From: Maribacter sedimenticola
Lineage (GTDB): Bacteria; Bacteroidota; Bacteroidia; Flavobacteriales; Flavobacteriaceae
Length of the DNA: 64,000 nt
Assembly (NCBI RefSeq): GCF_900188415.1
Contig: NZ_FZNV01000006.1
Location: 1 to 64,000 of the forward strand
Direction: 5' to 3'
Below are positions 1-64,000 of the stretch, one piece after another. The notes under the pieces are model-generated. The model ran no database searches. It had not been told where the DNA came from and worked only from the letters and a program-made list of their open reading frames with translations. Position 1 is the stretch's first letter; each line of letters starts with the position of its first letter. Both the position numbers and the translations under genes were made by a program.

Positions 1-44
1 CCCGGCGGCGGACAAAGACCGTGATCTTCATCGTTAGCGGGCTG

Positions 45-74
45 CAAATGTACACCCTATTTCCAAACCTACAA
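45..74 (-). promoter_or_regulatory. Promoter firing off the left edge
   Basis: On the minus strand a TTG box (72-74) is followed after exactly 19 bases by TACATTTG (45-52), a full match to the Bacteroidota -33/-7 consensus. Transcription would begin near base 38 and leave the window to the left. The GC-rich sequence just downstream, in an otherwise AT-rich region, recalls stable-RNA promoters, but no RNA gene is visible before the edge. Confidence 0.6.
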
Positions 75-604
75 GGCTTTTTTTAAAAAAAATGAGGTTT
101 TTTTTGGACCGCCATCTACCCCGCTGATTTACTGAACTTTATGGGAACGGAAAATACCCCTAAAGGATAAATAATACGCAACGTTCTGATAAACAACCTA
201 TTAAAACATACGGCCATTGCAACGGCGCGCTAACCGACATGTTTACAGCAGGTTGAGAAACGAGACCAGGCCCCTAGGAAAAGAAATTCCAGACTAGGCT
301 TTCAAAAAAGCCCCAAAAACATCACCATTTCAAGAGTAAGGCATCATATAAAATACATCACACTACACTATACATATATACAAATTGTATACTGACCACT
401 AAGAATACAAAAACCAACTAACTAATTATTATCTGCATTGCCCCCAGAACCAACCGAAAATAAATATACCTTATCATAACAATCACTTTTGCAACAACAA
501 ATCTATATTCTTAGAAGAAGAGACCTTAATCTATTGAATCAACGCGTAGAATTATAAAATAGACCTGCGTATAAATAGTATCGGCAAAACATAACCTTAT
601 ACTA
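75..604. other. Non-coding stretch upstream of thrS
   Basis: About 530 bases between the left-edge promoter and the thrS promoter. No open frame with a plausible product is seen on either strand, no tRNA fold was recognised and no T-box-like leader is apparent. A short hairpin-like GGCTTT/AAAGCC pair near 297-312 lacks a T-tract. Confidence 0.5.
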
Positions 605-635
605 TTGTGGACATGAATACAACATAGTATCTTTG
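605..635 (+). promoter_or_regulatory. thrS promoter
   Basis: TTG (605-607), a 20-base spacer and TATCTTTG (628-635) match the Bacteroidota promoter consensus. The start site would lie near base 642, leaving a leader of about 17 bases before the thrS ATG, too short for a riboswitch or T-box. Confidence 0.75.
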
Positions 636-658
636 GCACCTGAAAAGATTTACAGCAT

Positions 659-2605
659 ATGATCAAGATTACATTGCCAGATGGCTCAGTTAAGGAATTT
701 GAACAAGGCACAACACCTATGGAGGTTGCCAAGAGTATCAGTGAAGGTTTGGCCCGTAATGTTATTTCGGCAAAATTCAATAATACTACAGTTGAAACCA
801 CCACTCCCTTGAAGTCAGACGGCAGCTTGATCCTCTACACTTGGAATGACAAGGAAGGTAAAACCGCTTTTTGGCACTCCACATCGCACATTCTTGCCCA
901 AGCTTTGGAAGAATTATACCCTGGAGTAAAACTTACTATAGGACCGGCTATTGACAATGGCTTTTACTATGATGTTGATTTACCTGAAGGCGTTATCTCG
1001 GAAAAGGATTTTCCTGCAATAGAAAAGAAAGCTTTAGAGATTGCCAGGGGAAAACATGATTATAAATTACGGGAAGTTTCCAAGGCAGATGCATTAAAAT
1101 TCTACAAAGACCAAGGGAATGAGTATAAAGTTGAATTAATTGAAAATCTAGAAGATGGCACCATTACATTTTGTGACCACGATACGTTCACCGATTTATG
1201 TAGAGGAGGCCATATACCCAACACAGGTATTGTAAAAGCCATAAAAATACTAAGTGTGGCCGGTGCATATTGGAGAGGCAATGAGAATAACGCCCAATTA
1301 ACAAGAGTGTACGGCATATCCTTTCCAAAGCAAAAAGAATTAACAGAGTACCTTGAGCTTTTGGAAGAAGCCAAGAAAAGAGATCATCGTAAGTTAGGGA
1401 AAGAGCTGGAACTCTTTACATTTTCCCAGAAAGTAGGACAAGGTCTGCCCCTATGGTTGCCAAAGGGCGCTGCTTTGAGGGAGCGTCTGGAACAGTTCTT
1501 AAAAAAAGCTCAGAAAAAAGCAGGCTATGAAATGGTGGTTACACCACATATAGGTCAAAAAGAACTATATGTAACTTCTGGTCATTATGAGAAATATGGC
1601 GCGGACAGTTTTCAACCCATACACACCCCAAAAGAAGATGAGGAATTCTTACTTAAACCAATGAATTGTCCACATCATTGCGAAATATACAATTCCAAAC
1701 CGTTCAGTTACAGGGAGCTACCCAAACGTTTTGCCGAATTTGGAACAGTATACAGGTATGAACAAAGCGGTGAACTGCACGGATTAACACGTGTACGAGG
1801 GTTTACTCAGGATGATGCCCATATATTTTGTACGCCCGACCAGTTAGACGAAGAGTTTAAAAACGTAATTGACCTTTCATTATATGTTCTTGGATCATTA
1901 GGATTTGAAAACTTTACAGCCCAAGTTTCCGTACGGGATTTAGATAACCCAGACAAGTATATAGGTTCTGTTGAAAATTGGGAAAAAGCGGAACAAGCAA
2001 TTATCAATGCAGCGAAAGAAAAAGGTTTGGATTACATTATAGAAGCTGGTGAAGCAGCTTTCTATGGCCCTAAACTGGATTTTATGGTGAAAGATGCTTT
2101 GGGCAGGCAATGGCAATTAGGTACTATACAGGTAGATTACAATTTACCTGAACGATTTGACCTTACCTATAAAGGTAGTGATAATGAATTGCACAGACCG
2201 GTCATGATTCACAGAGCGCCATTTGGCAGTATGGAACGTTTTATAGCGCTATTATTGGAACATACAGGGGGTAATTTCCCATTATGGTTAACACCAGAAC
2301 AGGCAATAATTCTTCCGGTAAGCGAGAAACATGAAATATATGCCCAAAAAGTTTTAAAATCCCTAGAAAATAACGAAATTCGCGCCCTTATCGATAATAG
2401 AAATGAAACAATCGGTAAAAAAATACGTGAAGCTGAAATGAGCAAAGTGCCATTCATGCTGATCGTAGGGGAAAGCGACGAAGCTGCCAACACCGTTTCT
2501 GTTAGAAAACACGGAGGTGAAGATTTAGGAGCTATAAGCTTAACCACGTTTACAGACTTGGTTAACACAGAAATAAATAGTACCTTAAAGTCGTTTAAAG
2601 AATAA
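659..2605 (+). CDS. thrS: Threonine--tRNA ligase
   Basis: Charges tRNA-Thr with threonine in the cytosol. The 648-residue length is normal for the full bacterial enzyme. Domains in order: an N-terminal TGS domain (about 1-62), the editing domain with HSTSHILAQ (about 76-84) and [14 protein letters not shown], then the class II catalytic core with [10 protein letters not shown] and the motif 2 stretch beginning [11 protein letters not shown], and a C-terminal anticodon-binding domain (about 545-640). The ATG at 659 gives the expected start of a TGS domain. It heads a conserved thrS-infC-rpmI-rplT group and has its own promoter at 605-635. Orthology is clear. Confidence 0.97.
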
Positions 2606-2628
2606 AGTTTAACTAAAAATATTAAGTC

Positions 2629-3186
2629 ATAGCAATACGTAAAAGATTTAGACCACAACCTAGAAGGGAAAATAAGAATCCCCATAATATTAATGAAAAG
2701 ATTACGGCCCCTAAAGTTAGGTTGGTAGGTGACAATGTTGAAGTAGGTGTATATCCTTTTCCTCAGGCTCTTGAGAAAGCAGAAGAATTAGGTTTGGATT
2801 TGGTGGAGATTTCCCCAAAAGCAGACCCTCCTGTTTGTAAAATTATGGAGTATAAAAAGTTTTTATACGAACAAAAGAAGAGGGACAAGGCAATGAAAGC
2901 GAAAGCTTCCAAAGTTGTTGTTAAGGAAATAAGGTTTGGACCTAATACGGATGACCATGATTATGAATTTAAGAAGAAGCACGCGGAAAAATTCCTGAAA
3001 GAAGGAGCAAAGTTAAAAGCGTATGTATTCTTTAAAGGTCGTTCCATAGTATATAAGGACCAGGGAGAAATTTTATTGTTAAAATTAGCTTCAGAATTGG
3101 AAGAACTTGGTAAAGTAGAACAAATGCCAAAATTGGAAGGTAAGCGAATGACAATGTTCATAGCACCTAAGACCAAAGGAAAATAA
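2629..3186 (+). CDS. infC: Translation initiation factor IF-3, AUA start
   Basis: IF-3 binds the 30S subunit and checks start codon and initiator tRNA. The frame reads [12 protein letters not shown] directly after an ATA codon at 2629, the N-terminus expected for Bacteroidota IF-3, and an in-frame TAA sits at 2623-2625. No ATG, GTG or TTG lies between that stop and a TTG at 2722, which would delete 31 conserved residues including [15 protein letters not shown] therefore call an AUA start, giving 185 residues, the normal family length. E. coli infC uses the rare AUU codon for autoregulation by IF-3; the same logic probably applies here. The gene lies 23 bases after thrS. Confidence 0.9.
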
Positions 3187-3195
3187 GATTACGAT

Positions 3196-3216
3196 CGGTT
3201 TAATACATATAAACCG
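3196..3216 (+). promoter_or_regulatory. Small hairpin in the infC-rpmI leader
   Basis: CGGTTTA (3196-3202) and TAAACCG (3210-3216) form a perfect 7-bp stem around a 7-base loop, ten bases after the infC stop. With the larger hairpin at 3231-3264 it may form the control region for the ribosomal protein genes downstream. Its function is inferred from position only. Confidence 0.4.
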
Positions 3217-3230
3217 TAACTATAAAAATA

Positions 3231-3264
3231 CTGAACGCTACTTACGTTTGTAAGTAGCGTTCAG
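3231..3264 (+). promoter_or_regulatory. Perfect 15-bp hairpin before rpmI
   Basis: Arms 3231-3245 and 3250-3264 are exact reverse complements (CTGAACGCTACTTAC against GTAAGTAGCGTTCAG) with a GTTT loop. No T-tract follows, so it does not look like an intrinsic terminator. In E. coli ribosomal protein L20 represses rpmI-rplT by binding structured leader RNA; this hairpin is in the right place for a comparable role, for RNA processing, or for protecting transcript ends. Confidence 0.6.
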
Positions 3265-3299
3265 CATGCAAAGTGAGATAATTAAATAAATTAGGAAAA

Positions 3300-3497
3300 A
3301 TGCCTAAACAGAAAACGAAATCCAGTGCCAAAAAGCGATTTAAGCTAACGGGTACCGGTAAAATTAAAAGAAAGCACGCTTTTAAGAGCCACATTCTTAC
3401 GAAGAAATCTAAAAAGCGAAAGCTTGCTTTAACTCATGATACATTGGTTCACCAACATGATGTTAACAGTATTAAAGAACAGTTACGTTTAAAATAA
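3300..3497 (+). CDS. rpmI: 50S ribosomal protein L35
   Basis: A 65-residue, strongly basic protein of the large ribosomal subunit. The start [20 protein letters not shown] and the internal [15 protein letters not shown] are family hallmarks. The ATG at 3300 gives the full conserved N-terminus. It lies between infC and rplT, its usual neighbours, behind a leader with two hairpins, so translational control together with rplT is likely. Confidence 0.96.
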
Positions 3498-3591
3498 GCG
3501 TTCTTTAAAAAGGTAAAATTATTAACCATGGAGTTAGGCCAAAAAAGTTCCTGAATAAATTAGGGCGCCTACTACAAAAAATTAGAAAAAA

Positions 3592-3936
3592 ATGCCAAGA
3601 TCAGTAAATGCAGTAGCTTCCAGAGCCAGAAGAAAAAAGGTGATGAAGCAAGCCAAAGGTTACTTTGGAAGACGTAAAAACGTTTGGACAGTAGCCAAAA
3701 ATGCGGTTGAAAAAGCAATGTTATATGCTTATAGAGATCGTAGAAACAAGAAAAGAACGTTCCGTTCACTTTGGATTACCCGTATCAATGCAGGTGCCAG
3801 ACAACATGGAATGTCCTACTCTCAATTTATGGGTAAAGTAAAAGCTAACAATATAGAACTTAACAGAAAAGTTCTAGCTGACTTAGCAATGAACCATCCA
3901 GAAGCCTTTAAGGCGGTTGTAGATCAGGTAAAATAA
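3592..3936 (+). CDS. rplT: 50S ribosomal protein L20
   Basis: Large-subunit assembly protein that binds 23S rRNA early, 114 residues, normal length. [20 protein letters not shown] at the start and the central [20 protein letters not shown] stretch are diagnostic. It follows rpmI after 94 bases and ends the translation operon, with a bidirectional terminator hairpin (3959-3990) just after it. In other bacteria L20 represses its own operon; the leader hairpins upstream of rpmI are candidate targets. Confidence 0.97.
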
Positions 3937-3958
3937 ATTAATAACAATCTCACTTTAT

Positions 3959-3990
3959 AAAAATCCGATTCTTTATGAATCGGATTTTTT
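3959..3990. terminator. Bidirectional terminator, rplT / EF-hand gene
   Basis: AAAAATCCGATTC (3959-3971) pairs with GAATCGGATTTTT (3977-3989) around a TTTAT loop, with A and T runs on the flanks, so it works in both directions. It overlaps the last codons of the minus-strand EF-hand gene. Confidence 0.8.
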
Positions 3991-4251
3991 AATTTTAGCT
4001 ATAGCGGACTTAAATTCTTGCCAATCTATCAGCTCATCACCATTCTTATCATACCCTTCTATAAGTTTGGATGATACTATTCCGCGTAAAAAACCGCTTA
4101 TTTCTGCCTCTTTTAACAGTTTTACGATTTCTTTTTTGGTCAATTTTTGATCATGATCTTCATCAAAATAATTAAAGGCCATTTCGGGTGTCGCAAAATG
4201 ATTGGTTATTAATATCTGTATTTTATTTAAAATGGATTCTTCTGTAGTCAT
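3973..4251 (-). CDS. Small EF-hand calcium-binding protein
   Basis: A 92-residue protein without signal peptide or membrane segment. Two loops fit the EF-hand pattern: DEDHDQKLTKKE (about 29-40) and DKNGDELIDWQE (about 68-79), each with acidic residues at positions 1, 3, 5 and 12. The N-terminal third is predicted helical. It probably binds calcium in the cytosol as a sensor or buffer; no partner is evident. It lies 33 bases from yjbQ on the same strand and may share its transcript. Its last codons lie inside the terminator hairpin shared with rplT. Confidence 0.75.
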   Translation of the reverse strand: MTTEESILNKIQILITNHFATPEMAFNYFDEDHDQKLTKKEIVKLLKEAEISGFLRGIVSSKLIEGYDKNGDELIDWQEFKSAIAKIKKSDS

Positions 4252-4284
4252 ATTTTTTTATTTCAATTTCAAGTTAATAAAAAA

Positions 4285-4707
4285 CTATATACCCCACGCA
4301 GTGAGAACAAGGTTTCTACCAGATGCATAGTTTCGATGTTCACAGAGATATATACCTTGCCATATACCCATATTTAGCCTACCATTGGTAATTGGTATCT
4401 GCACAGATGCCCCCATTAAAGACGCCTTTAAATGGGCCGGCATATCATCTGAACCTTCATAGTCATGTTTATAATAAGGAGCATTTTCGGGTACTACGAT
4501 ATTTAGATGACTTTCAAAATCATCACGAACAGTAGGGTCGGCATTCTCATTAATGGTTAAACTTGCGGAAGTATGTTTAATAAATACTTGGAGAAAACCC
4601 TGCTGAATATGTTTTAGTTCCGGTATGTTATCAATTATGCTTTGGGTAATGATGTGATAACCCCTTCTATAGGGTGTTAAGGTAAATTCCTTTTGAAATA
4701 TCTTCAT
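4285..4707 (-). CDS. YjbQ/UPF0047 family protein
   Basis: A 140-residue member of the YjbQ (secondary thiamine-phosphate synthase) family. Diagnostic stretches are HTSASLTINENADPTVRDDF (about 47-66), the histidine-containing YYKHDYEGSDD, and GIWQGIYLCEHRN near the C-terminus. E. coli YjbQ can replace thiamine phosphate synthase weakly in vivo, but the real reaction of the family is unsettled. The ATG at 4707 gives the usual family length. It is transcribed toward the EF-hand gene and away from the HAD phosphatase. Confidence 0.85.
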   Translation of the reverse strand: MKIFQKEFTLTPYRRGYHIITQSIIDNIPELKHIQQGFLQVFIKHTSASLTINENADPTVRDDFESHLNIVVPENAPYYKHDYEGSDDMPAHLKASLMGASVQIPITNGRLNMGIWQGIYLCEHRNYASGRNLVLTAWGI

Positions 4708-4772
4708 AATACTTTTATATCATTTGAGTGTAAAACTTTATGTATTCGTTCAATTACTAAACATACATGAAA

Positions 4773-4780
4773 TATCTTTG
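4773..4780 (+). promoter_or_regulatory. -7 element of the HAD phosphatase gene
   Basis: TATCTTTG matches TAnnTTTG exactly, 18 bases before the ATG at 4799. A weak TTC (4749-4751) sits 21 bases upstream in the -33 position. Confidence 0.5.
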
Positions 4781-4798
4781 TAATTAAATATAGGATGA

Positions 4799-5593
4799 AT
4801 GGATTTATCAAAGATAAAAATGGTGGTAACGGATATGGATGGCACCCTTTTAAATTCTGACCATACAGTTAGCAATCAATTTTTTACTTTGTTTGAGAAA
4901 CTAAAATCAAAGGGAATAGTATTTGTTGCAGCCAGTGGAAGACAATATAACAGTATTGTAGAAAAATTACACCCAATAAAGGATGATATAATCGTTATTG
5001 CGGAAAACGGTGGATTTGCCAAAAAACAGGAAACAGAACTAATAACCACTCCCCTGGTCAAGGAGCATATCTCCAAAATATTAAAAACCCTTGATCAAAT
5101 ACCAAATATACACGCCGTACTATGTGGAAAATATACGGCATTTACGGCAGGAAATTCAGCTAAGTTTACCCAAAAGCTAAAAGAATACTATACCGAATTT
5201 CAAATTTTGGATAATTTAAAGGATGTTGATCTGGAAATCATTAAAATTGCCATCTATCACTTTGAAAGTTCAGAGGCACATATTTATCCATTTGTAAAGC
5301 ATTTTGAAAAAGATTTGAAGGTAAAGGTGTCCGGAGAAAATTGGTTGGACATCTCTAGTAATAATGCGCATAAAGGTTATGCCCTTAAAAAACTTATGCA
5401 AAATTACAATATCAAATCAGACGAGTTAATAGTTTTTGGTGATTATAACAATGATTTGGAGATGCTTGCTTTATCGGATTATGGTTTTGCCATGGCCAAT
5501 GCACATCCTAATGTTAAAAAAATGGCCAATTACACCACATTAAGTAATGATGAGAACGGTGTGGAACATATTTTAGAATTATTGGTTAAATAG
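4799..5593 (+). CDS. Cof-type HAD-IIB family hydrolase
   Basis: A 264-residue cytosolic phosphatase of the haloacid dehalogenase superfamily, type IIB cap. Motif I is DMDGTLLN (about 11-18), with the catalytic aspartates D11 and D13; motif II is near AASGRQ (about 44-49); the lysine of motif III falls in HKGYALKKL; motif IV is FGDYNNDLEML (about 216-226). Such enzymes dephosphorylate sugar phosphates or flavin-type metabolites; the substrate cannot be told. The nearby ATG at 4795 is out of frame. A TATCTTTG -7 element lies just upstream. Confidence 0.9.
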   Translation: MDLSKIKMVVTDMDGTLLNSDHTVSNQFFTLFEKLKSKGIVFVAASGRQYNSIVEKLHPIKDDIIVIAENGGFAKKQETELITTPLVKEHISKILKTLDQIPNIHAVLCGKYTAFTAGNSAKFTQKLKEYYTEFQILDNLKDVDLEIIKIAIYHFESSEAHIYPFVKHFEKDLKVKVSGENWLDISSNNAHKGYALKKLMQNYNIKSDELIVFGDYNNDLEMLALSDYGFAMANAHPNVKKMANYTTLSNDENGVEHILELLVK

Positions 5594-5632
5594 ACCATTC
5601 AAAAAAACAATCCTACAAAAAATACACCTCTT

Positions 5633-6628
5633 TTATTGTTCAACAGCAGGTTTTAGCTCACTGGGCAAATACCCCATGGTCCTTTTAAAAGCTGTGGTAA
5701 AATGTTGGGGATTGGCGTAACCAACTTCATATGCGGCATGGGCAATGGATACACCATCTTGGGTAATAAGACTTTTGGCAAACTCCATACGTAATGCGGT
5801 AATATATTTGAAAACCGGCATTCCATATACTTTTTTAAAATCTCTTTTTAATTTTGTGGCATTAAATCCTGCAATTTCCGAGAGATCTAAAATTTTAAGT
5901 GGTTCTTTTAAATTATTACGAATATGTGCCTCTACCTTTACCAAAGCCAAATAATCCGAATTGAGTAATTTGACATTGTTTTTAGATATTTTTGCCGTAT
6001 GCCTTCCCATCATAAAATCAATCAATAGTACGGTCAACTTACTTTCAAGATACTTTTTTCTTACCAGACCAGTATAGGGACATTGGATGATTTCATTGAT
6101 ATAACTACGTATCTGTGGGGGAATAAATTTACTTTTATCCCAAAGTACAAATGAATTAGAATTGGTTATGGCATCTTGCAATTTACCAAAACCGGTAGCA
6201 AAATCCGTACCCAAAAGATTTTGTAATAATTTTGGCTTTACATAAATTTCAAAAACCTTAATATTACTTTTAAAGAAAATATCCCTTCCTTCAGTTGTAG
6301 GATAATAGAACATATTACAATGGTTTTCAGGAATCTGTACTAAATATTTAATATGACTTAAAGGCTGATAGGAATATTCCCCTTCTAAGCTAAAATGAAA
6401 TTTAATCAAATGCTCATCACTTTTGACCCTAATCTCTGAATCAAACTCAAAAAGCAATTTGTTGTTGGTAAAATCAATTCCAGTAATAAACGCAATTTCA
6501 TCTTTATTGGAAACCTCTACCGTATTATATTGAACAGCATTATTGATGTAGGATCCCCTAAATAAATCTTTGGTACATATATTTTTATATAGAACCGGTC
6601 TCACTCCATTTTCGCTCCCTTTTATCAT
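5633..6628 (-). CDS. AraC-family regulator of the TonB receptor unit
   Basis: A 331-residue transcription factor. The C-terminal about 100 residues form two helix-turn-helix units, with LKILDLSEIAGFNATKLKRD as the first and the typical AraC ending GYANPQHFTTAFKRTMGYLP. The N-terminal 220 residues are a sensor region of PchR-like type; the ligand is unknown. It is divergent from the TonB receptor at 6751, the arrangement seen for siderophore-responsive AraC regulators such as PchR, so it probably activates the receptor gene when the ligand is imported. The intergenic region has overlapping promoter elements and two inverted repeats. Confidence 0.85.
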   Translation of the reverse strand: MIKGSENGVRPVLYKNICTKDLFRGSYINNAVQYNTVEVSNKDEIAFITGIDFTNNKLLFEFDSEIRVKSDEHLIKFHFSLEGEYSYQPLSHIKYLVQIPENHCNMFYYPTTEGRDIFFKSNIKVFEIYVKPKLLQNLLGTDFATGFGKLQDAITNSNSFVLWDKSKFIPPQIRSYINEIIQCPYTGLVRKKYLESKLTVLLIDFMMGRHTAKISKNNVKLLNSDYLALVKVEAHIRNNLKEPLKILDLSEIAGFNATKLKRDFKKVYGMPVFKYITALRMEFAKSLITQDGVSIAHAAYEVGYANPQHFTTAFKRTMGYLPSELKPAVEQ

Positions 6629-6659
6629 TACTTCCTTATGCGTATGTAAAAATTCTTTT

Positions 6660-6676
6660 TACGGTACTGCACCGTA
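6660..6676. promoter_or_regulatory. Short inverted repeat, -33 region of the TonB receptor promoter
   Basis: TACGGT (6660-6665) and ACCGTA (6671-6676) are perfect 6-bp arms around ACTGC. It lies where the -33 box of the plus-strand promoter (TAGATTTG at 6688-6695) should be, and no TTG is present there, consistent with an activator-dependent promoter bound by the AraC protein. Role inferred. Confidence 0.4.
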
Positions 6677-6687
6677 TGTTCCTGCTT

Positions 6688-6703
6688 TAGATTTGCAAAG
6701 GTA
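6688..6703. promoter_or_regulatory. Abutting divergent -7 elements
   Basis: TAGATTTG on the plus strand (6688-6695) directly abuts TACCTTTG on the minus strand (6696-6703). Both match TAnnTTTG and would serve the TonB receptor and the AraC gene. The two polymerases could not occupy them together, so the transcripts should be mutually exclusive. Confidence 0.5.
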
Positions 6704-6730
6704 TTTATTTAGACTAAATCTTAATAAATA
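6702..6730. promoter_or_regulatory. Imperfect inverted repeat, candidate operator
   Basis: Arms 6702-6712 (TATTTATTTAG) and 6720-6730 (CTTAATAAATA) match at 10 of 11 positions around a 7-base spacer. It covers the spacer and -33 position of the minus-strand araC promoter. AT-rich repeats of this size suit a Fur-like or AraC-type repressor site, but no regulator is proven. Confidence 0.4.
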
Positions 6731-6750
6731 TAGACCGCTTTTTTATTTAC

Positions 6751-9165
6751 ATGAAAAATTTAATAACCCTTTTACTATTATCAACATTTTACACAGGTTT
6801 ATCCCAAGTGCAAACAGGCACCATTACAGGCTCTGTCAAAGACCCTTCAGGTACACCAATGTCCTATGCCAATATTTTGATAGAAGGACTAAATCGCGGG
6901 GTGTTGACCAATGAGGAAGGCAATTTCAATCTATCTAATGTTCCATTTGGCAAACATACCATTGTGGTCTCGTTCATTGGATACCATACCAGGTCCAAGA
7001 CAATAGAGGTCAATAAGGAATACACCGACATTCAGGTAAATTTTACTATTCAAGAAAACGTAGAAAATCTGGACGAGGTAACCGTAAACGGTAAAACTGA
7101 AAAAACAGCGCTAGAAACAAAAGGTTTTTCAGTAAACTCTATAGAAACCAAGGAGGCAGGACTTAGAAGTATCCAGACCAATGAATTATTAAATACGACT
7201 GTAGGTGTAAAAATACGTCAGAACGGAGGCTTAGGTTCTAATGTAGAATATAGTCTAAACGGATTGTCTGGTAGGTCGGTCAGTATATTCATAGATGGTA
7301 TTCCTATTTCAATTTACGGTTCATCCTTTAGTTTAAACAGCATTCCCCCTTCAATGATCAAAAACATTGAAGTATACAAAGGAGTAGTTCCCGGACATTT
7401 ATCAAGTGATGCCGTGGGCGGTGCTATAAATATTGTACTTCATGAAGGAGGTAAAAACAATTTGAACGCATCTGTTTCCTATGGTTCTTTCAATACCATA
7501 CAGACCAATTTAAATGGCGCGTATAGATTTTCGGAATCTGGATTTACGGTAAAAGCATCTGCGTTTCATAACTATTCTGACAATGACTATAAGATATCTG
7601 GCAGGACAATTGTTGATATTGCACCCAATGGGGTACAGACACCCATTGTGGCCAGAAGGTTTCATGATGCATACCGTTCTACCGGCGGCATGGCCCAAAT
7701 TGGTTATACCAATGTAGACTGGGCAGACCAGTTTTTAGTAGGATTCACCGCCTCTGATGAATATAAGGAAGTACAGCACGGCACATTTGTGACCATATCT
7801 CCTTATAATGGAAGATTTTTGGAGTCAGACGCTCTATTGGCCAATCTTACCTATCAAAAAAAGAATCTTCTTGCCAAGGGTCTGGATTTGAATATCACCG
7901 GGGTTTATGGTAAACGCAACCGTGTTATAAATGACACCGTAGCACAAGCATATACTTGGGCAGGAAAAAGATTGGTAGGTTTTGATGGGGAATATTTGGA
8001 TTATATCTGGAATTCACAAAATGAAAATGGACCCACCCTTGCAAATATAGAACGAAAAGTAGCCTCGGTACGCTCTGGTCTGTCCTATACCGTTAACGAC
8101 CATCACAAAGTATTGTTCAACCATGTATATAGCGGTGTAGATAGGGAAGATAGTGATGAAATGGTATCGTTATTGGAAAATACCTTTCAGCAAACCAGTG
8201 ATTTGTACAAGAATATCTTTTCGCTTAGCTATGAACTAAATACGTTTGAGGATAAGTTTAAGCTCAATGCTTTTGGTAAACATTATTGGCAGAAGGTCCT
8301 AAACACAAAACCCGTCTTTAATGAGGACAATACAGCAGTAATCGATGAAATTTATCAAAGCGATAACGATTATACCGGTTATGGTTTTGCCGCATCCTTC
8401 ATAGTAATTCCTACAATAACCTTATTGACATCAGCAGAAAAAGCGATTAGATTACCAAGCGAAAATGAGGTATTTGGTGATGCGGGGGACAATTTATTAC
8501 CAAATCTTTCCATTAAACCAGAAACCAGTAACAATCTAAATATTGGGTTTCGCTTAGGAAAGTTCAACTTTAACAAACATGCTGTTACCCTGTCCTCTAA
8601 TTTCTTTGCACGAAATATTGAAAATAGAATAGGATTACCCGCCAATGCAGACGGACTTAGGGAAAGTGATGAGTTCATTCAATACACCAATTTGGAAAAT
8701 ACGGCAGAGTCCAAAGGAATTGAAGCAGAATTCTTTTACACCTACGACAATAATTTAGGGTTTAATTTCAATGTAACCCGGATGAGCTTGACAACTGTCA
8801 ACTCTGGCGTAGAAACCAATGTACCCAATGTGCCATTGTTTACCATGAATGCCGGATTACGATACACCCTAAAGGATGTTTTCCAAACAAACTCTATACT
8901 AAACCTGTTTTATAACACATACTATACCGATGAATTTACGTTCAAATTTGCGGCAGGGACCAATACTACAGGAGAGGAAGAATTTTTAATTCCGGAACAA
9001 GTATCACATGACTTTGGGCTAAGCTATACTTTTCCCAAGAAAAATTTTGTAATGAGCTTTGATGTCAAAAATATTTTTGATCAAGCTACTTATGATAATC
9101 TTTCAGTACAAAAACCAGGCAGAGCTTTTTATCTAAAATTGAATTACATAATCAATAATTTTTAA
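6751..9165 (+). CDS. TonB-dependent outer membrane receptor
   Basis: An 804-residue outer membrane receptor for active uptake powered by TonB. A signal peptide (about 1-18, ending at LSQ) is followed by a carboxypeptidase-regulatory-like domain (about 22-108, starting GTITGSVKDPSGTPMSYANI), a plug domain (about 120-235, with VSIFIDGIPI and GAINIVL) and a beta-barrel ending in an aromatic residue (IINNF). The single CDS, the divergent AraC regulator and the downstream DUF4374 lipoprotein make an iron-siderophore or similar chelate the likeliest substrate; there is no SusD, which argues against a glycan receptor. Substrate remains inference. Confidence 0.92.
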   Translation: MKNLITLLLLSTFYTGLSQVQTGTITGSVKDPSGTPMSYANILIEGLNRGVLTNEEGNFNLSNVPFGKHTIVVSFIGYHTRSKTIEVNKEYTDIQVNFTIQENVENLDEVTVNGKTEKTALETKGFSVNSIETKEAGLRSIQTNELLNTTVGVKIRQNGGLGSNVEYSLNGLSGRSVSIFIDGIPISIYGSSFSLNSIPPSMIKNIEVYKGVVPGHLSSDAVGGAINIVLHEGGKNNLNASVSYGSFNTIQTNLNGAYRFSESGFTVKASAFHNYSDNDYKISGRTIVDIAPNGVQTPIVARRFHDAYRSTGGMAQIGYTNVDWADQFLVGFTASDEYKEVQHGTFVTISPYNGRFLESDALLANLTYQKKNLLAKGLDLNITGVYGKRNRVINDTVAQAYTWAGKRLVGFDGEYLDYIWNSQNENGPTLANIERKVASVRSGLSYTVNDHHKVLFNHVYSGVDREDSDEMVSLLENTFQQTSDLYKNIFSLSYELNTFEDKFKLNAFGKHYWQKVLNTKPVFNEDNTAVIDEIYQSDNDYTGYGFAASFIVIPTITLLTSAEKAIRLPSENEVFGDAGDNLLPNLSIKPETSNNLNIGFRLGKFNFNKHAVTLSSNFFARNIENRIGLPANADGLRESDEFIQYTNLENTAESKGIEAEFFYTYDNNLGFNFNVTRMSLTTVNSGVETNVPNVPLFTMNAGLRYTLKDVFQTNSILNLFYNTYYTDEFTFKFAAGTNTTGEEEFLIPEQVSHDFGLSYTFPKKNFVMSFDVKNIFDQATYDNLSVQKPGRAFYLKLNYIINNF

Positions 9166-9185
9166 TCATTTAAATAGAATCAAAT

Positions 9186-10574
9186 ATGAAACTAAATTTT
9201 TTAAACTTTAAAACCTTAGCTTCTATCATACTGGCTACCGGTCTAATGACCTCTTGCAGTAGCGACGATACAATAATAGATACAGATCCCGAAACAGAAA
9301 CTCCAGATACGGAAGAACCTGTTGAGCAAGATTCAAGGTGGATTACCATTGCCGGTGCAAAAATGGGAGAAAACCCGGGTGATGGCAATGGGGGAACTTT
9401 GATCTATTCAGTTACAAGTGAAGATGCCAAGGATCCATCCGTACAGATTGATCCGTTTAACAATGGCTTTGTAGCCCCTTCCAATAGAACGGCAAGATTA
9501 CAATCCTCAGAGGATGGAAATACAATTTTTAACATCAGTTATGCAGGGGATACCGGTGGAAATTATACTAAATATACCGTTGACGGTGGCGGAACATTTA
9601 CCCAAACAGGATCAGAGATCAGTATTGCCCCATATGTAGGGACCGCACCAAGATGGATAAAACTTTTTGATGGAGATAAAACAGGAGCTGCAGTATATGT
9701 GGATACTGAACATCAAGTGGATGATAACGGTACTCCTGACGATGTAACGGACGACACCTATCTATACACCAATTCTACCATTGGCGTTGTGACCTTAGAT
9801 TTGGTAGATTCCCAAATCAATAACTTTGAAGAGCATGTTCTTACCTTAAGCGATGAGGAATCAGCTGCAGGATACTACATTTCAAGAATAGATATGCCTA
9901 CTTTAAATGCTGCCGGAAATAAATTATATATTGGTGCACGTGTTAGCAAGATCGATCCCGCGACCTTAGAAAATGATAGTGACTATGAAATTTTAGGCTC
10001 TAAAACTATTGTTTTGGATTACCCTTCATTATTAAACCCAACAGTCATTACATCTACTATTGGTCATGGTAACACCAACGGGTACCGTAGTATCAATGCC
10101 TTTGAATATAGCGGTAGTGTGTACCAAGCCAACCAAGGAGATCCAGAGGGTTCTTATATCTTGAAAATTAACGCTGATAACACCTATGATGATACTTACG
10201 ACTTTAATCTGGACGAAGCCTTGGGTGTTACCGGTGCCTATGTATTGGCCTGGAGACCTGCTGCAAACGGTAAGGCGGTTTTGGCTTATCGCCATGAAGG
10301 CTCTGAAGAGGGTGTTGCAGGAGCTCAAGGGTTCTTTGCATTGGTAGACCTAAACGCAAGAACGGCTGTTAAAATTGACGATATACCTTATGACCCAGAT
10401 TTCTATTTATTTCAATACCAAGGTTTTGTAGTTGAGGGTTCTGAAATTTATTTGACTCAAGGTGCCGTAGGAGAGAATGGTAACATTTATGTTGTAGATA
10501 CCGAAACCGGAGAAGTGACCAAAGGAGCAGAGTTGATCAATGCTACGGGAAGCCATTTTATTGGTGTATTCTAA
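9186..10574 (+). CDS. DUF4374-type surface lipoprotein
   Basis: A 462-residue lipoprotein starting 20 bases after the receptor gene, so in the same operon. The N-terminus carries a lipobox (LMTSC) followed by acidic residues, the pattern linked to outer membrane or surface location in Bacteroidota. The rest is rich in beta strands and reads like a beta-propeller (repeated RWI-, GNKLYIGA-, GSEIYLTQG-type blades), as in DUF4374 proteins, which usually accompany TonB receptors of the iron-uptake kind. It may bind substrate at the cell surface. Family assignment is by resemblance. Confidence 0.75.
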   Translation: MKLNFLNFKTLASIILATGLMTSCSSDDTIIDTDPETETPDTEEPVEQDSRWITIAGAKMGENPGDGNGGTLIYSVTSEDAKDPSVQIDPFNNGFVAPSNRTARLQSSEDGNTIFNISYAGDTGGNYTKYTVDGGGTFTQTGSEISIAPYVGTAPRWIKLFDGDKTGAAVYVDTEHQVDDNGTPDDVTDDTYLYTNSTIGVVTLDLVDSQINNFEEHVLTLSDEESAAGYYISRIDMPTLNAAGNKLYIGARVSKIDPATLENDSDYEILGSKTIVLDYPSLLNPTVITSTIGHGNTNGYRSINAFEYSGSVYQANQGDPEGSYILKINADNTYDDTYDFNLDEALGVTGAYVLAWRPAANGKAVLAYRHEGSEEGVAGAQGFFALVDLNARTAVKIDDIPYDPDFYLFQYQGFVVEGSEIYLTQGAVGENGNIYVVDTETGEVTKGAELINATGSHFIGVF

Positions 10575-10616
10575 AAGTAGCATGCCTATTTTACAGTAAT
10601 TTAAGTATACGCAAAT

Positions 10617-10652
10617 AAAAACCGTTGCCACAAGTTGTGGCAACGGTTTTTT
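10617..10652 (+). terminator. Terminator of the TonB receptor operon
   Basis: AAAACCGTTGCCACA (10618-10632) pairs perfectly with TGTGGCAACGGTTTT (10636-10650) around a 3-base loop, followed by T residues. It also carries an A-run on the other side and so can stop minus-strand transcripts. Confidence 0.85.
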
Positions 10653-10676
10653 AATTTTTGGAGATAATAGATATTA

Positions 10677-11939
10677 TCAGGTTTTTTGTTTCTTTTTTCT
10701 GGCGGCAGGGAATAATACATTGTTAAGAATTAATCGATATCCCGGGGAGGTAGGATGTAACTCCAATTCCGTTTTAGGATCCCCTACCCTGTGTTGGTAA
10801 TCCTCAGGATCATGGCCTCCGTAAAAAGTAAAAAATCCTTTTCCTTTAATACCATGAATATATCTTGCCTCTTCATTAATTTTGTTTTCCCCTAAAACCA
10901 TGACCGTTGGTTTAATCTGGCTCCGGGTAAATGCTGTAGTCTGTCCCATAAAACCCTTGACCAAAGAAGTATGGTTTTGACAGAGCATGGTAGGAACGGG
11001 ATCCCATTTTGCGGAAAATTCCATTAACGAAAAATAATCGGATTCCTTAGGTACATTACCTCTCTTGGTGGTCATATCAATTGATGAGAACTCATATTTT
11101 AATGGGCTACGTTCCAAAATAAAATCGGTAAAGGCAAAAGTTTTTCCAAAATCCAAACTAGCTTGATAATTGGGGTCTGAAGCATCACCATCAAACATAG
11201 GCTCAACAATATCAATACCATCTGCAGCCAAGGCAATGTCAAAACTATCGGTAGCGGAGCACATGGCGAACATGAAACCACCGCCTATTACATAGTTTCT
11301 GATTTTTAGTGCAACGGCCCTTTTTTCTTCGGAAACCTTATCAAAACCCAGCTTTTTTGCCAATTTTTCCGCATTCTTCTTTCCTTCAATATACCAAGGG
11401 GTTGCCCTATATGCCCCATAAAACTTACCGTATTGACCCGTGAAATCCTCATGATGAAGATGCAACCAATCATACAATGCCAACTTGTCCCCCAAAACCT
11501 CCTCATCATATATAGTGGTATAAGGTATTTCCGCATAAGTCAGGGCCATGGTAACCGCATCATCCCAGGGTTGGTTATCCTTTGGGGAATAAACCGCAAT
11601 CCTAGGTGCCTTTTCCAGAATGACCGCATCTTGGTTCTTGGCGGGACTACTAATTTCATCAAGGATAGAATTGGCCTGACCATCGGACAGCACCTCAAAA
11701 CTTACTCCTCTTATTTGACATTCCTTTCGTATACTTTCACCATCTGGCAATAAAAAGGACCCCCCACGATAATTGAGCAACCACTGCACTTTTTGTTGTT
11801 TGGACAATACCCAATACGTAATGCCATACGCTTTTAAATGATTTTTTTGGCTATCGGCATCCATTGGAATAAGAATGGATGATGCTTTCAATTGAACGGA
11901 AAAAAACAGGATAAAAACTAAAGTTACAATTTTGGACAT
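10677..11939 (-). CDS. Exported protein of unknown function, often labelled asparagine synthetase B
   Basis: A 420-residue protein from the ATG at 11939; a longer start at 11966 adds nine residues ahead of the signal peptide MSKIVTLVFILFFSVQLKAS and is less likely. After the signal peptide it reads as a soluble periplasmic protein with features suggesting a glutamine-amidotransferase-like or flavodoxin-like fold (APRIAVYSP, GGGFMFAMCSATDSFD, FYGGHDPEDYQHRVGD). Flavobacterial homologues are widely called asparagine synthetase B, but neither the N-terminal catalytic Cys nor the ATP-pyrophosphatase SGGLDS motif is present, so that name is unsafe. It is a single-gene unit. Function not known. Confidence 0.7.
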   Translation of the reverse strand: MSKIVTLVFILFFSVQLKASSILIPMDADSQKNHLKAYGITYWVLSKQQKVQWLLNYRGGSFLLPDGESIRKECQIRGVSFEVLSDGQANSILDEISSPAKNQDAVILEKAPRIAVYSPKDNQPWDDAVTMALTYAEIPYTTIYDEEVLGDKLALYDWLHLHHEDFTGQYGKFYGAYRATPWYIEGKKNAEKLAKKLGFDKVSEEKRAVALKIRNYVIGGGFMFAMCSATDSFDIALAADGIDIVEPMFDGDASDPNYQASLDFGKTFAFTDFILERSPLKYEFSSIDMTTKRGNVPKESDYFSLMEFSAKWDPVPTMLCQNHTSLVKGFMGQTTAFTRSQIKPTVMVLGENKINEEARYIHGIKGKGFFTFYGGHDPEDYQHRVGDPKTELELHPTSPGYRLILNNVLFPAARKKKQKT

Positions 11940-12060
11940 ATGGGATAGTTCAAGATAGCTATTCAAAGATATGGTAAAATCTTTGGCATTGCATTTATGC
12001 TCTCGTTAAAGCCGTTATAAATATATAACGTTCTATTTAGGTCTTCAATTGCCAAAAAAT

Positions 12061-12088
12061 AAAAAAGCCTCTTTTAAAGAGGCTTTTA
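12061..12088 (-). terminator. dnaB terminator
   Basis: AAAAGCCTC/GAGGCTTTT arms around TTTTAAA, 20 bases after the dnaB stop, with a T-run on the minus strand. Confidence 0.8.
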
Positions 12089-12107
12089 ACATGTGTTATT
12101 TCCGCTT

Positions 12108-13658
12108 TTAAAAAGGAACGTCATTATCCTCATCAAAATCTGGACCAGCGTTCATACTACTACCAAAAGCATCATCTGCACTCGGTAAATTTTTGGTTAT
12201 AAACGGGTTTTCCTCATTGGCGTTCATTTTTGATTGAAATTCAAAAGGGGAATCAAAATCATCAAGGTTATCAAATTTACCTTGGTTACCAATAAATTTC
12301 AGTCGTATGTTTTCCAGACCACCATTTCTATGCTTGGCTACAATAAATTCTGCCTGCCCTTGTGTTGGGGTGTGTTCCTCATCGTCCCACTCCTCTATTT
12401 TATAATATTCCGGCCTATAGATAAAGGAAACGATATCCGCATCCTGTTCAATGGCCCCAGATTCCCTCAAATCCGATAGTATTGGTCGTTTACTTCCCCC
12501 ACGCGTTTCCACTGCACGGGACAACTGAGACAAAGCAATTACGGGTACGTTAAGTTCTTTTGCCAAAGCCTTTAAGTTTCTTGAGATGGTAGAAATTTCC
12601 TGTTCACGGTTTCCTCCTTTTTGCGATCCCCCGGCAGTCATTAATTGCAAATAATCAATCATGATCATTTTAATACCATGTTGTGATGCCAGCCTTCTAG
12701 CTTTTGCCCTAAGGTCAAAAATAGAAAGTGATGGTGTATCATCAATAAACAACGGGGCTTTTTCCAAGGACTTTACCTTAACGTTCAATTGCTCCCATTC
12801 ATGTTTTTCCAATTTACCGGTTCTCAGCTTTTCTGATGAAAGTCCCGTTTCCGAGGAAATCAATCGAGTAATCAACTGTACAGAGGACATCTCCAACGAA
12901 AAGAAAGCTACCGGTGTATTTGAATTCACTGCCATATTCCTTGCCATTGATAACGTCAAGGCGGTTTTACCCATACCCGGTCTTGCAGCCACAATGATCA
13001 AATCACTTGGTTGCCAACCTGATGTAAGTTTATCCAATTTATCAAATCCGGAAGGAATACCGCTCATACCCTCTTTTCCGGCAATTTCCTCGATTCGTTT
13101 TTTGGCCTGTATTACCAAATCCTGGGCGGTTTCCGCAGAACGTTTTAAGTTTCCCTGGGTAACGTCATATAATTTAGATTCCGCAGCATCCAATAGGCTA
13201 AAGACATCTGTACTTTCATCATAGGCCTCTTCAATGATCTCTCCTGAAATTTTAATTAAACTACGTTGTATAAATTTTTGTAGAATTATACGAGCATGAA
13301 ATTCAATATGGGCGGAAGAAGCTACTTTTTGGGTAAGTTTTATCAAATAAAAATCGCCCCCACAGGCTTCTAATTTACCTGCTTTCTTCAATTGTGAAGA
13401 AACGGTTAATAAATCCACAGGTTGTGATTCCTCAAAGAGGATAAAGATGGCTTCGTAAATAAAACGGTGCGCGTCCTTGTAAAAAACATCTGGATGTAAA
13501 ATATCTATTACTTCATCCACACCTTTTTTATCTATCATCATAGCACCAAGCACAACCTCCTCTAAATCAACAGCTTGCGGTGGAATTTTACCCCTTTCGA
13601 GGTTAATAATAGTAGATTTGTCGATCTTGCGACCCACAATAGGTTTAGTGTTCTCCAT
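12108..13658 (-). CDS. dnaB: Replicative DNA helicase DnaB
   Basis: Hexameric ATP-driven helicase that unwinds DNA at the replication fork and recruits primase. The 516-residue protein has the N-terminal helical domain (about 25-130, PPQAVDLEEVVLGAMMID), a linker helix, and the RecA-like C-terminal domain with Walker A ARPGMGKTALTLSMA (about 229-243), the DDTPSLSI region, Walker B KMIMIDYLQLM and the SQLSRAVETRGGSKRPILSD loop. No intein interrupts it. The acidic C-terminal tail DEDNDVPF resembles tails that bind partner proteins such as SSB, a fact to treat cautiously. Single gene with its own terminator. Confidence 0.97.
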   Translation of the reverse strand: MENTKPIVGRKIDKSTIINLERGKIPPQAVDLEEVVLGAMMIDKKGVDEVIDILHPDVFYKDAHRFIYEAIFILFEESQPVDLLTVSSQLKKAGKLEACGGDFYLIKLTQKVASSAHIEFHARIILQKFIQRSLIKISGEIIEEAYDESTDVFSLLDAAESKLYDVTQGNLKRSAETAQDLVIQAKKRIEEIAGKEGMSGIPSGFDKLDKLTSGWQPSDLIIVAARPGMGKTALTLSMARNMAVNSNTPVAFFSLEMSSVQLITRLISSETGLSSEKLRTGKLEKHEWEQLNVKVKSLEKAPLFIDDTPSLSIFDLRAKARRLASQHGIKMIMIDYLQLMTAGGSQKGGNREQEISTISRNLKALAKELNVPVIALSQLSRAVETRGGSKRPILSDLRESGAIEQDADIVSFIYRPEYYKIEEWDDEEHTPTQGQAEFIVAKHRNGGLENIRLKFIGNQGKFDNLDDFDSPFEFQSKMNANEENPFITKNLPSADDAFGSSMNAGPDFDEDNDVPF

Positions 13659-13770
13659 AGTACGAAAATATACAATTAACCTTTAGTTAACGTTAAAAAT
13701 CGTCATTACGATGTTCACAGTTGACTAACAATTGCTTGTTAATAAATTACAAATTTCTGTTGATAAGATA

Positions 13771-13797
13771 AAAAAACCGAGGAATAAAATCCTCGGT
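13771..13797 (-). terminator. accA terminator
   Basis: ACCGAGGA (13776-13783) and TCCTCGGT (13790-13797) form a perfect 8-bp stem with an ATAAAA loop; the minus-strand transcript then runs into a T-tract. It starts 28 bases after the accA stop. Confidence 0.85.
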
Positions 13798-13824
13798 ATA
13801 TTTTTAAGTTGCCTAAATTGCAGA

Positions 13825-14778
13825 TTAGCCGTTGAAAACACCCATTTGGGCATATTTTTCCATTCGCTGATTTACCAATTCTTTTGGTGATAACTTTTGC
13901 AATTGCTCAAAATGGGAAGCAATTTTATTTTTTACGGTCTCGAACGTTTTTTCTCTGTTTGCATGTGCACCACCTGCAGGTTCCCTTACAATTTCATCGA
14001 TCAGTTTCAATTTTTTCATATCGGTAGCGGTCAGCTTCAAGGCTTCGGCAGCTCTTTCCTTATATTCCCAGCTTCTCCATAGAATAGACGAACAGGATTC
14101 CGGAGAAATTACGGAATACCATGTATTCTCCAACATTAGTACCTTATCACCTACACCTATACCCAATGCTCCTCCAGATGCTCCTTCACCAATGATCACT
14201 ACAATGATCGGCACCTTAAGGCGGGTCATTTCCAAAATATTGCGTGCAATTGCCTCTCCTTGTCCGCGTTCCTCTGCCTCAATACCTGGGTAAGCACCAG
14301 GAGTATCAATAAAACATACAACGGGCACTTGGAACTTTTCTGCCGATTTCATTAGCCTTAAGGCCTTTCTATATCCCTCTGGATTGGCCATACCAAAATT
14401 ACGGTATTGGCGTGTTTTTGTATTATACCCTTTTTGTTGGCCAATGAACATAAAACTTTGATCATTGATTTTTCCAAGACCACCGATCATGGCCTTATCG
14501 TCCTTAACGTTACGATCGCCATGCAGCTCTAAAAAAGTATCTCCACAAATGGCCTTAATGTAATCTAAGGTATAAGGTCTATTTGGATGTCTAGAAAGCT
14601 GTACGCGTTGCCAAGCAGTAAGGTTCTTATAAATTTCTTTTCTAGTATCAGCAAGTTTTTTCTCTATCTGTTTGCAAGTCTCCGTAACGTCTACATCACT
14701 TTCTTCGCCAATTATCATGCACTTGTCCAATTGTTCTTCCAATTCTTTAATAGGAAGCTCAAAATCCAAATATTCCAT
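13825..14778 (-). CDS. accA: Acetyl-CoA carboxylase carboxyltransferase subunit alpha
   Basis: With AccD it moves the carboxyl group from biotin to acetyl-CoA, making malonyl-CoA for fatty acid synthesis. The 317-residue length is normal. The N-terminal helical region ([13 protein letters not shown]) is followed by the crotonase-like core with [39 protein letters not shown] (about 155-173) and [17 protein letters not shown], all family hallmarks. The EamA transporter gene ends 51 bases upstream on the same strand, and accA has its own terminator, so it may close a tgt-lptG-eamA-accA transcript. Confidence 0.97.
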
Positions 14779-14828
14779 ATTTCAATAAAGTTTCATTAGT
14801 TGTCAGGCCAAAGATAAAACTTTAATAC

Positions 14829-15728
14829 CTAAATTTTAGGTACCCTTTTTTTAATATTTGCCCTTTGTTTTAAAATACCGTTTGCTATGACCGTTAAAAG
14901 AATGATACAAGCCCCAACATAGAACATTGGTTTCATTTCCTCTTCTGTACCAAAGATGAACCATGCCAATAAAATACCGTATACAGGTTCCAAATTTGTA
15001 GTCAACATGACCGTATACGGGGTAAGTACGCGCATAATTTTTACCGATGCGATAAATGCATAAGCAGTGCAAATAATTGCAAGGATTAACAGATAGACCC
15101 AATCCATGCTGGTTAATTGAACGAGGGACATATTCAAATCACCTTTGATAAGCAATACTACACTTAAAAAAACCACACCAATACCAAGTTCATAAAAGGA
15201 TATCACAGAAGGTTTATGCGTTTGTACCAGTTTACCGTTGATCAGTGAGAATACCGCGGCTAAAAATGCAGAGATCAAAGCGATAACCATACCATACATA
15301 TATTGTGTTTCTACCTTAAAAATTAAATAGAGCCCAATAATTACCAACAGACCAAAAAATATCTCATAGGTTATGATTTTACGTTTATACCAAAACGGTT
15401 CCATAAGTGCCGTAAAAAAGGCTCCTGTAGACATCATGGCCAAAGCAACGGATACAGTAGATACCTTGATGGCCAAAAAAAAGGTTACCCAATGCAAGGC
15501 AACCACTATACCACCAAGCAATAACCAAACAAAAGTTTTTTTGGAGACTTTAATGTTAAATTTAGAAAAGTAGATATATAAGGAAATAAACAATGTAGCA
15601 AGCCCCATTCTTGACCATACCAACGGAAGGGAATCTATAGTTATAAGTTTCCCCAAAATTGCGGTAAACCCCCATATAAATACAATGAAATGTAAATGTA
15701 GCAGATTTTGTAATCTATCTTTTGGCAT
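14829..15728 (-). CDS. EamA/DMT-family transporter
   Basis: An inner membrane protein of the drug/metabolite transporter superfamily with about ten hydrophobic segments in two EamA halves. The ATG at 15728 (MPKDRLQNLLHLHF) is preferred over 15758, because the extra residues are unlike the family and would deepen the overlap with lptG to 44 bases; 15728 leaves 14. From there the protein has 299 residues, typical for the family. Substrates range from amino acids to nucleotides and cannot be predicted here. Coupling with lptG suggests one transcript. Confidence 0.85.
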   Translation of the reverse strand: MPKDRLQNLLHLHFIVFIWGFTAILGKLITIDSLPLVWSRMGLATLFISLYIYFSKFNIKVSKKTFVWLLLGGIVVALHWVTFFLAIKVSTVSVALAMMSTGAFFTALMEPFWYKRKIITYEIFFGLLVIIGLYLIFKVETQYMYGMVIALISAFLAAVFSLINGKLVQTHKPSVISFYELGIGVVFLSVVLLIKGDLNMSLVQLTSMDWVYLLILAIICTAYAFIASVKIMRVLTPYTVMLTTNLEPVYGILLAWFIFGTEEEMKPMFYVGACIILLTVIANGILKQRANIKKRVPKI

Positions 15729-16797
15729 TTTGTAGCAGGTAAAAGGCCAAACAACCAAATATTACATTGGGTATGGTTACGGCAAGTAATGGTGAAAAAC
15801 CGGATTGCTCTGCAAGGGTACCAAATACCTTGTCAAAAAAGATAAACACAAAGGCCACCAAAATACCAAACGCCAAATTAACACCCATCCCCCCTCTCCT
15901 TTTGACCGATGATACCGCCACCGCTATCAATGTTAAAATAAAAGCAGTGAGTGGCAATGCCCATCTTTTATACTTTACAAGTACGTACGTATTGATATTT
16001 GAAGCTCCCTTTCTTTTTTGGTCCTTTATAAAGGTATCCAACTCAAAAAGGTTTTTGGTTTCCGCCACATATGATACCGGAGTAAGGTCGCCTATATCAA
16101 AGGCAAAAATTGTATCTAACCGTCGTTTACTTTCCAGAATAGCCGTATCGCCAACAATTTTACGTTTTTTGTATGAAGTTAACCTATAATTAGAATCTTT
16201 CTCTACCCATCTTATGTTTGCGGCAGAAATCTTGAACTCCAACTCATTGTTCTCATCAAAACGTTCAAAAGTAAAGTTGTGTCCCAATTGCCTGGCAGGG
16301 TCAAAACTGCTTACATAGATAAAATCGGTTTCATTGAGCTGATTAAAAATATTGTTTGTTACACGATCTTGTTTGCCTTTTTTAAGGTATTTATATTTAA
16401 ACTCATTGAACCCTACACTTGCATTGGGCACAATGAACATTGTCATAAAAAACATTACAATAGCAATTAAGGAGGCCCCAATTAGATAAGGTCTTAAAAA
16501 TCTACTATAGGAAACCCCAGAACTTAATATGGCCACAATTTCGGTATTGTTTGCCAACTTTGAGGTAAAGAAAATAACGGACAGAAATAAGAAGATAGGA
16601 AACAATAGGTTTCCTATATAAATGGTAAAGTTTACATAATACATTACAATCTCGTTCAGCGGAGCCTCATTGTCTATCATCTTGCCAATTTGCTCAGCCA
16701 GGTTCACCATAATACCAATGGGAATGAACAAGAGCAGCATTAACGAAAATGTCGCCAAGTAACGTTTTAATATGTATCTATCTATTATTGAAAGCAT
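15715..16797 (-). CDS. lptG: LptF/LptG-family lipopolysaccharide export permease
   Basis: Inner membrane permease of the ABC machine that extracts LPS and passes it to the periplasmic bridge. The 360-residue protein has the YjgP/YjgQ pattern: an N-terminal DRYILKRYLATFSLMLLLFI helix, three helices, a periplasmic jellyroll-like domain (about 130-260), then three C-terminal helices (TAFILTLIAVAVSSVKRRGG). Its ATG overlaps the tgt stop by one base (TAATG), so translation is coupled. The paralogue LptF and the ATPase are elsewhere. LptG rather than LptF is likely from the tgt neighbourhood but not certain. Confidence 0.85.
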   Translation of the reverse strand: MLSIIDRYILKRYLATFSLMLLLFIPIGIMVNLAEQIGKMIDNEAPLNEIVMYYVNFTIYIGNLLFPIFLFLSVIFFTSKLANNTEIVAILSSGVSYSRFLRPYLIGASLIAIVMFFMTMFIVPNASVGFNEFKYKYLKKGKQDRVTNNIFNQLNETDFIYVSSFDPARQLGHNFTFERFDENNELEFKISAANIRWVEKDSNYRLTSYKKRKIVGDTAILESKRRLDTIFAFDIGDLTPVSYVAETKNLFELDTFIKDQKRKGASNINTYVLVKYKRWALPLTAFILTLIAVAVSSVKRRGGMGVNLAFGILVAFVFIFFDKVFGTLAEQSGFSPLLAVTIPNVIFGCLAFYLLQNAKR

Positions 16798-17948
16798 TAC
16801 AGCCTTTTATCCATTTGTTTAACCATCATATCCTTCCACGTTTTAAAATCGCCTTCTATTATATGCCTTCTGGCTTCGCGCACCAACCACATATAGAACC
16901 CTAAGTTATGTATTGTTGCAATTTGTTTGCCCAAATATTCATTTGCCGCGAATAAATGTCTTAAATAAGCCTTGGAATACTCACGGTCAACGAATGTGGT
17001 TCCCATTTCATCAAGGGGAGAAAAATCATCTTCCCATTTCTTATTCTTAATGTTAATGGTACCATGAGCAGTAAACAACATACCATTTCTAGCGTTTCTG
17101 GTAGGCATAACACAGTCGAACATATCTATACCCAACGCTATATTCTCCAAAATATTGATCGGTGTTCCTACCCCCATTAAATACCTTGGTTTATCTTCTG
17201 GCAAAATTTCACAGACAACTTCCGTCATTCCGTACATTTCCTCTGCCGGCTCACCTACGGATAGCCCGCCAATAGCATTGCCTTGTGCTCCTGCATTAGC
17301 TATATATTCCGCAGACTGTCTTCTTAAATCCTTATAGGTAGAACCTTGTACAATAGGAAAAAAAGTTTGTTCGTAATCATACTCAAAAGGTGTTTTTTCC
17401 AAATGTTTTATACACCGGTCCAACCACCTATGTGTCATATGCATGGAGCGCTTGGCATAATTATATTCACATGGATAAGGGGTACATTCATCAAAGGCCA
17501 TTATGATATCCGCACCAATAGTACGTTGAATCTCCATCACATTTTCTGGAGTAAACATATGCATGGAACCATCTATATGGGACTTGAACTTTACCCCTTC
17601 CTCTTTTATCTTTCTATTGGCCGATAATGAATATACTTGATAGCCCCCGCTATCGGTCAAAATATTCCTGTCCCAGCCCATAAATTTATGAAGACCCCCC
17701 GCTTTTTTTAATATATCCGTTTTGGGTCTTAAAAAAAGATGGTAGGTATTGCCTAGAATAATATCTGGATTGATTTCTTCCCTTAATTCTTTTTGGTGCA
17801 CCCCTTTTACAGAGGCAACGGTGCCTACCGGCATAAATATTGGGGTTTCAATAACACCATGATCTGTTACCATGGTACCTGCCCTAGCCTTGGATTGTGC
17901 ATCCGTTTTGTGTAATGTAAATTTCAAATTGTCTAAATATAAGTGCAA
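16797..17948 (-). CDS. tgt: tRNA-guanine(34) transglycosylase
   Basis: Swaps guanine-34 for preQ1 in tRNAs for Asp, Asn, His and Tyr, on the queuosine pathway. A TIM-barrel protein of up to 383 residues with ILTDSGGYQVYSLS (nucleophile aspartate region), GGLSVGEPAEEMY, the catalytic DCVMPTRNARNG and conserved HLF near the C-terminus. The classical zinc-binding cysteine cluster common in other bacteria is not obvious after DCVMPTRN, as is usual for this group in my reading. The TTG at 17927 (LKFTLHKTD) is an alternative start closer to family N-termini. First gene of the tgt-lptG-eamA set. Confidence 0.93.
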   Translation of the reverse strand: MHLYLDNLKFTLHKTDAQSKARAGTMVTDHGVIETPIFMPVGTVASVKGVHQKELREEINPDIILGNTYHLFLRPKTDILKKAGGLHKFMGWDRNILTDSGGYQVYSLSANRKIKEEGVKFKSHIDGSMHMFTPENVMEIQRTIGADIIMAFDECTPYPCEYNYAKRSMHMTHRWLDRCIKHLEKTPFEYDYEQTFFPIVQGSTYKDLRRQSAEYIANAGAQGNAIGGLSVGEPAEEMYGMTEVVCEILPEDKPRYLMGVGTPINILENIALGIDMFDCVMPTRNARNGMLFTAHGTINIKNKKWEDDFSPLDEMGTTFVDREYSKAYLRHLFAANEYLGKQIATIHNLGFYMWLVREARRHIIEGDFKTWKDMMVKQMDKRL

Positions 17949-18093
17949 ATATAATGAACTGCACGTGGTAAAAACTTAATAAAAACCAAAGATGTTCATC
18001 TAAAAAGCAATAGAAAAAATATAATTAATAACTCAAAAAAATGAAGATCAACCCAAATGCTTTGTTAAACAATAAAGAAATAACCTGCACGTT

Positions 18094-18123
18094 TTGATGG
18101 TATAACGAGAAAGGGAACCTTTG
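18094..18123 (+). promoter_or_regulatory. Promoter of the outer membrane barrel gene
   Basis: TTG (18094-18096), a 19-base spacer and AACCTTTG (18116-18123), one mismatch from TAnnTTTG, place a start site near 18130 and a leader of about 26 bases. Confidence 0.5.
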
Positions 18124-18155
18124 GTATTGTTATTGCTGATGGTTCCTTATAAAAA

Positions 18156-18749
18156 ATGACAAATATGAAAAAAACAGTTTTAATAGTTTTTATGGCTCTT
18201 TCTGGTCTTTATACAATGGCTCAGGGCGAATTTGGTTTAAAGGGAGGTTTAAACTATAGTGCAAACGGCGATTATTTTGAGTCTGCCGGTGACGCTGCCA
18301 GAAATCCTGATAGAAATGTGGGATATCATTTAGGGGTTTTCGGTAAGATAGGAGCATCTAAAGTATATGTTAGACCAGAATTGGTCTATACAAAGACAAA
18401 ATCTGATTATGACGGCAATGATTTTGATATGAGCAAATTAGATGTACCGGTACTTTTGGGCATTAATGTTATAGGACCATTACATGTATTTGCCGGACCG
18501 GCCTTTCAATATATCCTTGACACTGAATTTGACGGAATTACCATTGATGATGTAGAAAATGACTTTTCCGTAGGAATGAATATAGGAGCCGGTGTAAATC
18601 TAGGAAAACTAGGTATTGATCTACGTTACGAAAGAGGATTTAGCGATAACGAAGCTTCTTTTATCAATACCAATATTACCAATGTAGGTCCTAGTAGAAT
18701 TGATACAAGGCCAGACCAGTTGATATTGAGCTTATCCTTGGCGCTATAA
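18156..18749 (+). CDS. PorT-like outer membrane beta-barrel protein
   Basis: A 197-residue exported protein; the signal peptide MKKTVLIVFMALSGLYTMAQ begins at the fourth codon (ATG at 18165), which may be the true start. The mature part has the outer membrane beta-barrel pattern of short amphipathic strands (FGLKGGLNYSANG, VYVRPELVYTK, HVFAGPAFQYIL, GVNLGKLGIDLRYERGF) and ends LSLSLAL. Proteins of this type are small eight-stranded barrels of unknown role; the name PorT-like refers only to the family fold. Single gene with a strong terminator. Confidence 0.8.
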   Translation: MTNMKKTVLIVFMALSGLYTMAQGEFGLKGGLNYSANGDYFESAGDAARNPDRNVGYHLGVFGKIGASKVYVRPELVYTKTKSDYDGNDFDMSKLDVPVLLGINVIGPLHVFAGPAFQYILDTEFDGITIDDVENDFSVGMNIGAGVNLGKLGIDLRYERGFSDNEASFINTNITNVGPSRIDTRPDQLILSLSLAL

Positions 18750-18766
18750 AATTATTTTAAAAGCAT

Positions 18767-18801
18767 AAAAAAGCCTCCTAAAATTTTAGGAGGCTTTTTT
18801 T
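18767..18801. terminator. Bidirectional terminator
   Basis: AAAAAAGCCTCCTAAAA (18767-18783) is the exact reverse complement of TTTTAGGAGGCTTTTTT (18784-18800). It ends the barrel gene and, on the minus strand, the FKBP lipoprotein gene. Confidence 0.88.
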
Positions 18802-18819
18802 GTACTTAATAATGAGCTG

Positions 18820-19800
18820 TTACAGATCATTGTCCAAATGATCAGGAATACCATCTTTATCCGTATCTGGAAATTGCACAATTCCTTTGTCATCTTTCAC
18901 GATAACACCATTAATCTTTATTTCATCGATAGTAGGTATACCATCATTATCATCATCAGAATCATTATAATTTGGTAAATAAACGGTTAAACCTTCCAAA
19001 TCATCATCCGTATTATCGTCGTTTAAATTTCCGTTACCGTTAAGATCTTCTTGAATGGAAGGTATTCCATCCCCATCAAAATCAAAATCCGGTTCGTAGG
19101 CAAAAGCATCAATCTTAAAAACTAACGGACTATATTTTGGAGCAACTGACAACCTGTTTTGTAAATCATCAAAATAACCTAGGGCAGAAGGTATAAAAAT
19201 GGCACCAATTCCATAACCATCATACGTAACCGTACCATCACCTACTTCAATAGGTCCCTGTCCTGTTTGAAAATTTTTCATTCCATTACCAAATCCCCTT
19301 ACAACCCCAGACAGGTTAAAAACCGTTGGTTGGTTGGTAGATGCATCGAACAACGTTCCATCCAACAGCGATCCTTCATAACGGATAATAACATTATCAC
19401 CAATTGTAGGCTTACCCTCCTTGATTCCCTGTCTTACGACCAGTGTATACAATTTAACGGTCATTACCTCATCATCATCCCTGCCAAAATCCGAAGATGC
19501 CACGGTAAAGGTTTCTGTAATTAAATTTTTACTGTCAAAAATGGATTCCTTGCCCTCATTATCCCCTGCTATGGTGTCAAATTTAATTTTGTAATCAAAA
19601 CCATCTGGCGGAGTTTCAAACTCCTCTTCATTGTAGAAATGTGTTTTTAAAAATTCAATGATTTCTGCATCGTCCTCTACCGCTACCTCACTAAGTAATC
19701 TTGGCGGTACAATTTCCCCAATAGGGTCATCATCCTTCTTACAGGAACTTATAACAAAAAAACCGGCAATTAATAAATAGGCATATTTCAAATTCATCAA
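18820..19800 (-). CDS. FKBP-type peptidyl-prolyl isomerase lipoprotein with calcium-repeat tail
   Basis: A 326-residue lipoprotein (lipobox ISSC, Cys20). A central FKBP-like domain (about 125-235) contains VIIRYEGSLLDGTLFDAS and FIPSALGYF, the signature of periplasmic FKBP isomerases. The C-terminal about 85 residues hold aspartate-rich DxDxDGIPxxxE/D units (DFDGDGIPSIQEDLNG, DSDDDNDGIPTIDE, DTDKDGIPDHLDND), like thrombospondin type 3 repeats that bind calcium. It probably folds exported proteins at the outer membrane. The isomerase activity itself is not certain, as several pocket residues are hard to place by eye. Confidence 0.8.
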   Translation of the reverse strand: MMNLKYAYLLIAGFFVISSCKKDDDPIGEIVPPRLLSEVAVEDDAEIIEFLKTHFYNEEEFETPPDGFDYKIKFDTIAGDNEGKESIFDSKNLITETFTVASSDFGRDDDEVMTVKLYTLVVRQGIKEGKPTIGDNVIIRYEGSLLDGTLFDASTNQPTVFNLSGVVRGFGNGMKNFQTGQGPIEVGDGTVTYDGYGIGAIFIPSALGYFDDLQNRLSVAPKYSPLVFKIDAFAYEPDFDFDGDGIPSIQEDLNGNGNLNDDNTDDDLEGLTVYLPNYNDSDDDNDGIPTIDEIKINGVIVKDDKGIVQFPDTDKDGIPDHLDNDL

Positions 19801-19836
19801 AAATCTTATTTAAGCGCGCAAGATACAATTTTCCCC

Positions 19837-19844
19837 TATTTTTG
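19837..19844 (+). promoter_or_regulatory. -7 element of the S4-domain gene
   Basis: TATTTTTG matches TAnnTTTG, 30 bases before the ATG at 19874; no clear TTG is found at the -33 position. Confidence 0.35.
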
Positions 19845-19873
19845 TTGAGAAGTTAACAAAGAATTGTAGCAAC

Positions 19874-20302
19874 ATGCGCATAGATAAATTCTTATGGAGC
19901 ACCCGTTATTTCAAGACCAGGAACATTGCCTCTACGGCATGTAAAAAAGGGCATGTCAAAATAAATGGCCAAACGGTTAAGCCTGGTAGGGAAGTTTACC
20001 CAATGGATGATATTATAGTACGCAAAAACCAGATAGATTATAAATTTACCGTACTGGATATTCCTAAAAGCAGGGTTGGTGCAAAGTTGGTAGACATTTA
20101 CCGTAAGGATACTACACCTAAAGAGGCTTTTGAACATAACGAGCTTTTGCAATATTCCAAGGATTATTACCGTAAAAAAGGTATAGGACGGCCCACCAAG
20201 AAAGACCGGCGTGAAATTGATGAGTTTTTGGACGCCCCTGCGTTAGGCGATACCGCAGAAAGACCAGAAGCCTTAAATACACCCAAAGACGAAGAAGAAT
20301 AA
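19874..20302 (+). CDS. S4-domain RNA-binding protein, Hsp15-like
   Basis: A 142-residue basic protein with an N-terminal S4 RNA-binding domain: MRIDKFLWSTRYFKTRNIAS followed by GHVKINGQTVKPGREV. This is the layout of Hsp15 (HslR), which in E. coli binds stalled 50S subunits carrying peptidyl-tRNA and helps recycle them. The C-terminal tail is charged. The next plus-strand gene, a phosphoribosyltransferase, starts 48 bases on and may be cotranscribed. Confidence 0.88.
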   Translation: MRIDKFLWSTRYFKTRNIASTACKKGHVKINGQTVKPGREVYPMDDIIVRKNQIDYKFTVLDIPKSRVGAKLVDIYRKDTTPKEAFEHNELLQYSKDYYRKKGIGRPTKKDRREIDEFLDAPALGDTAERPEALNTPKDEEE

Positions 20303-20350
20303 GAATACTTTTAAAAACAATAGTATCTTTATTACTTATAGATAAATTGC

Positions 20351-20848
20351 ATGGAACACACAATACTCTCCCATTTACAGATCAAGCATAAAATTGAGCG
20401 AATTGCCTATCAGATCTATGAAGCAAACGTTTCTGAAGAAGAAATTATCATTGCCGGCATTGAAGGTGGCGGGTTAAATTTTGCAAAAAAAATTGCGACC
20501 ACCCTCCGCAAGATAACGACGGCCAAAATTACACTATGCAAAGTAATGATGGATAAAAAGAATCCTTTACAAAGTGGAGTATCCACTTCTATTGATGAAA
20601 AGGAATTCATGAACAAATCCGTAGTAATTGTAGATGATGTCCTTAACTCCGGCACTACATTGATCTACGGGGTGCATCATTTTTTAAAAACCCCATTAAA
20701 ACAATTGAAAACCGCCGTTCTCGTGAACAGAAACCATAAAAAATATCCTGTAAAAGCAGATTATAAGGGCATTTCATTATCAACGTCACTTCAAGAGCAT
20801 GTAAACGTACATTTTGAAACCAAGAACGATCGGGTTTATTTAGACTAA
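20351..20848 (+). CDS. Type I phosphoribosyltransferase
   Basis: A 165-residue cytosolic protein with the phosphoribosyl-pyrophosphate binding loop VVIVDDVLNSGTTL (about 96-109) and an upstream hydrophobic strand and loop (IIIAGIEGGGLNFA). PyrR-like and Xpt-like enzymes have this fold; substrate (uracil, hypoxanthine or a regulatory role) cannot be fixed. Its last nine bases overlap the end of aroK on the opposite strand, so the two genes converge with overlapping stops. Confidence 0.85.
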   Translation: MEHTILSHLQIKHKIERIAYQIYEANVSEEEIIIAGIEGGGLNFAKKIATTLRKITTAKITLCKVMMDKKNPLQSGVSTSIDEKEFMNKSVVIVDDVLNSGTTLIYGVHHFLKTPLKQLKTAVLVNRNHKKYPVKADYKGISLSTSLQEHVNVHFETKNDRVYLD

Positions 20849-21364
20849 CATACCAATGATTTCTTCTGCCAAGGCGGAAGGTGTACGTTGATTGCCCTTT
20901 AATTTCTGATGGGCCATGTTATAAAAGTAGCTACGCTCAAATAAGTGCTTACCAATAAACTCTTGCACTTCTTCATTGGCAAGATGGGCGATTATAGGTC
21001 TATGCTCCTTTTCCTGCTTTAGCCTATTTGTAAGTTCGTCTATATGGATATTTAAATAAAATGAATTTTTGGTTTGCTGGTTTACCAATTGCATATTATC
21101 ACCAAAACAAGGTGTACCACCGCCCAATGAAAGCACAAAATTATCTTTCCGTAAAAAAATATCAGCAAGATATTCACGTTCCTTTTTTCTGAAATAAAGC
21201 TCTCCACGTTCTCTGAATATATTTGCAACGGTCATTTTTTCCTGCTCCTCTATATACTCGTCCAAGTCTAAAAATTTAATACCTAAATGGTTAGCAACAA
21301 TTCTACCTATGGTAGTCTTTCCACTGCCCATATACCCCAGCAATACTATTTTCATATTCTCCAT
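20840..21364 (-). CDS. aroK: Shikimate kinase
   Basis: Phosphorylates shikimate at the 3-hydroxyl in the chorismate pathway. 174 residues, normal length, with Walker A LLGYMGSGKTTIGR (about 7-20), the shikimate-binding FLDLDEYIE and FRERGELYFRKKE, and the SLGGGTPC motif. The ATG at 21355 (MKIVLLGY) is an equally good start. It converges on the phosphoribosyltransferase gene with a nine-base overlap and reads away from the tRNA-Lys pair. Confidence 0.94.
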   Translation of the reverse strand: MENMKIVLLGYMGSGKTTIGRIVANHLGIKFLDLDEYIEEQEKMTVANIFRERGELYFRKKEREYLADIFLRKDNFVLSLGGGTPCFGDNMQLVNQQTKNSFYLNIHIDELTNRLKQEKEHRPIIAHLANEEVQEFIGKHLFERSYFYNMAHQKLKGNQRTPSALAEEIIGMLV

Positions 21365-21427
21365 TTGCGCAAAATTGAACTAAAATAAAGGGATTTCAAA
21401 AAAAAATGAATTTATCTTGAAAAGGGT

Positions 21428-21457
21428 TTGCATAATAAAGTAATCGACTTATATTTG
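21428..21457 (+). promoter_or_regulatory. Promoter of the first tRNA-Lys
   Basis: TTG (21428-21430), a 19-base spacer and TATATTTG (21450-21457) match the consensus in full; the start site falls about 30 bases before the tRNA. Confidence 0.8.
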
Positions 21458-21493
21458 CACCCGCATTGAGGGAAATAATCTTGATATGTTTTA

Positions 21494-21566
21494 GACCTGG
21501 TAGCTCAGTTGGTAGAGCATCTCCCTTTTAAGGAGAGGGTCCTGGGTTCGAGCCCCAGCCAGGTCA
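21494..21566 (+). tRNA. tRNA-Lys(UUU), copy 1
   Basis: A 73-base cloverleaf: acceptor arms GACCTGG/CCAGGTC, D arm with AGCTCAGTTGGTAGAGC, anticodon stem TCTCC/GGAGA with loop CTTTTAA giving anticodon TTT, and T arm with GGTTCGAGCC. The discriminator is A and the next three bases are CCA, so this copy encodes the 3' CCA (possibly by chance). A terminator follows at 21580-21606. Confidence 0.97.
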
Positions 21567-21579
21567 CCAGTAAATAGTA

Positions 21580-21606
21580 GCCTCTTCAACAAAAAGAGGC
21601 TTTTTT
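21580..21606 (+). terminator. Terminator between the two tRNA-Lys genes
   Basis: GCCTCTT (21580-21586) pairs with AAGAGGC (21594-21600) and is followed by six T. It should separate the two tRNA transcripts, at least in part. Confidence 0.8.
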
Positions 21607-21666
21607 ATTGCAACATGTGACCTTTTTTTTTGGAATTGGAATACATGATTTTGTTCTTTTTATTTT

Positions 21667-21739
21667 GACCTGGTAGCTCAGTTGGTAGAGCATCTCCCTT
21701 TTAAGGAGAGGGTCCTGGGTTCGAGCCCCAGCCAGGTCA
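21667..21739 (+). tRNA. tRNA-Lys(UUU), copy 2
   Basis: All 73 bases are identical to the copy at 21494. The bases after the discriminator are CTT, so CCA must be added by enzyme. No consensus promoter with both boxes was found in the 60 bases between the preceding terminator and this gene, so read-through may supply it. Confidence 0.96.
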
Positions 21740-21758
21740 CTTTATCTCCCTGTACAGC

Positions 21759-21781
21759 AACCTTCTTAAAAGGTTTTTTTT
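21759..21781 (+). terminator. Terminator of the second tRNA-Lys
   Basis: AACCTT (21759-21764) and AAGGTT (21770-21775) form a short stem followed by a T-run. Confidence 0.65.
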
Positions 21782-22036
21782 ACCCAGCAAGCTACATTAC
21801 TACCATTGATATTTGAAAATCTGCGCTCTAGCAACGGACAAGGTAAACTTGTTTACAATAGTATAATCTTACCTAAAAAGTTATTGTACTCTATTGGTTA
21901 TAGGAAACGAAAATCCTTTAGCAACTATTTAAAAATAGTGACCAGAACTATTAAATACGCATACCGATCCTAAGGCTTACACCTTACTTATTTTTATACA
22001 ATCCAAATTTAAATACATAAATATCAGCAATTTAAA
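21782..22036. other. Non-coding stretch
   Basis: About 255 bases between the tRNA terminator and the promoter of the Cys-rich gene. Very AT-rich, with no plausible open frame on either strand and no strong hairpin recognised. Confidence 0.45.
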
Positions 22037-22067
22037 TTGTTTCTAAAACAACTGAAATTTATATTGG
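22037..22067 (+). promoter_or_regulatory. Promoter of the Cys-rich small protein gene
   Basis: TTG (22037-22039), a 20-base spacer and TATATTGG (22060-22067), one mismatch from the -7 consensus, 22 bases before the ATG at 22090. Confidence 0.5.
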
Positions 22068-22089
22068 AGAGAATTTAAAATGATTTGTT

Positions 22090-22338
22090 ATGTCGATAAG
22101 ATTAGGTAATAGCTGTATTAATTGTGAAAATTTATTGGAAGGCAACACCTGTAAAGTACATGGTGTCAAGGTAGGCAATAGCTATACGTGCGATAGTTTT
22201 GAAATGAAGGCCGCTTTAAAGGACGATACTAACTGTATAACCTGTGTACGGTACGAATCTAGCGATTGTGCCAACCCGCAAAAGGCAGCCCCTGGTATGT
22301 CTTGTAGCCATTGGGCACCGCAAAACGCAACAGCATAG
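22090..22338 (+). CDS. Small protein with a duplicated four-cysteine motif
   Basis: An 82-residue soluble protein with eight cysteines in two similar halves: C9-x2-C12-x8-C21-x12-C34 and C49-x2-C52-x7-C60-x11-C72. The halves also share flanking pattern (NCENLL/TCVRYE, YTCDSF/MSCSHW), so it arose by internal duplication. Each half could hold a zinc ion or an iron-sulfur centre. I recognise similar small proteins in Flavobacteriia but know no function for them. It is convergent with nrdA, with a shared terminator, so any link with ribonucleotide reduction is positional only. Confidence 0.75.
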   Translation: MSIRLGNSCINCENLLEGNTCKVHGVKVGNSYTCDSFEMKAALKDDTNCITCVRYESSDCANPQKAAPGMSCSHWAPQNATA

Positions 22339-22362
22339 CGTAAAAAACTTAAAAACACATAA

Positions 22363-22397
22363 TTAAAAAGGTCGGCTGTAATAGCCGACCTTTTTAA
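22363..22397. terminator. Bidirectional terminator, Cys-rich gene / nrdA
   Basis: TTAAAAAGGTCGGCT (22363-22377) is the exact reverse complement of AGCCGACCTTTTTAA (22383-22397) around GTAAT, with T-runs in both directions. Confidence 0.88.
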
Positions 22398-22421
22398 TAT
22401 TAATAGTATAGGATTAATCAT

Positions 22422-24206
22422 TTAAGCCTCACAACTTGCACATTCTTTCTTTTGTTTGAACTTCTGCGCTGCGTTCATACTATGCTGATAGTATAATGAC
22501 TTAAGACCAAGTTTCCAGGCCGTTACATGAATTTTATTGATTTCCTTAACAGGCATGTCCGGATGTACAATAATATTCACGGATTGTCCCTGATCAATAT
22601 GGTTCTGACGATTTGCCGCTTGGTATATAATATCCATCTGGTCTATCTCTGAATAGGTTTTGAATACATCTTTCTCCAAATCCGAAAGGAAATCCAAATG
22701 CTGAACAGACCCATCACGATCACGGATACTATGCCATACTTCTGTAGTATTTTTGCCCTTTTCCTCTAAAAGCTCCATTAAGAACGGATTCTTGATGGTA
22801 GTCTTTACTTTGGCTATGTCCTTTACATAAATATTTGACCAAATAGGCTCTATACCTTGCGATACTTGCCCTAGGATAAAGGCAGATGATGTGGTTGGTG
22901 CAATGGCGTTCAGGGTTGCATTTCTTCTACCATAACCTTTAAGCACTTCTGGCTCACCAAATTTAACGGCCAGCTCCTCTGATGCCTTGTACGATCGCTC
23001 TTTAATACTTTTGAAGATCTCACTATTTAAATTATAGGCTTCTTGGCTGTTAAAAGGCAAACGTTTTGATTGAAGTAAGGAATGCCATCCTAGAACACCA
23101 AGACCCAAGGAACGGTTATCCTTTGCAAAATTATATGCACGTTCCATAAAGAGGAAGGTCTGCTTGTCCTCTCTACTATCAGAATCACGGTAACGTTCCA
23201 ATTTCTCAATGAATTCTGTAATAACGGCATCTAAGAAATAAACCATAGTTTCCACAGCATCTGTATTCTTCCACTTGTCATAATGTAATACGTTTACTGA
23301 AGATAACACACAAACAAAAGACCAATTATCATTTGAAGGCAACATGATTTCCGTACACAGGTTACTTGCGTAGATAGGCAAATTCTTGTCCTTATACACA
23401 TCTGCAGCACCATTATTGGCATTATCGCTAAAGAACACGTAAGGGTACCCCATTTCTCCTCTTCGTTGCAACACCTTTGCCCATATTGAACGTTTTTCGG
23501 TATCCCCATCGATCATTTGTTGCATCCACTCATTGGTAACGGTAACACCATGGGTAAGTTCTTGAATTGGGTTACCTTCCGTCCCTATTTCCAAAAATTC
23601 CTTAATATCCGGATGCTCTATAGGCAAGTACGGTGAAAATCGACCCCGACGGACCGAGCCTTGGCTTACAACATCTACCATAGACTCAAAAAGCTGCATG
23701 ATATGCACGGCCCCAGATGCTTGTCCGTTATTTTTTACTTCTGCGCCACGGTGTCTTATTTTACCGAAATAACCAGAAGTTCCGCCTCCTAGTTTGGACA
23801 TCATACCAACTTCTGATTGGGTATATAGAATATTACCCATATCATCGCCAATATGTGATCCAAAACAACTGATCGGCAGACCTCTTTCCTTTCCAAAATT
23901 GGACCAAACGGGAGATGCCAATGAGAAAAACCCTTCTGACATATAGCCATAAAATTTATCTGAGAAACCGGGCATACCCAATAATTGTTCCGCCCTATCA
24001 GCAATTTCGCGTATACGCTGTTCTGCCGTGACCCCTTTGGTCAAATAACCGGAATTTAAAAAATTCAAGCTATGGTCCGTAAGCCATTCAAATCCGCCTT
24101 TTGGCTCTTTTTTACTGTTTTTCAGTGCTTCTTTTCTTGCCTGTACAAGTTGTTCGCTTTCTGAAATTGTTCCTTTAATCTGTGGTGTAGTGTTTAATTC
24201 GTTCAT
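22422..24206 (-). CDS. nrdA: Class I ribonucleotide reductase, catalytic subunit, without ATP-cone
   Basis: Reduces ribonucleoside diphosphates to deoxyribonucleotides. The radical-site motif NLCTEI (Cys439 region of E. coli NrdA), the redox partners in LPISCFGS and VCVLSSVNV, and the C-terminal CASC pair are all present. At 594 residues it is well short of the about 760 of E. coli NrdA: the N-terminal ATP-cone is absent and the protein starts close to the helical domain (EQLVQARKEALKN). The allosteric cone is instead carried by NrdB just upstream. The two genes abut (24206/24207) and are one operon. Confidence 0.95.
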   Translation of the reverse strand: MNELNTTPQIKGTISESEQLVQARKEALKNSKKEPKGGFEWLTDHSLNFLNSGYLTKGVTAEQRIREIADRAEQLLGMPGFSDKFYGYMSEGFFSLASPVWSNFGKERGLPISCFGSHIGDDMGNILYTQSEVGMMSKLGGGTSGYFGKIRHRGAEVKNNGQASGAVHIMQLFESMVDVVSQGSVRRGRFSPYLPIEHPDIKEFLEIGTEGNPIQELTHGVTVTNEWMQQMIDGDTEKRSIWAKVLQRRGEMGYPYVFFSDNANNGAADVYKDKNLPIYASNLCTEIMLPSNDNWSFVCVLSSVNVLHYDKWKNTDAVETMVYFLDAVITEFIEKLERYRDSDSREDKQTFLFMERAYNFAKDNRSLGLGVLGWHSLLQSKRLPFNSQEAYNLNSEIFKSIKERSYKASEELAVKFGEPEVLKGYGRRNATLNAIAPTTSSAFILGQVSQGIEPIWSNIYVKDIAKVKTTIKNPFLMELLEEKGKNTTEVWHSIRDRDGSVQHLDFLSDLEKDVFKTYSEIDQMDIIYQAANRQNHIDQGQSVNIIVHPDMPVKEINKIHVTAWKLGLKSLYYQHSMNAAQKFKQKKECASCEA

Positions 24207-25481
24207 TTAAAAAAGGTCGTCACTAGTTATACTTTGGGTTCTTTTACTATAATTGATGGAGCGTTTTACGAAAAAATCGCCATGTTTGGTACCAATGATC
24301 TCATCATCGAACCATTCTGTTTCGGCCAATAATTTTTCGTCGACCTCAAATATTTTATCGATACCAATACTTTTAAGAGAATTGTTAAATCGATTTTTTA
24401 TGAATTCATTAATGACCGCTTTAGGCAAAAAGTCTAATTCACCTTTTTCAAAAATCCAATCTACCACTTCACTCTCAGCGGTAAATGCTTTATGGCACAT
24501 ATCCTGTATCATGTTATGGTATTCCTCATTGAACCAAGATGGATTTTCTTCCTTAATGATCTTAATGATATCAATTCCAAAATCTCCATGAATCTGTTCC
24601 TCCTTTGAGGTGGCCTCCACTACGTTAGAGATACCCTTGAACATATTCTTATACTTATTAAAAGCCATTATGATCAAGAATTGTGAGAATAGGGAAACAT
24701 GCTCAATGAACAATGAGAACAACAATACAGACTCAGCATACTCTCTATTATCCAAACTTTTGGAATTTTTCAGAGCGGTTTCCAAATAATGCACACGCTT
24801 CATCATTACCGGCTTTTTCTTCAAGTTCTTGAACTCGGCGTTTAACCCCAAGATTTCAAGTAGGTGAGAATAGGCATCTGCATGGCGCACTTCACTTTCC
24901 GCAAATGTTGCCCCAACAGAACCAATTTCAGGTTTAGGCATTTTATGGTAGATATCTCCCCAAAAACTTTTGACCGCAACCTCTATTTGCGAAATAGCCA
25001 ACATGGTATTCTTTAAGGCGCTTCTTTCCGCATCTTGTAGGCCGGTCTTAAAATCCTGGATATCACTGGTAAAATTAAATTCCGTGTGGATCCAATATGA
25101 ATGACGAATTGCAGGTACATATTCATATAACTGAGGATATTCATATGGTTTTAAATTAATACGCTTTTCAAAGATGTTTAATTTTCTCTTTTGTGCCTGT
25201 TCATTTCTATACAGGATATAAGCTTTGGCCACATCAAAAAAGCCGCTTTCCATTAACCTGTTTTCCACAAAATCCTGCACTTCCTCAATGGTAGGCACAT
25301 AACCTTCATCACGTGCTTTACGTTCTAAAAGTGACGCATACACACTATTGGCGATCTTTTCCGCATCTCCCGGTCCACCATGCTCAACAGCAGTCATGGC
25401 TTTTAAAATGGCATCGGTAATTTTGTGAAGTTGAAAAGTTTTCTTGGTAGAATCGCGCTTAATAAGATGTGTAATTGTCAT
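24207..25481 (-). CDS. nrdB: Class I ribonucleotide reductase, radical subunit with N-terminal ATP-cone
   Basis: Provides the metal-centred radical to NrdA. The 424 residues are longer than usual because an ATP-cone occupies about 3-95 (LIKRDSTKKTFQLHKITDAI, VYASLLERKARDEGYVPTIE). The ferritin-like core follows, with metal ligands in ESEVRHADAY, in FIEHVSLF and in KEEQIHGDF; the tyrosine four residues after the first His is kept. NrdB with a cone and a cone-less NrdA is the arrangement described in Leeuwenhoekiella blandensis, whose enzyme is switched by dATP through NrdB and uses a dimanganese centre. First gene of nrdB-nrdA. Confidence 0.95.
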   Translation of the reverse strand: MTITHLIKRDSTKKTFQLHKITDAILKAMTAVEHGGPGDAEKIANSVYASLLERKARDEGYVPTIEEVQDFVENRLMESGFFDVAKAYILYRNEQAQKRKLNIFEKRINLKPYEYPQLYEYVPAIRHSYWIHTEFNFTSDIQDFKTGLQDAERSALKNTMLAISQIEVAVKSFWGDIYHKMPKPEIGSVGATFAESEVRHADAYSHLLEILGLNAEFKNLKKKPVMMKRVHYLETALKNSKSLDNREYAESVLLFSLFIEHVSLFSQFLIIMAFNKYKNMFKGISNVVEATSKEEQIHGDFGIDIIKIIKEENPSWFNEEYHNMIQDMCHKAFTAESEVVDWIFEKGELDFLPKAVINEFIKNRFNNSLKSIGIDKIFEVDEKLLAETEWFDDEIIGTKHGDFFVKRSINYSKRTQSITSDDLF

Positions 25482-25924
25482 TGTATATTATATAAGAATT
25501 GGTACTTAAGAGAAGTGTAAAGGTCGCAACATATTTCGCTCATTTTTCAGTAAATGGATTTAGGTTTTCCACACTTTATTAACAAATTCTTAATATTGGC
25601 CCAAACACAATGAATTTTAGATTGTTAGCTAATTGAAAAAAAAGTCACTGAAAGCCAATGCCCTATAAATTGTAGATGTGAAGTTTTTTTGATGTTTGGA
25701 CCATTAATACATTAACGATAATACAGGGCATTTCATCGAATCTGGTCACAAAAAAAAGCCTTAATCACACAAACGGATTAAGGCTTTTTCAAAAAATACA
25801 ACCTAAACAACCAAACAAAATCTTACTAATCTTTATCTTCTAAAATTTTATAATACCTATAATTTCAAAAATGTATTATCTCCTAATTTTATATGCATTT
25901 TATTTAAAATTCCTTTTACTAAAA
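25482..25924. other. Intergenic region upstream of nrdB
   Basis: About 440 bases. The right part holds the terminator of the receiver-GT2 gene (25751-25789); the left part must hold the nrdB promoter, for which TATGTTGC on the minus strand near 25530 is the best but weak -7 candidate. No NrdR-box pair or open frame was recognised. Confidence 0.4.
25751..25789 (-). terminator. Terminator of the degenerate receiver-GT2 gene
   Basis: GCCTTAATC (25758-25766) pairs with GATTAAGGC (25776-25784) around a 9-base loop, with A and T runs on both sides; about 140 bases past the stop at 25925. Confidence 0.75.
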
Positions 25925-26836
25925 TTAATTATAATGCACTTCCCCTTCCTGTCCTTTATGTGCCATAAACGGAATATTTAAAATCGTCTGCATGATAATA
26001 TGTACGGTAGAGCTTATAATTCTTTTGGCCTTTTGTTTTGAGACCTTTCTATCCATACGGGCAATTCTGGCACCATTGACAATTTTAAAGTCCGAATTCT
26101 TTACAATCTTCACCAAATCTTTGTAATCCGTAAAATCCGATGTAATCTGAGCATTCAAAAAACCAACATAACGCGTACTTTCATCTTGTAAAAGATGTTC
26201 AACTCCCATGCTAATGGCCGCATCATTATCAAGGTTATGACCTTGACATACCTTTATAATCCCAGGATATTTATCCTGCAAACTATCTAGTATGGGCTGG
26301 GTTTGGTCTGTACTTCCTTGGTTAACAAAACAAATATGATATCCTAAATCATGAAATGGCACGTTTATGAACGTGCTACTCAATAGTTCATCCTCTACAT
26401 CCTGACAAGGTACAACGATACCTACTTGGTCATTCTTATACGTTTGTTCATTAGGAGCATTGTTAATAGAACCGGTATTAATATCCAATACTTGTGCAAT
26501 TTTTTTAGAAATATCATCAAGACCAAAGGGTTTCTTCATAAAATAATCCACTCCAGGTCCTAAATTGGCACTGGCAATCTGCTCATAGGATTCCTCTAGC
26601 ATTATTATAACCGGGGTCTTGGAATTTTGTACAAATCGTATATGTCTTAATACATTTAGACCGGATAAGCCAGGCATATTGATATCCACAAGAATTAAAT
26701 CTGGATTCTCCTTATCAAAAAGTGCTATACCCTCTTCACCTTCATGAGTAGTAATAACCTCATACCCTAAAAGAGATAAGTGCCTTTCTAAAAAAAGTAA
26801 AACTTGAGTATCGTTATCTATTGCTAAAATTTTCAT
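25925..26836 (-). CDS. Receiver domain fused to a degenerate GT2 glycosyltransferase
   Basis: 303 residues from the ATG at 26836 (MKILAIDND); an in-frame upstream start adds 13 unlikely residues. Residues 1-118 are a CheY-type receiver with D51 (LVDINMP) and a KKP lysine, but N8 replaces the second acidic residue and Leu replaces the Ser/Thr switch (VIIML). Residues about 137-303 resemble a DPM-type GT2, yet DAD of the sugar-nucleotide site is NAQ (GFLNAQITSD), PCYNEEE is PCQDVED, and the protein stops where the intact paralogue at 35482 continues for about 75 residues. It is probably inactive and regulatory. It is divergent from the GT-C gene. Confidence 0.8.
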   Translation of the reverse strand: MKILAIDNDTQVLLFLERHLSLLGYEVITTHEGEEGIALFDKENPDLILVDINMPGLSGLNVLRHIRFVQNSKTPVIIMLEESYEQIASANLGPGVDYFMKKPFGLDDISKKIAQVLDINTGSINNAPNEQTYKNDQVGIVVPCQDVEDELLSSTFINVPFHDLGYHICFVNQGSTDQTQPILDSLQDKYPGIIKVCQGHNLDNDAAISMGVEHLLQDESTRYVGFLNAQITSDFTDYKDLVKIVKNSDFKIVNGARIARMDRKVSKQKAKRIISSTVHIIMQTILNIPFMAHKGQEGEVHYN

Positions 26837-26872
26837 GGTAATTAGGTTTAATGATAAGATTTGGAACAAGTA

Positions 26873-26900
26873 CAAAATTAACCATTAGTATAGCCTACAA
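26873..26900 (-). promoter_or_regulatory. Promoter of the degenerate receiver-GT2 gene
   Basis: On the minus strand TTG (26898-26900), a 17-base spacer and TAATTTTG (26873-26880) match both boxes. The leader is about 30 bases. Confidence 0.6.
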
Positions 26901-26927
26901 GGAGTCATGAAAGGTAGTATGCGGATT

Positions 26928-26963
26928 ACTGTAGACGAATGACATTATTGCATCGGTGGTTGA
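26928..26963. promoter_or_regulatory. Bipartite motif in the divergent polysaccharide promoter
   Basis: ACTGTAGACGAATG (from 26928) and, in fixed register, TCGGTG (26953-26958). The same two blocks at the same spacing occur at 48435-48470 in front of the receiver gene next to the H-NOX operon. The site lies about 45-75 bases before the GT-C gene's expected start site. The about 21-base period is that of LytTR direct repeats. A LytTR site is inference. Confidence 0.5.
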
Positions 26964-26988
26964 TTATGAGGAAAGTGTACAATAAACC

Positions 26989-26996
26989 TATCTTTG
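26989..26996 (+). promoter_or_regulatory. -7 element of the GT-C gene
   Basis: TATCTTTG matches TAnnTTTG, 31 bases before the ATG at 27028. No TTG lies 17-23 bases upstream, which suits an activator-dependent promoter. Confidence 0.55.
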
Positions 26997-27027
26997 TTTT
27001 GTTATATTTTCTTACAATTAACAATTA

Positions 27028-30000
27028 ATGCAAAAGACAAATGTCTTACTAATACTGGCACTTTTTATTGGAGTCGCCTTCCATGGTTCTAGCATATTCT
27101 TTACGCTAGAAACTACATATGATGCATTGATTCATCTATTCTTTGCAGACCATTATGCCAATAGCTGGTTTGAACCATGGGATTACCGGTGGTATACCGG
27201 TTTTACCGTACAGGCGTACCCTCCGTTGGTACATCAAAGCATTGCGGCATTATCCTATATAGGTGGACTAAAGTTTGGAATGTTCACCATAGCTATAATT
27301 GGTATAATACTCTTTATAACAGGCGCTTACAGATATGCTCTTTTAATGACAGGAAGTCGTAAGATTGCAGGATACACTGCCCTATTGGCGGTGTTTTCAT
27401 CGACCTTTGTAGAGACATTACATATTTTTGGGCAATTGCCAAGTATTTTAGCACTTTCAATCTTACTACATGCCCTACCCGAAATTTATTTATGGATAAA
27501 AACCGGTAAACTTAGATATCTAGCTACGAGCTTGTCATTAATTTCGGTAACGGTTACATCCCATCATGTTACCCCTATTTTTGGCATGGTATTCTTTATT
27601 TTTCCATTAATAGGTATGGTAATAATGGATGCCAGTAAAGATCAAGTGGATCATATAAAATCCATAACCTTCAAAATATTTTTTAAACAATTTAAAAAAT
27701 TATTCTGGCGCATAGTAGGTTTTGGTTTTGGCTCATTATTATTGTTCATATTCTGTATACTGCCTTACTGGATCAATTCCAAAAAAAATCCTATTACCCA
27801 AGTACCAATACCGCATGGTTCACGTGATAATTTTTTAGAGGTGACCTCATCTGGCTTGGTCTTTTTTTTAATTCCTTGGGGGATATTACTATTTATACTA
27901 CCCTATATCTTCTATAGATACTTTAGCAAGCGGTATTTATTCTTTGGATTATCGTTTACCGTACTGACCATTTTGGGAACCGGTGGCACTACTCCGGTAC
28001 CTCTTTTGGTCCTAGGGGAAACCGCTTTCAATATTTTGACCCTAGATCGTTTTACGCTTTGGGCCACGATAATGGCATTACCAATATTTGGCGAGTTCAT
28101 GTATAGGTTTGTAGAAGGGGACCTAAAGGTAAACTTACAGCATCGGTTTGGCGCGGTATACCATAGAATATTAGGTGGTTTTTTTGCTGGTGGTATATTG
28201 GCCATGGTCATTTTTACCATGAGTCTAAATTACTTTAGGCCTTCACAACCCCAGAAAATAAACATGCTACCTATCGTCAATTTTTTAAGCCAGGATATGC
28301 ATGACCATTGGCGCTATTTACCCTTAGGGTTTGGTGATCAAATGGCATGGTTGTCCGCACAGACCAATGCCATGACGGTGGATGGCAACTATCATTCCGC
28401 AAGAAGACTTCCAGAACTAACTACAAGACCTATAGAAAGATTGGAAAATTCAAAATTTAGGGGCGTTCAAGGAATTGGATCCCTCCAGCAATTTTTGACC
28501 GTTCCTGAAAAGTATAATTTGAAATATATTTTCTCCAATGATAAGTTTTATGATCCACTACTCTATTTCTGTGGCTGGCAAAGACTGCAACAGTTAGAAA
28601 ACGGAATCATGGTCTGGGAGAAATTAAATGTACCCCCAATTCCTGCAATAATTGAAAAGGAAGATGTTTCTGTACTACTCAAGATTATGTGGAGCACTAT
28701 ACCGCTATTGACCGTAATCATTGCCTTTATTATCAATATACAGATGGCATGGTTTAGAATGTTAAAGTCCAGACCTTTGGTACAGGGCGTATTCTTAAAC
28801 TATGAATTACGTTATCAAAAATTTTCTAGAACATTGGTCAATATCAGCCATGGTTGGGCATTACTACTTTTATTGATTTTAGGTTTTGGAATGTATCATT
28901 TCTACTTATCTAACGCCACACAAATATCCCCAAAGAACGTAATTGTTTCCTATTATGATGCCCTTGATTTTAAGGAGTTTAATAGGGCTCACTCTTATTT
29001 AAACCCCGATAGTAATGTAGATATTGCCCAATATATGTTAGAAGTTTCCGTAACGGATGGTATTTTAAGTTCATATGCCAAATTAGATTCCATAGGGGTT
29101 GAACTTTTTAATGAAACCCAAACTGCCGCAAGAGCCAAAGTCTTAACACATTGGGTTACACCGTTGGAGAAAATAGAAAAACTTTACGAGCATGACCTGG
29201 TCAAAAAAAATGGCAAATGGTATATTGATCCAGATACATTTGACAATGACCTGCCCCCAGATCAGCTATTATCTTCTAACGGTACATCATTCTATAATCA
29301 TGGTAGAAGACGAATTACCACACAACAGACCAATCATGAAGATGTATTAAAACAGCCAACACTTGAAATTTTAACCGCCAAATTGGTAAAGAACAAAGGT
29401 AGTTACAGTATAATAGGTGAGTTACAAAATGTAGATAACGTACCTTCTGATGTAGTTCTTAAGGTAAGCCTTTACAACGATCAAAATACCGAGCTCGCCA
29501 GTTATAATGGCAAATATCAGATGAAACATAAATTAATGCCCAAGGAAACGACCACTTTTAGAATAGATTTTGAAGGAATTGCGTGGTCATCTACCAAGGA
29601 CACCTTGCCTCCAACTTTTGATCCAGATGAATTTACACCAATAGACTTTCTGGAACAGCCCACAAAATTTAACATTCAGTGCGCAGGTAATGTGGCAAAT
29701 ACTGATCTTTATAAAGAAATTACCATTCAGGAAGTTGAACTTAACCCTGGCGTTATATCAGGTGCACTTTTTAATTCCGGTATTCAAGAGGTAACCATTC
29801 CCCAATTATTGGTCTCATATTATTCAAATGCAAAAGAATTACTATGGGTAGAGCATCATTTTTTGACCGAGGGTGTACGTATACAGCGAAAGCAATATTT
29901 TGAGTTTAAGCCCAAAGACCTTACAGGGCTCGTTGTAATAAATTCTAGTTTGGAAAACTGTTTTATAAACGGTATGCCTAACAAAACAGTAATGGAAAAT

Positions 30001-30114
30001 GCCATTCCAAATAGGGATAAAGGGCACGCCATTGAGCAACTGCAACCTGTAAGGGGAGAAGGGTATTCGTATATGAAAATTGAAGTGAACGGTTATATTG
30101 GAAATCCTAAGTAA
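27028..30114 (+). CDS. Large GT-C-like membrane protein with periplasmic domains
   Basis: A 1028-residue inner membrane protein. About ten hydrophobic segments (residues 1-400) surround a first external loop with TYDALIHLFFADHYANSWF and PWDYRWYTGF, acidic and His residues placed as in GT-C glycosyltransferases that use polyprenyl-phosphate sugars. Two further membrane segments at about 555-575 and 605-625 precede an NTF2-like domain (about 640-745, VIVSYYDALDFKEFNRAHSYL) and two beta-rich domains to the end. I infer a periplasmic glycosyl transfer or polymerisation step. It heads the plus-strand operon with the lipoprotein and hydrolase genes and overlaps the former. Confidence 0.65.
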   Translation: MQKTNVLLILALFIGVAFHGSSIFFTLETTYDALIHLFFADHYANSWFEPWDYRWYTGFTVQAYPPLVHQSIAALSYIGGLKFGMFTIAIIGIILFITGAYRYALLMTGSRKIAGYTALLAVFSSTFVETLHIFGQLPSILALSILLHALPEIYLWIKTGKLRYLATSLSLISVTVTSHHVTPIFGMVFFIFPLIGMVIMDASKDQVDHIKSITFKIFFKQFKKLFWRIVGFGFGSLLLFIFCILPYWINSKKNPITQVPIPHGSRDNFLEVTSSGLVFFLIPWGILLFILPYIFYRYFSKRYLFFGLSFTVLTILGTGGTTPVPLLVLGETAFNILTLDRFTLWATIMALPIFGEFMYRFVEGDLKVNLQHRFGAVYHRILGGFFAGGILAMVIFTMSLNYFRPSQPQKINMLPIVNFLSQDMHDHWRYLPLGFGDQMAWLSAQTNAMTVDGNYHSARRLPELTTRPIERLENSKFRGVQGIGSLQQFLTVPEKYNLKYIFSNDKFYDPLLYFCGWQRLQQLENGIMVWEKLNVPPIPAIIEKEDVSVLLKIMWSTIPLLTVIIAFIINIQMAWFRMLKSRPLVQGVFLNYELRYQKFSRTLVNISHGWALLLLLILGFGMYHFYLSNATQISPKNVIVSYYDALDFKEFNRAHSYLNPDSNVDIAQYMLEVSVTDGILSSYAKLDSIGVELFNETQTAARAKVLTHWVTPLEKIEKLYEHDLVKKNGKWYIDPDTFDNDLPPDQLLSSNGTSFYNHGRRRITTQQTNHEDVLKQPTLEILTAKLVKNKGSYSIIGELQNVDNVPSDVVLKVSLYNDQNTELASYNGKYQMKHKLMPKETTTFRIDFEGIAWSSTKDTLPPTFDPDEFTPIDFLEQPTKFNIQCAGNVANTDLYKEITIQEVELNPGVISGALFNSGIQEVTIPQLLVSYYSNAKELLWVEHHFLTEGVRIQRKQYFEFKPKDLTGLVVINSSLENCFINGMPNKTVMENAIPNRDKGHAIEQLQPVRGEGYSYMKIEVNGYIGNPK

Positions 30115-31339
30115 TTTGAATACAAGTTTTTACATAGTGGCAATTTTATTCCTTATCGTTGGATGCAAACACAGTACACATGATACTCCCCTTGCCCTAA
30201 CTAAAGTTTCCCTAATGCCGTACAATAAAGTAATAGCGGCGGGTGAACCTTTTCAATTACGTTTTAAAGGAAATCTAGACCATCAGTTAAAATTAGTGGT
30301 AAGAAATAGTATGGGTATTACTGTACTAACCCCCAAAATTGATAATGATCAATTCCTATTTGACTTTCCAAAAAACCTCATTAGAAAATCCGGAATATGC
30401 CATTGGAGTTTGGTTCATAATGCCAAAGTTCTAAATGAAGGAGCTTTTGACATTACACCCAATACAGCGTTAAAAACCCATATAGAATCTTATTTGGGTC
30501 CTAGAGGCATCACTGCCGTTGCTACAGACTTTTCCACGCATGTAATATCACCCACTGATGCCTATGACAACCCACTATCCCAAGGAACCGACGTTATAAG
30601 CACCTTTCAATTTCAAGATAAAATTAATACGACTACTTTAGAAATCAATAATCTTTTGGCATGGACCTCTATTTATGCCCCTACCCAAGCCGGTAGAATT
30701 TTAGTAACCTCTAGTTGTAACGCTAGTAGTTCAAAAGAACTTACAACAATTGTATATCCAGGAAATGGTACCAATTTTAAAATTGATTTTCAACGAAACC
30801 ACAGTTTTGCGGACGGCAACCAAATTATAACATTTTTCACCAGTGATATAAAGGATGCAAATAACAATGTAATCAGTGATGGTACTTTGGTCCATTTTTT
30901 GGCGACAAACTCCAAAGGGCTGCAATTAAGCGCAAACGGAACAACTTTAAACGGGGTGGCGAATGCACGTTTTCTTCATCCTTACGAAGAAGATACTTGG
31001 AGCGTAAAAGCATATATTACCGGTGCAGCAGTAAGTAGTCCGTTAAGTGTTTCTTTTACAGCAGCTATTAAGGATTATGACATAACACCGTCCAAAACCG
31101 GTCGTACAATAACTTTAGAAAACATTTTAAGCTTTATGGACCAGATTGTCCCAGATGGCTTACCAGTTACCTTACAACTTTATGATGAACAGGGTGTTTA
31201 TATCACTAGGATCAAGGAAACTTCACGACTGGGAAAAATTGGGTTTACTCTGCCCCGGGAATATTATAAATCCGGCAACTACAAAATTAAAGCCAATGTG
31301 GCCGGTATTGTTAAAGAACAAATGATTACACTGCAATGA
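30098..31339 (+). CDS. Lipoprotein with Ig-like beta-sandwich domains
   Basis: A 413-residue protein if read from TTG at 30098; a TTG at 30116 (two bases after the upstream stop) is equally possible, and no ATG fits, so the start is non-canonical either way. A hydrophobic stretch ends in the lipobox LIVGC. The rest is strand-rich: a stretch resembling invasin-type Ig domains (about 215-325, HSFADGNQIITFFTSDIKDANNN) and a C-terminal domain of repeated short strands. It may help handle or anchor polysaccharide on the periplasmic side. It overlaps both neighbours, so it is translated with them. No defined family. Confidence 0.65.
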   Translation: MEILSNLNTSFYIVAILFLIVGCKHSTHDTPLALTKVSLMPYNKVIAAGEPFQLRFKGNLDHQLKLVVRNSMGITVLTPKIDNDQFLFDFPKNLIRKSGICHWSLVHNAKVLNEGAFDITPNTALKTHIESYLGPRGITAVATDFSTHVISPTDAYDNPLSQGTDVISTFQFQDKINTTTLEINNLLAWTSIYAPTQAGRILVTSSCNASSSKELTTIVYPGNGTNFKIDFQRNHSFADGNQIITFFTSDIKDANNNVISDGTLVHFLATNSKGLQLSANGTTLNGVANARFLHPYEEDTWSVKAYITGAAVSSPLSVSFTAAIKDYDITPSKTGRTITLENILSFMDQIVPDGLPVTLQLYDEQGVYITRIKETSRLGKIGFTLPREYYKSGNYKIKANVAGIVKEQMITLQ

Positions 31340-32862
31340 AAATGAACCGCAATCTATATAGGGCTTTTTTATTGATAACGTTCTTAACGTTGAATGGCCT
31401 TATTTTATACGGTATCAGTTCTATATGGTCCTATTTAAATACGGGTGCAGACCGTAAGACAATGTTACATCTTCCCGCCCAACTGACTTCCAATTATTTA
31501 CCCAAGGTTAATTGGTCGCCGCTAAACAATGATGGCAGGCCTATGGAATTACAGACCTTACAAGAATTAGAGCGAGATTATATAAAGGCTTGGTACGTAA
31601 AGAACAATGCGTTAGAAACAAACAATCACTATGGTGTAAACGATTATTACACAGATAGCGCAAGAGTAAAACTGTATAAAGTGCTTGACCATAATAAAGC
31701 GAATAATATTTCTGTAAAAACTACTACCATAGAACATAACCCCATACTTAATTTTTATAGTGCAGATGGTAAGTTGGCCGTTCTGACCGATAAGAACGTA
31801 CAAATACAAGAACAGGTTTTTGTTGACAACATAATGTTATTAAAAAGGAGTTATGAAAGTTCATTCCAAGCAATGTTACTATTGGAAGATGGCTTCTGGC
31901 GTGTACGTCATCTAGTAGAAATTGAGAACACACCTGTGTCAGTATCCAAAGATCAATCAATTCCACAAACTGTTCTTTCAGAAATTAGAGATATTAAAGG
32001 GCTTAATTATTATCCACGTGAAAACCCATGGAATATGTTTGGGAAACATTTTCAAGATACTGTCATTGACAGTGATTTTAGCAAGATCAAATCCTTAGGA
32101 CTAAATTCCATTAGAATATTCATACCCTATGAAGGATTTGGTAAAACGACTCTTGATACTGATAAAATGTCACAATTACAACGTACCATGGACCTAGCCA
32201 GCAAAAATAAACTAAAGGTTACGGTAACCCTGTTCGATTTTTATGGGGATTATTCATTGGCCGATTGGACCTTAACACATAGACATGCAGAAAAAATTAT
32301 AACGGCATTAAAGGACCATAAGGCCTTGCAGGCTTGGGATATTAAAAATGAACCTGATTTGGATTTTAAATCACGTGGTAAACAAAATGTACTTTCTTGG
32401 TTAGGACAAATGGTTAAGGAAATTCGAAAATGGGATAACAATACCCCCATTACCATAGGTTGGTCCAATCCAGAAGCCGCATTGAACCTTACCACTGAAT
32501 TAGATTTCATCTCGTTTCATTATTATAGGAAACCCAAAGATTTTTTAGCATCCTACAATGCATTACAAGATGCCATTAACAATAAACCAATCGTATTACA
32601 GGAATATGGCTATTCATCATACGACGGTATTTGGAACGCTTATATGGGTTCTGAGGAAGATCAGGCCAACTACTACAAGGAAATGCAAACCATGATCACC
32701 AATGCTAAATTACCATTCTTGTTATGGACACTTTATGATTTTACTGAGGTACCGGATAATGTCGTAGGCAGATTGCCTTGGCGCAAAAGTCAACAACAAC
32801 ATTTTGGGATATTGGACAATCAAGGAAACCTAAAGCCCGCCTACCAAGAAATCATTAAATAA
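31336..32862 (+). CDS. Membrane-anchored GH5-like glycoside hydrolase
   Basis: A 508-residue protein with one N-terminal membrane anchor (about 8-30), an NTF2-like domain (about 70-200, LERDYIKAWYVKNNA) and a TIM-barrel hydrolase (about 215-508). The barrel has the clan GH-A signs: WDIKNEPDLD with the acid/base Glu after strand 4, ISFHYYR, and VLQEYGYS with the nucleophile Glu after strand 7. Hydrolases are common in exopolysaccharide operons (BcsZ, PslG), where they trim or release nascent chains, and that role fits here. Its ATG overlaps the lipoprotein stop by four bases. Substrate unknown. Confidence 0.8.
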   Translation: MKMNRNLYRAFLLITFLTLNGLILYGISSIWSYLNTGADRKTMLHLPAQLTSNYLPKVNWSPLNNDGRPMELQTLQELERDYIKAWYVKNNALETNNHYGVNDYYTDSARVKLYKVLDHNKANNISVKTTTIEHNPILNFYSADGKLAVLTDKNVQIQEQVFVDNIMLLKRSYESSFQAMLLLEDGFWRVRHLVEIENTPVSVSKDQSIPQTVLSEIRDIKGLNYYPRENPWNMFGKHFQDTVIDSDFSKIKSLGLNSIRIFIPYEGFGKTTLDTDKMSQLQRTMDLASKNKLKVTVTLFDFYGDYSLADWTLTHRHAEKIITALKDHKALQAWDIKNEPDLDFKSRGKQNVLSWLGQMVKEIRKWDNNTPITIGWSNPEAALNLTTELDFISFHYYRKPKDFLASYNALQDAINNKPIVLQEYGYSSYDGIWNAYMGSEEDQANYYKEMQTMITNAKLPFLLWTLYDFTEVPDNVVGRLPWRKSQQQHFGILDNQGNLKPAYQEIIK

Positions 32863-32890
32863 AAAAGGTCGGCTAAATTGCCGACCCTTT
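32863..32890. terminator. Bidirectional terminator in the polysaccharide locus
   Basis: GGTCGGC (32867-32873) pairs with GCCGACC (32880-32886) around TAAATT. It separates the hydrolase gene from the convergent GT4 gene. Confidence 0.8.
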
Positions 32891-32908
32891 TCATAACCAA
32901 ACCAATCC

Positions 32909-34138
32909 TCAATGAACCAGTTTCTTCTCCATAGCTGGAATATCAATTGTGTACCCGGTATCCTTGGATTTTTGAATTGCCTTAAAATAATCTATATACA
33001 TTTGGGTAATAGTTGACATAGGCAATGAACAGGCAGCCTTATAGTTTTGTCTTCCCAATTTTATTCTATAGGCATCATCCGTAATGATTTTTTCAATTGC
33101 CAATGCCAATGATGAAGTATTAAGGGCATCAAAAAACTCTCCTTGATATCCTTCTTCCTCTACCAATGTACTTAAGTCGCCAAGGTCAGGCAATGCCACA
33201 GCGTTACCATAACTACCCGCTTGGTGCAATACACCGGAGCTACCTGTAGTAGAGGTATAAGGAAAAACCGTGACCGCACTTTCCGCATAAATTTTTGGAA
33301 CGTCCTCTTCGGCCACATAACCGGTAAACCTAATTTTTGGAACATGACTATATTTTTCCTTTATCCCGTCTAAATATCCAGGAGTGTTTGGGCTATCCGT
33401 ACCTGCAATGACGATTTCAATATCAACATTGCTCCTAGATCTTATTTCTTCTACCGCCTCTATTAATATCTCCACTTTTTTATATGTTCCAAATTTTCCA
33501 AAAGCCATTACCTGTTTAGGACCGGCAGGAAGTTGATAACTAGGTTCTGGCGGAGTTTCAAAAGCACCATGGGGAATCAATGCAACATTTTTAACCTTGT
33601 ATTTCTCTTCTAAAATTGACACATATTTACTAATGGTTACCGCCAATATATCCGAAGCCAAAACAAAACGGGTCAATGAAGTACCAATAAAATTATATAT
33701 ACCCTGTAATACCTTGTTTTTGGTAAAACCGGCATTTTCCAAATCTACTTTTTCAAGAATATTATGCAATAGCGATATGGTAGGAATACCTTTCATTTTA
33801 CAAATAAAAGGCAGCATTAGTCCCATAGCGGCCGGTACCTTTTTATCCCCAAATTTTAAAAACTGAAGATTAAATAAAACAGCATCTGGCTTAGTTTGGG
33901 AAATAGCCTTACTAATATTGATTAAGTTTTTGTAGCTATTAAAATTCCAACATTCCTTTACCGTAATCTTACAACCTTGTTCTTCAAAATTTAAATCCTT
34001 AGGAGCATTTGTATGGTCGGTGATCAAGATAAGTTCCGTAACTTCTTCTTGAAGCCTGAAATGTTTTACTAAATAATACCCATACTCGGTCAGTGTTACT
34101 TTACTAGGAGGGTATGCGGTTACAATGGCTAATTTCAT
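32909..34138 (-). CDS. GT4-family glycosyltransferase
   Basis: A 409-residue cytosolic GT-B enzyme. The N-terminal half has the AIVTAYPPSK start; the C-terminal half carries the nucleotide-sugar site: AFGKFGTYKKVEILIEAVEE (about 220-239), IAGTDSPNTPGY, RFTGYVAEEDVPKIYAESAVTVFPYTS and SGVLHQAGSYGNAVALPD, with the second Glu of the usual EX7E replaced or displaced. It should add a sugar from a nucleotide donor to a lipid-linked chain. Last gene of the minus-strand set receiver-GT2, flippase, GT4. Confidence 0.88.
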   Translation of the reverse strand: MKLAIVTAYPPSKVTLTEYGYYLVKHFRLQEEVTELILITDHTNAPKDLNFEEQGCKITVKECWNFNSYKNLINISKAISQTKPDAVLFNLQFLKFGDKKVPAAMGLMLPFICKMKGIPTISLLHNILEKVDLENAGFTKNKVLQGIYNFIGTSLTRFVLASDILAVTISKYVSILEEKYKVKNVALIPHGAFETPPEPSYQLPAGPKQVMAFGKFGTYKKVEILIEAVEEIRSRSNVDIEIVIAGTDSPNTPGYLDGIKEKYSHVPKIRFTGYVAEEDVPKIYAESAVTVFPYTSTTGSSGVLHQAGSYGNAVALPDLGDLSTLVEEEGYQGEFFDALNTSSLALAIEKIITDDAYRIKLGRQNYKAACSLPMSTITQMYIDYFKAIQKSKDTGYTIDIPAMEKKLVH

Positions 34139-34165
34139 TTAATTAAATTTTAATATGTATAGTGG

Positions 34166-35446
34166 TTATAGCGTACGTGGACGTACATCCCTTAAATCAT
34201 TGTTATTTGAAGATGAAGAATTTTTTATAAGAAAAAATATGACCTGCGCTATTAACAGAATTACCATGGCAATTATCTGAACCTGAACTACAGTTTCTAG
34301 AGTATCATGATAAAGAGTTACCAAAACTACTTGTGAAAGCCCTAAAATTCCGGAAAGAATAACGGGGGCATATTGGTTTAAGGACAAAAAATAATAGGCA
34401 AAGATGTTACTAATGGCAAACAATGAAGTTGCCAAGGCATATTGCCAAAGTAAATGGGCTATACTAATATAGGCGTCACCGAACATTAAGGAAATAATCA
34501 GTTCCGGAAACCAATAACATGCAAGAACTATTGTGCTTGACAAAGCGCTAATGAAAAAGACATATTTAAATAATATGGGAGCAGTGGGTTCCCCATCTTT
34601 TTGTTTTTGGATTACTGTTGGCATTAATAACATGACAAACATCCATGCAACAAAATATACAACACGGCCAATCAAAGCCAAAGAAGAGTAAAGGCCGGCA
34701 TCCGTATCATTAAAATAATGTTTTACCAGAAGGATATCGCTATTGTTTATGATAATCTGGGTAAGCTCATAACCTGCGGTAAGGCCTATAAATATCCATA
34801 CCTCTTTCAAGTGCGCACTGCTTAAACGTTCTTTGGCAAATACCTGGATATTTTTAATATCAGAAGGAAATAGACCAAATATAAAAGATAGTGCTATACC
34901 CATAGCAATTAACAAACTTGACTCTAGGGGTAAAAGCAGCAATAGTAAAAATGTTAATATAAGTCTGCTCCACATTTCGGTTTGATAGGTTGCCGCAAGT
35001 TTACCAAAATGATGTTTGCCCTGAAACCTTCCTCTATTCACACTCATAAAAAAATATAAGGGAACGGACAGCGCAAAAATTTTGAACATCCCATGGTTTT
35101 CAGTTTGAAAAAGCACTTGCAATTGTTCGGAAAATAGATATATCACGGCTCCAGTGCATACCCCAAACATTAAAGCATATCTATACATTGTACTTTTAAA
35201 TACAGTCCATGTATTCCCAGAAAAAAGTACGGCAAATTTTGTCGTTGTCAATTGAAATGTCATCCCTACAAAGGATAAAACCAATAATAAGGTAACCAAC
35301 AATGCCGCATCTGCAAATGCTTCCGGTCCTAGAATACGGCCAAGTAATAAATTATATAGATAGTTACCGCCGTTTACAAGGATGGCACTACCCATAAATA
35401 AATGCTTGGAAGTAACTTTGTTCAATGCTACTTTTACGGTGGTCAT
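34166..35446 (-). CDS. Wzx/MATE-like polysaccharide flippase
   Basis: A 426-residue inner membrane protein with about 12 hydrophobic segments, of the MOP superfamily (polysaccharide biosynthesis protein). It begins with a helix holding SAILVNGGNYLYNLLLGRILGPEAFA, the conserved start of flippases, where gatekeeping residues lie. It should move a lipid-linked oligosaccharide or polysaccharide unit across the inner membrane. It sits 35 bases after the receiver-GT2 gene and 27 before the GT4 gene, all minus strand. No dedicated Wzy polymerase was recognised nearby. Confidence 0.85.
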   Translation of the reverse strand: MTTVKVALNKVTSKHLFMGSAILVNGGNYLYNLLLGRILGPEAFADAALLVTLLLVLSFVGMTFQLTTTKFAVLFSGNTWTVFKSTMYRYALMFGVCTGAVIYLFSEQLQVLFQTENHGMFKIFALSVPLYFFMSVNRGRFQGKHHFGKLAATYQTEMWSRLILTFLLLLLLPLESSLLIAMGIALSFIFGLFPSDIKNIQVFAKERLSSAHLKEVWIFIGLTAGYELTQIIINNSDILLVKHYFNDTDAGLYSSLALIGRVVYFVAWMFVMLLMPTVIQKQKDGEPTAPILFKYVFFISALSSTIVLACYWFPELIISLMFGDAYISIAHLLWQYALATSLFAISNIFAYYFLSLNQYAPVILSGILGLSQVVLVTLYHDTLETVVQVQIIAMVILLIAQVIFFLIKNSSSSNNNDLRDVRPRTL

Positions 35447-35481
35447 GAGTTCGTTCTTTTTAAATGCCCTATCAAGAAATA

Positions 35482-36618
35482 CTATCTATATACAAAGGCT
35501 ATTTTAGCAAGTTGACCAACTATTTTTACGGAATCTTTCATGGATAGTTTAGAGCCGTCTGCATGGATCCAACGTTTTAAAGGCTGCTCACATATAAGTT
35601 TTTTAGCTTCGGTCTTGCCATAATGCTTTCGCATTCTTATGAACATTTCTACATCGAATAACCATTTGGTAATAAATGGCTTATTAAAAAGTAAGGGCAC
35701 AACTGAGCGTTCCATCACTTTGGCCCCACATTGTGTATCATTAAAAGGCATTCTTAATATAGTCCTTATGATGAGGTTAATGGTTTTGCTTATGATTTTT
35801 CGTGCGGATTCCTTAGTAATATCGGCTCCCATTCTACTCATTCTTGACCCGCTGACAATCTTAAAATCAGATTGGTCCAACGTGCTTACCAAATCATCAA
35901 AATCCCTAAAATCCGTAGAGAGGTCCGCATCCAGAAAACCAATATAATCCAGCTGGGTATCTTTGGCCAAATGCAGCATGCCCTGTCTAACGGCCTCTGC
36001 CTTACCTCCATTTTTTTCACAGTTATATACACTTATATTATTCTCACTTCCATTTTGGAGCTCCTGAAGTACTGACAACGTATTATCCGTGCTACCATCG
36101 TTGACAAAACATAAATGATATCCTAAATTTTTATGCGCAAAATCCTTGAACTGCATACTAAGGAGTCGCTCTTCTTCATTATAACAAGGTATGACCACGC
36201 CCACACAATTTTTTTGCAAAATTCTTGAGGCATTTGAGGTTAGTGTTGTCACATTTTCAGGAGAACCAATAAGTCGTTTTATACGAGCGGCCATTTCATC
36301 TAGACTTACCGGTTTTTTCATATAATCATCAATGCCCAAAGTAAAACCGTCCATAATAATTTGTTCCTCAGTGTTACCGGACATTACTAATACAGGAATA
36401 TTTTTACTACTACCTATCTTTATATGTTTAACTACATCCAGACCAGACATATCTGGCATATTGATATCAACAAGTACCAAATCGGGCTTAAAAGAATTAA
36501 ACAACTCTATGCCTTTCTGGCCAGAATTAGCCGTCATTACTTGATAACCCAACTCTGTCAAACGTTTTTCAACAGATAAAAGAATAAGCTGTTGATCATC
36601 TATAGTTAAAATTTTCAT
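35482..36618 (-). CDS. Receiver domain fused to a DPM-type GT2 glycosyltransferase
   Basis: A 378-residue fusion. Residues 1-120 are a complete CheY-type receiver: D7/D8, phospho-acceptor D51 (LVDINMP), Ser switch in VLVMSG and the KKP lysine. Residues about 137-378 are a GT2 of the dolichyl-phosphate-mannose synthase type: VVIPCYNEEERLL, VNDGSTDNT, GFLDADLSTD with the DXD metal site, SRMSRMG, and FNDTQCGAKVM. It should make a polyprenyl-phosphate sugar, the donor type used by GT-C enzymes such as the 27028 product, under direct phosphorylation control. It has no effector DNA-binding domain. First gene of the minus-strand operon. Confidence 0.88.
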   Translation of the reverse strand: MKILTIDDQQLILLSVEKRLTELGYQVMTANSGQKGIELFNSFKPDLVLVDINMPDMSGLDVVKHIKIGSSKNIPVLVMSGNTEEQIIMDGFTLGIDDYMKKPVSLDEMAARIKRLIGSPENVTTLTSNASRILQKNCVGVVIPCYNEEERLLSMQFKDFAHKNLGYHLCFVNDGSTDNTLSVLQELQNGSENNISVYNCEKNGGKAEAVRQGMLHLAKDTQLDYIGFLDADLSTDFRDFDDLVSTLDQSDFKIVSGSRMSRMGADITKESARKIISKTINLIIRTILRMPFNDTQCGAKVMERSVVPLLFNKPFITKWLFDVEMFIRMRKHYGKTEAKKLICEQPLKRWIHADGSKLSMKDSVKIVGQLAKIAFVYR

Positions 36619-36709
36619 TTTTAAAATTTAGGTAAGATTTAACTTACATATAACGTTTTATTCTTATTATATTGTAAGATAATAGTGTTAATTATTTGAT
36701 GTAATTCAA

Positions 36710-36737
36710 ATATCAATACGATGCATAGCATTGATAT
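36710..36737. promoter_or_regulatory. 28-bp imperfect palindrome, candidate operator
   Basis: ATATCAATACGATG (36710-36723) and CATAGCATTGATAT (36724-36737) match as reverse complements at 12 of 14 positions. It overlaps GATATTTG on the minus strand (36707-36714), one mismatch from the -7 consensus, 92 bases before the receiver-GT2 ATG. A repressor site is inferred. Confidence 0.45.
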
Positions 36738-37093
36738 AGTTAAAATTCCTTGACGTCATTCATGATTGTTTGACATAAAAATTTGCGGGTAAAAAGTAGA
36801 TTGAATTTCAACATTAATTCTTATGATTTCATGTATTTAAAAAGGGAGCAGCTAACCACACTACTCCCTCTTCCACTGAACCTAACCAAAAATTTATAGT
36901 ATATATTTCACGAACAATACATTTAAAAAAATCTATTAGATTTTTTAAGTTCCCGTCAATTAAACCCGTACTCTTACAAAGTTCATTATTCATAATTAAT
37001 TACCGTTATGCCCTATTTTTGAACTATTTCCGGTACAAATATCTTTTTTTCAGTGGTTTAAAATAGCACCATATAGACCAATAGTCTTTAAGT

Positions 37094-37106
37094 GTAGTTG
37101 AACTAC
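37094..37106. promoter_or_regulatory. Short palindrome upstream of the TPR porin gene
   Basis: GTAGTTGAACTAC is a perfect palindrome with 6-bp arms, 112 bases before the ATG at 37218. Candidate regulator site only. Confidence 0.3.
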
Positions 37107-37217
37107 AACTATCATACTTCCAAATAATTACAGACTCATACTACCTTTATAAAATATATAAAACTAATAAAACGCAAAAATTTCCGTTAGGTATTTGTGG
37201 TAATAATCTTACATTAA

Positions 37218-39281
37218 ATGTTGCAAAAAATTATATTCCTTTTTATGCTTACTACCATGGTTTTAAGCGCTCAATCCAAAATGGATCCAGGTTTTACTAT
37301 GTTAGAAAAAGGAAATTTTCAAGAAGCAGAAGAGTTCTTTGAAGCGTATCTTAAAACAGACCCCGAAAATAAAACGGCACGACTTTGCTATGGAAGAGCG
37401 GTAGGATTGAGTGGTGAACCAGAAAAAGCAACCACTCTGTTCGCTAATTTATTATTGGACTATCCTGAAGATTTTGAGATTCAAATCAACTATAACGAAT
37501 CTTTCCTATGGGCCAAAGAATATAAGCGAGCAAAGCCATTATATATAGACTTGGTCAATAAAAACCCCGATCAGTTTGGCGCCGTTTTAGGACTTGCCAA
37601 TACCTTAAGCAATCTTAAAGAATATAAAAATGCTTTGCAATGGGTAGAAAAAGCATTATTGATTCAACCTAACAACTTAAGTGCACAAACTTCCAGAAAA
37701 TATATAAAATTAGGGTATGCCAATCAGTTCGTAAATGACCAATTGTATCAAAAAGCAGAAGAGTTACTAAAAGAAATTTTTATTGATTTTCCACAAGATA
37801 AGGATGCCCTATTGAATTTGGCCAACCTTTACTTGATAACTAAACAGGTAGATAAAGCTAAGGCCACCTATAAACAACTAGCCGTAACGCCAAAAGATTC
37901 TATAAATTCCCTTAACGGAATAGCCTTGGCAGCGCATATAGATGAGAATGACAAAGAAGCTCTTAAAATTTCATCGTCCGCTATAGCCAAAGTCCTTCAT
38001 ATTAACGATGAGGAATTAAAAGAACGTACGTATGATCGTTATGTACAAGCACTTATATGGAACCGAAAATTTATTAGTGCGAAAAAACAAATTGACAGTT
38101 TGGAAAATACCATGCCAAACCGTAATTGGATCTACGCATTAAAGGCCACGCTGGGTCTTTATACCGGCAATTCCAAATACAGTGTAGAGAACTATAACAA
38201 AATATTGACCAACGACAGTACTTCCTTTGATGGAAATTTAGGAATGGCTAATGCATTATTTGCGGAAGAGCGTATACTACCGGCCTATCATATGGCAAAC
38301 CAAACCCTTACATATTATAAAAACCAAAAGGATGCAAAAGATTTTATTGAAAAACTAAATTTAATGCACACCCCCACCATAGAAGAACATGCGGCCTATA
38401 CATTTGATAATGGTAAGAATGTGGCCTATTTTACCAACACTACCGTTGAGGTACCTTTTTCTACCAAGTTTAGGACTACCCTGTCCTATTTTTATAGAAC
38501 AACTGAAAATACGGTTACTAATAATCAAGCTAAATCTCATGTAGTGTTGGCAGGACTACACTATAAATTATTGCCCAAAACCTTATTAAAGACAATCATA
38601 GGGTTCAACAATTCTAGGTTTATGGAAGATTCCTACACCCAACCGGTAATAGATATAAAACTAATGTTACGACCATTAAAACTTCAAAACTTAAATTTGG
38701 GATATCAACGTGAAGTACAGAACTTTAATGCAGACCTTATAGAACGGGAAATTGTTCAGCATCATTATGGGTTAAACTATAATTTGGGCACGAACATTAA
38801 TTTAGGATGGTATACCCAATTAATGCATACCCAACAAAGTGATACGAACACGCGAAATTTACTCTTCACCTCACTATATTATACTGTACTGCAAAAGCCG
38901 GCATTAAAAATGGGAATTAATTATCAATATATCACTTTTAAGAATCAACTACCAACCATCTATTTTAGTCCGGAAAAATATAGGGCTATAGAACTCTTTG
39001 GCGATATTAGAGGAACGTTCAGTGATAAGACAACCTATATGGCAAGTGCGGCAACAGGAATACAAAGGGTAGAATCTGACCCAAATACTACCATTTTTAG
39101 AGCGGAAACCTCCATTCAACATCAATTCTCAAAAAGATTCAGTCTAAATATATATGGTAAGTACAGTAATATAGCGTCTGCCACTGCTGCTGGTTTTGAA
39201 TTTACGGAGATTGGGTTGAAGGCAAAATGGCTCTTTTTAGGCAAACCACTATTTTTTAAATCCCTTAAACTGCAAAATTGA
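37218..39281 (+). CDS. TPR-containing outer membrane beta-barrel, YaiO/PgaA-like
   Basis: A 687-residue exported protein. A signal peptide (MLQKIIFLFMLTTMVLSAQ) precedes about ten TPR-like helical pairs (residues 20-390, for example FQEAEEFFEAYLKTDPENK, PEKATTLFANLLLDYPEDF), then a C-terminal barrel of about 290 residues with alternating strands (TKFRTTLSYFYRT, LNLGYQREVQNFN, NLGWYTQLMHTQ). This is the layout of the exopolysaccharide exit porin PgaA and the YaiO family, so it probably passes the polysaccharide across the outer membrane. It stands between the glycosyltransferase operon and the kinase gene. Confidence 0.82.
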   Translation: MLQKIIFLFMLTTMVLSAQSKMDPGFTMLEKGNFQEAEEFFEAYLKTDPENKTARLCYGRAVGLSGEPEKATTLFANLLLDYPEDFEIQINYNESFLWAKEYKRAKPLYIDLVNKNPDQFGAVLGLANTLSNLKEYKNALQWVEKALLIQPNNLSAQTSRKYIKLGYANQFVNDQLYQKAEELLKEIFIDFPQDKDALLNLANLYLITKQVDKAKATYKQLAVTPKDSINSLNGIALAAHIDENDKEALKISSSAIAKVLHINDEELKERTYDRYVQALIWNRKFISAKKQIDSLENTMPNRNWIYALKATLGLYTGNSKYSVENYNKILTNDSTSFDGNLGMANALFAEERILPAYHMANQTLTYYKNQKDAKDFIEKLNLMHTPTIEEHAAYTFDNGKNVAYFTNTTVEVPFSTKFRTTLSYFYRTTENTVTNNQAKSHVVLAGLHYKLLPKTLLKTIIGFNNSRFMEDSYTQPVIDIKLMLRPLKLQNLNLGYQREVQNFNADLIEREIVQHHYGLNYNLGTNINLGWYTQLMHTQQSDTNTRNLLFTSLYYTVLQKPALKMGINYQYITFKNQLPTIYFSPEKYRAIELFGDIRGTFSDKTTYMASAATGIQRVESDPNTTIFRAETSIQHQFSKRFSLNIYGKYSNIASATAAGFEFTEIGLKAKWLFLGKPLFFKSLKLQN

Positions 39282-39290
39282 TTGTTAGGA

Positions 39291-39450
39291 AATTATCACG
39301 TGTAAGTAAATAGATTTTATATACCTGAAAATTAATATATCCTGATAATTATTAAGCAATGATATTGCCTTGAGTGTTTATTTTACGCTTATAATTCACA
39401 TCTTATTAAGTCAAAAAATAAACTTATAAAAATTATCATTTGTAAGAAAT
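39291..39450. repeat. Direct repeats upstream of the kinase gene
   Basis: AATTATCACGTGTAAGTAAA (39291-39310) and AATTATCATTTGTAAGAAAT (39431-39450) agree at 16 of 20 positions with a period of exactly 140 bases. They frame the non-coding region before the kinase at 39532. They could be two operator copies or a duplication remnant. Confidence 0.4.
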
Positions 39451-39531
39451 TTAGTTACTTTAGCGTAAGTAATAATTGTCCCCCAAAACAATATAGAGTG
39501 CCTATGAAAATGAAACTCTAAACGATCATCT

Positions 39532-41319
39532 ATGTGGACAAGAGTTTTAAAAATGTTGGTTAGCCTATATCTTCCTTTATTTGCGCTAACATTATTCTTA
39601 TATTTTTTTCAGAAAGATAGGCAAATCAACCAACTGGCCGTTTATCAAAATAAGGCAACTACTTTTAAGAAAAATACTTTCATGGAAGATAGTTATACTT
39701 TCTTACGTGATACCCATTATTGGTCTACCTTAAACTATCCCAACGATTTTGACCCCATGAACAAGCATAAAGAACTTATGCTACCTTTTATAAACCTTAT
39801 CAAGAAAATTACGGATTATGATCAATTTAGATTCATTGATCTCAATGGACAGGAAATTTTTAGGGCGGTACGTTATAGTCAGGATTCATTGATAATAGGA
39901 CAATTACAAAACAAAAAGGAACGTGATTATGTGCAATCCGGACTCAACTTAAAAAAAGACCAACTTTATATATCACAAATTAACCTGAACAGGGAAAACG
40001 GGGTTATAGAAGAACCTAAAAAGGCCGTAGTGAGAACTGTAGCTCCAATATTTACTTCAAACAATCAGAAAATAGGTCTTGTAGTCATCAACTTTAAGGT
40101 AAAGAGAATTCTTGACCAACTTAAATCCAAAATTGTCAATACTAATATTTTTTTATTGGACAAGGAAAATAATGTTATTAGTGCTAGCAGTTTACCGGAA
40201 GATTTACCATATGAATCTAAAAACTTCACCCAAGATTATAAAGATATTTTAGGAACGACCTTTTTTCCGCATGAAACAGATACCACATACATAGCTAATG
40301 ATCATATTTGGACTCAATTAAATATTGCCTTAAACCATACCAAAATACCTTATGGGGCAAGCCAAAACGATACCATTGAAGTTATTTCCCCAACTAATTT
40401 AGTGTTGGCCCAAGAAACACCGCCAAGTGTTATAAAAAGTTATCTACAGCCAGTTTATGAAAGCCTACTGACCTTTAATTTTATCTCCGTATTGGTCCTT
40501 TTGGGTTTTTCATATGTATATCAAAAAAACAGGGTGCAAAAAGAACAATTTTACCTTGAGCTAAAAGAAAAGAACAAAATGTTGTTAAAGAGTAAAGATC
40601 AATTACAGGAAAAAAATGTAATGGTCACGGAAATGAACAACAGCCTGGAAATACGTAACAAGCAATTGAGCGATTTCAATTATTTAATATCCCATAACCT
40701 AAGGGCACCGGTAACCAGCATGTCCCTAATCGTTGAAATGATCAACAAGGAAAAAAACCCAGAAACACTAGACCTACTATTGCCCAAGCTTGATCAAGTT
40801 GCTAAAAGCATAACCAATCTTACGCAGGATATCAATGAATATGTATCTATTTTAGATAATAAAGAGATTAAGCTAACCGAAATTAATGTACCTGAGTTAA
40901 TACATAAGGTTAAACATGAATTTACCGAAACACTTTTGGACAATGGGGAATTTGAGGTCAAACAAAATTTTGAGGCTTGGGAACAATTAACCTATTCAAA
41001 ATTTTATTTACAAAGCATTCTCCACAACTTTATATCAAATGGCATTAAATATCGGAGGAAAAATGTATCCTCTTATATCATGTTTAGATCTGCAATGGAA
41101 AACAATAAAAAAGTACTTTATGTTGAAGATAATGGCATAGGGTTAAATTTGGATCAACATGGTGAAAATGTTTTTAAACTGTATAAAAGATTTCATAGAA
41201 ATGTGTCCGGCAAGGGAATGGGGCTATTTTTGGTAAAATCTCAATTAGAAGCCCTTAACGCCACTATAGAAATTGAAAGTGAGGTAGGAATAGGAACAAT
41301 ATTTAAATTAATATTTTAA
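39532..41319 (+). CDS. Membrane sensor histidine kinase
   Basis: A 595-residue kinase with an N-terminal membrane helix (about 7-25), an external sensing region of about 290 residues that reads like a Cache-type domain (FRFIDLNGQEIFRAVR, APIFTSNNQKIGLVVINFKV, IFLLDKENNVISAS), a second helix (about 315-335), a coiled coil, then the catalytic core: H-box NYLISHNLRAPV, N-box LHNFISNGIKYRR, G1 VEDNGIGLNLD and G2 GKGMGLFLVKSQLE. No HAMP is evident. It is followed after two bases by a single-domain receiver, its likely partner. Its position beside the porin suggests control of the polysaccharide locus. Confidence 0.9.
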   Translation: MWTRVLKMLVSLYLPLFALTLFLYFFQKDRQINQLAVYQNKATTFKKNTFMEDSYTFLRDTHYWSTLNYPNDFDPMNKHKELMLPFINLIKKITDYDQFRFIDLNGQEIFRAVRYSQDSLIIGQLQNKKERDYVQSGLNLKKDQLYISQINLNRENGVIEEPKKAVVRTVAPIFTSNNQKIGLVVINFKVKRILDQLKSKIVNTNIFLLDKENNVISASSLPEDLPYESKNFTQDYKDILGTTFFPHETDTTYIANDHIWTQLNIALNHTKIPYGASQNDTIEVISPTNLVLAQETPPSVIKSYLQPVYESLLTFNFISVLVLLGFSYVYQKNRVQKEQFYLELKEKNKMLLKSKDQLQEKNVMVTEMNNSLEIRNKQLSDFNYLISHNLRAPVTSMSLIVEMINKEKNPETLDLLLPKLDQVAKSITNLTQDINEYVSILDNKEIKLTEINVPELIHKVKHEFTETLLDNGEFEVKQNFEAWEQLTYSKFYLQSILHNFISNGIKYRRKNVSSYIMFRSAMENNKKVLYVEDNGIGLNLDQHGENVFKLYKRFHRNVSGKGMGLFLVKSQLEALNATIEIESEVGIGTIFKLIF

Positions 41320-41321
41320 GC

Positions 41322-41735
41322 ATGCATACAAAGTCCAATATTTTACTTGTTGATGATGATGAACTCTATCTGTTTTTAATGGAAAGAACAATTCATCAAA
41401 TATCAAATACCTTAAAAGTAGGCAGCTTTACCGATGGAGAGCGTGCTATTGAATACATTACACAATGTACGAATGAAAAAACTCCTTTACCGGAAGTTAT
41501 TTTTTTGGATATTAATATGCCTTTCTTGGATGGATGGGGCTTTTTGGCGGAGTTTAAAAAATTAAAACCACAAATTTCCAATAAGGTCAATATTTACATG
41601 GTAAGCTCTTCTATGCGTGAATTTGATAAAAAAAGGGCCGCCAATTTGGAGGAACTTACCGGTTATGTTATAAAGCCGGTTGATAAAGGTCAATTAATAG
41701 AAATTTTCAAGACAATATATCAAGAAAATTGGTAG
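41322..41735 (+). CDS. Single-domain response regulator
   Basis: A 137-residue CheY-like receiver with an acidic triad start ILLVDDDE, phospho-acceptor in FLDINMP (about D62), a Ser switch in YMVSSS and the lysine of YVIKPV. No output domain, so it should act by protein contact or pass phosphate on. It starts two bases after the kinase stop and is surely cotranscribed. Possible partners are the Hpt protein and the receiver-GT2 fusions nearby. Confidence 0.92.
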   Translation: MHTKSNILLVDDDELYLFLMERTIHQISNTLKVGSFTDGERAIEYITQCTNEKTPLPEVIFLDINMPFLDGWGFLAEFKKLKPQISNKVNIYMVSSSMREFDKKRAANLEELTGYVIKPVDKGQLIEIFKTIYQENW

Positions 41736-41761
41736 ACCAGCCTAGTACACGCAAATCTATA

Positions 41762-42472
41762 TTACAAAAGGTTTAACCTTCTCATTAATTCCGGTCTATT
41801 GGACCTACTAATGGGAACCACGTTTTTTGCGATCAAAACACTGTTATCCTCAATATCTATAATCTTTGTAAAATTAATTATGTAAGATCTATGAATCTGT
41901 AAGAACAATTTTTCAGGAAGTTTCTCCTTAATTTTCTTTAAAGTAGTATGTACCCTGTACTCTTCTTTTTCGGTCTTGACATCAATATAATCACCTTTGG
42001 CCTCAATAACCAATATTTCACTGAGCTTAAGCTTTATTAACCTCCTATCTATATTAATATAAAGATCTTCTCCCTCAATGGCATCGGGTTGTGTTGTTTT
42101 TTGGGATTTAGAAGGTTGAGAACCAATACTTTCTATTTTATTGATGCATTTATCAAAGCGTTCCTGGGTGATGGGCTTAACCAAATAATCAACTATACAT
42201 TCATATTCATAAGCCTCAATAGCAAAATTGGTATCTGATGTCGTAAGTACAATATGTGGGGGGTCTTTTAAGGTCTGTACAAAATCAACACCGCTAAAGC
42301 CGGGCATATGAATATCTAAAAAGATAACATCTATTCGTTGTTGATTTAAAAATTTAATTGCCGAAATAGCATTATCAAACTCCTCGATTACATCCAAATC
42401 AGGTATTTTAGAGCATAATTGTTTTACAATGGCCCTAGCCGTTGCCTCATCGTCAATTATTATACAATTCAT
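41762..42472 (-). CDS. LytTR-family response regulator
   Basis: A 236-residue transcription factor: receiver (1-118) with CIIIDDEATA, acceptor in FLDIHMPGFSG (about D54) and VKPI lysine, then a LytTR DNA-binding domain (about 135-236, LYINIDRRLIKLKLSEILVIEAKGDYID, HRSYIINFTKI). LytTR proteins bind pairs of direct repeats about 21 bases apart. It abuts the Hpt gene (TAAATG), the last gene of the H-NOX operon, and is the obvious transcriptional output. Candidate targets are the motifs at 26928 and 48435. Confidence 0.93.
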   Translation of the reverse strand: MNCIIIDDEATARAIVKQLCSKIPDLDVIEEFDNAISAIKFLNQQRIDVIFLDIHMPGFSGVDFVQTLKDPPHIVLTTSDTNFAIEAYEYECIVDYLVKPITQERFDKCINKIESIGSQPSKSQKTTQPDAIEGEDLYINIDRRLIKLKLSEILVIEAKGDYIDVKTEKEEYRVHTTLKKIKEKLPEKLFLQIHRSYIINFTKIIDIEDNSVLIAKNVVPISRSNRPELMRRLNLL

Positions 42473-42793
42473 TTATATCGTTTTTATATATGATTCTATA
42501 GCGTTTAAAACTGTCATGAACTTTAGTTTACCATCTGTCTTTCCCATAAGTAGCTCCTTCTCATAGTCCACTGCTAGCTGATAGGACTTTTCCATTCCTA
42601 AAATATTGAATTTATGCTTAAGCTTATGTACCATTTCTGCAGTTTCCTTTAGCCTATTTTGCGTAATATGGTCTAAATATTCTTTTTTTTCTACGGGAAA
42701 CTCATCCTTGATTATTGCAATAAACTGATTTCTAAAGGCAACATCATCACCTGCCAGTTCATCCACATATTTTAAATTTGGCCGTTCTATCAT
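42473..42793 (-). CDS. Histidine phosphotransfer (Hpt) protein
   Basis: A 106-residue helical protein carrying the Hpt motif VHKLKHKFNILGM (about 53-65), with the phosphorylatable His followed by the LK pair and a downstream Gly. It shuttles phosphate between receivers in a multi-step relay. It overlaps the second kinase by four bases (ATGA) and abuts the LytTR gene, so the three are translated together. Neither kinase of the operon has a receiver domain, so the receiver upstream at 47978 or that at 41322 is needed to complete a classical relay. Confidence 0.85.
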   Translation of the reverse strand: MIERPNLKYVDELAGDDVAFRNQFIAIIKDEFPVEKKEYLDHITQNRLKETAEMVHKLKHKFNILGMEKSYQLAVDYEKELLMGKTDGKLKFMTVLNAIESYIKTI

Positions 42794-43854
42794 GAATTCT
42801 TCTTTAAAGTGATATAAAAAGTAGTTCCTTCATTTTCTTTAGAGGTCAACCAAACTTCCCCTTCATAAAGAACTACAATTTTCTTAACAATAGCAAGTCC
42901 AATTCCTGTGGCATTGTTATCGGTTTCCAATTTTTTGAACATTTGAAAAAGCCCATCTTGGTGTTTTTTGGCAATACCTTTACCATTGTCTGTTACGCTG
43001 AATTTCCAGAATACCTCATCTGGTTCATAACCAATGCTAATACGTCCTTTTTCAACATGTTCCGTTGCAGTGACGGCATTGGTGAACAAATTCATGAACA
43101 ATTGTTCCAGAATATCTCGCTCAAAATACATCTGTGGTAAGTTATCAGCGTATTCAAAAACAATATGTTCAGGAACATATATGGTCTTTTCTATTTCCTG
43201 TAAAGCTTCGGTAAGATTAAAAGAGACCTTCAATTCTTCCGTTTGTCCCAGGGTAGCATGGTTAAGTATACCGGTAATCAACTTATCCATTTTTGCTAGA
43301 TTTTGAGAGATCAATGTACAGTTTTCCCTACTGTCCTGAGAAAATTTCTCCATTTCATCCGCCATGATCCAATCCATCAAAGCATTGATATTACGTATAG
43401 GGGACTTTAAATCATGCGAGACCATTTGGGCATAGTTGTTCAAAGACTGGTTCTGTACCTCTAGGCTAACGAGCAGTCTATCTTTTTCTACAGACATTTC
43501 AGAAACCTTTGATGCCAGGTTACTTATGTTTTCGGCGAGATACGCTGCATTGAACTCGTTTAAATTTGCATGATCGAACAATTGTTCTTCATTTAAATTT
43601 TCCGAGAGGCTACGGATGGCCTCCATTAAAGAGGTAAGAATATTCTTTTGTTGATCCGCTTCTTCCTTTAATCTTTGGTTTGCCTGGTACAATTCCTTGG
43701 AACTAATTGTGGACGCCCTATGCATCATGGACAATTTTTCATCATAATTTTCATATGATTTATCTACCGCCTCAAGAAAATTTGCAATTTCCTTGTTATT
43801 CTGCAATTCATCAGATAGATGTTTCTTTAATTGTCTTTTTATTAATGAATGCAT
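42790..43854 (-). CDS. Soluble histidine kinase paired with FIST
   Basis: A 354-residue kinase without membrane segments. Residues 1-130 are helical, coiled-coil-like; the core has the H-box SHDLKSPIRNINALMDWI (about 145-162), an N-box FMNLFTNAVTATEH, G1 VTDNGKGIAKKHQ and a GIGLAIVKKIV G2. There is no sensor domain, so it probably reads the FIST protein encoded just upstream, whose stop overlaps its start by one base. It then passes phosphate to the Hpt/LytTR branch. Confidence 0.9.
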   Translation of the reverse strand: MHSLIKRQLKKHLSDELQNNKEIANFLEAVDKSYENYDEKLSMMHRASTISSKELYQANQRLKEEADQQKNILTSLMEAIRSLSENLNEEQLFDHANLNEFNAAYLAENISNLASKVSEMSVEKDRLLVSLEVQNQSLNNYAQMVSHDLKSPIRNINALMDWIMADEMEKFSQDSRENCTLISQNLAKMDKLITGILNHATLGQTEELKVSFNLTEALQEIEKTIYVPEHIVFEYADNLPQMYFERDILEQLFMNLFTNAVTATEHVEKGRISIGYEPDEVFWKFSVTDNGKGIAKKHQDGLFQMFKKLETDNNATGIGLAIVKKIVVLYEGEVWLTSKENEGTTFYITLKKNS

Positions 43855-44993
43855 TATTCGCTAAATAAGGTTAAGGTCATGGTCTGGTTATGGAGTTTAC
43901 ATTGGTCCTGACCTTGAAATGGCGCCATTTCACCGTAAGAGTAAAAACCGGTAATAACAGTACTATTCCCAATAACAGACTTTACTTCTTCTATTTCCTC
44001 TTCGGTTCTTTGGTCCATAACCAATTTACGTCCAATACAACTGATCAACAGGGCAATCTCTGGATTTTTATTTCTACCTTTCATGGCAAGTTCCGCAGCA
44101 CTATATGCCCCACTTGCAATATCATCTACAGAGGACATCATTAGTTGCACCTTAGACCCAATAGGCACATCACCGGCAAGTATCATTGCATTTTCCTTAT
44201 TATCAATATTTAAGATGGTACGCACCAAAGGTTCAGATTCCTCACTGGTACGAACACTCAGCGGATACAATAAAGCGGATTTTGGCAACTCCTTGGCTTT
44301 CTCACCCAAATAATTCTTGTAGAGATCCAAAGCGGGTTTACCATCAAGTTCATACAGTATATTGTCTTGAGCTTTCGTAATAATTCTCTCGGGACCAAAA
44401 GGTGTCCATCCGCCAAAATTGGCGCTGGTTATTTCCAAAGAGCTTCCATAAAAACCTATGGCTACAATTTCACCCTCTTTTGGGTTTTCGTTATAAGAGA
44501 CCAATGTCCTTTCAAAACGATCGTCATCTCCACATAAACCACCGGACAAACTTATCATACTATGCTTATGTTTCTCCAAACCGTTAATAAGCGCACTCCC
44601 ATTGACCGTACTACCTTCTGAGATTATAAACAAATGCTTTAAATCCTCTTTAGGAAACTGGGCCATTAAATGTTGCCCCAAATTTTCATCATTGTTGTTA
44701 TGTTCACCTACATTGCTTCTGTGAACCAGAATAGAGCTTTTCTCAAATTCTATTGCCGTTAGGACAATGGTACCATCTAAAACGGTATCATCCATAATCT
44801 CTCCTGACGTAGAACCAAAAACCACATGCGCATCTGTAAAAAGTTCCTTGACCTCTTCATAAATAGAATTGGTCTCTAACATATACCTATTGCCAAAAAC
44901 CAACACTAGGGGATTTTTTAAATGTTTTCCACTGGAACATCCTTTAAAAACAAAGGGTGCGTTGGCCTTCTTAATTGCTTGAATGATTTTCAT
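43854..44993 (-). CDS. FIST-domain sensory protein
   Basis: A 379-residue soluble protein with FIST N (about 25-215, HVVFGSTSGEIMDDTVLDGTI, ISLSGGLCGDDDRFE) and FIST C (about 220-350, KPALDLYKNYLGEKA, EIALLISCIGRKLVMDQR, ITGFYSYGEMAPF). FIST domains are predicted to bind small ligands such as amino acids and are usually coupled to signal transduction proteins. It overlaps the PAS kinase by four bases (ATGA) and the second kinase by one, giving strict co-translation. Ligand unknown. Confidence 0.9.
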   Translation of the reverse strand: MKIIQAIKKANAPFVFKGCSSGKHLKNPLVLVFGNRYMLETNSIYEEVKELFTDAHVVFGSTSGEIMDDTVLDGTIVLTAIEFEKSSILVHRSNVGEHNNNDENLGQHLMAQFPKEDLKHLFIISEGSTVNGSALINGLEKHKHSMISLSGGLCGDDDRFERTLVSYNENPKEGEIVAIGFYGSSLEITSANFGGWTPFGPERIITKAQDNILYELDGKPALDLYKNYLGEKAKELPKSALLYPLSVRTSEESEPLVRTILNIDNKENAMILAGDVPIGSKVQLMMSSVDDIASGAYSAAELAMKGRNKNPEIALLISCIGRKLVMDQRTEEEIEEVKSVIGNSTVITGFYSYGEMAPFQGQDQCKLHNQTMTLTLFSE

Positions 44994-47356
44994 GGAAGTT
45001 CTTCTAAGTTTTCATTCTTTTTAATCGTGAAATGAAATTGGGTTCCTTGGCCAACCGTACTATCGATCCATACTTTACCATGGTAACGGTCCACAATTTT
45101 TTTAACAATGGAAAGTCCTATTCCTGTTGAACGTTCGTTATGGCCTATAGATTGAAATATGTCAAAAATCTTTTTATGGTATTCTTTGGGTATACCCACA
45201 CCATTATCACTTACGGTAAAATGCCAAAAATCACTTTCTTCCTTACAAAGTACTTCTACCAAACCATGCTCTCTCTCAATATGGACAACGGCATTGCCTA
45301 TAATATTCTGAAAGACCTGATGCATTTTGGTTTTATCAGCCATTATGACCGGCAATTTTACCGGCACACGTAACTGTACATGTTCCGGTATATATATAAT
45401 CTCCGCAATGTCCGTAATTACATCGTTCAAGTTTACATTAGAATTATCAAGCTCAGAACTATTTGCTGTTGAATATTCCAAAATGCCATGGATCAATTTA
45501 TCCATTGAACCAACTTTTTCCTGCATTAGTTCAAGGTTCTGCTTACCCCCATCATCAAGTACATCTTTATAATCCTCGTATAGCCATGTTGCCAATGCAC
45601 TAATACTGCGCAATGGCGACTTAAGATCATGTGAAACTATATGCGCATATTCCTGTAGCCCTTGGTTACTATTCTCCAATTCGTGTAACAACTTTTCCTT
45701 TTGCAGTTCCAAATGTTTTTGGTCCGTAATATCCAAGTGAATACCAATAGAACCTATCACCTTACCCGTATCGCTAAATCTGGGAGCACCACTGATAAGC
45801 CAATGCTTTACGGAATTGTTTTTATGAAATACCTCAACCTCATAAGAATCTACTTTACCTTTTAGCCTACTGGCATTTTTCTGGGGTATTATTTGTTCTT
45901 CCTTAAACTGAATTACGCGCGATGCCACTTTGCCAATAAGTTCATCTTCATTGTAACCGCTCATTTTACAGAAACTCTGGTTAACCATTTGGATAACATC
46001 ATCATTGTCTACCTCTACCAAACCTAAGTTCATATTCGCAATGATACTACTATATTTTTCTCGTTGAACTTCTAGGTTCTTTCTATAGTTCTTGCTGATA
46101 GTTACATCATTATAGGCCCATAAATGGCCCTTATATGCGCCATCATTGTTAATAGGAATAAAATCCCGTTCTAAAATTCGGCCATCTAACATTTCCAGTT
46201 CATCAGCCAATGTGGTATCCTTTTTCGCTAAAATATCTGCAATACGCTGTATAAATTGATCAGGTTTTTTAAATTGGTGCTTATTAAGTTCTTCATAATA
46301 ATCGCAATCCTTACCTATTAGCTCTGCAGGATTGGCCTTAATATTGAAAATATTACAGAATTTTTGGTTCGTCAAGGCAATCTTACCATCCTCATCTTCC
46401 AAAAGAACGCCTGTTTGCAAATTGGAAATCAAGGCAGATAACCTACTTTCAGATGCTTTAAGTTTTCTTTCCGCTTCCAGTTCCTTAGAAATATCCTCAA
46501 TGATCGCAACCTGATAATCTGACTTTACATCATTTTCAGAGATGGAAGTCATTGTGGTCTTGGCCGTAAATTTTGATCCGTTCTTCCTAATGAACTTTAC
46601 TATTGAAGTAACCTTATTCAATCCCGTATTAATGTTACTATCTCTTACCATTTCATTATCCGGTTCGGAAATGGAGTTTAGCGTAACCTTTTTTAATTCT
46701 TTTTCTTGGTAACCCAACATTTCCACAAAAGTGTTGTTCGCTTTCACTATTTGACCATCTTTGGCCAATATGATACCTAAGGGAGAATTTTCCACAATAA
46801 TATCCAATTGCTTTTTTTGCTCCGAAAGCAATTTTTTAACTTCCATTTCTTGGGTAATATCCCTTAAAATACCTTGTGCGGCAATTGGCTTACGATCCTT
46901 ATTGTAGATTAAACTACCATTGATCTGTACCCACTTTACGGTAGCCTCGTCCAATATGATCTTGGCGCGGTAATTTGTTAAGGTACCCACTTCCATTAAG
47001 GAACGTATGGACTCTATGGTATAATCCAAAAACTCTGGATGAATAAATTTAGAAAGGTGGACTTTATTGATATTGTGGTCAAATCCTAAAAATTCCTTAG
47101 CGGACCTGTTCATGTTTATCACATTAAAACTAAGGTCCATAACTACGTAAGGATCTATGATGTTGATAAACACACCGTCTAGCTCTGACGTTTTTTCACT
47201 AAGTAGATTTTCAAGTTTGGCATTACTTTCCCGTAGATGACGGGTTACATCATACAATTCCTTAGACTTATCCTCTAAAATTTTTTCCGCCTGTTTTCTG
47301 GCTTTTTTTTGTCGCTCAAGGGCTTTTTTCAGAAGAGAAACCTCATTATTGTCCAT
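44990..47356 (-). CDS. Four-PAS histidine kinase of the H-NOX operon
   Basis: A 788-residue cytosolic kinase from the ATG at 47356 (MDNNEVSLLK); a TTG at 47371 would add five residues. A coiled coil (about 1-60) is followed by four PAS domains (starting near 62, 183, 305 and 430, for example SAKEFLGFDHN, VEMLGYQEKEL, FCNIFNIKANP, CKMSGYNEDEL), then H-box SHDLKSPLRSISALATWL, N-box, VSDNGVGIPKEY and STGIGLSIVKKIV. No membrane span. It overlaps H-NOX by 11 bases, the usual sign of an H-NOX-regulated kinase, so haem-NO binding probably tunes its activity. Confidence 0.92.
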   Translation of the reverse strand: MDNNEVSLLKKALERQKKARKQAEKILEDKSKELYDVTRHLRESNAKLENLLSEKTSELDGVFINIIDPYVVMDLSFNVINMNRSAKEFLGFDHNINKVHLSKFIHPEFLDYTIESIRSLMEVGTLTNYRAKIILDEATVKWVQINGSLIYNKDRKPIAAQGILRDITQEMEVKKLLSEQKKQLDIIVENSPLGIILAKDGQIVKANNTFVEMLGYQEKELKKVTLNSISEPDNEMVRDSNINTGLNKVTSIVKFIRKNGSKFTAKTTMTSISENDVKSDYQVAIIEDISKELEAERKLKASESRLSALISNLQTGVLLEDEDGKIALTNQKFCNIFNIKANPAELIGKDCDYYEELNKHQFKKPDQFIQRIADILAKKDTTLADELEMLDGRILERDFIPINNDGAYKGHLWAYNDVTISKNYRKNLEVQREKYSSIIANMNLGLVEVDNDDVIQMVNQSFCKMSGYNEDELIGKVASRVIQFKEEQIIPQKNASRLKGKVDSYEVEVFHKNNSVKHWLISGAPRFSDTGKVIGSIGIHLDITDQKHLELQKEKLLHELENSNQGLQEYAHIVSHDLKSPLRSISALATWLYEDYKDVLDDGGKQNLELMQEKVGSMDKLIHGILEYSTANSSELDNSNVNLNDVITDIAEIIYIPEHVQLRVPVKLPVIMADKTKMHQVFQNIIGNAVVHIEREHGLVEVLCKEESDFWHFTVSDNGVGIPKEYHKKIFDIFQSIGHNERSTGIGLSIVKKIVDRYHGKVWIDSTVGQGTQFHFTIKKNENLEELP

Positions 47357-47891
47357 TTTGCACGATATCAAATTTTACTTCCGTACCATCATCCTTCAAT
47401 AATTCATACGTGATACTGGCTTTACCATTAAAGTGCTCAAAAGATTTCTCAATTAGACCTTCTGCCAACCTGTACAAACCTCTGGTAGAGGTATAGATCA
47501 TGGATAGGGAATTATCCGTTTTCTCAAGAATTTTGAATGAAGGCAATTCCGCTTCGGGGTATAATTTTTTAACGTGAACGTGAATATGGTCCTCTATGGA
47601 ATATAATAGGGCAATTGGGGACCTATAACTTTGTATGACTTCTGGGTGGGCCTGGCTTAGACTTGTAAACAAATAAAGTCCAAATGCATAGATCAAATCG
47701 CCGGCAGGTAAATTTACTTCTTCACTTAAATGCGTAATCAAAGCAACCATCTCATTAAATTCATAGGTAGCTACTGAAGTATATATGCCTTCTGATGGCA
47801 AATCTGATTTTTCTATAATCCTGTCTACGGTTTCAAGACCAAATTGGGTCTCTACCATTTCCAGAAATTCTGTAAATACAATTCCTTTCAT
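47346..47891 (-). CDS. H-NOX haem nitric-oxide sensor
   Basis: A 181-residue haem protein. The proximal ligand is in the IHVHVKKLYPEAELP stretch, best aligned to H104, and the haem-propionate YxSxR motif is Y133-T-S135-T-R137. At the position of the distal tyrosine that stabilises oxygen in Thermoanaerobacter H-NOX I read Leu, so this is likely an NO-selective sensor. In Shewanella and Vibrio H-NOX proteins inhibit a cognate kinase and steer biofilm formation. Here the next gene is a PAS kinase. It has its own promoter (47920-47927). Confidence 0.9.
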   Translation of the reverse strand: MKGIVFTEFLEMVETQFGLETVDRIIEKSDLPSEGIYTSVATYEFNEMVALITHLSEEVNLPAGDLIYAFGLYLFTSLSQAHPEVIQSYRSPIALLYSIEDHIHVHVKKLYPEAELPSFKILEKTDNSLSMIYTSTRGLYRLAEGLIEKSFEHFNGKASITYELLKDDGTEVKFDIVQNGQ

Positions 47892-47919
47892 TTGAAAATA
47901 TAAACTATTACTACGGAAT

Positions 47920-47927
47920 CAAACGTA
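47920..47927 (-). promoter_or_regulatory. -7 element of the H-NOX operon
   Basis: TACGTTTG on the minus strand matches TAnnTTTG, 29 bases before the H-NOX ATG; TTA occupies the -33 position 20 bases upstream. It implies the six-gene operon can be transcribed apart from the receiver gene before it. Confidence 0.5.
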
Positions 47928-47977
47928 GGAAAATTAATACATATAAGTAAAGAAATGTTGTGAAAACTACTTTTTTG

Positions 47978-48379
47978 TTAGCCTTTAACTAATTGATTTA
48001 CACTCCAATACTCTAAAACTGCATTTAATTTAAATTGGTAATCCTCGTATTTTAAGGGCTTTATAACGTAACCAGCAATACCTGCTTGGTAACATTTCAG
48101 TAAATCTGCCCTATTTTCCGATGTAGTTAAAATGATTGTAGGTAAATAACATAATATCTCATCATTCTTTAAGATATTAAGAAACTCTATGCCGTTCATT
48201 CTTGGCATGTTCAGATCCAATAGTATAATGTCCGGTAATTTTTTGCCAGACTTCAAATATTCCAAGGCTTCCTCACCATTTTTGGCTTCAATTATCGAAT
48301 GCTTTAAATTTAGTTTAGAAACGGTACGTTTCAACTTCATCACCTCGATTAAATCATCCTCTATTAACAAGATATCCAT
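47978..48379 (-). CDS. Single-domain response regulator upstream of H-NOX
   Basis: A 133-residue receiver from the ATG at 48379 (MDILLIEDD); a longer start at 48403 adds eight residues unlike the family. ILLIEDD, the acceptor in LLDLNMPRMNG (about D62), TILTTS and YVIKPL are all present; this is the CheY-like rcp1 type common beside bacterial kinases. It lies 86 bases before H-NOX and could be the relay receiver between the H-NOX kinase and Hpt. Two 21-base-spaced direct repeats lie upstream. Confidence 0.88.
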   Translation of the reverse strand: MDILLIEDDLIEVMKLKRTVSKLNLKHSIIEAKNGEEALEYLKSGKKLPDIILLDLNMPRMNGIEFLNILKNDEILCYLPTIILTTSENRADLLKCYQAGIAGYVIKPLKYEDYQFKLNAVLEYWSVNQLVKG

Positions 48380-48434
48380 AGTCCATAATATTTGAAGATT
48401 CAAAATTCAACTAATTGATTCTCTTTTTAGGTCC

Positions 48435-48470
48435 ACTGTAGGTGAATGTTCATTTACTGTCGGTGAACGG
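48435..48470. promoter_or_regulatory. Direct repeats ACTGTnGGTGAA, candidate LytTR site
   Basis: ACTGTAGGTGAA (48435-48446) and ACTGTCGGTGAA (48456-48467) are 11/12 identical with a 21-base period, two helical turns, the geometry of LytTR operators. The site is 56-88 bases upstream of the receiver ATG; no TTG box is seen there, consistent with activation. A related site is at 26928. Confidence 0.55.
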
Positions 48471-48506
48471 TATTTACATATCGATAAGTATATTGCCTTT
48501 TAACGA

Positions 48507-49757
48507 TTAAAACCTTCTATCCGGTGAAAATGCCTCAATAGCCATACTGGTTTTTCGCTCTTCTATTATTTCAGAAACGAGTTTACCCGTGGCCGGACCC
48601 AAACTCCACCCCATCATAGCATGACCAGTGGCAATAGTGAGGTTTTTAATATGTCTTGTCTTTCCAATATACGGCAAACCGTCAGGAGATACGGGTCGCA
48701 GACCGGTTTTGACCTTTTTTACTTCTTCTTCATTGAATCTAAGGTCTGGATAATAAGATTCTGCACCATTTACCAAGGCCGTTACCCGCTCCTTTCTAAC
48801 CATTGTATTATTCCCCGAAAATTCCATAGTACCCGCAAACCGTGTAAATCCGTTCATTGGGGTGACCGCCATTTTTGGTTCCATTAATATGGCGGGTATG
48901 GTAATACCGGTTTTGCGCTCTACATTGATACTATATCCTTTGCCACCCTGTATGGGCAATCTAAGATTTAATTTTTTGGAAAGCGTTCCGCTCCACGCTC
49001 CGGCAGCCAAAATGACCTCATCTGCTACATAAGTATTTTTTTGGGTCTTAACAGTTTGTATCTGACCGTTGTTCATTGCTAAATCCATCACTTCTTCCCC
49101 CATACAAATTGTTACACCTTTGTTCTTTAAAAAATCTAATAGCTTGGGCATTATTTCATTTGGGGTCGTATGTCCATCACATTCATAGTGTATAGCCCCT
49201 TCAGCATTCAAGCGGACATTGGGTTGTAATTTGCCCAGTTGTGTTCTGTCCAAATAAGAAACTTCTAGGCCCAATGCACTGGCTTTCTCTGCCACCTTCT
49301 TTTCATGTAGAAAACTTTTTTGGGTCTGATACATCATCAAAAGCCCTTTCCGCTCCAATTGAAATTCTCCCAAATCACCTGATTCCCTTATATCTGCAAA
49401 AAGGGCCCTACTCATAAGATTGATTTCCTTTATAAGCGGAATGGCTTTTTCAACATTTCTCTTTGTGGATGAACGATGAAAGAACCAGGACCATTTTAAA
49501 AAATCAGTTTCCAGGCGAGGTTTCATATAAAAAGGACTGGCCGAATTGAACATCATTTTAATGCCTTGGGCTATCATTCCAGGCGCGGCCAGAGGAATAA
49601 TATGGCTTGGGGTTATATATCCTGCATTTACAAATGAAGCACCTTCATTGCCGTTACCTTTTTCAATAATAGTGATATTATGCCCTTCTTTGCTTAAATA
49701 ATACGCAGAACATAAACCTATAATACCACCACCAATTATCAGTATATTTTTAGCCAT
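48507..49757 (-). CDS. FAD-dependent D-hydroxyproline oxidase/dehydrogenase
   Basis: A 416-residue flavoprotein of the DadA/DAO group with the dinucleotide-binding start ILIIGGGIIGLCSAYYLSKEG and a C-terminal FAD-contact GLRPVSPDGLPYIG followed by TGHAMMGWSLGPATGKLVSE. In this operon it should oxidise cis-4-hydroxy-D-proline to 1-pyrroline-4-hydroxy-2-carboxylate, the second step of hydroxyproline catabolism. It is last in the operon, seven bases after GH88. Specificity is inferred from the neighbours. Confidence 0.85.
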   Translation of the reverse strand: MAKNILIIGGGIIGLCSAYYLSKEGHNITIIEKGNGNEGASFVNAGYITPSHIIPLAAPGMIAQGIKMMFNSASPFYMKPRLETDFLKWSWFFHRSSTKRNVEKAIPLIKEINLMSRALFADIRESGDLGEFQLERKGLLMMYQTQKSFLHEKKVAEKASALGLEVSYLDRTQLGKLQPNVRLNAEGAIHYECDGHTTPNEIMPKLLDFLKNKGVTICMGEEVMDLAMNNGQIQTVKTQKNTYVADEVILAAGAWSGTLSKKLNLRLPIQGGKGYSINVERKTGITIPAILMEPKMAVTPMNGFTRFAGTMEFSGNNTMVRKERVTALVNGAESYYPDLRFNEEEVKKVKTGLRPVSPDGLPYIGKTRHIKNLTIATGHAMMGWSLGPATGKLVSEIIEERKTSMAIEAFSPDRRF

Positions 49758-49764
49758 AGGTAAC

Positions 49765-50955
49765 TTACTTGATCATATCGCGCTGGCGCAGTAAAGCTTC
49801 CAAAAAATAATAATCCGCATAGTTCAACGGAACATCTATTTCAGAATTTTGAGGTTTGTGCCCAGTAGAGTGTTTTAAAATAAAGCCTTCATTTGTTCCA
49901 ATTTCCGCCAAATAGGGTTCTTTGCTTAAGGATTCAAGAATGGTATTGGCCCTGTCTACATACGCATGTTCTAAATCGTCTTCAACATAGGTACTAAGTT
50001 CAAAAAGTGCCGATGCGGTTATAGCAGCAGCAGAGGCATCTCGCGGAGTATCTTTAGTAACAGGGGCATCATAATCCCAATATGGAATTTTATCCTCGGG
50101 CAAATTGGAGTGGTTCATTATGAACGATGCTATATTTTTTGATTGGTCCAGGTATTTTTCATCTTTTGTTTCCCTATACATTACAATATATCCATAAAGT
50201 CCCCATGCTTGCCCCCTAGCCCAAGCAGATTCATCTTTATAGCCCTGTGCCGTATTGCGTTTTAGAACTTTTCCGGTTTCCGTATCATAGTCCAAAACAT
50301 GGTATGAACTATAATCTTCCCTAAAATGTTTTGCCATAGTAGTATCTGCATGCATGATGGCTACATTATAGAATGTAGAATCACCGGATATTTTTGTCGC
50401 TTCAAATAGCATTTCCAAATTCATCATATTATCTATAATCACCGGACATTGCCACCGATCATTTGAATTCCATGATTGTATGACCCCAGCTTTTGGCTTA
50501 AAACGGGAAACCAAGGACTTGGCCGCTTGTACCATTACTTTTTCATAAGCCTCCTTATCCATATATTTCAAAGCATTGCCATAACTATCACCAATCATAA
50601 AGCCCAAATCATGGGTACCTTCATAATATTGAATGGTATCCATGATTTGGGTGTAAGCTACTGCACGGTTTTTCCATGTAATATCATTTGTGAGTCCATA
50701 TAGGTTCCACATAGACCCGGGATGAAATCCGCTTGTCCAATCATATACACCAACGGTATGCAATTTACCGTTCACAATTGTTCTGGGCATTGGTCGATCA
50801 CTATCCATATAGGAAATAGCATTATGATACAAATGTTCATATTGTGCAGCAGCTTTTTCAATGACGGTCATTGATTGTTCTTCTGTTACCACTTTCTCCT
50901 TACAACCTATAAATACTATTGCCGTTAGGATTACTAAAAGGTTTATTTTTTTCAT
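49765..50955 (-). CDS. GH88 unsaturated glucuronyl hydrolase lipoprotein
   Basis: A 396-residue lipoprotein (lipobox FIGC, Cys18) with an alpha/alpha-barrel of the GH88 family: YDWTSGFHPGSMWNLYG, THDLGFMIGDSYG, DNMMNLEMLFEA (catalytic Asp region), DESAWARGQAWGLYGYIV and DASAAAITASALFEL. GH88 enzymes hydrolyse delta-4,5-unsaturated uronic acids left by polysaccharide lyases. Placed inside a hydroxyproline operon it suggests that the substrate is a uronate-bearing, hydroxyproline-rich glycoprotein. Gene spacing is 7 and 17 bases to its neighbours. Confidence 0.9.
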   Translation of the reverse strand: MKKINLLVILTAIVFIGCKEKVVTEEQSMTVIEKAAAQYEHLYHNAISYMDSDRPMPRTIVNGKLHTVGVYDWTSGFHPGSMWNLYGLTNDITWKNRAVAYTQIMDTIQYYEGTHDLGFMIGDSYGNALKYMDKEAYEKVMVQAAKSLVSRFKPKAGVIQSWNSNDRWQCPVIIDNMMNLEMLFEATKISGDSTFYNVAIMHADTTMAKHFREDYSSYHVLDYDTETGKVLKRNTAQGYKDESAWARGQAWGLYGYIVMYRETKDEKYLDQSKNIASFIMNHSNLPEDKIPYWDYDAPVTKDTPRDASAAAITASALFELSTYVEDDLEHAYVDRANTILESLSKEPYLAEIGTNEGFILKHSTGHKPQNSEIDVPLNYADYYFLEALLRQRDMIK

Positions 50956-50972
50956 TGATCGATTGTTTATGT

Positions 50973-51980
50973 TTATATGACTTGAAATCCGTATGCATAT
51001 GGATCATCATCATCTATGGTGATCGTGTTATGACCATAAATCTTGGCCCATCCTTTTATACTGGGAACAATAGCCGGTTTACCGGCAAGTACGGTCTCTT
51101 CCTCTATATTACCAATAAATTGTGAACCTATATAGCTTTCATGTACAAAATCCTCATGAATTTTTAGTTTGCCCTTTGCATGCCATTGGGCCATTCGCGC
51201 AGAGGTCCCAGTACCACAAGGTGAACGGTCTATTGCTTTATCTCCATAAAAGACGGCATTTCTTGCAGTTGCAGTATCCGCAATGGTGTTCCCTGTCCAT
51301 AAAATATGACTTACACCATTAATGGTCACATCCTCAGGGTGAACAAATGCATTGGCATATTTATGGTTTATTTTTTCTCTAATTTCCTGGCTGAATTGAA
51401 TTAATTTACTGGCAGAAAAATCATGAATACCGGTAAAATTCTTTTGGGGGTCTATTATAGCGTAAAAATTACCTCCGTACGAAACATCAAATTGCAGTTC
51501 TCCAAGATCGGAACAATCAATTGTTAAATCCGTTTCCGCCAAATAAGATTTTACGTTGGTAAGTTTTACCCAATCTACCTTATTGCCGGTTTGCCCATAC
51601 TTTACCAGTACCAATCCTGCTGGGGTTTCCATACGTACCTCACCTTTTATTTTGGGTTTGATCAGTCCTTCCTCAATACCAATTGTAATAGCTCCTATAG
51701 TTCCATGACCGCACATTGGAAGGCAACCACTGGTTTCAATGAACAATATTCCTAAATCGTTCAAAGGGTCATGGGGCGGATAAAAAATACTGCCACTCAT
51801 CATATCATGTCCCCTGGGTTCAAACATGAGTCCCTTTCTTATCCAATCAAATTCGGTCAAAAAATGTTGCCGCTTTTCGCTCATGGTAGCTCCAATTAAT
51901 TCTGGTCCACCATGCTTAATTACCCGTACAGGGTTACCACAGGTATGTGCATCTATACAAACAAAAGTACTGCTTGCCAT
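50973..51980 (-). CDS. 4-hydroxyproline 2-epimerase
   Basis: A 335-residue cofactor-free epimerase of the proline racemase family. It has both catalytic cysteines: the first in CLPMCGHGTIG (about 85-95) and the second in DRSPCGTGTSARMA (about 260), so it is the epimerase rather than the Thr-containing trans-3-hydroxyproline dehydratase. It converts trans-4-hydroxy-L-proline to cis-4-hydroxy-D-proline, the first step of the pathway. It begins six bases after the DUF885 gene. Confidence 0.9.
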   Translation of the reverse strand: MASSTFVCIDAHTCGNPVRVIKHGGPELIGATMSEKRQHFLTEFDWIRKGLMFEPRGHDMMSGSIFYPPHDPLNDLGILFIETSGCLPMCGHGTIGAITIGIEEGLIKPKIKGEVRMETPAGLVLVKYGQTGNKVDWVKLTNVKSYLAETDLTIDCSDLGELQFDVSYGGNFYAIIDPQKNFTGIHDFSASKLIQFSQEIREKINHKYANAFVHPEDVTINGVSHILWTGNTIADTATARNAVFYGDKAIDRSPCGTGTSARMAQWHAKGKLKIHEDFVHESYIGSQFIGNIEEETVLAGKPAIVPSIKGWAKIYGHNTITIDDDDPYAYGFQVI

Positions 51981-51986
51981 AATGGA

Positions 51987-53708
51987 TTATTTTTTGCGCT
52001 TGATATAATTATTGACCCGTTGTTCCAATATGGGCAATGTTACCGTTCCTTGCTCCAATATAATTTCGTGAAAATCGCGAATGTTAAATTGTTCGCCTAG
52101 CTCTCTTTCCGCTTTTTTACGCAACTCCCTAATTTTAATCTCTCCCATTTTATAGGAGATCGCTTGTCCCGGCCATGCAATATAACGATCTGTCTCCGTA
52201 TTGATCTCGTGGGCAGACAATGCCGTATTATTGGTCATATAATCCACGACTTGTTCACGAGTCCACCCTTTGGCATGAATTCCTGTATCTACTACCAGCC
52301 TACACGCACGCCACATTTCATAAGTTAGTTTACCAAACTCCTCATAAGGCGTTCTATAGATACCGAGTTCATTTCCCAAAAACTCAGTATACAGGGCCCA
52401 ACCTTCACCATAAGCGGATAAGTACATATTTCTTCTAAATTTGGGGATACTATCTCCCAACTCCCTATTTAAACTACCCTGTAAGTGGTGGCCTGGCACC
52501 GCTTCATGGGCGGTCAGTGACGGCAAAGTATATAATGGTCTACTTTCCAATTTATAAGTGTTTACCAAATAAAAACCGGGCTGGGTATCAGAAGAAGGTC
52601 CGGAATATCTACCACCAGTATATTTGGGTGCAATTGCATCGGGTACTTTTTTTACTCCATAAGGCGTTCTGGGCAACGTTTTAAAATACTTGGGCAATTC
52701 CGCGTCTATCCGTTTTGCAATATCCCTAGCATGCATTAAAAGCTCATTTCCCGTTTTCGTATAAAACTGGGGATCCGTCCTTAAAAAGGTAAGGAAATCA
52801 CTAAAACTACCTTCAAAATTTACCTTGGATATAATTAGCTCCATTTCCGATTTTATCCGAGCTACCTCGGCAAGTCCTATCGCATGAATATCCTCTGCCG
52901 TATATTCTTCCGTTGTGGTATAATAGTTAATTCTGTTCTGATAAAATTCTTTACCATTAGGGGTTTCAGAAACTCCTATGGCAGTTCTAGTAGAAGGAAT
53001 ATATTGGGTTTCAAAATAATTCTTTATCTTTTTGAACGCCGGTACGACCTTATTATTTATTACCGATTTGGCCGCTTTGATAACCGAGTCCCTTTGACGC
53101 GTACCCAGACCCGATGGCAATGCCGTAAAGGGACTATAAAAACTACTTTCTTCAGCATTATCTACTATATGGGTGTCATAAGTAGAACCATATCCATTAA
53201 AAATAATTTTAGGTTGCGATATACCCAGCTGAAGCCCTTTATCCAATAAAACTATATGTTGATCAACATAGGTAGGTATAGCATTCAACATATTTAAATA
53301 TTTCATGGCATCTGCATAACTTAATATTGGCTTTATTCTATAATTTAGATTTAAATGAAAGCCTTGGTCTGCTTGTATAGGGTTTAAAAAGGTTTTAAAC
53401 TTAAACTCATCTACTTGGTTTTGAAGTCTAAACCGTAGCAACTCCTTTGAAATTATTTGGGTTTCCGTCAAGGAAGAAGTATCCAAGGCTTGCAAACGGG
53501 ATAATAACCCCTTTGCAAATTGCGCATCTTTCTCTTCTTTTGCCTCAGTAAACAACCCAAGCGGATATGCTTTTCTATCATAGGGTTTGTATGATTCAAA
53601 ATCCGCTATAATCTGTTCTAATTGTTGTTGGTCCTGTTGGGCATTCGTTGTACAGGGGGCAAAAAAAACAACCCCCAATAAGGCAATTAACACAATGATT
53701 TTACGCAT
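51987..53708 (-). CDS. Exported DUF885 peptidase-like protein
   Basis: A 573-residue protein with a signal peptide (MRKIIVLIALLGVVFFAPCTTNAQ). The DUF885 hallmark TAHEAVPGHHLQG (HExxxGHH, probable zinc site) lies near residue 405, followed by YGEGWALYTEFLG. DUF885 is a family with some dipeptidase-like activity reported but mostly uncharacterised. In this operon it may release hydroxyproline-containing peptides in the periplasm. It is 22 bases from the aldehyde dehydrogenase gene. Confidence 0.82.
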   Translation of the reverse strand: MRKIIVLIALLGVVFFAPCTTNAQQDQQQLEQIIADFESYKPYDRKAYPLGLFTEAKEEKDAQFAKGLLSRLQALDTSSLTETQIISKELLRFRLQNQVDEFKFKTFLNPIQADQGFHLNLNYRIKPILSYADAMKYLNMLNAIPTYVDQHIVLLDKGLQLGISQPKIIFNGYGSTYDTHIVDNAEESSFYSPFTALPSGLGTRQRDSVIKAAKSVINNKVVPAFKKIKNYFETQYIPSTRTAIGVSETPNGKEFYQNRINYYTTTEEYTAEDIHAIGLAEVARIKSEMELIISKVNFEGSFSDFLTFLRTDPQFYTKTGNELLMHARDIAKRIDAELPKYFKTLPRTPYGVKKVPDAIAPKYTGGRYSGPSSDTQPGFYLVNTYKLESRPLYTLPSLTAHEAVPGHHLQGSLNRELGDSIPKFRRNMYLSAYGEGWALYTEFLGNELGIYRTPYEEFGKLTYEMWRACRLVVDTGIHAKGWTREQVVDYMTNNTALSAHEINTETDRYIAWPGQAISYKMGEIKIRELRKKAERELGEQFNIRDFHEIILEQGTVTLPILEQRVNNYIKRKK

Positions 53709-53730
53709 AAGTATATACTTTATAAGTATG

Positions 53731-55305
53731 TTATTTACAATAAGTTCCTTCTTCCAAGCGTACGATGTTCAATGGGTTATCATCTTGTAGGGCTTGTGGT
53801 AAAAATTTATTGGGCCAATCCTGAAAGGATACAGGTCTAACCCACCTTTTAATGGAAGAAGTACCTACTGATGTAAAACGGGGGTCCGTGCTTGCCGGAA
53901 AAGGGCCACCGTGCACCATGGATGAACAAACTTCTACCCCGGTAGGTACACCGTTGAACAAAATTCTGCCAACCTTTTCCTGTAATGCATCTACAATGCC
54001 ACCATAAGTTTTTAAATCCTCCGTTTCACCTAGGACAGTACCGGTCAATTGACCCTCTAGCTGATTTAGGATTTCTTCCATTTGAACTGCATCTTCACAG
54101 CTTACGACCACAGAGAAAGGACCAAATACTTCTTGATGCAAGGTATGGTTCCGTAAAAATTCACTCCCTTTTACCCTTAGGATTGTAGGACCGGCTGTAT
54201 TGGCATTTACCGCATCTTTATGGTCTGCCAAAACCTCTACACCGTTTTGTGTAGATAATACCTCTTTACCTTCCATGTATTTTGAATGGATATTTGGATG
54301 AAGCATAGCAGCAGGTTGCAGCTTTAGAATTTCTTCTGATAATTTTAAGGCAAAAGAATTCAGGTCCTCACCTTCAAGACCTAAGACTAATCCGGGATTT
54401 GTACAAAACTGGCCTGCCCCCAAAGTTATGGAAGCAGCATATTTTGTGGCCCACATATCTCCACTTTCCATTAAGGCAGAAGGCAGGGCAATTACGGGGT
54501 TAATACTACCCATCTCCGCAAATACAGGTATAGGCTCCTTGCGTTCGTTCGCTAATTGATATAAGGCCATTCCCCCATTGTAGCTACCTGTAAAACCTAC
54601 GGCCTTGACTTTGGGATGTTGTACCAATTGTTGGCCTACTTCTACCCCACTACTATTTAGATTGGAAAATACCCCATTGGGCATACCGGTCTTGACAGCT
54701 GCTTTTATGATGGCAGAAGCTACCAATTCTCCCGTAGCGGCATGCATGGGATGACTCTTAATGATTACGGGGCATCCTGCCGCTAAGGCACTTGCCGTGT
54801 CCCCTCCTGCTGTAGAAAATGCCAAGGGAAAATTACTTGCACCAAAAACGACTACAGGACCTAGTGGAAATAACATTTTGCGAATATCCGCCTTAGGCAT
54901 AGGTTCTCTTGTAGGCTGGGCTTTTTCAATGACCGCTTCTACCCAAGAACCCTCCGTCAGTAAATTGGCAAACGCTTTAAGCTGCCCCATTGTCCTACCC
55001 CGTTCCCCACGCGCCCTTCCTTCGGGCAACCCAGATTCCAAGCAGTACGTATGAATAAGCTCATCGCCCAATGTTTCTATTTCTGAGGCAATGGCGTTTA
55101 AAAATTCCGCCTTTCTGGCACCGGAAATATCCTTGTATACCTTAAAAGCCTCATGGGCCAATGCAACGGCCTCATTGATTTCTGCAGTTGTAGCTTCATT
55201 AAAAATCCATTCGTTTTCCTGGTTCGCTATTGGGTTGAACGTTTTATACGTTTTTTCCCCATTTGCTGACATTTTACTTCCTATTATATTTTTTCCACTT
55301 ATCAT
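53731..55305 (-). CDS. 2-oxoglutarate semialdehyde dehydrogenase
   Basis: A 524-residue NAD(P)-dependent aldehyde dehydrogenase. Cofactor and active-site motifs are FGASNFPLAFSTAGGDTASAL, FAEMGSINPV (general base region) and GAGQFCTNPGLV (nucleophile Cys). The long N-terminus and EMGS motif suit the 2,5-dioxovalerate (alpha-ketoglutaric semialdehyde) group. It would convert the deaminase product to 2-oxoglutarate, the last step of hydroxyproline breakdown. An internal ATG 12 codons in is an alternative start. Confidence 0.9.
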   Translation of the reverse strand: MISGKNIIGSKMSANGEKTYKTFNPIANQENEWIFNEATTAEINEAVALAHEAFKVYKDISGARKAEFLNAIASEIETLGDELIHTYCLESGLPEGRARGERGRTMGQLKAFANLLTEGSWVEAVIEKAQPTREPMPKADIRKMLFPLGPVVVFGASNFPLAFSTAGGDTASALAAGCPVIIKSHPMHAATGELVASAIIKAAVKTGMPNGVFSNLNSSGVEVGQQLVQHPKVKAVGFTGSYNGGMALYQLANERKEPIPVFAEMGSINPVIALPSALMESGDMWATKYAASITLGAGQFCTNPGLVLGLEGEDLNSFALKLSEEILKLQPAAMLHPNIHSKYMEGKEVLSTQNGVEVLADHKDAVNANTAGPTILRVKGSEFLRNHTLHQEVFGPFSVVVSCEDAVQMEEILNQLEGQLTGTVLGETEDLKTYGGIVDALQEKVGRILFNGVPTGVEVCSSMVHGGPFPASTDPRFTSVGTSSIKRWVRPVSFQDWPNKFLPQALQDDNPLNIVRLEEGTYCK

Positions 55306-55423
55306 ATCTTCTGTTTTGAACTACTTGTGTAAGTTAAAGAAAGAACCTTTGTAAAAATCCGGTTCATCCGTATACATACCGCTATATTTTTGATATTGCG
55401 ATATTCATTTAAATATACCACAA

Positions 55424-56341
55424 TTAGTTGATACCCTTATAGGCCGGAAGCGTAGGTCTAGAAGCCATTCCTGCCTTGATAATCGCAGCAACACGCTCCC
55501 TTTCCTTACCAATTAATGGTAGTCGCGGAGCCCTAACGAATTCAGTACCTATTCCTGTGGCCACCTCTGCCATTTTAATGTTCTGCACCAATTGCGGACT
55601 AATATCCAATTCCAATAAAGGTAGAAACCATCTGTAAATTTCCAATGCCTCTGCAATTCTACCTGCCTTTGCCAATTCAAAAACGGCACAGGTTTCAGCA
55701 GGGAACGCACATACCAATCCCGCAACCCATCCATCGGCACCCATCAGTACACTTTCCATCCCTAAGGTGTCCACCCCTGTCAAAACTCGTAAACGGTCTC
55801 CAAACTTGGACTTAATTCGGGTAATGTTAGAAATATCCCTTGTAGATTCCTTTACGGCCTGGATATTGTCACAGACGGTCAATTCCTCCAACATTTCCAT
55901 AGTTACCATAATACCATAATCTATAGGGTTATTATAGATCATAATAGGTAGGTCGGTACTCTTGGCAGTTTCTTTAAAATAGGTTACCGTTTCATAGTCA
56001 TTTGCTTTATAACGCATTGGTGGCAACATCATTAATCCGGTAGCTCCACATTCTTCCGCAACTTCTGCGGCATGTATAGCCCCTTTGGTAGTCTGCTCCG
56101 CAATGTTGATGATGACGGGAACCTTACCTTCAACAAGTTTGACGGTTTCCTTCATCAATATTTTTTTCTCATCATAAGTAAGTGTACTGGCCTCCCCCAA
56201 TGTACCTCCTAAAATAATTCCACTAACGCCAGCATCTATCTGTGCTTTAATATTCGTTGCGAACATTTCTAAATCCAATTCATCGTTGGCAGTAAATTTT
56301 GTTGTTACCGCAGGCATGACACCTTTCCATTCTATACTCAT
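55424..56341 (-). CDS. 1-pyrroline-4-hydroxy-2-carboxylate deaminase (DapA superfamily)
   Basis: A 305-residue TIM-barrel lyase of the dihydrodipicolinate synthase superfamily. The Schiff-base lysine is in IQAVKEST (about 167) and the tyrosine in MIYNNP (about 138); GGTLGEASTLT is the substrate loop. In this setting it should deaminate 1-pyrroline-4-hydroxy-2-carboxylate to 2-oxoglutarate semialdehyde, the third step of the pathway. First gene of the operon; a perfect inverted repeat lies 93 bases upstream. Confidence 0.88.
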   Translation of the reverse strand: MSIEWKGVMPAVTTKFTANDELDLEMFATNIKAQIDAGVSGIILGGTLGEASTLTYDEKKILMKETVKLVEGKVPVIINIAEQTTKGAIHAAEVAEECGATGLMMLPPMRYKANDYETVTYFKETAKSTDLPIMIYNNPIDYGIMVTMEMLEELTVCDNIQAVKESTRDISNITRIKSKFGDRLRVLTGVDTLGMESVLMGADGWVAGLVCAFPAETCAVFELAKAGRIAEALEIYRWFLPLLELDISPQLVQNIKMAEVATGIGTEFVRAPRLPLIGKERERVAAIIKAGMASRPTLPAYKGIN

Positions 56342-56433
56342 ATTCTATTTTTTTTGATACGTAAAAGTAATGTTAAAGCTTTTTGAATTATGTTTATATG
56401 TTAACCATACCTAATAGTATATTACCCCTTTAA

Positions 56434-56466
56434 CCATATTTATCAGTGATATTCCGATAAATATGG
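56434..56466. promoter_or_regulatory. Perfect 11-bp inverted repeat, candidate hydroxyproline operator
   Basis: CCATATTTATC (56434-56444) and GATAAATATGG (56456-56466) are exact reverse complements around an 11-base spacer; the nearby TTAACCATA also recurs at 56400. The arm spacing of about 22 bases fits a dimeric regulator. No regulator gene is present in the operon. Confidence 0.55.
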
Positions 56467-56585
56467 CGCAAATCTTATTGGTTACAGCATTTATTGAAAA
56501 AACTACTAACAATTTAATCAATAAAAATATAGACCATACAGACTATCTAGTTATAGGAATTATAGAATTAATTATGGCCAATAAT

Positions 56586-56615
56586 TTTAAAATGTAGGAT
56601 TGGTTTCTATATTTG
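56586..56615 (+). promoter_or_regulatory. tRNA-Leu promoter
   Basis: TATATTTG (56608-56615) matches the -7 consensus, with TTT in place of TTG 19 bases upstream. Confidence 0.6.
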
Positions 56616-56635
56616 CGGTTCTTTCATAATAAGAA

Positions 56636-56719
56636 GCCCACGTGGTGAAATTGGTAGACACGCTACCTTGAGGGGGTAGTGTTCGCAAGGACGTGCTAGT
56701 TCGAATCTAGTCGTGGGCA
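56636..56719 (+). tRNA. tRNA-Leu(GAG)
   Basis: An 84-base cloverleaf with long variable arm: acceptor GCCCACG/CGTGGGC, D loop with GAAATTGGTAGACACGC, anticodon stem CTACC/GGTAG with loop TTGAGGG giving GAG, variable arm TGTTCGCAAGGACGT, T arm AGTTCGAATCT. No CCA is encoded; terminator follows at once. Confidence 0.96.
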
Positions 56720-56720
56720 C

Positions 56721-56752
56721 AAAAAGGTTAGATATGGTATCTAACCTTTTTT
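56721..56752 (+). terminator. tRNA-Leu terminator
   Basis: AAAAAGGTTAGATA (56721-56734) pairs with TATCTAACCTTTTT (56738-56751) around TGG, followed by T. Confidence 0.85.
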
Positions 56753-56786
56753 ATTTTGATAATTTTAACTTCAACTATATACTACG

Positions 56787-56821
56787 TTAAACAAATAATC
56801 GTAAGTTTGTTTAATTATTTG
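56787..56821. promoter_or_regulatory. Carotenoid operon operator overlapping the -7 box
   Basis: TTAAACAAA (56787-56795) and TTTGTTTAA (56806-56814) are perfect arms around ten bases; a second repeat ACAAATAAT/ATTATTTGT overlaps it. TAAGTTTG (56802-56809) is the expected -7 element and lies inside. A CarH-type repressor bound here would block transcription. Confidence 0.55.
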
Positions 56822-56830
56822 TCAAAAAAC

Positions 56831-57730
56831 ATGAACAATGTAAAAAAGCAATTTAGTATCAGGGATTTGGAAAATCTTTCTGGCATTAAAGCTCACACCA
56901 TTAGAATTTGGGAAAAAAGGTACAATTTATTGCAGCCTGAACGTACGGACACCAATATACGTACCTACAGTCTGTCCAGCCTTCAAAAGTTACTCAATGT
57001 AACGTTGCTCTATAACAACGGCCAAAAAATTTCCAAGATTGCCAAGATACCAGAAGGGGAAATTGCTTACGTTGTTAGGGAAATAGTAGCCAAACATAGT
57101 CATGAAAGTCATGCAATCAACGCCTTTAAACTGGCTATGATCAATTTTGACCAGACCATGTTCTTTAATACCTATAATGCCCTTTTGGGTGAAAATTCAT
57201 TCCGTGAGATATTTAAGGAAACCTTTGTACCTCTTTTGAACGAATTAGGTCTATTATGGCAAACGGATACCATAAGCCCTGCACACGAACACTTTATCAG
57301 TAGCTTAATAAAACAAAAAATTCTCTTGAATACAGAGAAACTACAACATTTAAGCCCTGTAAAAAACGACAAGGTATTTGTAGCATTCTTACCTGATAAT
57401 GAGATTCATGAAATTGGATTACTGTATGTGAATTATGAAATCTTACTTAAAGGCTATAAATGTATTTATTTGGGCCCAACCATACCTATTGAAAATTTAG
57501 AGGATATCCTCAAATATTTTGACAACGTATATTTCGTATCCTATTTTACGGTCTTTCCCGAAAAGGATCGGGTAAACAAGTATTTGGAGGATTTTGATAA
57601 ATTGGTTTCCAATTATAACAATCCTAATTTATGGTTGCTGGGCAGACAAACAAGGTATATTGAGGATGCTACCAAACCAGCATATTGCAAAACTTTTTCT
57701 TCCATAGACAATTTGGTAAACCATTTATAA
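56831..57730 (+). CDS. CarH-like MerR regulator with B12-binding domain
   Basis: 299 residues from the ATG at 56831; an upstream in-frame start would add 25 atypical residues. Residues 5-75 are a MerR-type helix-turn-helix (SIRDLENLSGIKAHTIRIWEKRY). The next helical region has LWQTDTISPAHEH, fitting the Wx9EH motif that caps B12 in CarH. The Rossmann-like end has EIHEIGLLYVN, the E/DxHxxG B12 site with its lower-ligand His. CarH binds DNA as a tetramer with adenosylcobalamin in the dark and releases it in light. It starts the operon carH-crtI-crtB-crtZ, 12 bases before crtI. Confidence 0.88.
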   Translation: MNNVKKQFSIRDLENLSGIKAHTIRIWEKRYNLLQPERTDTNIRTYSLSSLQKLLNVTLLYNNGQKISKIAKIPEGEIAYVVREIVAKHSHESHAINAFKLAMINFDQTMFFNTYNALLGENSFREIFKETFVPLLNELGLLWQTDTISPAHEHFISSLIKQKILLNTEKLQHLSPVKNDKVFVAFLPDNEIHEIGLLYVNYEILLKGYKCIYLGPTIPIENLEDILKYFDNVYFVSYFTVFPEKDRVNKYLEDFDKLVSNYNNPNLWLLGRQTRYIEDATKPAYCKTFSSIDNLVNHL

Positions 57731-57742
57731 ACAAATTCTTTT

Positions 57743-59200
57743 ATGGGCAAAGATTGTATTGTAATCGGTTCTGGCTTTTCATCATTATCTGCGGCATGCT
57801 ATCTGGCCAAAGATGGCTTTAATGTAACCTTGTTTGAAAAAAATGATAGTGTGGGCGGACGTGCATCTCAATTCACCAAAGACGGGTTTACTTTTGACAT
57901 GGGACCCAGCTGGTATTGGATGCCCGATATTTTTGATAAATTTTTCTCCGATTTCAATAAACAAACATCAGACTACTACCAATTGGACAAGCTTGACCCT
58001 GCCTACAAAATCTTTTTTGCAGATGACATTATTACCATTGGCGATACCATGGAGAAAATCTGCGAAGAATTTGAAAGAATTGAAAAAGGCAGTTCAAAAG
58101 CACTAAAAAAGTTTATTGATAAAGCACAGGAAAATTATGACATTGCCATTAATAAAATTGTCCTAAGACCTGGGCTTTCACCTTTAGAATTAGTAACCAA
58201 AGAAACTATTTTAAAAGTTGATCAGTTTTTTAAAACAATAAGCTCACAGGTACGGAAGTCATTTAAAAACCCAAAGTTGGTATCAACCCTAGAATTTCCG
58301 GTATTATTTCTTGGCGCAAAACCAAGCAATACGCCGTCATTCTATAATTTTATGAACTTTGCAGATTTTGGTCTTGGCACATGGCATCCAAAGGGTGGTA
58401 TGTACCAGGTCATAAAAGCAATGCAACAACTTGCGCAAGAGCTTGGGGTAACCATCCACACCAACAGTGCTATAGACAACATTAATGTAGAACACGGCCA
58501 AGTAAAAGGTGTAAGCTGTAATGGCAAATTCCATCGTGCGGATATGGTTATTAGCGGTGCAGACTATCACCACACGGAACAATTGCTAGAAGATAAATTT
58601 AGACAATACAGTGCCTCTTATTGGGATAAAAAGGTTTTTGCCCCCTCATCTTTACTGTTCTATATTGGTTTCGATACCAAATTAAAGAACGTAGAACATC
58701 ATAACCTTTTTTTCGATACGGATTTTGAGCTTCACGCCCAAGAAATTTATGATGATCCCAAATGGCCTACAAGTCCATTGTTCTATGCAAATTTTCCTTC
58801 TGTAACAGATGCTACCATGGCTCCGGAAAATAATGAAGCAGGCTTTTTTCTGGTGCCCATTGCAACAAATTTAACCGACACCCAAGAATTAAGAGACCAG
58901 TATTTTGACATGATCATGGATAGATTTGAGCAAAGAACAGGTCAAAAGATTAGAAATAATATTATATTCAAGGAAACATTTTGTGTCAAGGATTTTATTG
59001 AAAGATATAATTCGTACAAAGGAAATGCCTATGGAATGGCAAACACGTTAACACAGACAGCCTTTTTAAGGCCCAACTTGAAGAGCAAAAAAGTTAAGAA
59101 TTTATATTTTACAGGACAACTGACTGTTCCTGGACCCGGAGTTCCTCCTGCTTTGATTTCCGGTAAATTAGTGTCAGAATTAATTAGAACCAATAATTAG
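57743..59200 (+). CDS. crtI: Phytoene desaturase (CrtI type)
   Basis: A 485-residue FAD enzyme that introduces double bonds into phytoene to make lycopene. It begins with CIVIGSGFSSLSAACYLAKDG and NDSVGGRASQF, and ends with the CrtI signature NLYFTGQLTVPGPGVPPALISGK. It is preceded by the light regulator and followed after eight bases by crtB. The alternative 3,4-desaturase or 1,2-hydratase relatives cannot be excluded without comparison, but the operon favours desaturase. Confidence 0.92.
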   Translation: MGKDCIVIGSGFSSLSAACYLAKDGFNVTLFEKNDSVGGRASQFTKDGFTFDMGPSWYWMPDIFDKFFSDFNKQTSDYYQLDKLDPAYKIFFADDIITIGDTMEKICEEFERIEKGSSKALKKFIDKAQENYDIAINKIVLRPGLSPLELVTKETILKVDQFFKTISSQVRKSFKNPKLVSTLEFPVLFLGAKPSNTPSFYNFMNFADFGLGTWHPKGGMYQVIKAMQQLAQELGVTIHTNSAIDNINVEHGQVKGVSCNGKFHRADMVISGADYHHTEQLLEDKFRQYSASYWDKKVFAPSSLLFYIGFDTKLKNVEHHNLFFDTDFELHAQEIYDDPKWPTSPLFYANFPSVTDATMAPENNEAGFFLVPIATNLTDTQELRDQYFDMIMDRFEQRTGQKIRNNIIFKETFCVKDFIERYNSYKGNAYGMANTLTQTAFLRPNLKSKKVKNLYFTGQLTVPGPGVPPALISGKLVSELIRTNN

Positions 59201-59208
59201 TTTAGTAC

Positions 59209-60048
59209 ATGAAAGGAACATTTGACCTTGTATCGTATGAATGTAGCAAAATCGTCACAAAACGATATAGCACATCATTTGCCTTGGCTACCAAGATGCT
59301 TCATACATCTATCCGTGGCCATATTTATAACATTTATGGGTTTGTACGTTTTGCCGATGAAATCGTGGACACTTTTCACGATTATGATAAAGAGCTCTTA
59401 TTTGATAAATTTGAACAAGATTTGGAAAATGCCCTGCAAGACAGAATAAGCCTTAATCCAATTTTAAATTCTTTTCAACATACCTATCATACGTATTCTA
59501 TTCCAAAGCATTTGGTAGATTCATTCATGAAAAGCATGCGTATGGATTTGGTAAAGAATATATACCGTACAGATGCGGAGTACAAGGAATACATTTACGG
59601 CTCTGCAGATGTGGTTGGCCTAATGTGCTTAAAAGTATTCGTTAAAGGTGACGTAGACAGGTATGAAAGCTTAAAGGATTCCGCAATGGCATTGGGGTCG
59701 GCTTTTCAAAAAGTTAATTTTTTAAGAGACGTAAAGGCAGATTTTGAACAATTAAACCGTTCTTACTTTCCAAATACCAACCTAAGAGAGTTAGACGAAC
59801 TTTCCAAAAAAAGGATTGTAGAAGAAATTAAAGCTGATTTTAGATTAGGTTATAGTGGAATTATCAACTTGCCCGCAGAAGCAAAATTTGGAGTTTATAC
59901 GGCTTACAAATATTATTTCAAACTATTAAAAAAACTACAGAAGACCCCATCTTTAGAAATTAAAAATGCTCGAATAAGAGTACCCAACTATCAAAAATTT
60001 GGCCTTTTGGCAAGGTCGTATGTTAAATATAAAATGAATTTAGTCTAA
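59209..60048 (+). CDS. crtB: Phytoene synthase
   Basis: Joins two geranylgeranyl diphosphates to phytoene, 279 residues. The two aspartate-rich motifs are DEIVD (about 48-52) and DVKAD (about 172-176, inside NFLRDVKADFEQLNRSYFP). The ATG at 59209 gives the usual start. Its stop overlaps crtZ by one base (TAATG). Confidence 0.93.
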   Translation: MKGTFDLVSYECSKIVTKRYSTSFALATKMLHTSIRGHIYNIYGFVRFADEIVDTFHDYDKELLFDKFEQDLENALQDRISLNPILNSFQHTYHTYSIPKHLVDSFMKSMRMDLVKNIYRTDAEYKEYIYGSADVVGLMCLKVFVKGDVDRYESLKDSAMALGSAFQKVNFLRDVKADFEQLNRSYFPNTNLRELDELSKKRIVEEIKADFRLGYSGIINLPAEAKFGVYTAYKYYFKLLKKLQKTPSLEIKNARIRVPNYQKFGLLARSYVKYKMNLV

Positions 60049-60494
60049 TGGACATAATTATTTGGATCTTACTATTCTTAGGAACTTTCTTGTTTATGGA
60101 ATTTATGGCGTGGTTTACCCATAAATATATTATGCATGGCTTTCTATGGAGCCTACATAAAGATCACCATCATAAAGACCACGATTCATGGTTTGAGAGA
60201 AATGATGCTTTCTTTATTTTTTATGCAATTGTAAGTATGGCATTGTTCTACACTGGGGCAAATGGATCTTGGTACGGATACCCTACTGGATTTGGCATTT
60301 TAGCCTATGGCATTGCATATTTCTTGGTACATGACATATTTATACACCAACGTTTTAAATTGTTCAGGAATGCCAATAACTGGTACAGTAGAGGTGTAAG
60401 AAGGGCTCACAAGATGCATCATAAACATTTAGGAAAAGGTGATGGTGAATGCTTTGGAATGTTATTTGTTCCCTTTAAATATTTTAAAAAGTAA
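60048..60494 (+). CDS. crtZ: Beta-carotene hydroxylase
   Basis: A 148-residue membrane di-iron enzyme adding 3-hydroxyls to beta-carotene, giving zeaxanthin, the usual yellow pigment of this family. The histidine clusters HKYIMH, HKDHHHKDH, HDIFIHQRF and HKMHHKH are intact, with four hydrophobic spans. Last gene of the carotenoid operon. No lycopene cyclase (crtY) gene is in the window, so it must be elsewhere. Confidence 0.93.
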   Translation: MDIIIWILLFLGTFLFMEFMAWFTHKYIMHGFLWSLHKDHHHKDHDSWFERNDAFFIFYAIVSMALFYTGANGSWYGYPTGFGILAYGIAYFLVHDIFIHQRFKLFRNANNWYSRGVRRAHKMHHKHLGKGDGECFGMLFVPFKYFKK

Positions 60495-60519
60495 TAGTTA
60501 CGTACATCCTAGTAGATAA

Positions 60520-61074
60520 CTATTCCGTAAGAAGTTGATCAAATAACCGATCTACCTTGTCATTGTCCCAATCAGCGATCGCGTTTTGGTGAATTACTAT
60601 GGAGCCCTTTTTATCTATTACATATGAACCCGGAGGTTTTAATAAGGATATGGGACTTGGCTCACCAATAATTTGATAGGTTACAGGAAAAGTATAGCCC
60701 TCTTTTTCCATAAAAAGCTCTACAGGTGCTCTTTCCTCATTGGTAATTACATAGAATTTAATACGGTCCCCATAGGTGTCAAAAAGATATTGAACGTCTT
60801 TTAATTGCGCTTGTGACGGCATATGCCAAGAAGTCCAAAAAGTAATGAATACAACGCTACCCTTTGCTTCTTGAAAATTGAAGATATTCCAATTGCTATC
60901 CTTTAAATTCCAATCATAATCCGAAATTCTACCTCTTTTTTCCGCTTTTATAATTGTTGGGGAAGTAGCAAAAATTCTATTCAACTGTATTTTGCTAAAA
61001 TCACCTAAAGGCGTTACAAAAAAAGAAAGCACAAAGGCAATGATCAATAAGGTAAAAACAGTTTGTCTTTTCAT
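60520..61074 (-). CDS. Thioredoxin-fold protein lacking the active-site cysteines
   Basis: A 184-residue protein with an N-terminal anchor or signal (about 5-24) and a TlpA/ResA-like fold: VVFITFWTSWHMPSQAQL aligns to the WCxxC loop, but both cysteines are replaced (His-Met-Pro-Ser), and KPPGSYVIDKKGSIVIHQ is the cis-Pro region. It has no other cysteine that I can see. It cannot work as a normal disulfide reductase and may instead bind haem, metal or a partner. Single gene, convergent with crtZ. Confidence 0.85.
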   Translation of the reverse strand: MKRQTVFTLLIIAFVLSFFVTPLGDFSKIQLNRIFATSPTIIKAEKRGRISDYDWNLKDSNWNIFNFQEAKGSVVFITFWTSWHMPSQAQLKDVQYLFDTYGDRIKFYVITNEERAPVELFMEKEGYTFPVTYQIIGEPSPISLLKPPGSYVIDKKGSIVIHQNAIADWDNDKVDRLFDQLLTE

Positions 61075-61100
61075 TAAAATTAGATAGGACCCAAAACTAA

Positions 61101-61128
61101 AAAACTCCTGAATATTATCAGGAGTTTT
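61101..61128 (-). terminator. Aconitase terminator
   Basis: AAAACTCCTGA (61101-61111) and TCAGGAGTTTT (61118-61128) form a perfect 11-bp stem; it lies 23 bases after the acn stop and is followed on the minus strand by T residues. Confidence 0.8.
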
Positions 61129-61150
61129 CTGTGTTTATTTTAAACGATGT

Positions 61151-63424
61151 TTATGCAGCGTTTTCTTTCTTAATAACATTTAACGCCGATCCTTCCCTAT
61201 ACCATCTAATTTGAGCATCGTTATAGGTGTGGTTTGCCTTGATCACATCTTTACTGCCATCTGCATGAACAACTTCAATGGTCAATTGTTTATCGGGGGC
61301 AAATTCCGCAATATCAAGGAAATTAAAGGTATCGTCTTCCTGGATTAGGTCATAATCGTTTTCATTTGCAAAGGTAAGCCCTAACATTCCCTGTTTTTTA
61401 AGGTTAGTTTCGTGAATACGGGCAAAAGATTTTACGAGTACGGCGGCAACACCTAAATGACGTGGCTCCATGGCTGCATGCTCACGAGATGAACCTTCAC
61501 CATAGTTATGATCACCTACAACAATACTTCTTACCCCTGCCGCTTTATATGCACGTGCCGTATCCGGTACGCCGCCATATTCACCGGTAAGTTGGTTTTT
61601 TACCATATTGGTCTTATGACCAAATGCATTTACCGCACCGATTAAACAGTTATTAGAAATGTTGTCCAAATGACCACGGAAACGCAACCAAGGTCCAGCC
61701 ATGGAAATGTGGTCGGTTGTACATTTACCATATGCCTTTATCAACAATTTTGCGCCCATTAAGCTTTCATCCTTAATTGGGGTAAAGGGTTCCAATAATT
61801 GTAATCTTTCAGAATCTGAAGCAACTTTTACCACAACCCCGGAACCATCCTCATCTGGCGCTAAGTAACCTGCATCCTCAACTTCAAAACCTTTTGGAGG
61901 CAATTCCCATCCTGTCGGTTCATCGAACATGACTTCTTCTCCTTTTTCGTTGATCAACTTATCCGTCATAGGATTAAAATCCAATCGACCGGAAATGGCA
62001 ATGGCCGCAGTTATTTCCGGAGAAGCAACAAATGCATGGGTATTTGGATTACCGTCCGCACGTTTTGCAAAGTTTCTATTGAATGAGTGGACTATACTGT
62101 TTTTAGGAGCATTTTTAGGATCACTATAACGAGCCCATTGTCCTATACAAGGCCCACAGGCATTTGTAAATATCTTAGCATCCAATTTCTCGAATATGCC
62201 TAATATACCATCACGGTCCGCAGTATAACGAACTTGCTCGGAACCAGGGTTTATTCCTAGTTCAGCCTTCATTTTCAATCCTTTATCTATTGCCTGTTGG
62301 GCTATTGATGATGCCCTGGACAGATCTTCATATGAAGAATTGGTACAAGAACCAATCAATCCCCATTCAACCGCCAATGGCCAATCATGCTCCGTAGCCT
62401 TTTTGGTCATATCACTACCCACTTTAGTAGAAAGGTCTGGAGTAAAAGGACCGTTCAACAATGGGGTTAACGCAGTTAGATCAATCTCAATAACCTCATC
62501 AAAATACTGCTCTGGATTAGCGTAAACCTCTGCGTCTGCAGTAAGATGTTCTTTTACTTTATTGGCCGCGTCTGCAATATCTGCCCTATCGGTAGCCCTT
62601 AAATAACGCTCCATAGATTCATCATAGCCAAACGTTGAGGTGGTAGCCCCAATTTCTGCACCCATGTTACAAATAGTTCCTTTACCGGTACAAGACAATG
62701 ATTTGGCACCTGGGCCAAAATATTCAACTATTGCGCCTGTTCCACCTTTTACGGTCAAAATTTCGGCAACTTTTAAAATTACATCCTTTGGTGCGGTCCA
62801 ACCAGAAATAGTTCCTGTCAACTTAACACCAATTAATTTTGGAAATTTAAGTTCCCAAGCCATACCTGCCATTACATCAACGGCATCTGCACCACCAACA
62901 CCTATGGCTACCATACCTAAACCACCTGCGTTTACGGTATGAGAATCCGTACCTATCATCATTCCACCCGGAAATGCGTAATTCTCCAATACCACTTGGT
63001 GAATAATACCCGCTCCCGGCTTCCAGAAACCAATTCCATATTTATTGGAGACCGATTCTAGAAAATCAAAAACCTCTGCACTGGTAGAATTTGCAGATTT
63101 CAAATCTGCGGTAGCACCACTTTTAGCTTGTATCAAGTGATCACAGTGTACCGTAGTTGGTACCGCAACCTTGGGCTTGCCAGCTTGCATAAACTGCAAT
63201 AGGGCCATTTGTGCCGTTGCATCTTGGCAAGCAATACGATCTGGAGCAAAATCAACATAATCCTTACCTCTGGTAAATGCCTTGGTAGGCGTACCGTCCC
63301 ATAAATGGGAGTACAAAATTTTCTCAGAAAGAGTAAGAGGTTTCCCTACAATATTCCTCGCTTCATCAACACGTTTAGCCATATTGGCATAAACCTCTTT
63401 TATCATATCAATATCAAATGCCAT
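61151..63424 (-). CDS. acnA: Aconitate hydratase
   Basis: Interconverts citrate and isocitrate in the TCA cycle with a [4Fe-4S] cluster. The 757 residues are typical of the mitochondrial-type enzyme. Cluster and substrate motifs include [25 protein letters not shown] (first cluster Cys) and [11 protein letters not shown] (two further Cys), with [11 protein letters not shown] in the swivelling C-terminal domain. The gene stands alone, with its own terminator. It is called acnA after the fold; the mitochondrial-type subgroup is sometimes named acn. Confidence 0.94.
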
Positions 63425-63605
63425 TCTTTAAGTTATTTTAAGTTAACGCAATTCGGTAAATTTAAGAAAATCTATAACGCAATTAAAATTAATTAAGTAT
63501 GATTGATCGCTTTTTCACAAATGGATACGTATAATGAATCTAATTTTACGCATTAAGATTAAAATGACTCAAAAAAAGACGCAAACGATTTAGAAAAAAA
63601 ATGGA

Positions 63606-64000
63606 TTACAACAATTTATCAATGATATCTTCCTCTGAGATACCCTCGGCTTCCGCCTTGTAGTTTTTAATGATCCTATGGCGCAAAATTCCTTTTACCA
63701 CAACATGTACATCCTCAATATCAGGTGAAAATTTGCCATTGATCGCAGCATTGGCCTTTGCGCCCAAAATAAGATTTTGCGAAGCCCTTGGCCCAGCACC
63801 CCAATCTAAATACTGTTTTACATATTCTGTAGCCGATGGTAAATTGGGCCGTGTACTATTTACCAATTTTACTGCGTACTCCACCACATTATCAGCAACA
63901 GGAATTCTTCTTATCAATTCTTGGATTGCGATAATTTCACTGGCATTGAACAAAGGGTTGATTACCTGTTTACGGTCTGCAGTCGTATTTTTGACAACCA
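63606..64000 (-). CDS. MoxR-family AAA ATPase, C-terminal part
   Basis: The gene runs off the right edge; only the last 131 residues are here. The frame stays open to base 64000 and reads VVKNTTADRKQVINPLFNAS before the helical lid domain IIAIQELIRRIPVADNVVEYAVKLV and the family-typical DWGAGPRASQNLILGAKANA. MoxR ATPases act as chaperones with von Willebrand factor A proteins, often in operons with DUF58 genes, which would lie beyond this edge. The Walker motifs are outside the window. Confidence 0.85.
   Translation of the reverse strand, partial: VVKNTTADRKQVINPLFNASEIIAIQELIRRIPVADNVVEYAVKLVNSTRPNLPSATEYVKQYLDWGAGPRASQNLILGAKANAAINGKFSPDIEDVHVVVKGILRHRIIKNYKAEAEGISEEDIIDKLL

Follow-up and report, generated by a model that had tools for sequence, protein, structure and literature searches.

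Signal control of bacterial glycan synthesis is known mostly at the level of transcription or of c-di-GMP. Among the polyprenyl-phosphate glycosyltransferases, ArnC and GtrB are anchored in the membrane by helices at the C-terminus, and PgfS and AglJ use polyprenyl phosphate as their acceptor. In the Bacteroidota, the response regulator PorX has a PglZ output domain. PorX acts in type IX secretion. In the Methanobacteriaceae, receiver (REC) domains, one or two per protein, are fused to a glycosyltransferase with a BcsA-like PF13641 domain, as in MTH_548 (PMC5847659). Since such fusions are in print in that source, the receiver-glycosyltransferase principle is not new, and an earlier, sequence-only reading of the locus described here, according to which no system of this kind had been described, was overstated. 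No published description of the flavobacterial REC-GT2 family was found in the literature searched.

In this report we describe a polysaccharide locus of Maribacter sedimenticola. The window, that is, the whole stretch of DNA analysed, is 64,000 nucleotides long (positions 1 to 64,000 of contig NZ_FZNV01000006.1) and contains the following features:

25925..26836, minus strand: REC-pseudoGT2 fusion B (P0001), 303 aa (Pfam, alignment, open frame)
27028..30114, plus strand: polytopic membrane protein (GTC), 1028 aa, weakly GT-C-like and rich in beta structure towards its C-terminus; oriented divergently to the GT2 slot
30098..31339, plus strand: putative lipoprotein with an Ig-like domain (Invasin_D3/Big_1-like, below cut-off; Pfam; order conserved)
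31336..32862, plus strand: glycoside-hydrolase-like TIM-barrel protein (Glyco_hydro_2_C 24.1 bits, cut-off 21; order conserved)
32909..34138, minus strand: GT4-type glycosyltransferase (Glycosyl transferases group 1; Pfam Glyco_trans_1_4, E 1.9e-17)
34166..35446, minus strand: polysaccharide flippase-like protein (Pfam Polysacc_synt_3, E 1.5e-11)
35482..36618, minus strand: REC-GT2 fusion A (P0002), 378 aa (Pfam, residue alignment, AF2)
37218..39281, plus strand: TPR protein, a candidate porin for export across the outer membrane, with a PgaA-like match below cut-off (TIGR03939, E 8e-13)
39532..41735, plus strand: histidine kinase and single-domain response regulator, a possible phosphodonor (Pfam)

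Domain architecture and the genes of the locus

Fusion A consists of a receiver (residues 1-117), a linker at about 119-137 that is modelled with low confidence, and an intact GT2 domain (138-378). Pfam places Response_reg at 3-114 (E 1.2e-25, 90.3 bits, cut-off 30.2) and Glycos_transf_2 (PF00535) at 141-289 (E 2.4e-22, 80.1 bits, cut-off 23.3); PF13641 also matches, at a lower 32.4 bits (cut-off 27). The receiver is canonical by the residues expected of PF00072, with D7, D8, D51, S80 and K102 all present. In the AF2 model (mean pLDDT 80) the chain ends at residue 378, directly after helix 360-377, and by inspection of sequence and model no additional segment resembling a membrane anchor is apparent. 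The protein is most likely, on its domain content, a response regulator with a glycosyltransferase as its output domain. In the 4.27-Mb genome only it and fusion B were matched over both domains. Pfam finds both domains, and D51 is present, in each of the two proteins, as had been proposed, and they do bracket a polysaccharide locus: between them lie five genes, encoding the polytopic protein, the lipoprotein-like protein, the GH-like protein, the GT4 and the flippase.

The GT2 domain of fusion A resembles polyprenyl-phosphate glycosyltransferases. It has the DxD motif, its PDB sequence matches are ArnC (E 2.1e-10), GtrB (1.7e-9) and DPMS (1.4e-6), and the same three lead the fold search; the NCBIfam models of ArnC, PpgS, PgfS and AglJ align over about 165 residues. 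Scores against curated models lie far below their cut-offs (NF007986 51.8, NF058614 39.2 and NF047588 38 bits, against 529, 370 and 500), so that the assignment suggested by these comparisons is to an enzyme that works like this class. The PgaC model is nearly as strong over the N-terminal half, and in the two bare GT2s scanned with NCBIfam it scores better than the polyprenyl-phosphate models. Of the two fusions, both described earlier as DPM-type, fusion A has ArnC, GtrB and DPMS as its nearest solved relatives; the GT2 of fusion B is no working DPM-type domain, having lost its catalytic acids, the DxD among them, and being truncated.

The likeness of the 27028 protein to GT-C transferases is weak. 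PTPS_related, a member of the GT-C clan, is found by Pfam in 23 of the 45 homologues, with E values no better than 3.3e-5, but the window protein itself has no Pfam match, PTPS_related included, and the family profile matched no PDB sequence. Its predicted model has a mean pLDDT of 64.6; Foldseek ranks a TRAPPII chain, which is unrelated, first (E 5.6e-4), followed by oligosaccharyltransferase chains (E 1.2e-3 and weaker) with TM scores of about 0.2 (query) and 0.3 (target). Against NCBIfam, neither this protein nor the lipoprotein, the GH-like protein or the flippase gave a match at E<=0.01.

Fusion A shares with the MTH_548-type proteins the joining of receiver domain(s) to a glycosyltransferase, and is set apart from them by description: they are archaeal and of PF13641, whereas fusion A is best matched by PF00535, is polyprenyl-phosphate-like and is linked to a GT-C-like gene (PMC5847659). 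With ArnC, GtrB and DPMS it shares the DxD and the best sequence and fold matches; unlike fusion A, they have no receiver, and no counterpart of the C-terminal membrane helices of ArnC and GtrB is apparent in fusion A. Like PorX, it is a response regulator with an output other than DNA binding, but that output is a GT2; Pfam finds no PglZ match, and the PorX model NF052313 aligns only with the REC part.

Beyond fusion A, a homologue of the 37218 TPR protein occurs in 19 of 117 loci inspected. A histidine kinase homologue lies beside 12 of the 117, 10 of them in Maribacter; the kinase-regulator pair is full-length in these 10, weaker in L154 (an Allomuricauda MAG) and reduced to a partial kinase match in L116. 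No kinase is conserved beside the 117 loci, and the adjoining pair was rejected as a conserved partner on this distribution.

Conservation in the Flavobacteriaceae

The sequence-only reading had proposed a survey of the fusion and its neighbourhood in related genomes. Among 397 Flavobacteriaceae genomes the GT2 occurs in 112, the polytopic 27028-type gene in 109 and both in 108, a co-occurrence test that takes no account of shared ancestry; the two genes are divergent and less than 1 kb apart in 94 of the 108. By gene content their linkage is near-obligate. The GT2 is fused to a receiver in 82 of the 108 two-gene genomes and only bare in 26, and because of this division the receiver is best seen as an added control module. 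The same count excludes the view that the two domains are always separate genes, and an assembly artefact was ruled out by the many genomes with the fused form, among them named isolates from the genera Zobellia, Cellulophaga, Maribacter, Winogradskyella and Kordia. For the 12 bare loci with GTC (L086-L097), a BLAST search that was not exhaustive, with the window's own receivers as queries (those of the two fusions and the regulator at 41322; E<=1e-6), matched no ORF of at least 80 aa; one of these loci, L097, has a LytTR match. Within that search, a split gene with the receiver next door was rejected for these loci.

As judged from the aligned proteins, the REC-GT2 fusion is conserved across the Flavobacteriaceae. 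D51, S80, K102, D98, E108 and R112 are invariant in all 109 distinct intact fusions, and the acidic pair is nearly so (D7 in 108, D8 in 106); this set leaves out four rows with a degenerate GT2, of which all four keep D51 and K102 and three keep S80. Average conservation is 0.73 in the REC, lower than the 0.82 of the GT2, and 0.37 in the variable linker; 77 loci were retrieved by the patterns LCFVNDGS and DTQCGAK, so that invariance of the GT2 motifs is partly built in. The flavobacterial fusions probably share one origin: a single change on the GT2 tree suffices for the fused set, which is compatible with one fusion event, and the branch of the fused group has an SH-aLRT of only 69 under a quick tree method. 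The position of P0001 in this tree is unreliable, its branch being long.

Fusion B and other degenerate copies

In fusion B, Pfam finds Response_reg at 3-113 (E 5.1e-21, 75.4 bits) and Glycos_transf_2 at 163-277 (E 1.8e-10, 41.4 bits). The receiver retains D51 and K102, with S80L and D8N. D174, D230 and D232 of the GT2 are lost (the Asp of VNDGS is Q, and LDAD has become LNAQ), the domain stops ~85 residues short of its full length, and no remnant of the missing C-terminus was found downstream. The proposal that both fusions supply donor sugar is not supported by this copy, which is without catalytic residues.

A functionless pseudogene in decay is a serious possibility for the 25925 gene, if not the one we favour. 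It has lost S80 as well as its catalytic residues and C-terminus; it shares only 46% identity with its orthologue in the closest species (orthology being assigned from place beside GTC and best identity), although the neighbouring GTC is 87% identical; and its pN is 0.34, compared with 0.07-0.13 between intact copies. Such copies do decay: L212 has a similar second copy whose frame is broken by stops, and the sequence can still be recognised past these. Against a dying gene, the pS of the 25925 copy is 0.74 (saturated), above its pN, and its frame has no stop in 302 aligned codons; a neutral simulation limited to substitutions produced 10.6 stops on average, and none of its 2000 runs was free of them. 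Because the frame is open against this neutral expectation, a pseudoenzyme is more likely than a dead gene. Stop-free copies with a REC that keeps D51 and a degenerate GT2 also occur in L083-L085 and L213, which with L212 make up the five other loci with copies similar to fusion B. Most likely, fusion B is a paralogue that does not catalyse but has a modulating or titrating effect on the active fusion.

The L212 copy has the DxD and has lost other motifs and the C-terminus; with stops in its frame and homology continuing past them, it was rejected as a kept pseudoenzyme. Half-length GT2-like proteins encoded directly downstream have N at the position equivalent to D174 in 24 of 24 cases, and six single receivers in such loci (five distinct) all keep D51, S80 and K102.

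Possible control of donor-sugar synthesis

The best explanation overall, to which we give a probability of about one half, is that a receiver phosphorylated by a kinase controls the attached GT2, which would make a lipid-linked sugar for the 27028 protein. A histidine kinase, for which the 39532 gene is one candidate, would phosphorylate D51 of fusion A; the altered oligomeric or docking state of the receiver would alter the activity of the GT2, which would move sugar from a nucleotide onto polyprenyl phosphate. The 27028 protein would consume this lipid-linked sugar, the GT4 and flippase would assemble and transport the glycan, trimming would fall to the GH-like protein, and the TPR porin, where present, would export the product. 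We infer each of phosphorylation, the polyprenyl-phosphate acceptor, the GT-C role and direct gating; direct gating of donor supply fits the locus. The 26 genomes that manage without a receiver count against this explanation.

The receiver may instead set the location or partner of the enzyme, for example by recruiting it to a GTC-flippase complex at the membrane, and leave catalysis alone. The variable, poorly modelled linker and the near inseparability of GT2 and GTC would suit such a role, which we consider doubtful, as receiver-free GT2s fill the same slot. It is rather unlikely that the GT2 is no polyprenyl-phosphate synthase and itself lengthens a nascent chain or a lipid-linked oligosaccharide, with the receiver gating chain growth: PgaC/IcaA matches are similarly strong over the N-terminal 115 residues, and stronger in two bare GT2s, and the locus has a GT4 and a flippase, but the ~165-residue NCBIfam matches and the best fold matches of fusion A are all to enzymes of the polyprenyl-phosphate type named above. 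A receiver that is a mere passenger with no signalling role would agree with its absence from the 26 genomes, and is very improbable in view of a phosphorylation pocket that is invariant over the 109 fusions and kept in the single receivers.

In an extension of the preferred explanation, a two-component system would gate the synthesis of a lipid-linked donor for a GT-C transferase by phosphorylating the enzyme directly. Dead partners that arose repeatedly would tune this system: the REC-pseudoGT2 copies (25925, L083-L085 and L213), the half-length GT2-like proteins and the single receivers would act as phosphate sinks or as non-catalytic subunits of the active fusion. We put this forward tentatively, as improbable but worth stating, and our estimate was lowered slightly because L212 was found broken by stops. 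The recurrent degenerate GT2 partners offer a testable case of pseudoenzyme evolution within a signalling system, and the same slot, with a receiver in some genomes and only without it in others, is a natural experiment. If the preferred explanation is true, a kinase could set polysaccharide output without new transcription, through a receiver on the donor-sugar synthase.

Domain architecture and the gene block

The sequence-only reading had described two proteins in which a receiver is joined to a family 2 glycosyltransferase (GT2), and each domain does exceed its Pfam cut-off in both of them, here called fusion A and fusion B. A search of the whole genome returned A and B as the sole matches covering both domains. 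Both domains are complete in A; the alignment of B to A stops at about residue 293 and is followed by about 12 unrelated residues, and nothing similar to the missing C-terminal part of the GT2 was found downstream of B's stop. The features are as follows.

25925-26836 (-), fusion B, 303 aa
27028-30114 (+), GTC, a 1028-aa polytopic membrane protein
30098-31339 (+), lipoprotein-like protein
31336-32862 (+), GH-like TIM barrel
32909-34138 (-), GT4 glycosyltransferase
34166-35446 (-), flippase
35482-36618 (-), fusion A, 378 aa
37218-39281 (+), past A, TPR protein showing a PgaA-like match
39532-41735 (+), histidine kinase/receiver pair (sensor-domain kinase and single-domain regulator), adjoining the locus

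Full-length homologues of the kinase/regulator pair at 39532-41735 occur in 10 Maribacter loci, with a weaker pair in locus L154. In other Maribacter an additional flippase-GT4 pair separates A from the TPR gene (for example L064:2388-5130, with the flippase split, and L104:7017-9743); the window has only about 600 bases at that place (36619-37217). Across 30098-32862, identity between relatives is 26-54% for the lipoprotein and 35-72% for the GH-like protein, compared with 46-87% for GTC, which is the slowest to diverge.

Distribution and linkage to GTC

A survey of relatives, as had been proposed with the sequence-only reading, showed the fusion to be a real family present in many flavobacterial genomes. 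With A as query (E<=1e-30), 29 of 60 genomes gave a match, its own included, and 25 of these fall within the 36 genomes of the genus; a pair of full-length copies separated by about 10 kb occurs in 15 other genus members. Of the four matches from outside the genus, three are confined to the GT2 part. Matches were found in 112 of 397 genomes of the family (E<=1e-60) and in 16 of 395 across the phylum (E<=1e-35), where the only extra-family match to include the receiver (genome G598, 67% identity) is surrounded by the same gene block. Named carriers among the best 80 of 583 relatives (77 loci), a set that carries no information on wider spread, include Zobellia, Arenibacter, Cellulophaga, Aquimarina, Winogradskyella, Kordia, Lacinutrix, Psychroserpens, Tenacibaculum and Robiginitalea.

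The fusion belongs to one locus. GTC has a match in 109 of the 397 family genomes (E<=1e-60), and GT2 and GTC occur together in 108; four genomes have GT2 without GTC (G134, G170, G174 and G420) and one, G258, has a 236-residue GTC fragment without GT2 (Fisher p = 2e-91, a figure that ignores shared ancestry). When matches beginning before query residue 75 are called fused, which takes in G445 (71-378), 81 of the 108 have only receiver-fused GT2, 26 only GT2 without a receiver in the same slot (bare GT2), and one has both kinds. In 94 of the 108 (68 fused, 26 bare), GTC and its nearest GT2 are divergent with less than 1 kb between them, and the remaining pairs lie within 12 kb (11) or on separate contigs (3). 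In 117 inspected loci (40 plus the 77 of the named carriers, some records occurring twice), the fusion is present in 103, a GTC match in 102, both in 90, and all five block genes in 92; 12 have GTC and a bare GT2 but no fusion. The 13 fusion loci lacking a GTC match (L081, L083-L085, L099, L135, L137-L140, L142, L168 and L177) include some short contigs and stretches that end early. In L099 (genome G016) the gene order is a flippase-GT4 pair and then a B-like fusion; the 20-kb stretch lacks the GTC, lipoprotein and GH genes, which looks as though recombination had removed the block that separated two fusion copies.

Predicted activities of GTC, GT2 and receiver

It is plausible that GTC is a GT-C transferase. 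The window sequence has no Pfam match; among 45 homologues, 23 match PTPS_related (best 3.3e-5), four match MecA_N (NTF2-like, best 0.01) and four DUF624 (best 0.0055). The predicted model is poor (pLDDT 64.6), and its top Foldseek match is an unrelated TRAPPII chain (E 5.6e-4), followed by oligosaccharyltransferase chains from E 1.2e-3 (TM about 0.2 by query and 0.3 by target) interspersed with matches to the soluble part.

The likely acceptor of the GT2, judged from its homologues, is a polyprenyl phosphate. Searching PDB sequences with the GT2 gave ArnC (E 2.1e-10), GtrB/sll0501 (1.7e-9) and dolichyl-phosphate mannose synthase (1.4e-6), with chondroitin synthase and TagF ranking lower (E 1e-4 or weaker). 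NCBIfam matches of A spanning about 165 residues are ArnC, PpgS, PgfS and AglJ, all far from cut-off; PgaC scores nearly equally over the N-terminal half and is the top match in two bare GT2s. The DTQCG and GSKL motifs may resemble those of ALG5-type dolichyl-phosphate glucosyltransferases. In the AlphaFold2 model of A (pLDDT 80, pTM 0.61) the best fold matches of the GT2 are ArnC, GtrB and DPMS, a low-confidence linker joins it to the receiver, and the receiver agrees with solved receivers to within about 1.1-1.7 A.

Of the receiver phosphorylation-site residues, D51, S80 and K102 are invariant in 109 of 109 distinct intact fusions, D7 is kept in 108 and D8 in 106, and the receiver overall is less conserved than the GT2. 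Four rows with a degenerate GT2 (B and L083-L085) were excluded before scoring; they keep D51 and K102 in 4/4 and S80 in 3/4. Invariance of the GT2 motifs is weaker evidence, since GT2 patterns served to find the named loci and the degenerate rows had been taken out. D98, E108 and R112 are likewise invariant in the 109. In OmpR/PhoB-type receivers, D-R and E positions of this sort form part of the alpha4-beta5-alpha5 dimer face, so that dimerisation driven by phosphorylation would be a reasonable inference only.

Degenerate copies as putative partners, and the origin of the fusion

B occupies the slot of an intact copy of 384 to 388 residues in two-copy Maribacter loci, and its best matches are the slot-equivalent copies in genomes G002 (46%) and G024 (45%), where GTC is 87% identical to that of the window. 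It has lost the GT2 catalytic aspartates D174 (VNDGS), D230 and D232 (DxD) with the C-terminal part, and S80 and D8 of the receiver, and is probably a pseudoenzyme. Its 302 codons contain no stop against a mean of 10.6 expected, and 0 of 2000 neutral simulations, which assume 75% of divergence on the B branch, AT-rich mutation and no indels, were stop-free. An open-frame receiver with a degenerate GT2 is also found in L083-L085 and in L213; the L213 copy, which lies beside an intact fusion, is truncated and lacks D174 and D230. Degenerate copies also decay, since an additional one in L212 is broken by stops. D51 is kept in every one (B, L083-L085, L212 and L213).

A half-length GT2 (141-167 aa) lies immediately 3' of the fusion in 24 of the 107 with at least 700 bp downstream (L077 and L165 being the same in sequence), as at L152:11216-11707, L160:11228-11662 and L170:11226-11660, in Winogradskyella, Kordia, Lacinutrix, Psychroserpens and other hosts; the D174 equivalent is N in 24/24 and both DxD aspartates are present in 0/24. 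Single receivers of 123-134 aa, with five distinct sequences, occur in six GTC-bearing loci (L076:14882, L077:4778, L159:276, L164:10001, L165:10001 and L167:397), and have 51-56% identity to A's receiver, with D51, S80 and K102 in all. The recurrence of these forms suggests that degenerate copies, half-length GT2s and single receivers are putative non-catalytic partners of the fusion.

Enzymatic output domains are well established among response regulators. Receiver-glycosyltransferase fusions are on record for Methanobacteriaceae (PMC5847659), and so the sequence-only reading's remark that it knew of no described system of this kind was too strong. Phrase and keyword searches, with most subscription papers outside their reach, turned up no account of the flavobacterial family, which suggests, within the literature searched, an apparently new form of a known principle.

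On a quick-method tree of 84 GT2 domains (near-duplicates removed, root unsure, several long-branch rows), the fused set (n=65) needs one change, its own branch having an SH-aLRT of only 69, and 15 of 17 bare GT2s group apart (SH-aLRT 88); the tree thus fits a single fusion event, short of proof. The 12 bare loci with GTC hold no open reading frame matching the window's fusion receivers or its single regulator. From this and the tree, the receiver looks like an optional control module added to a shared pathway.
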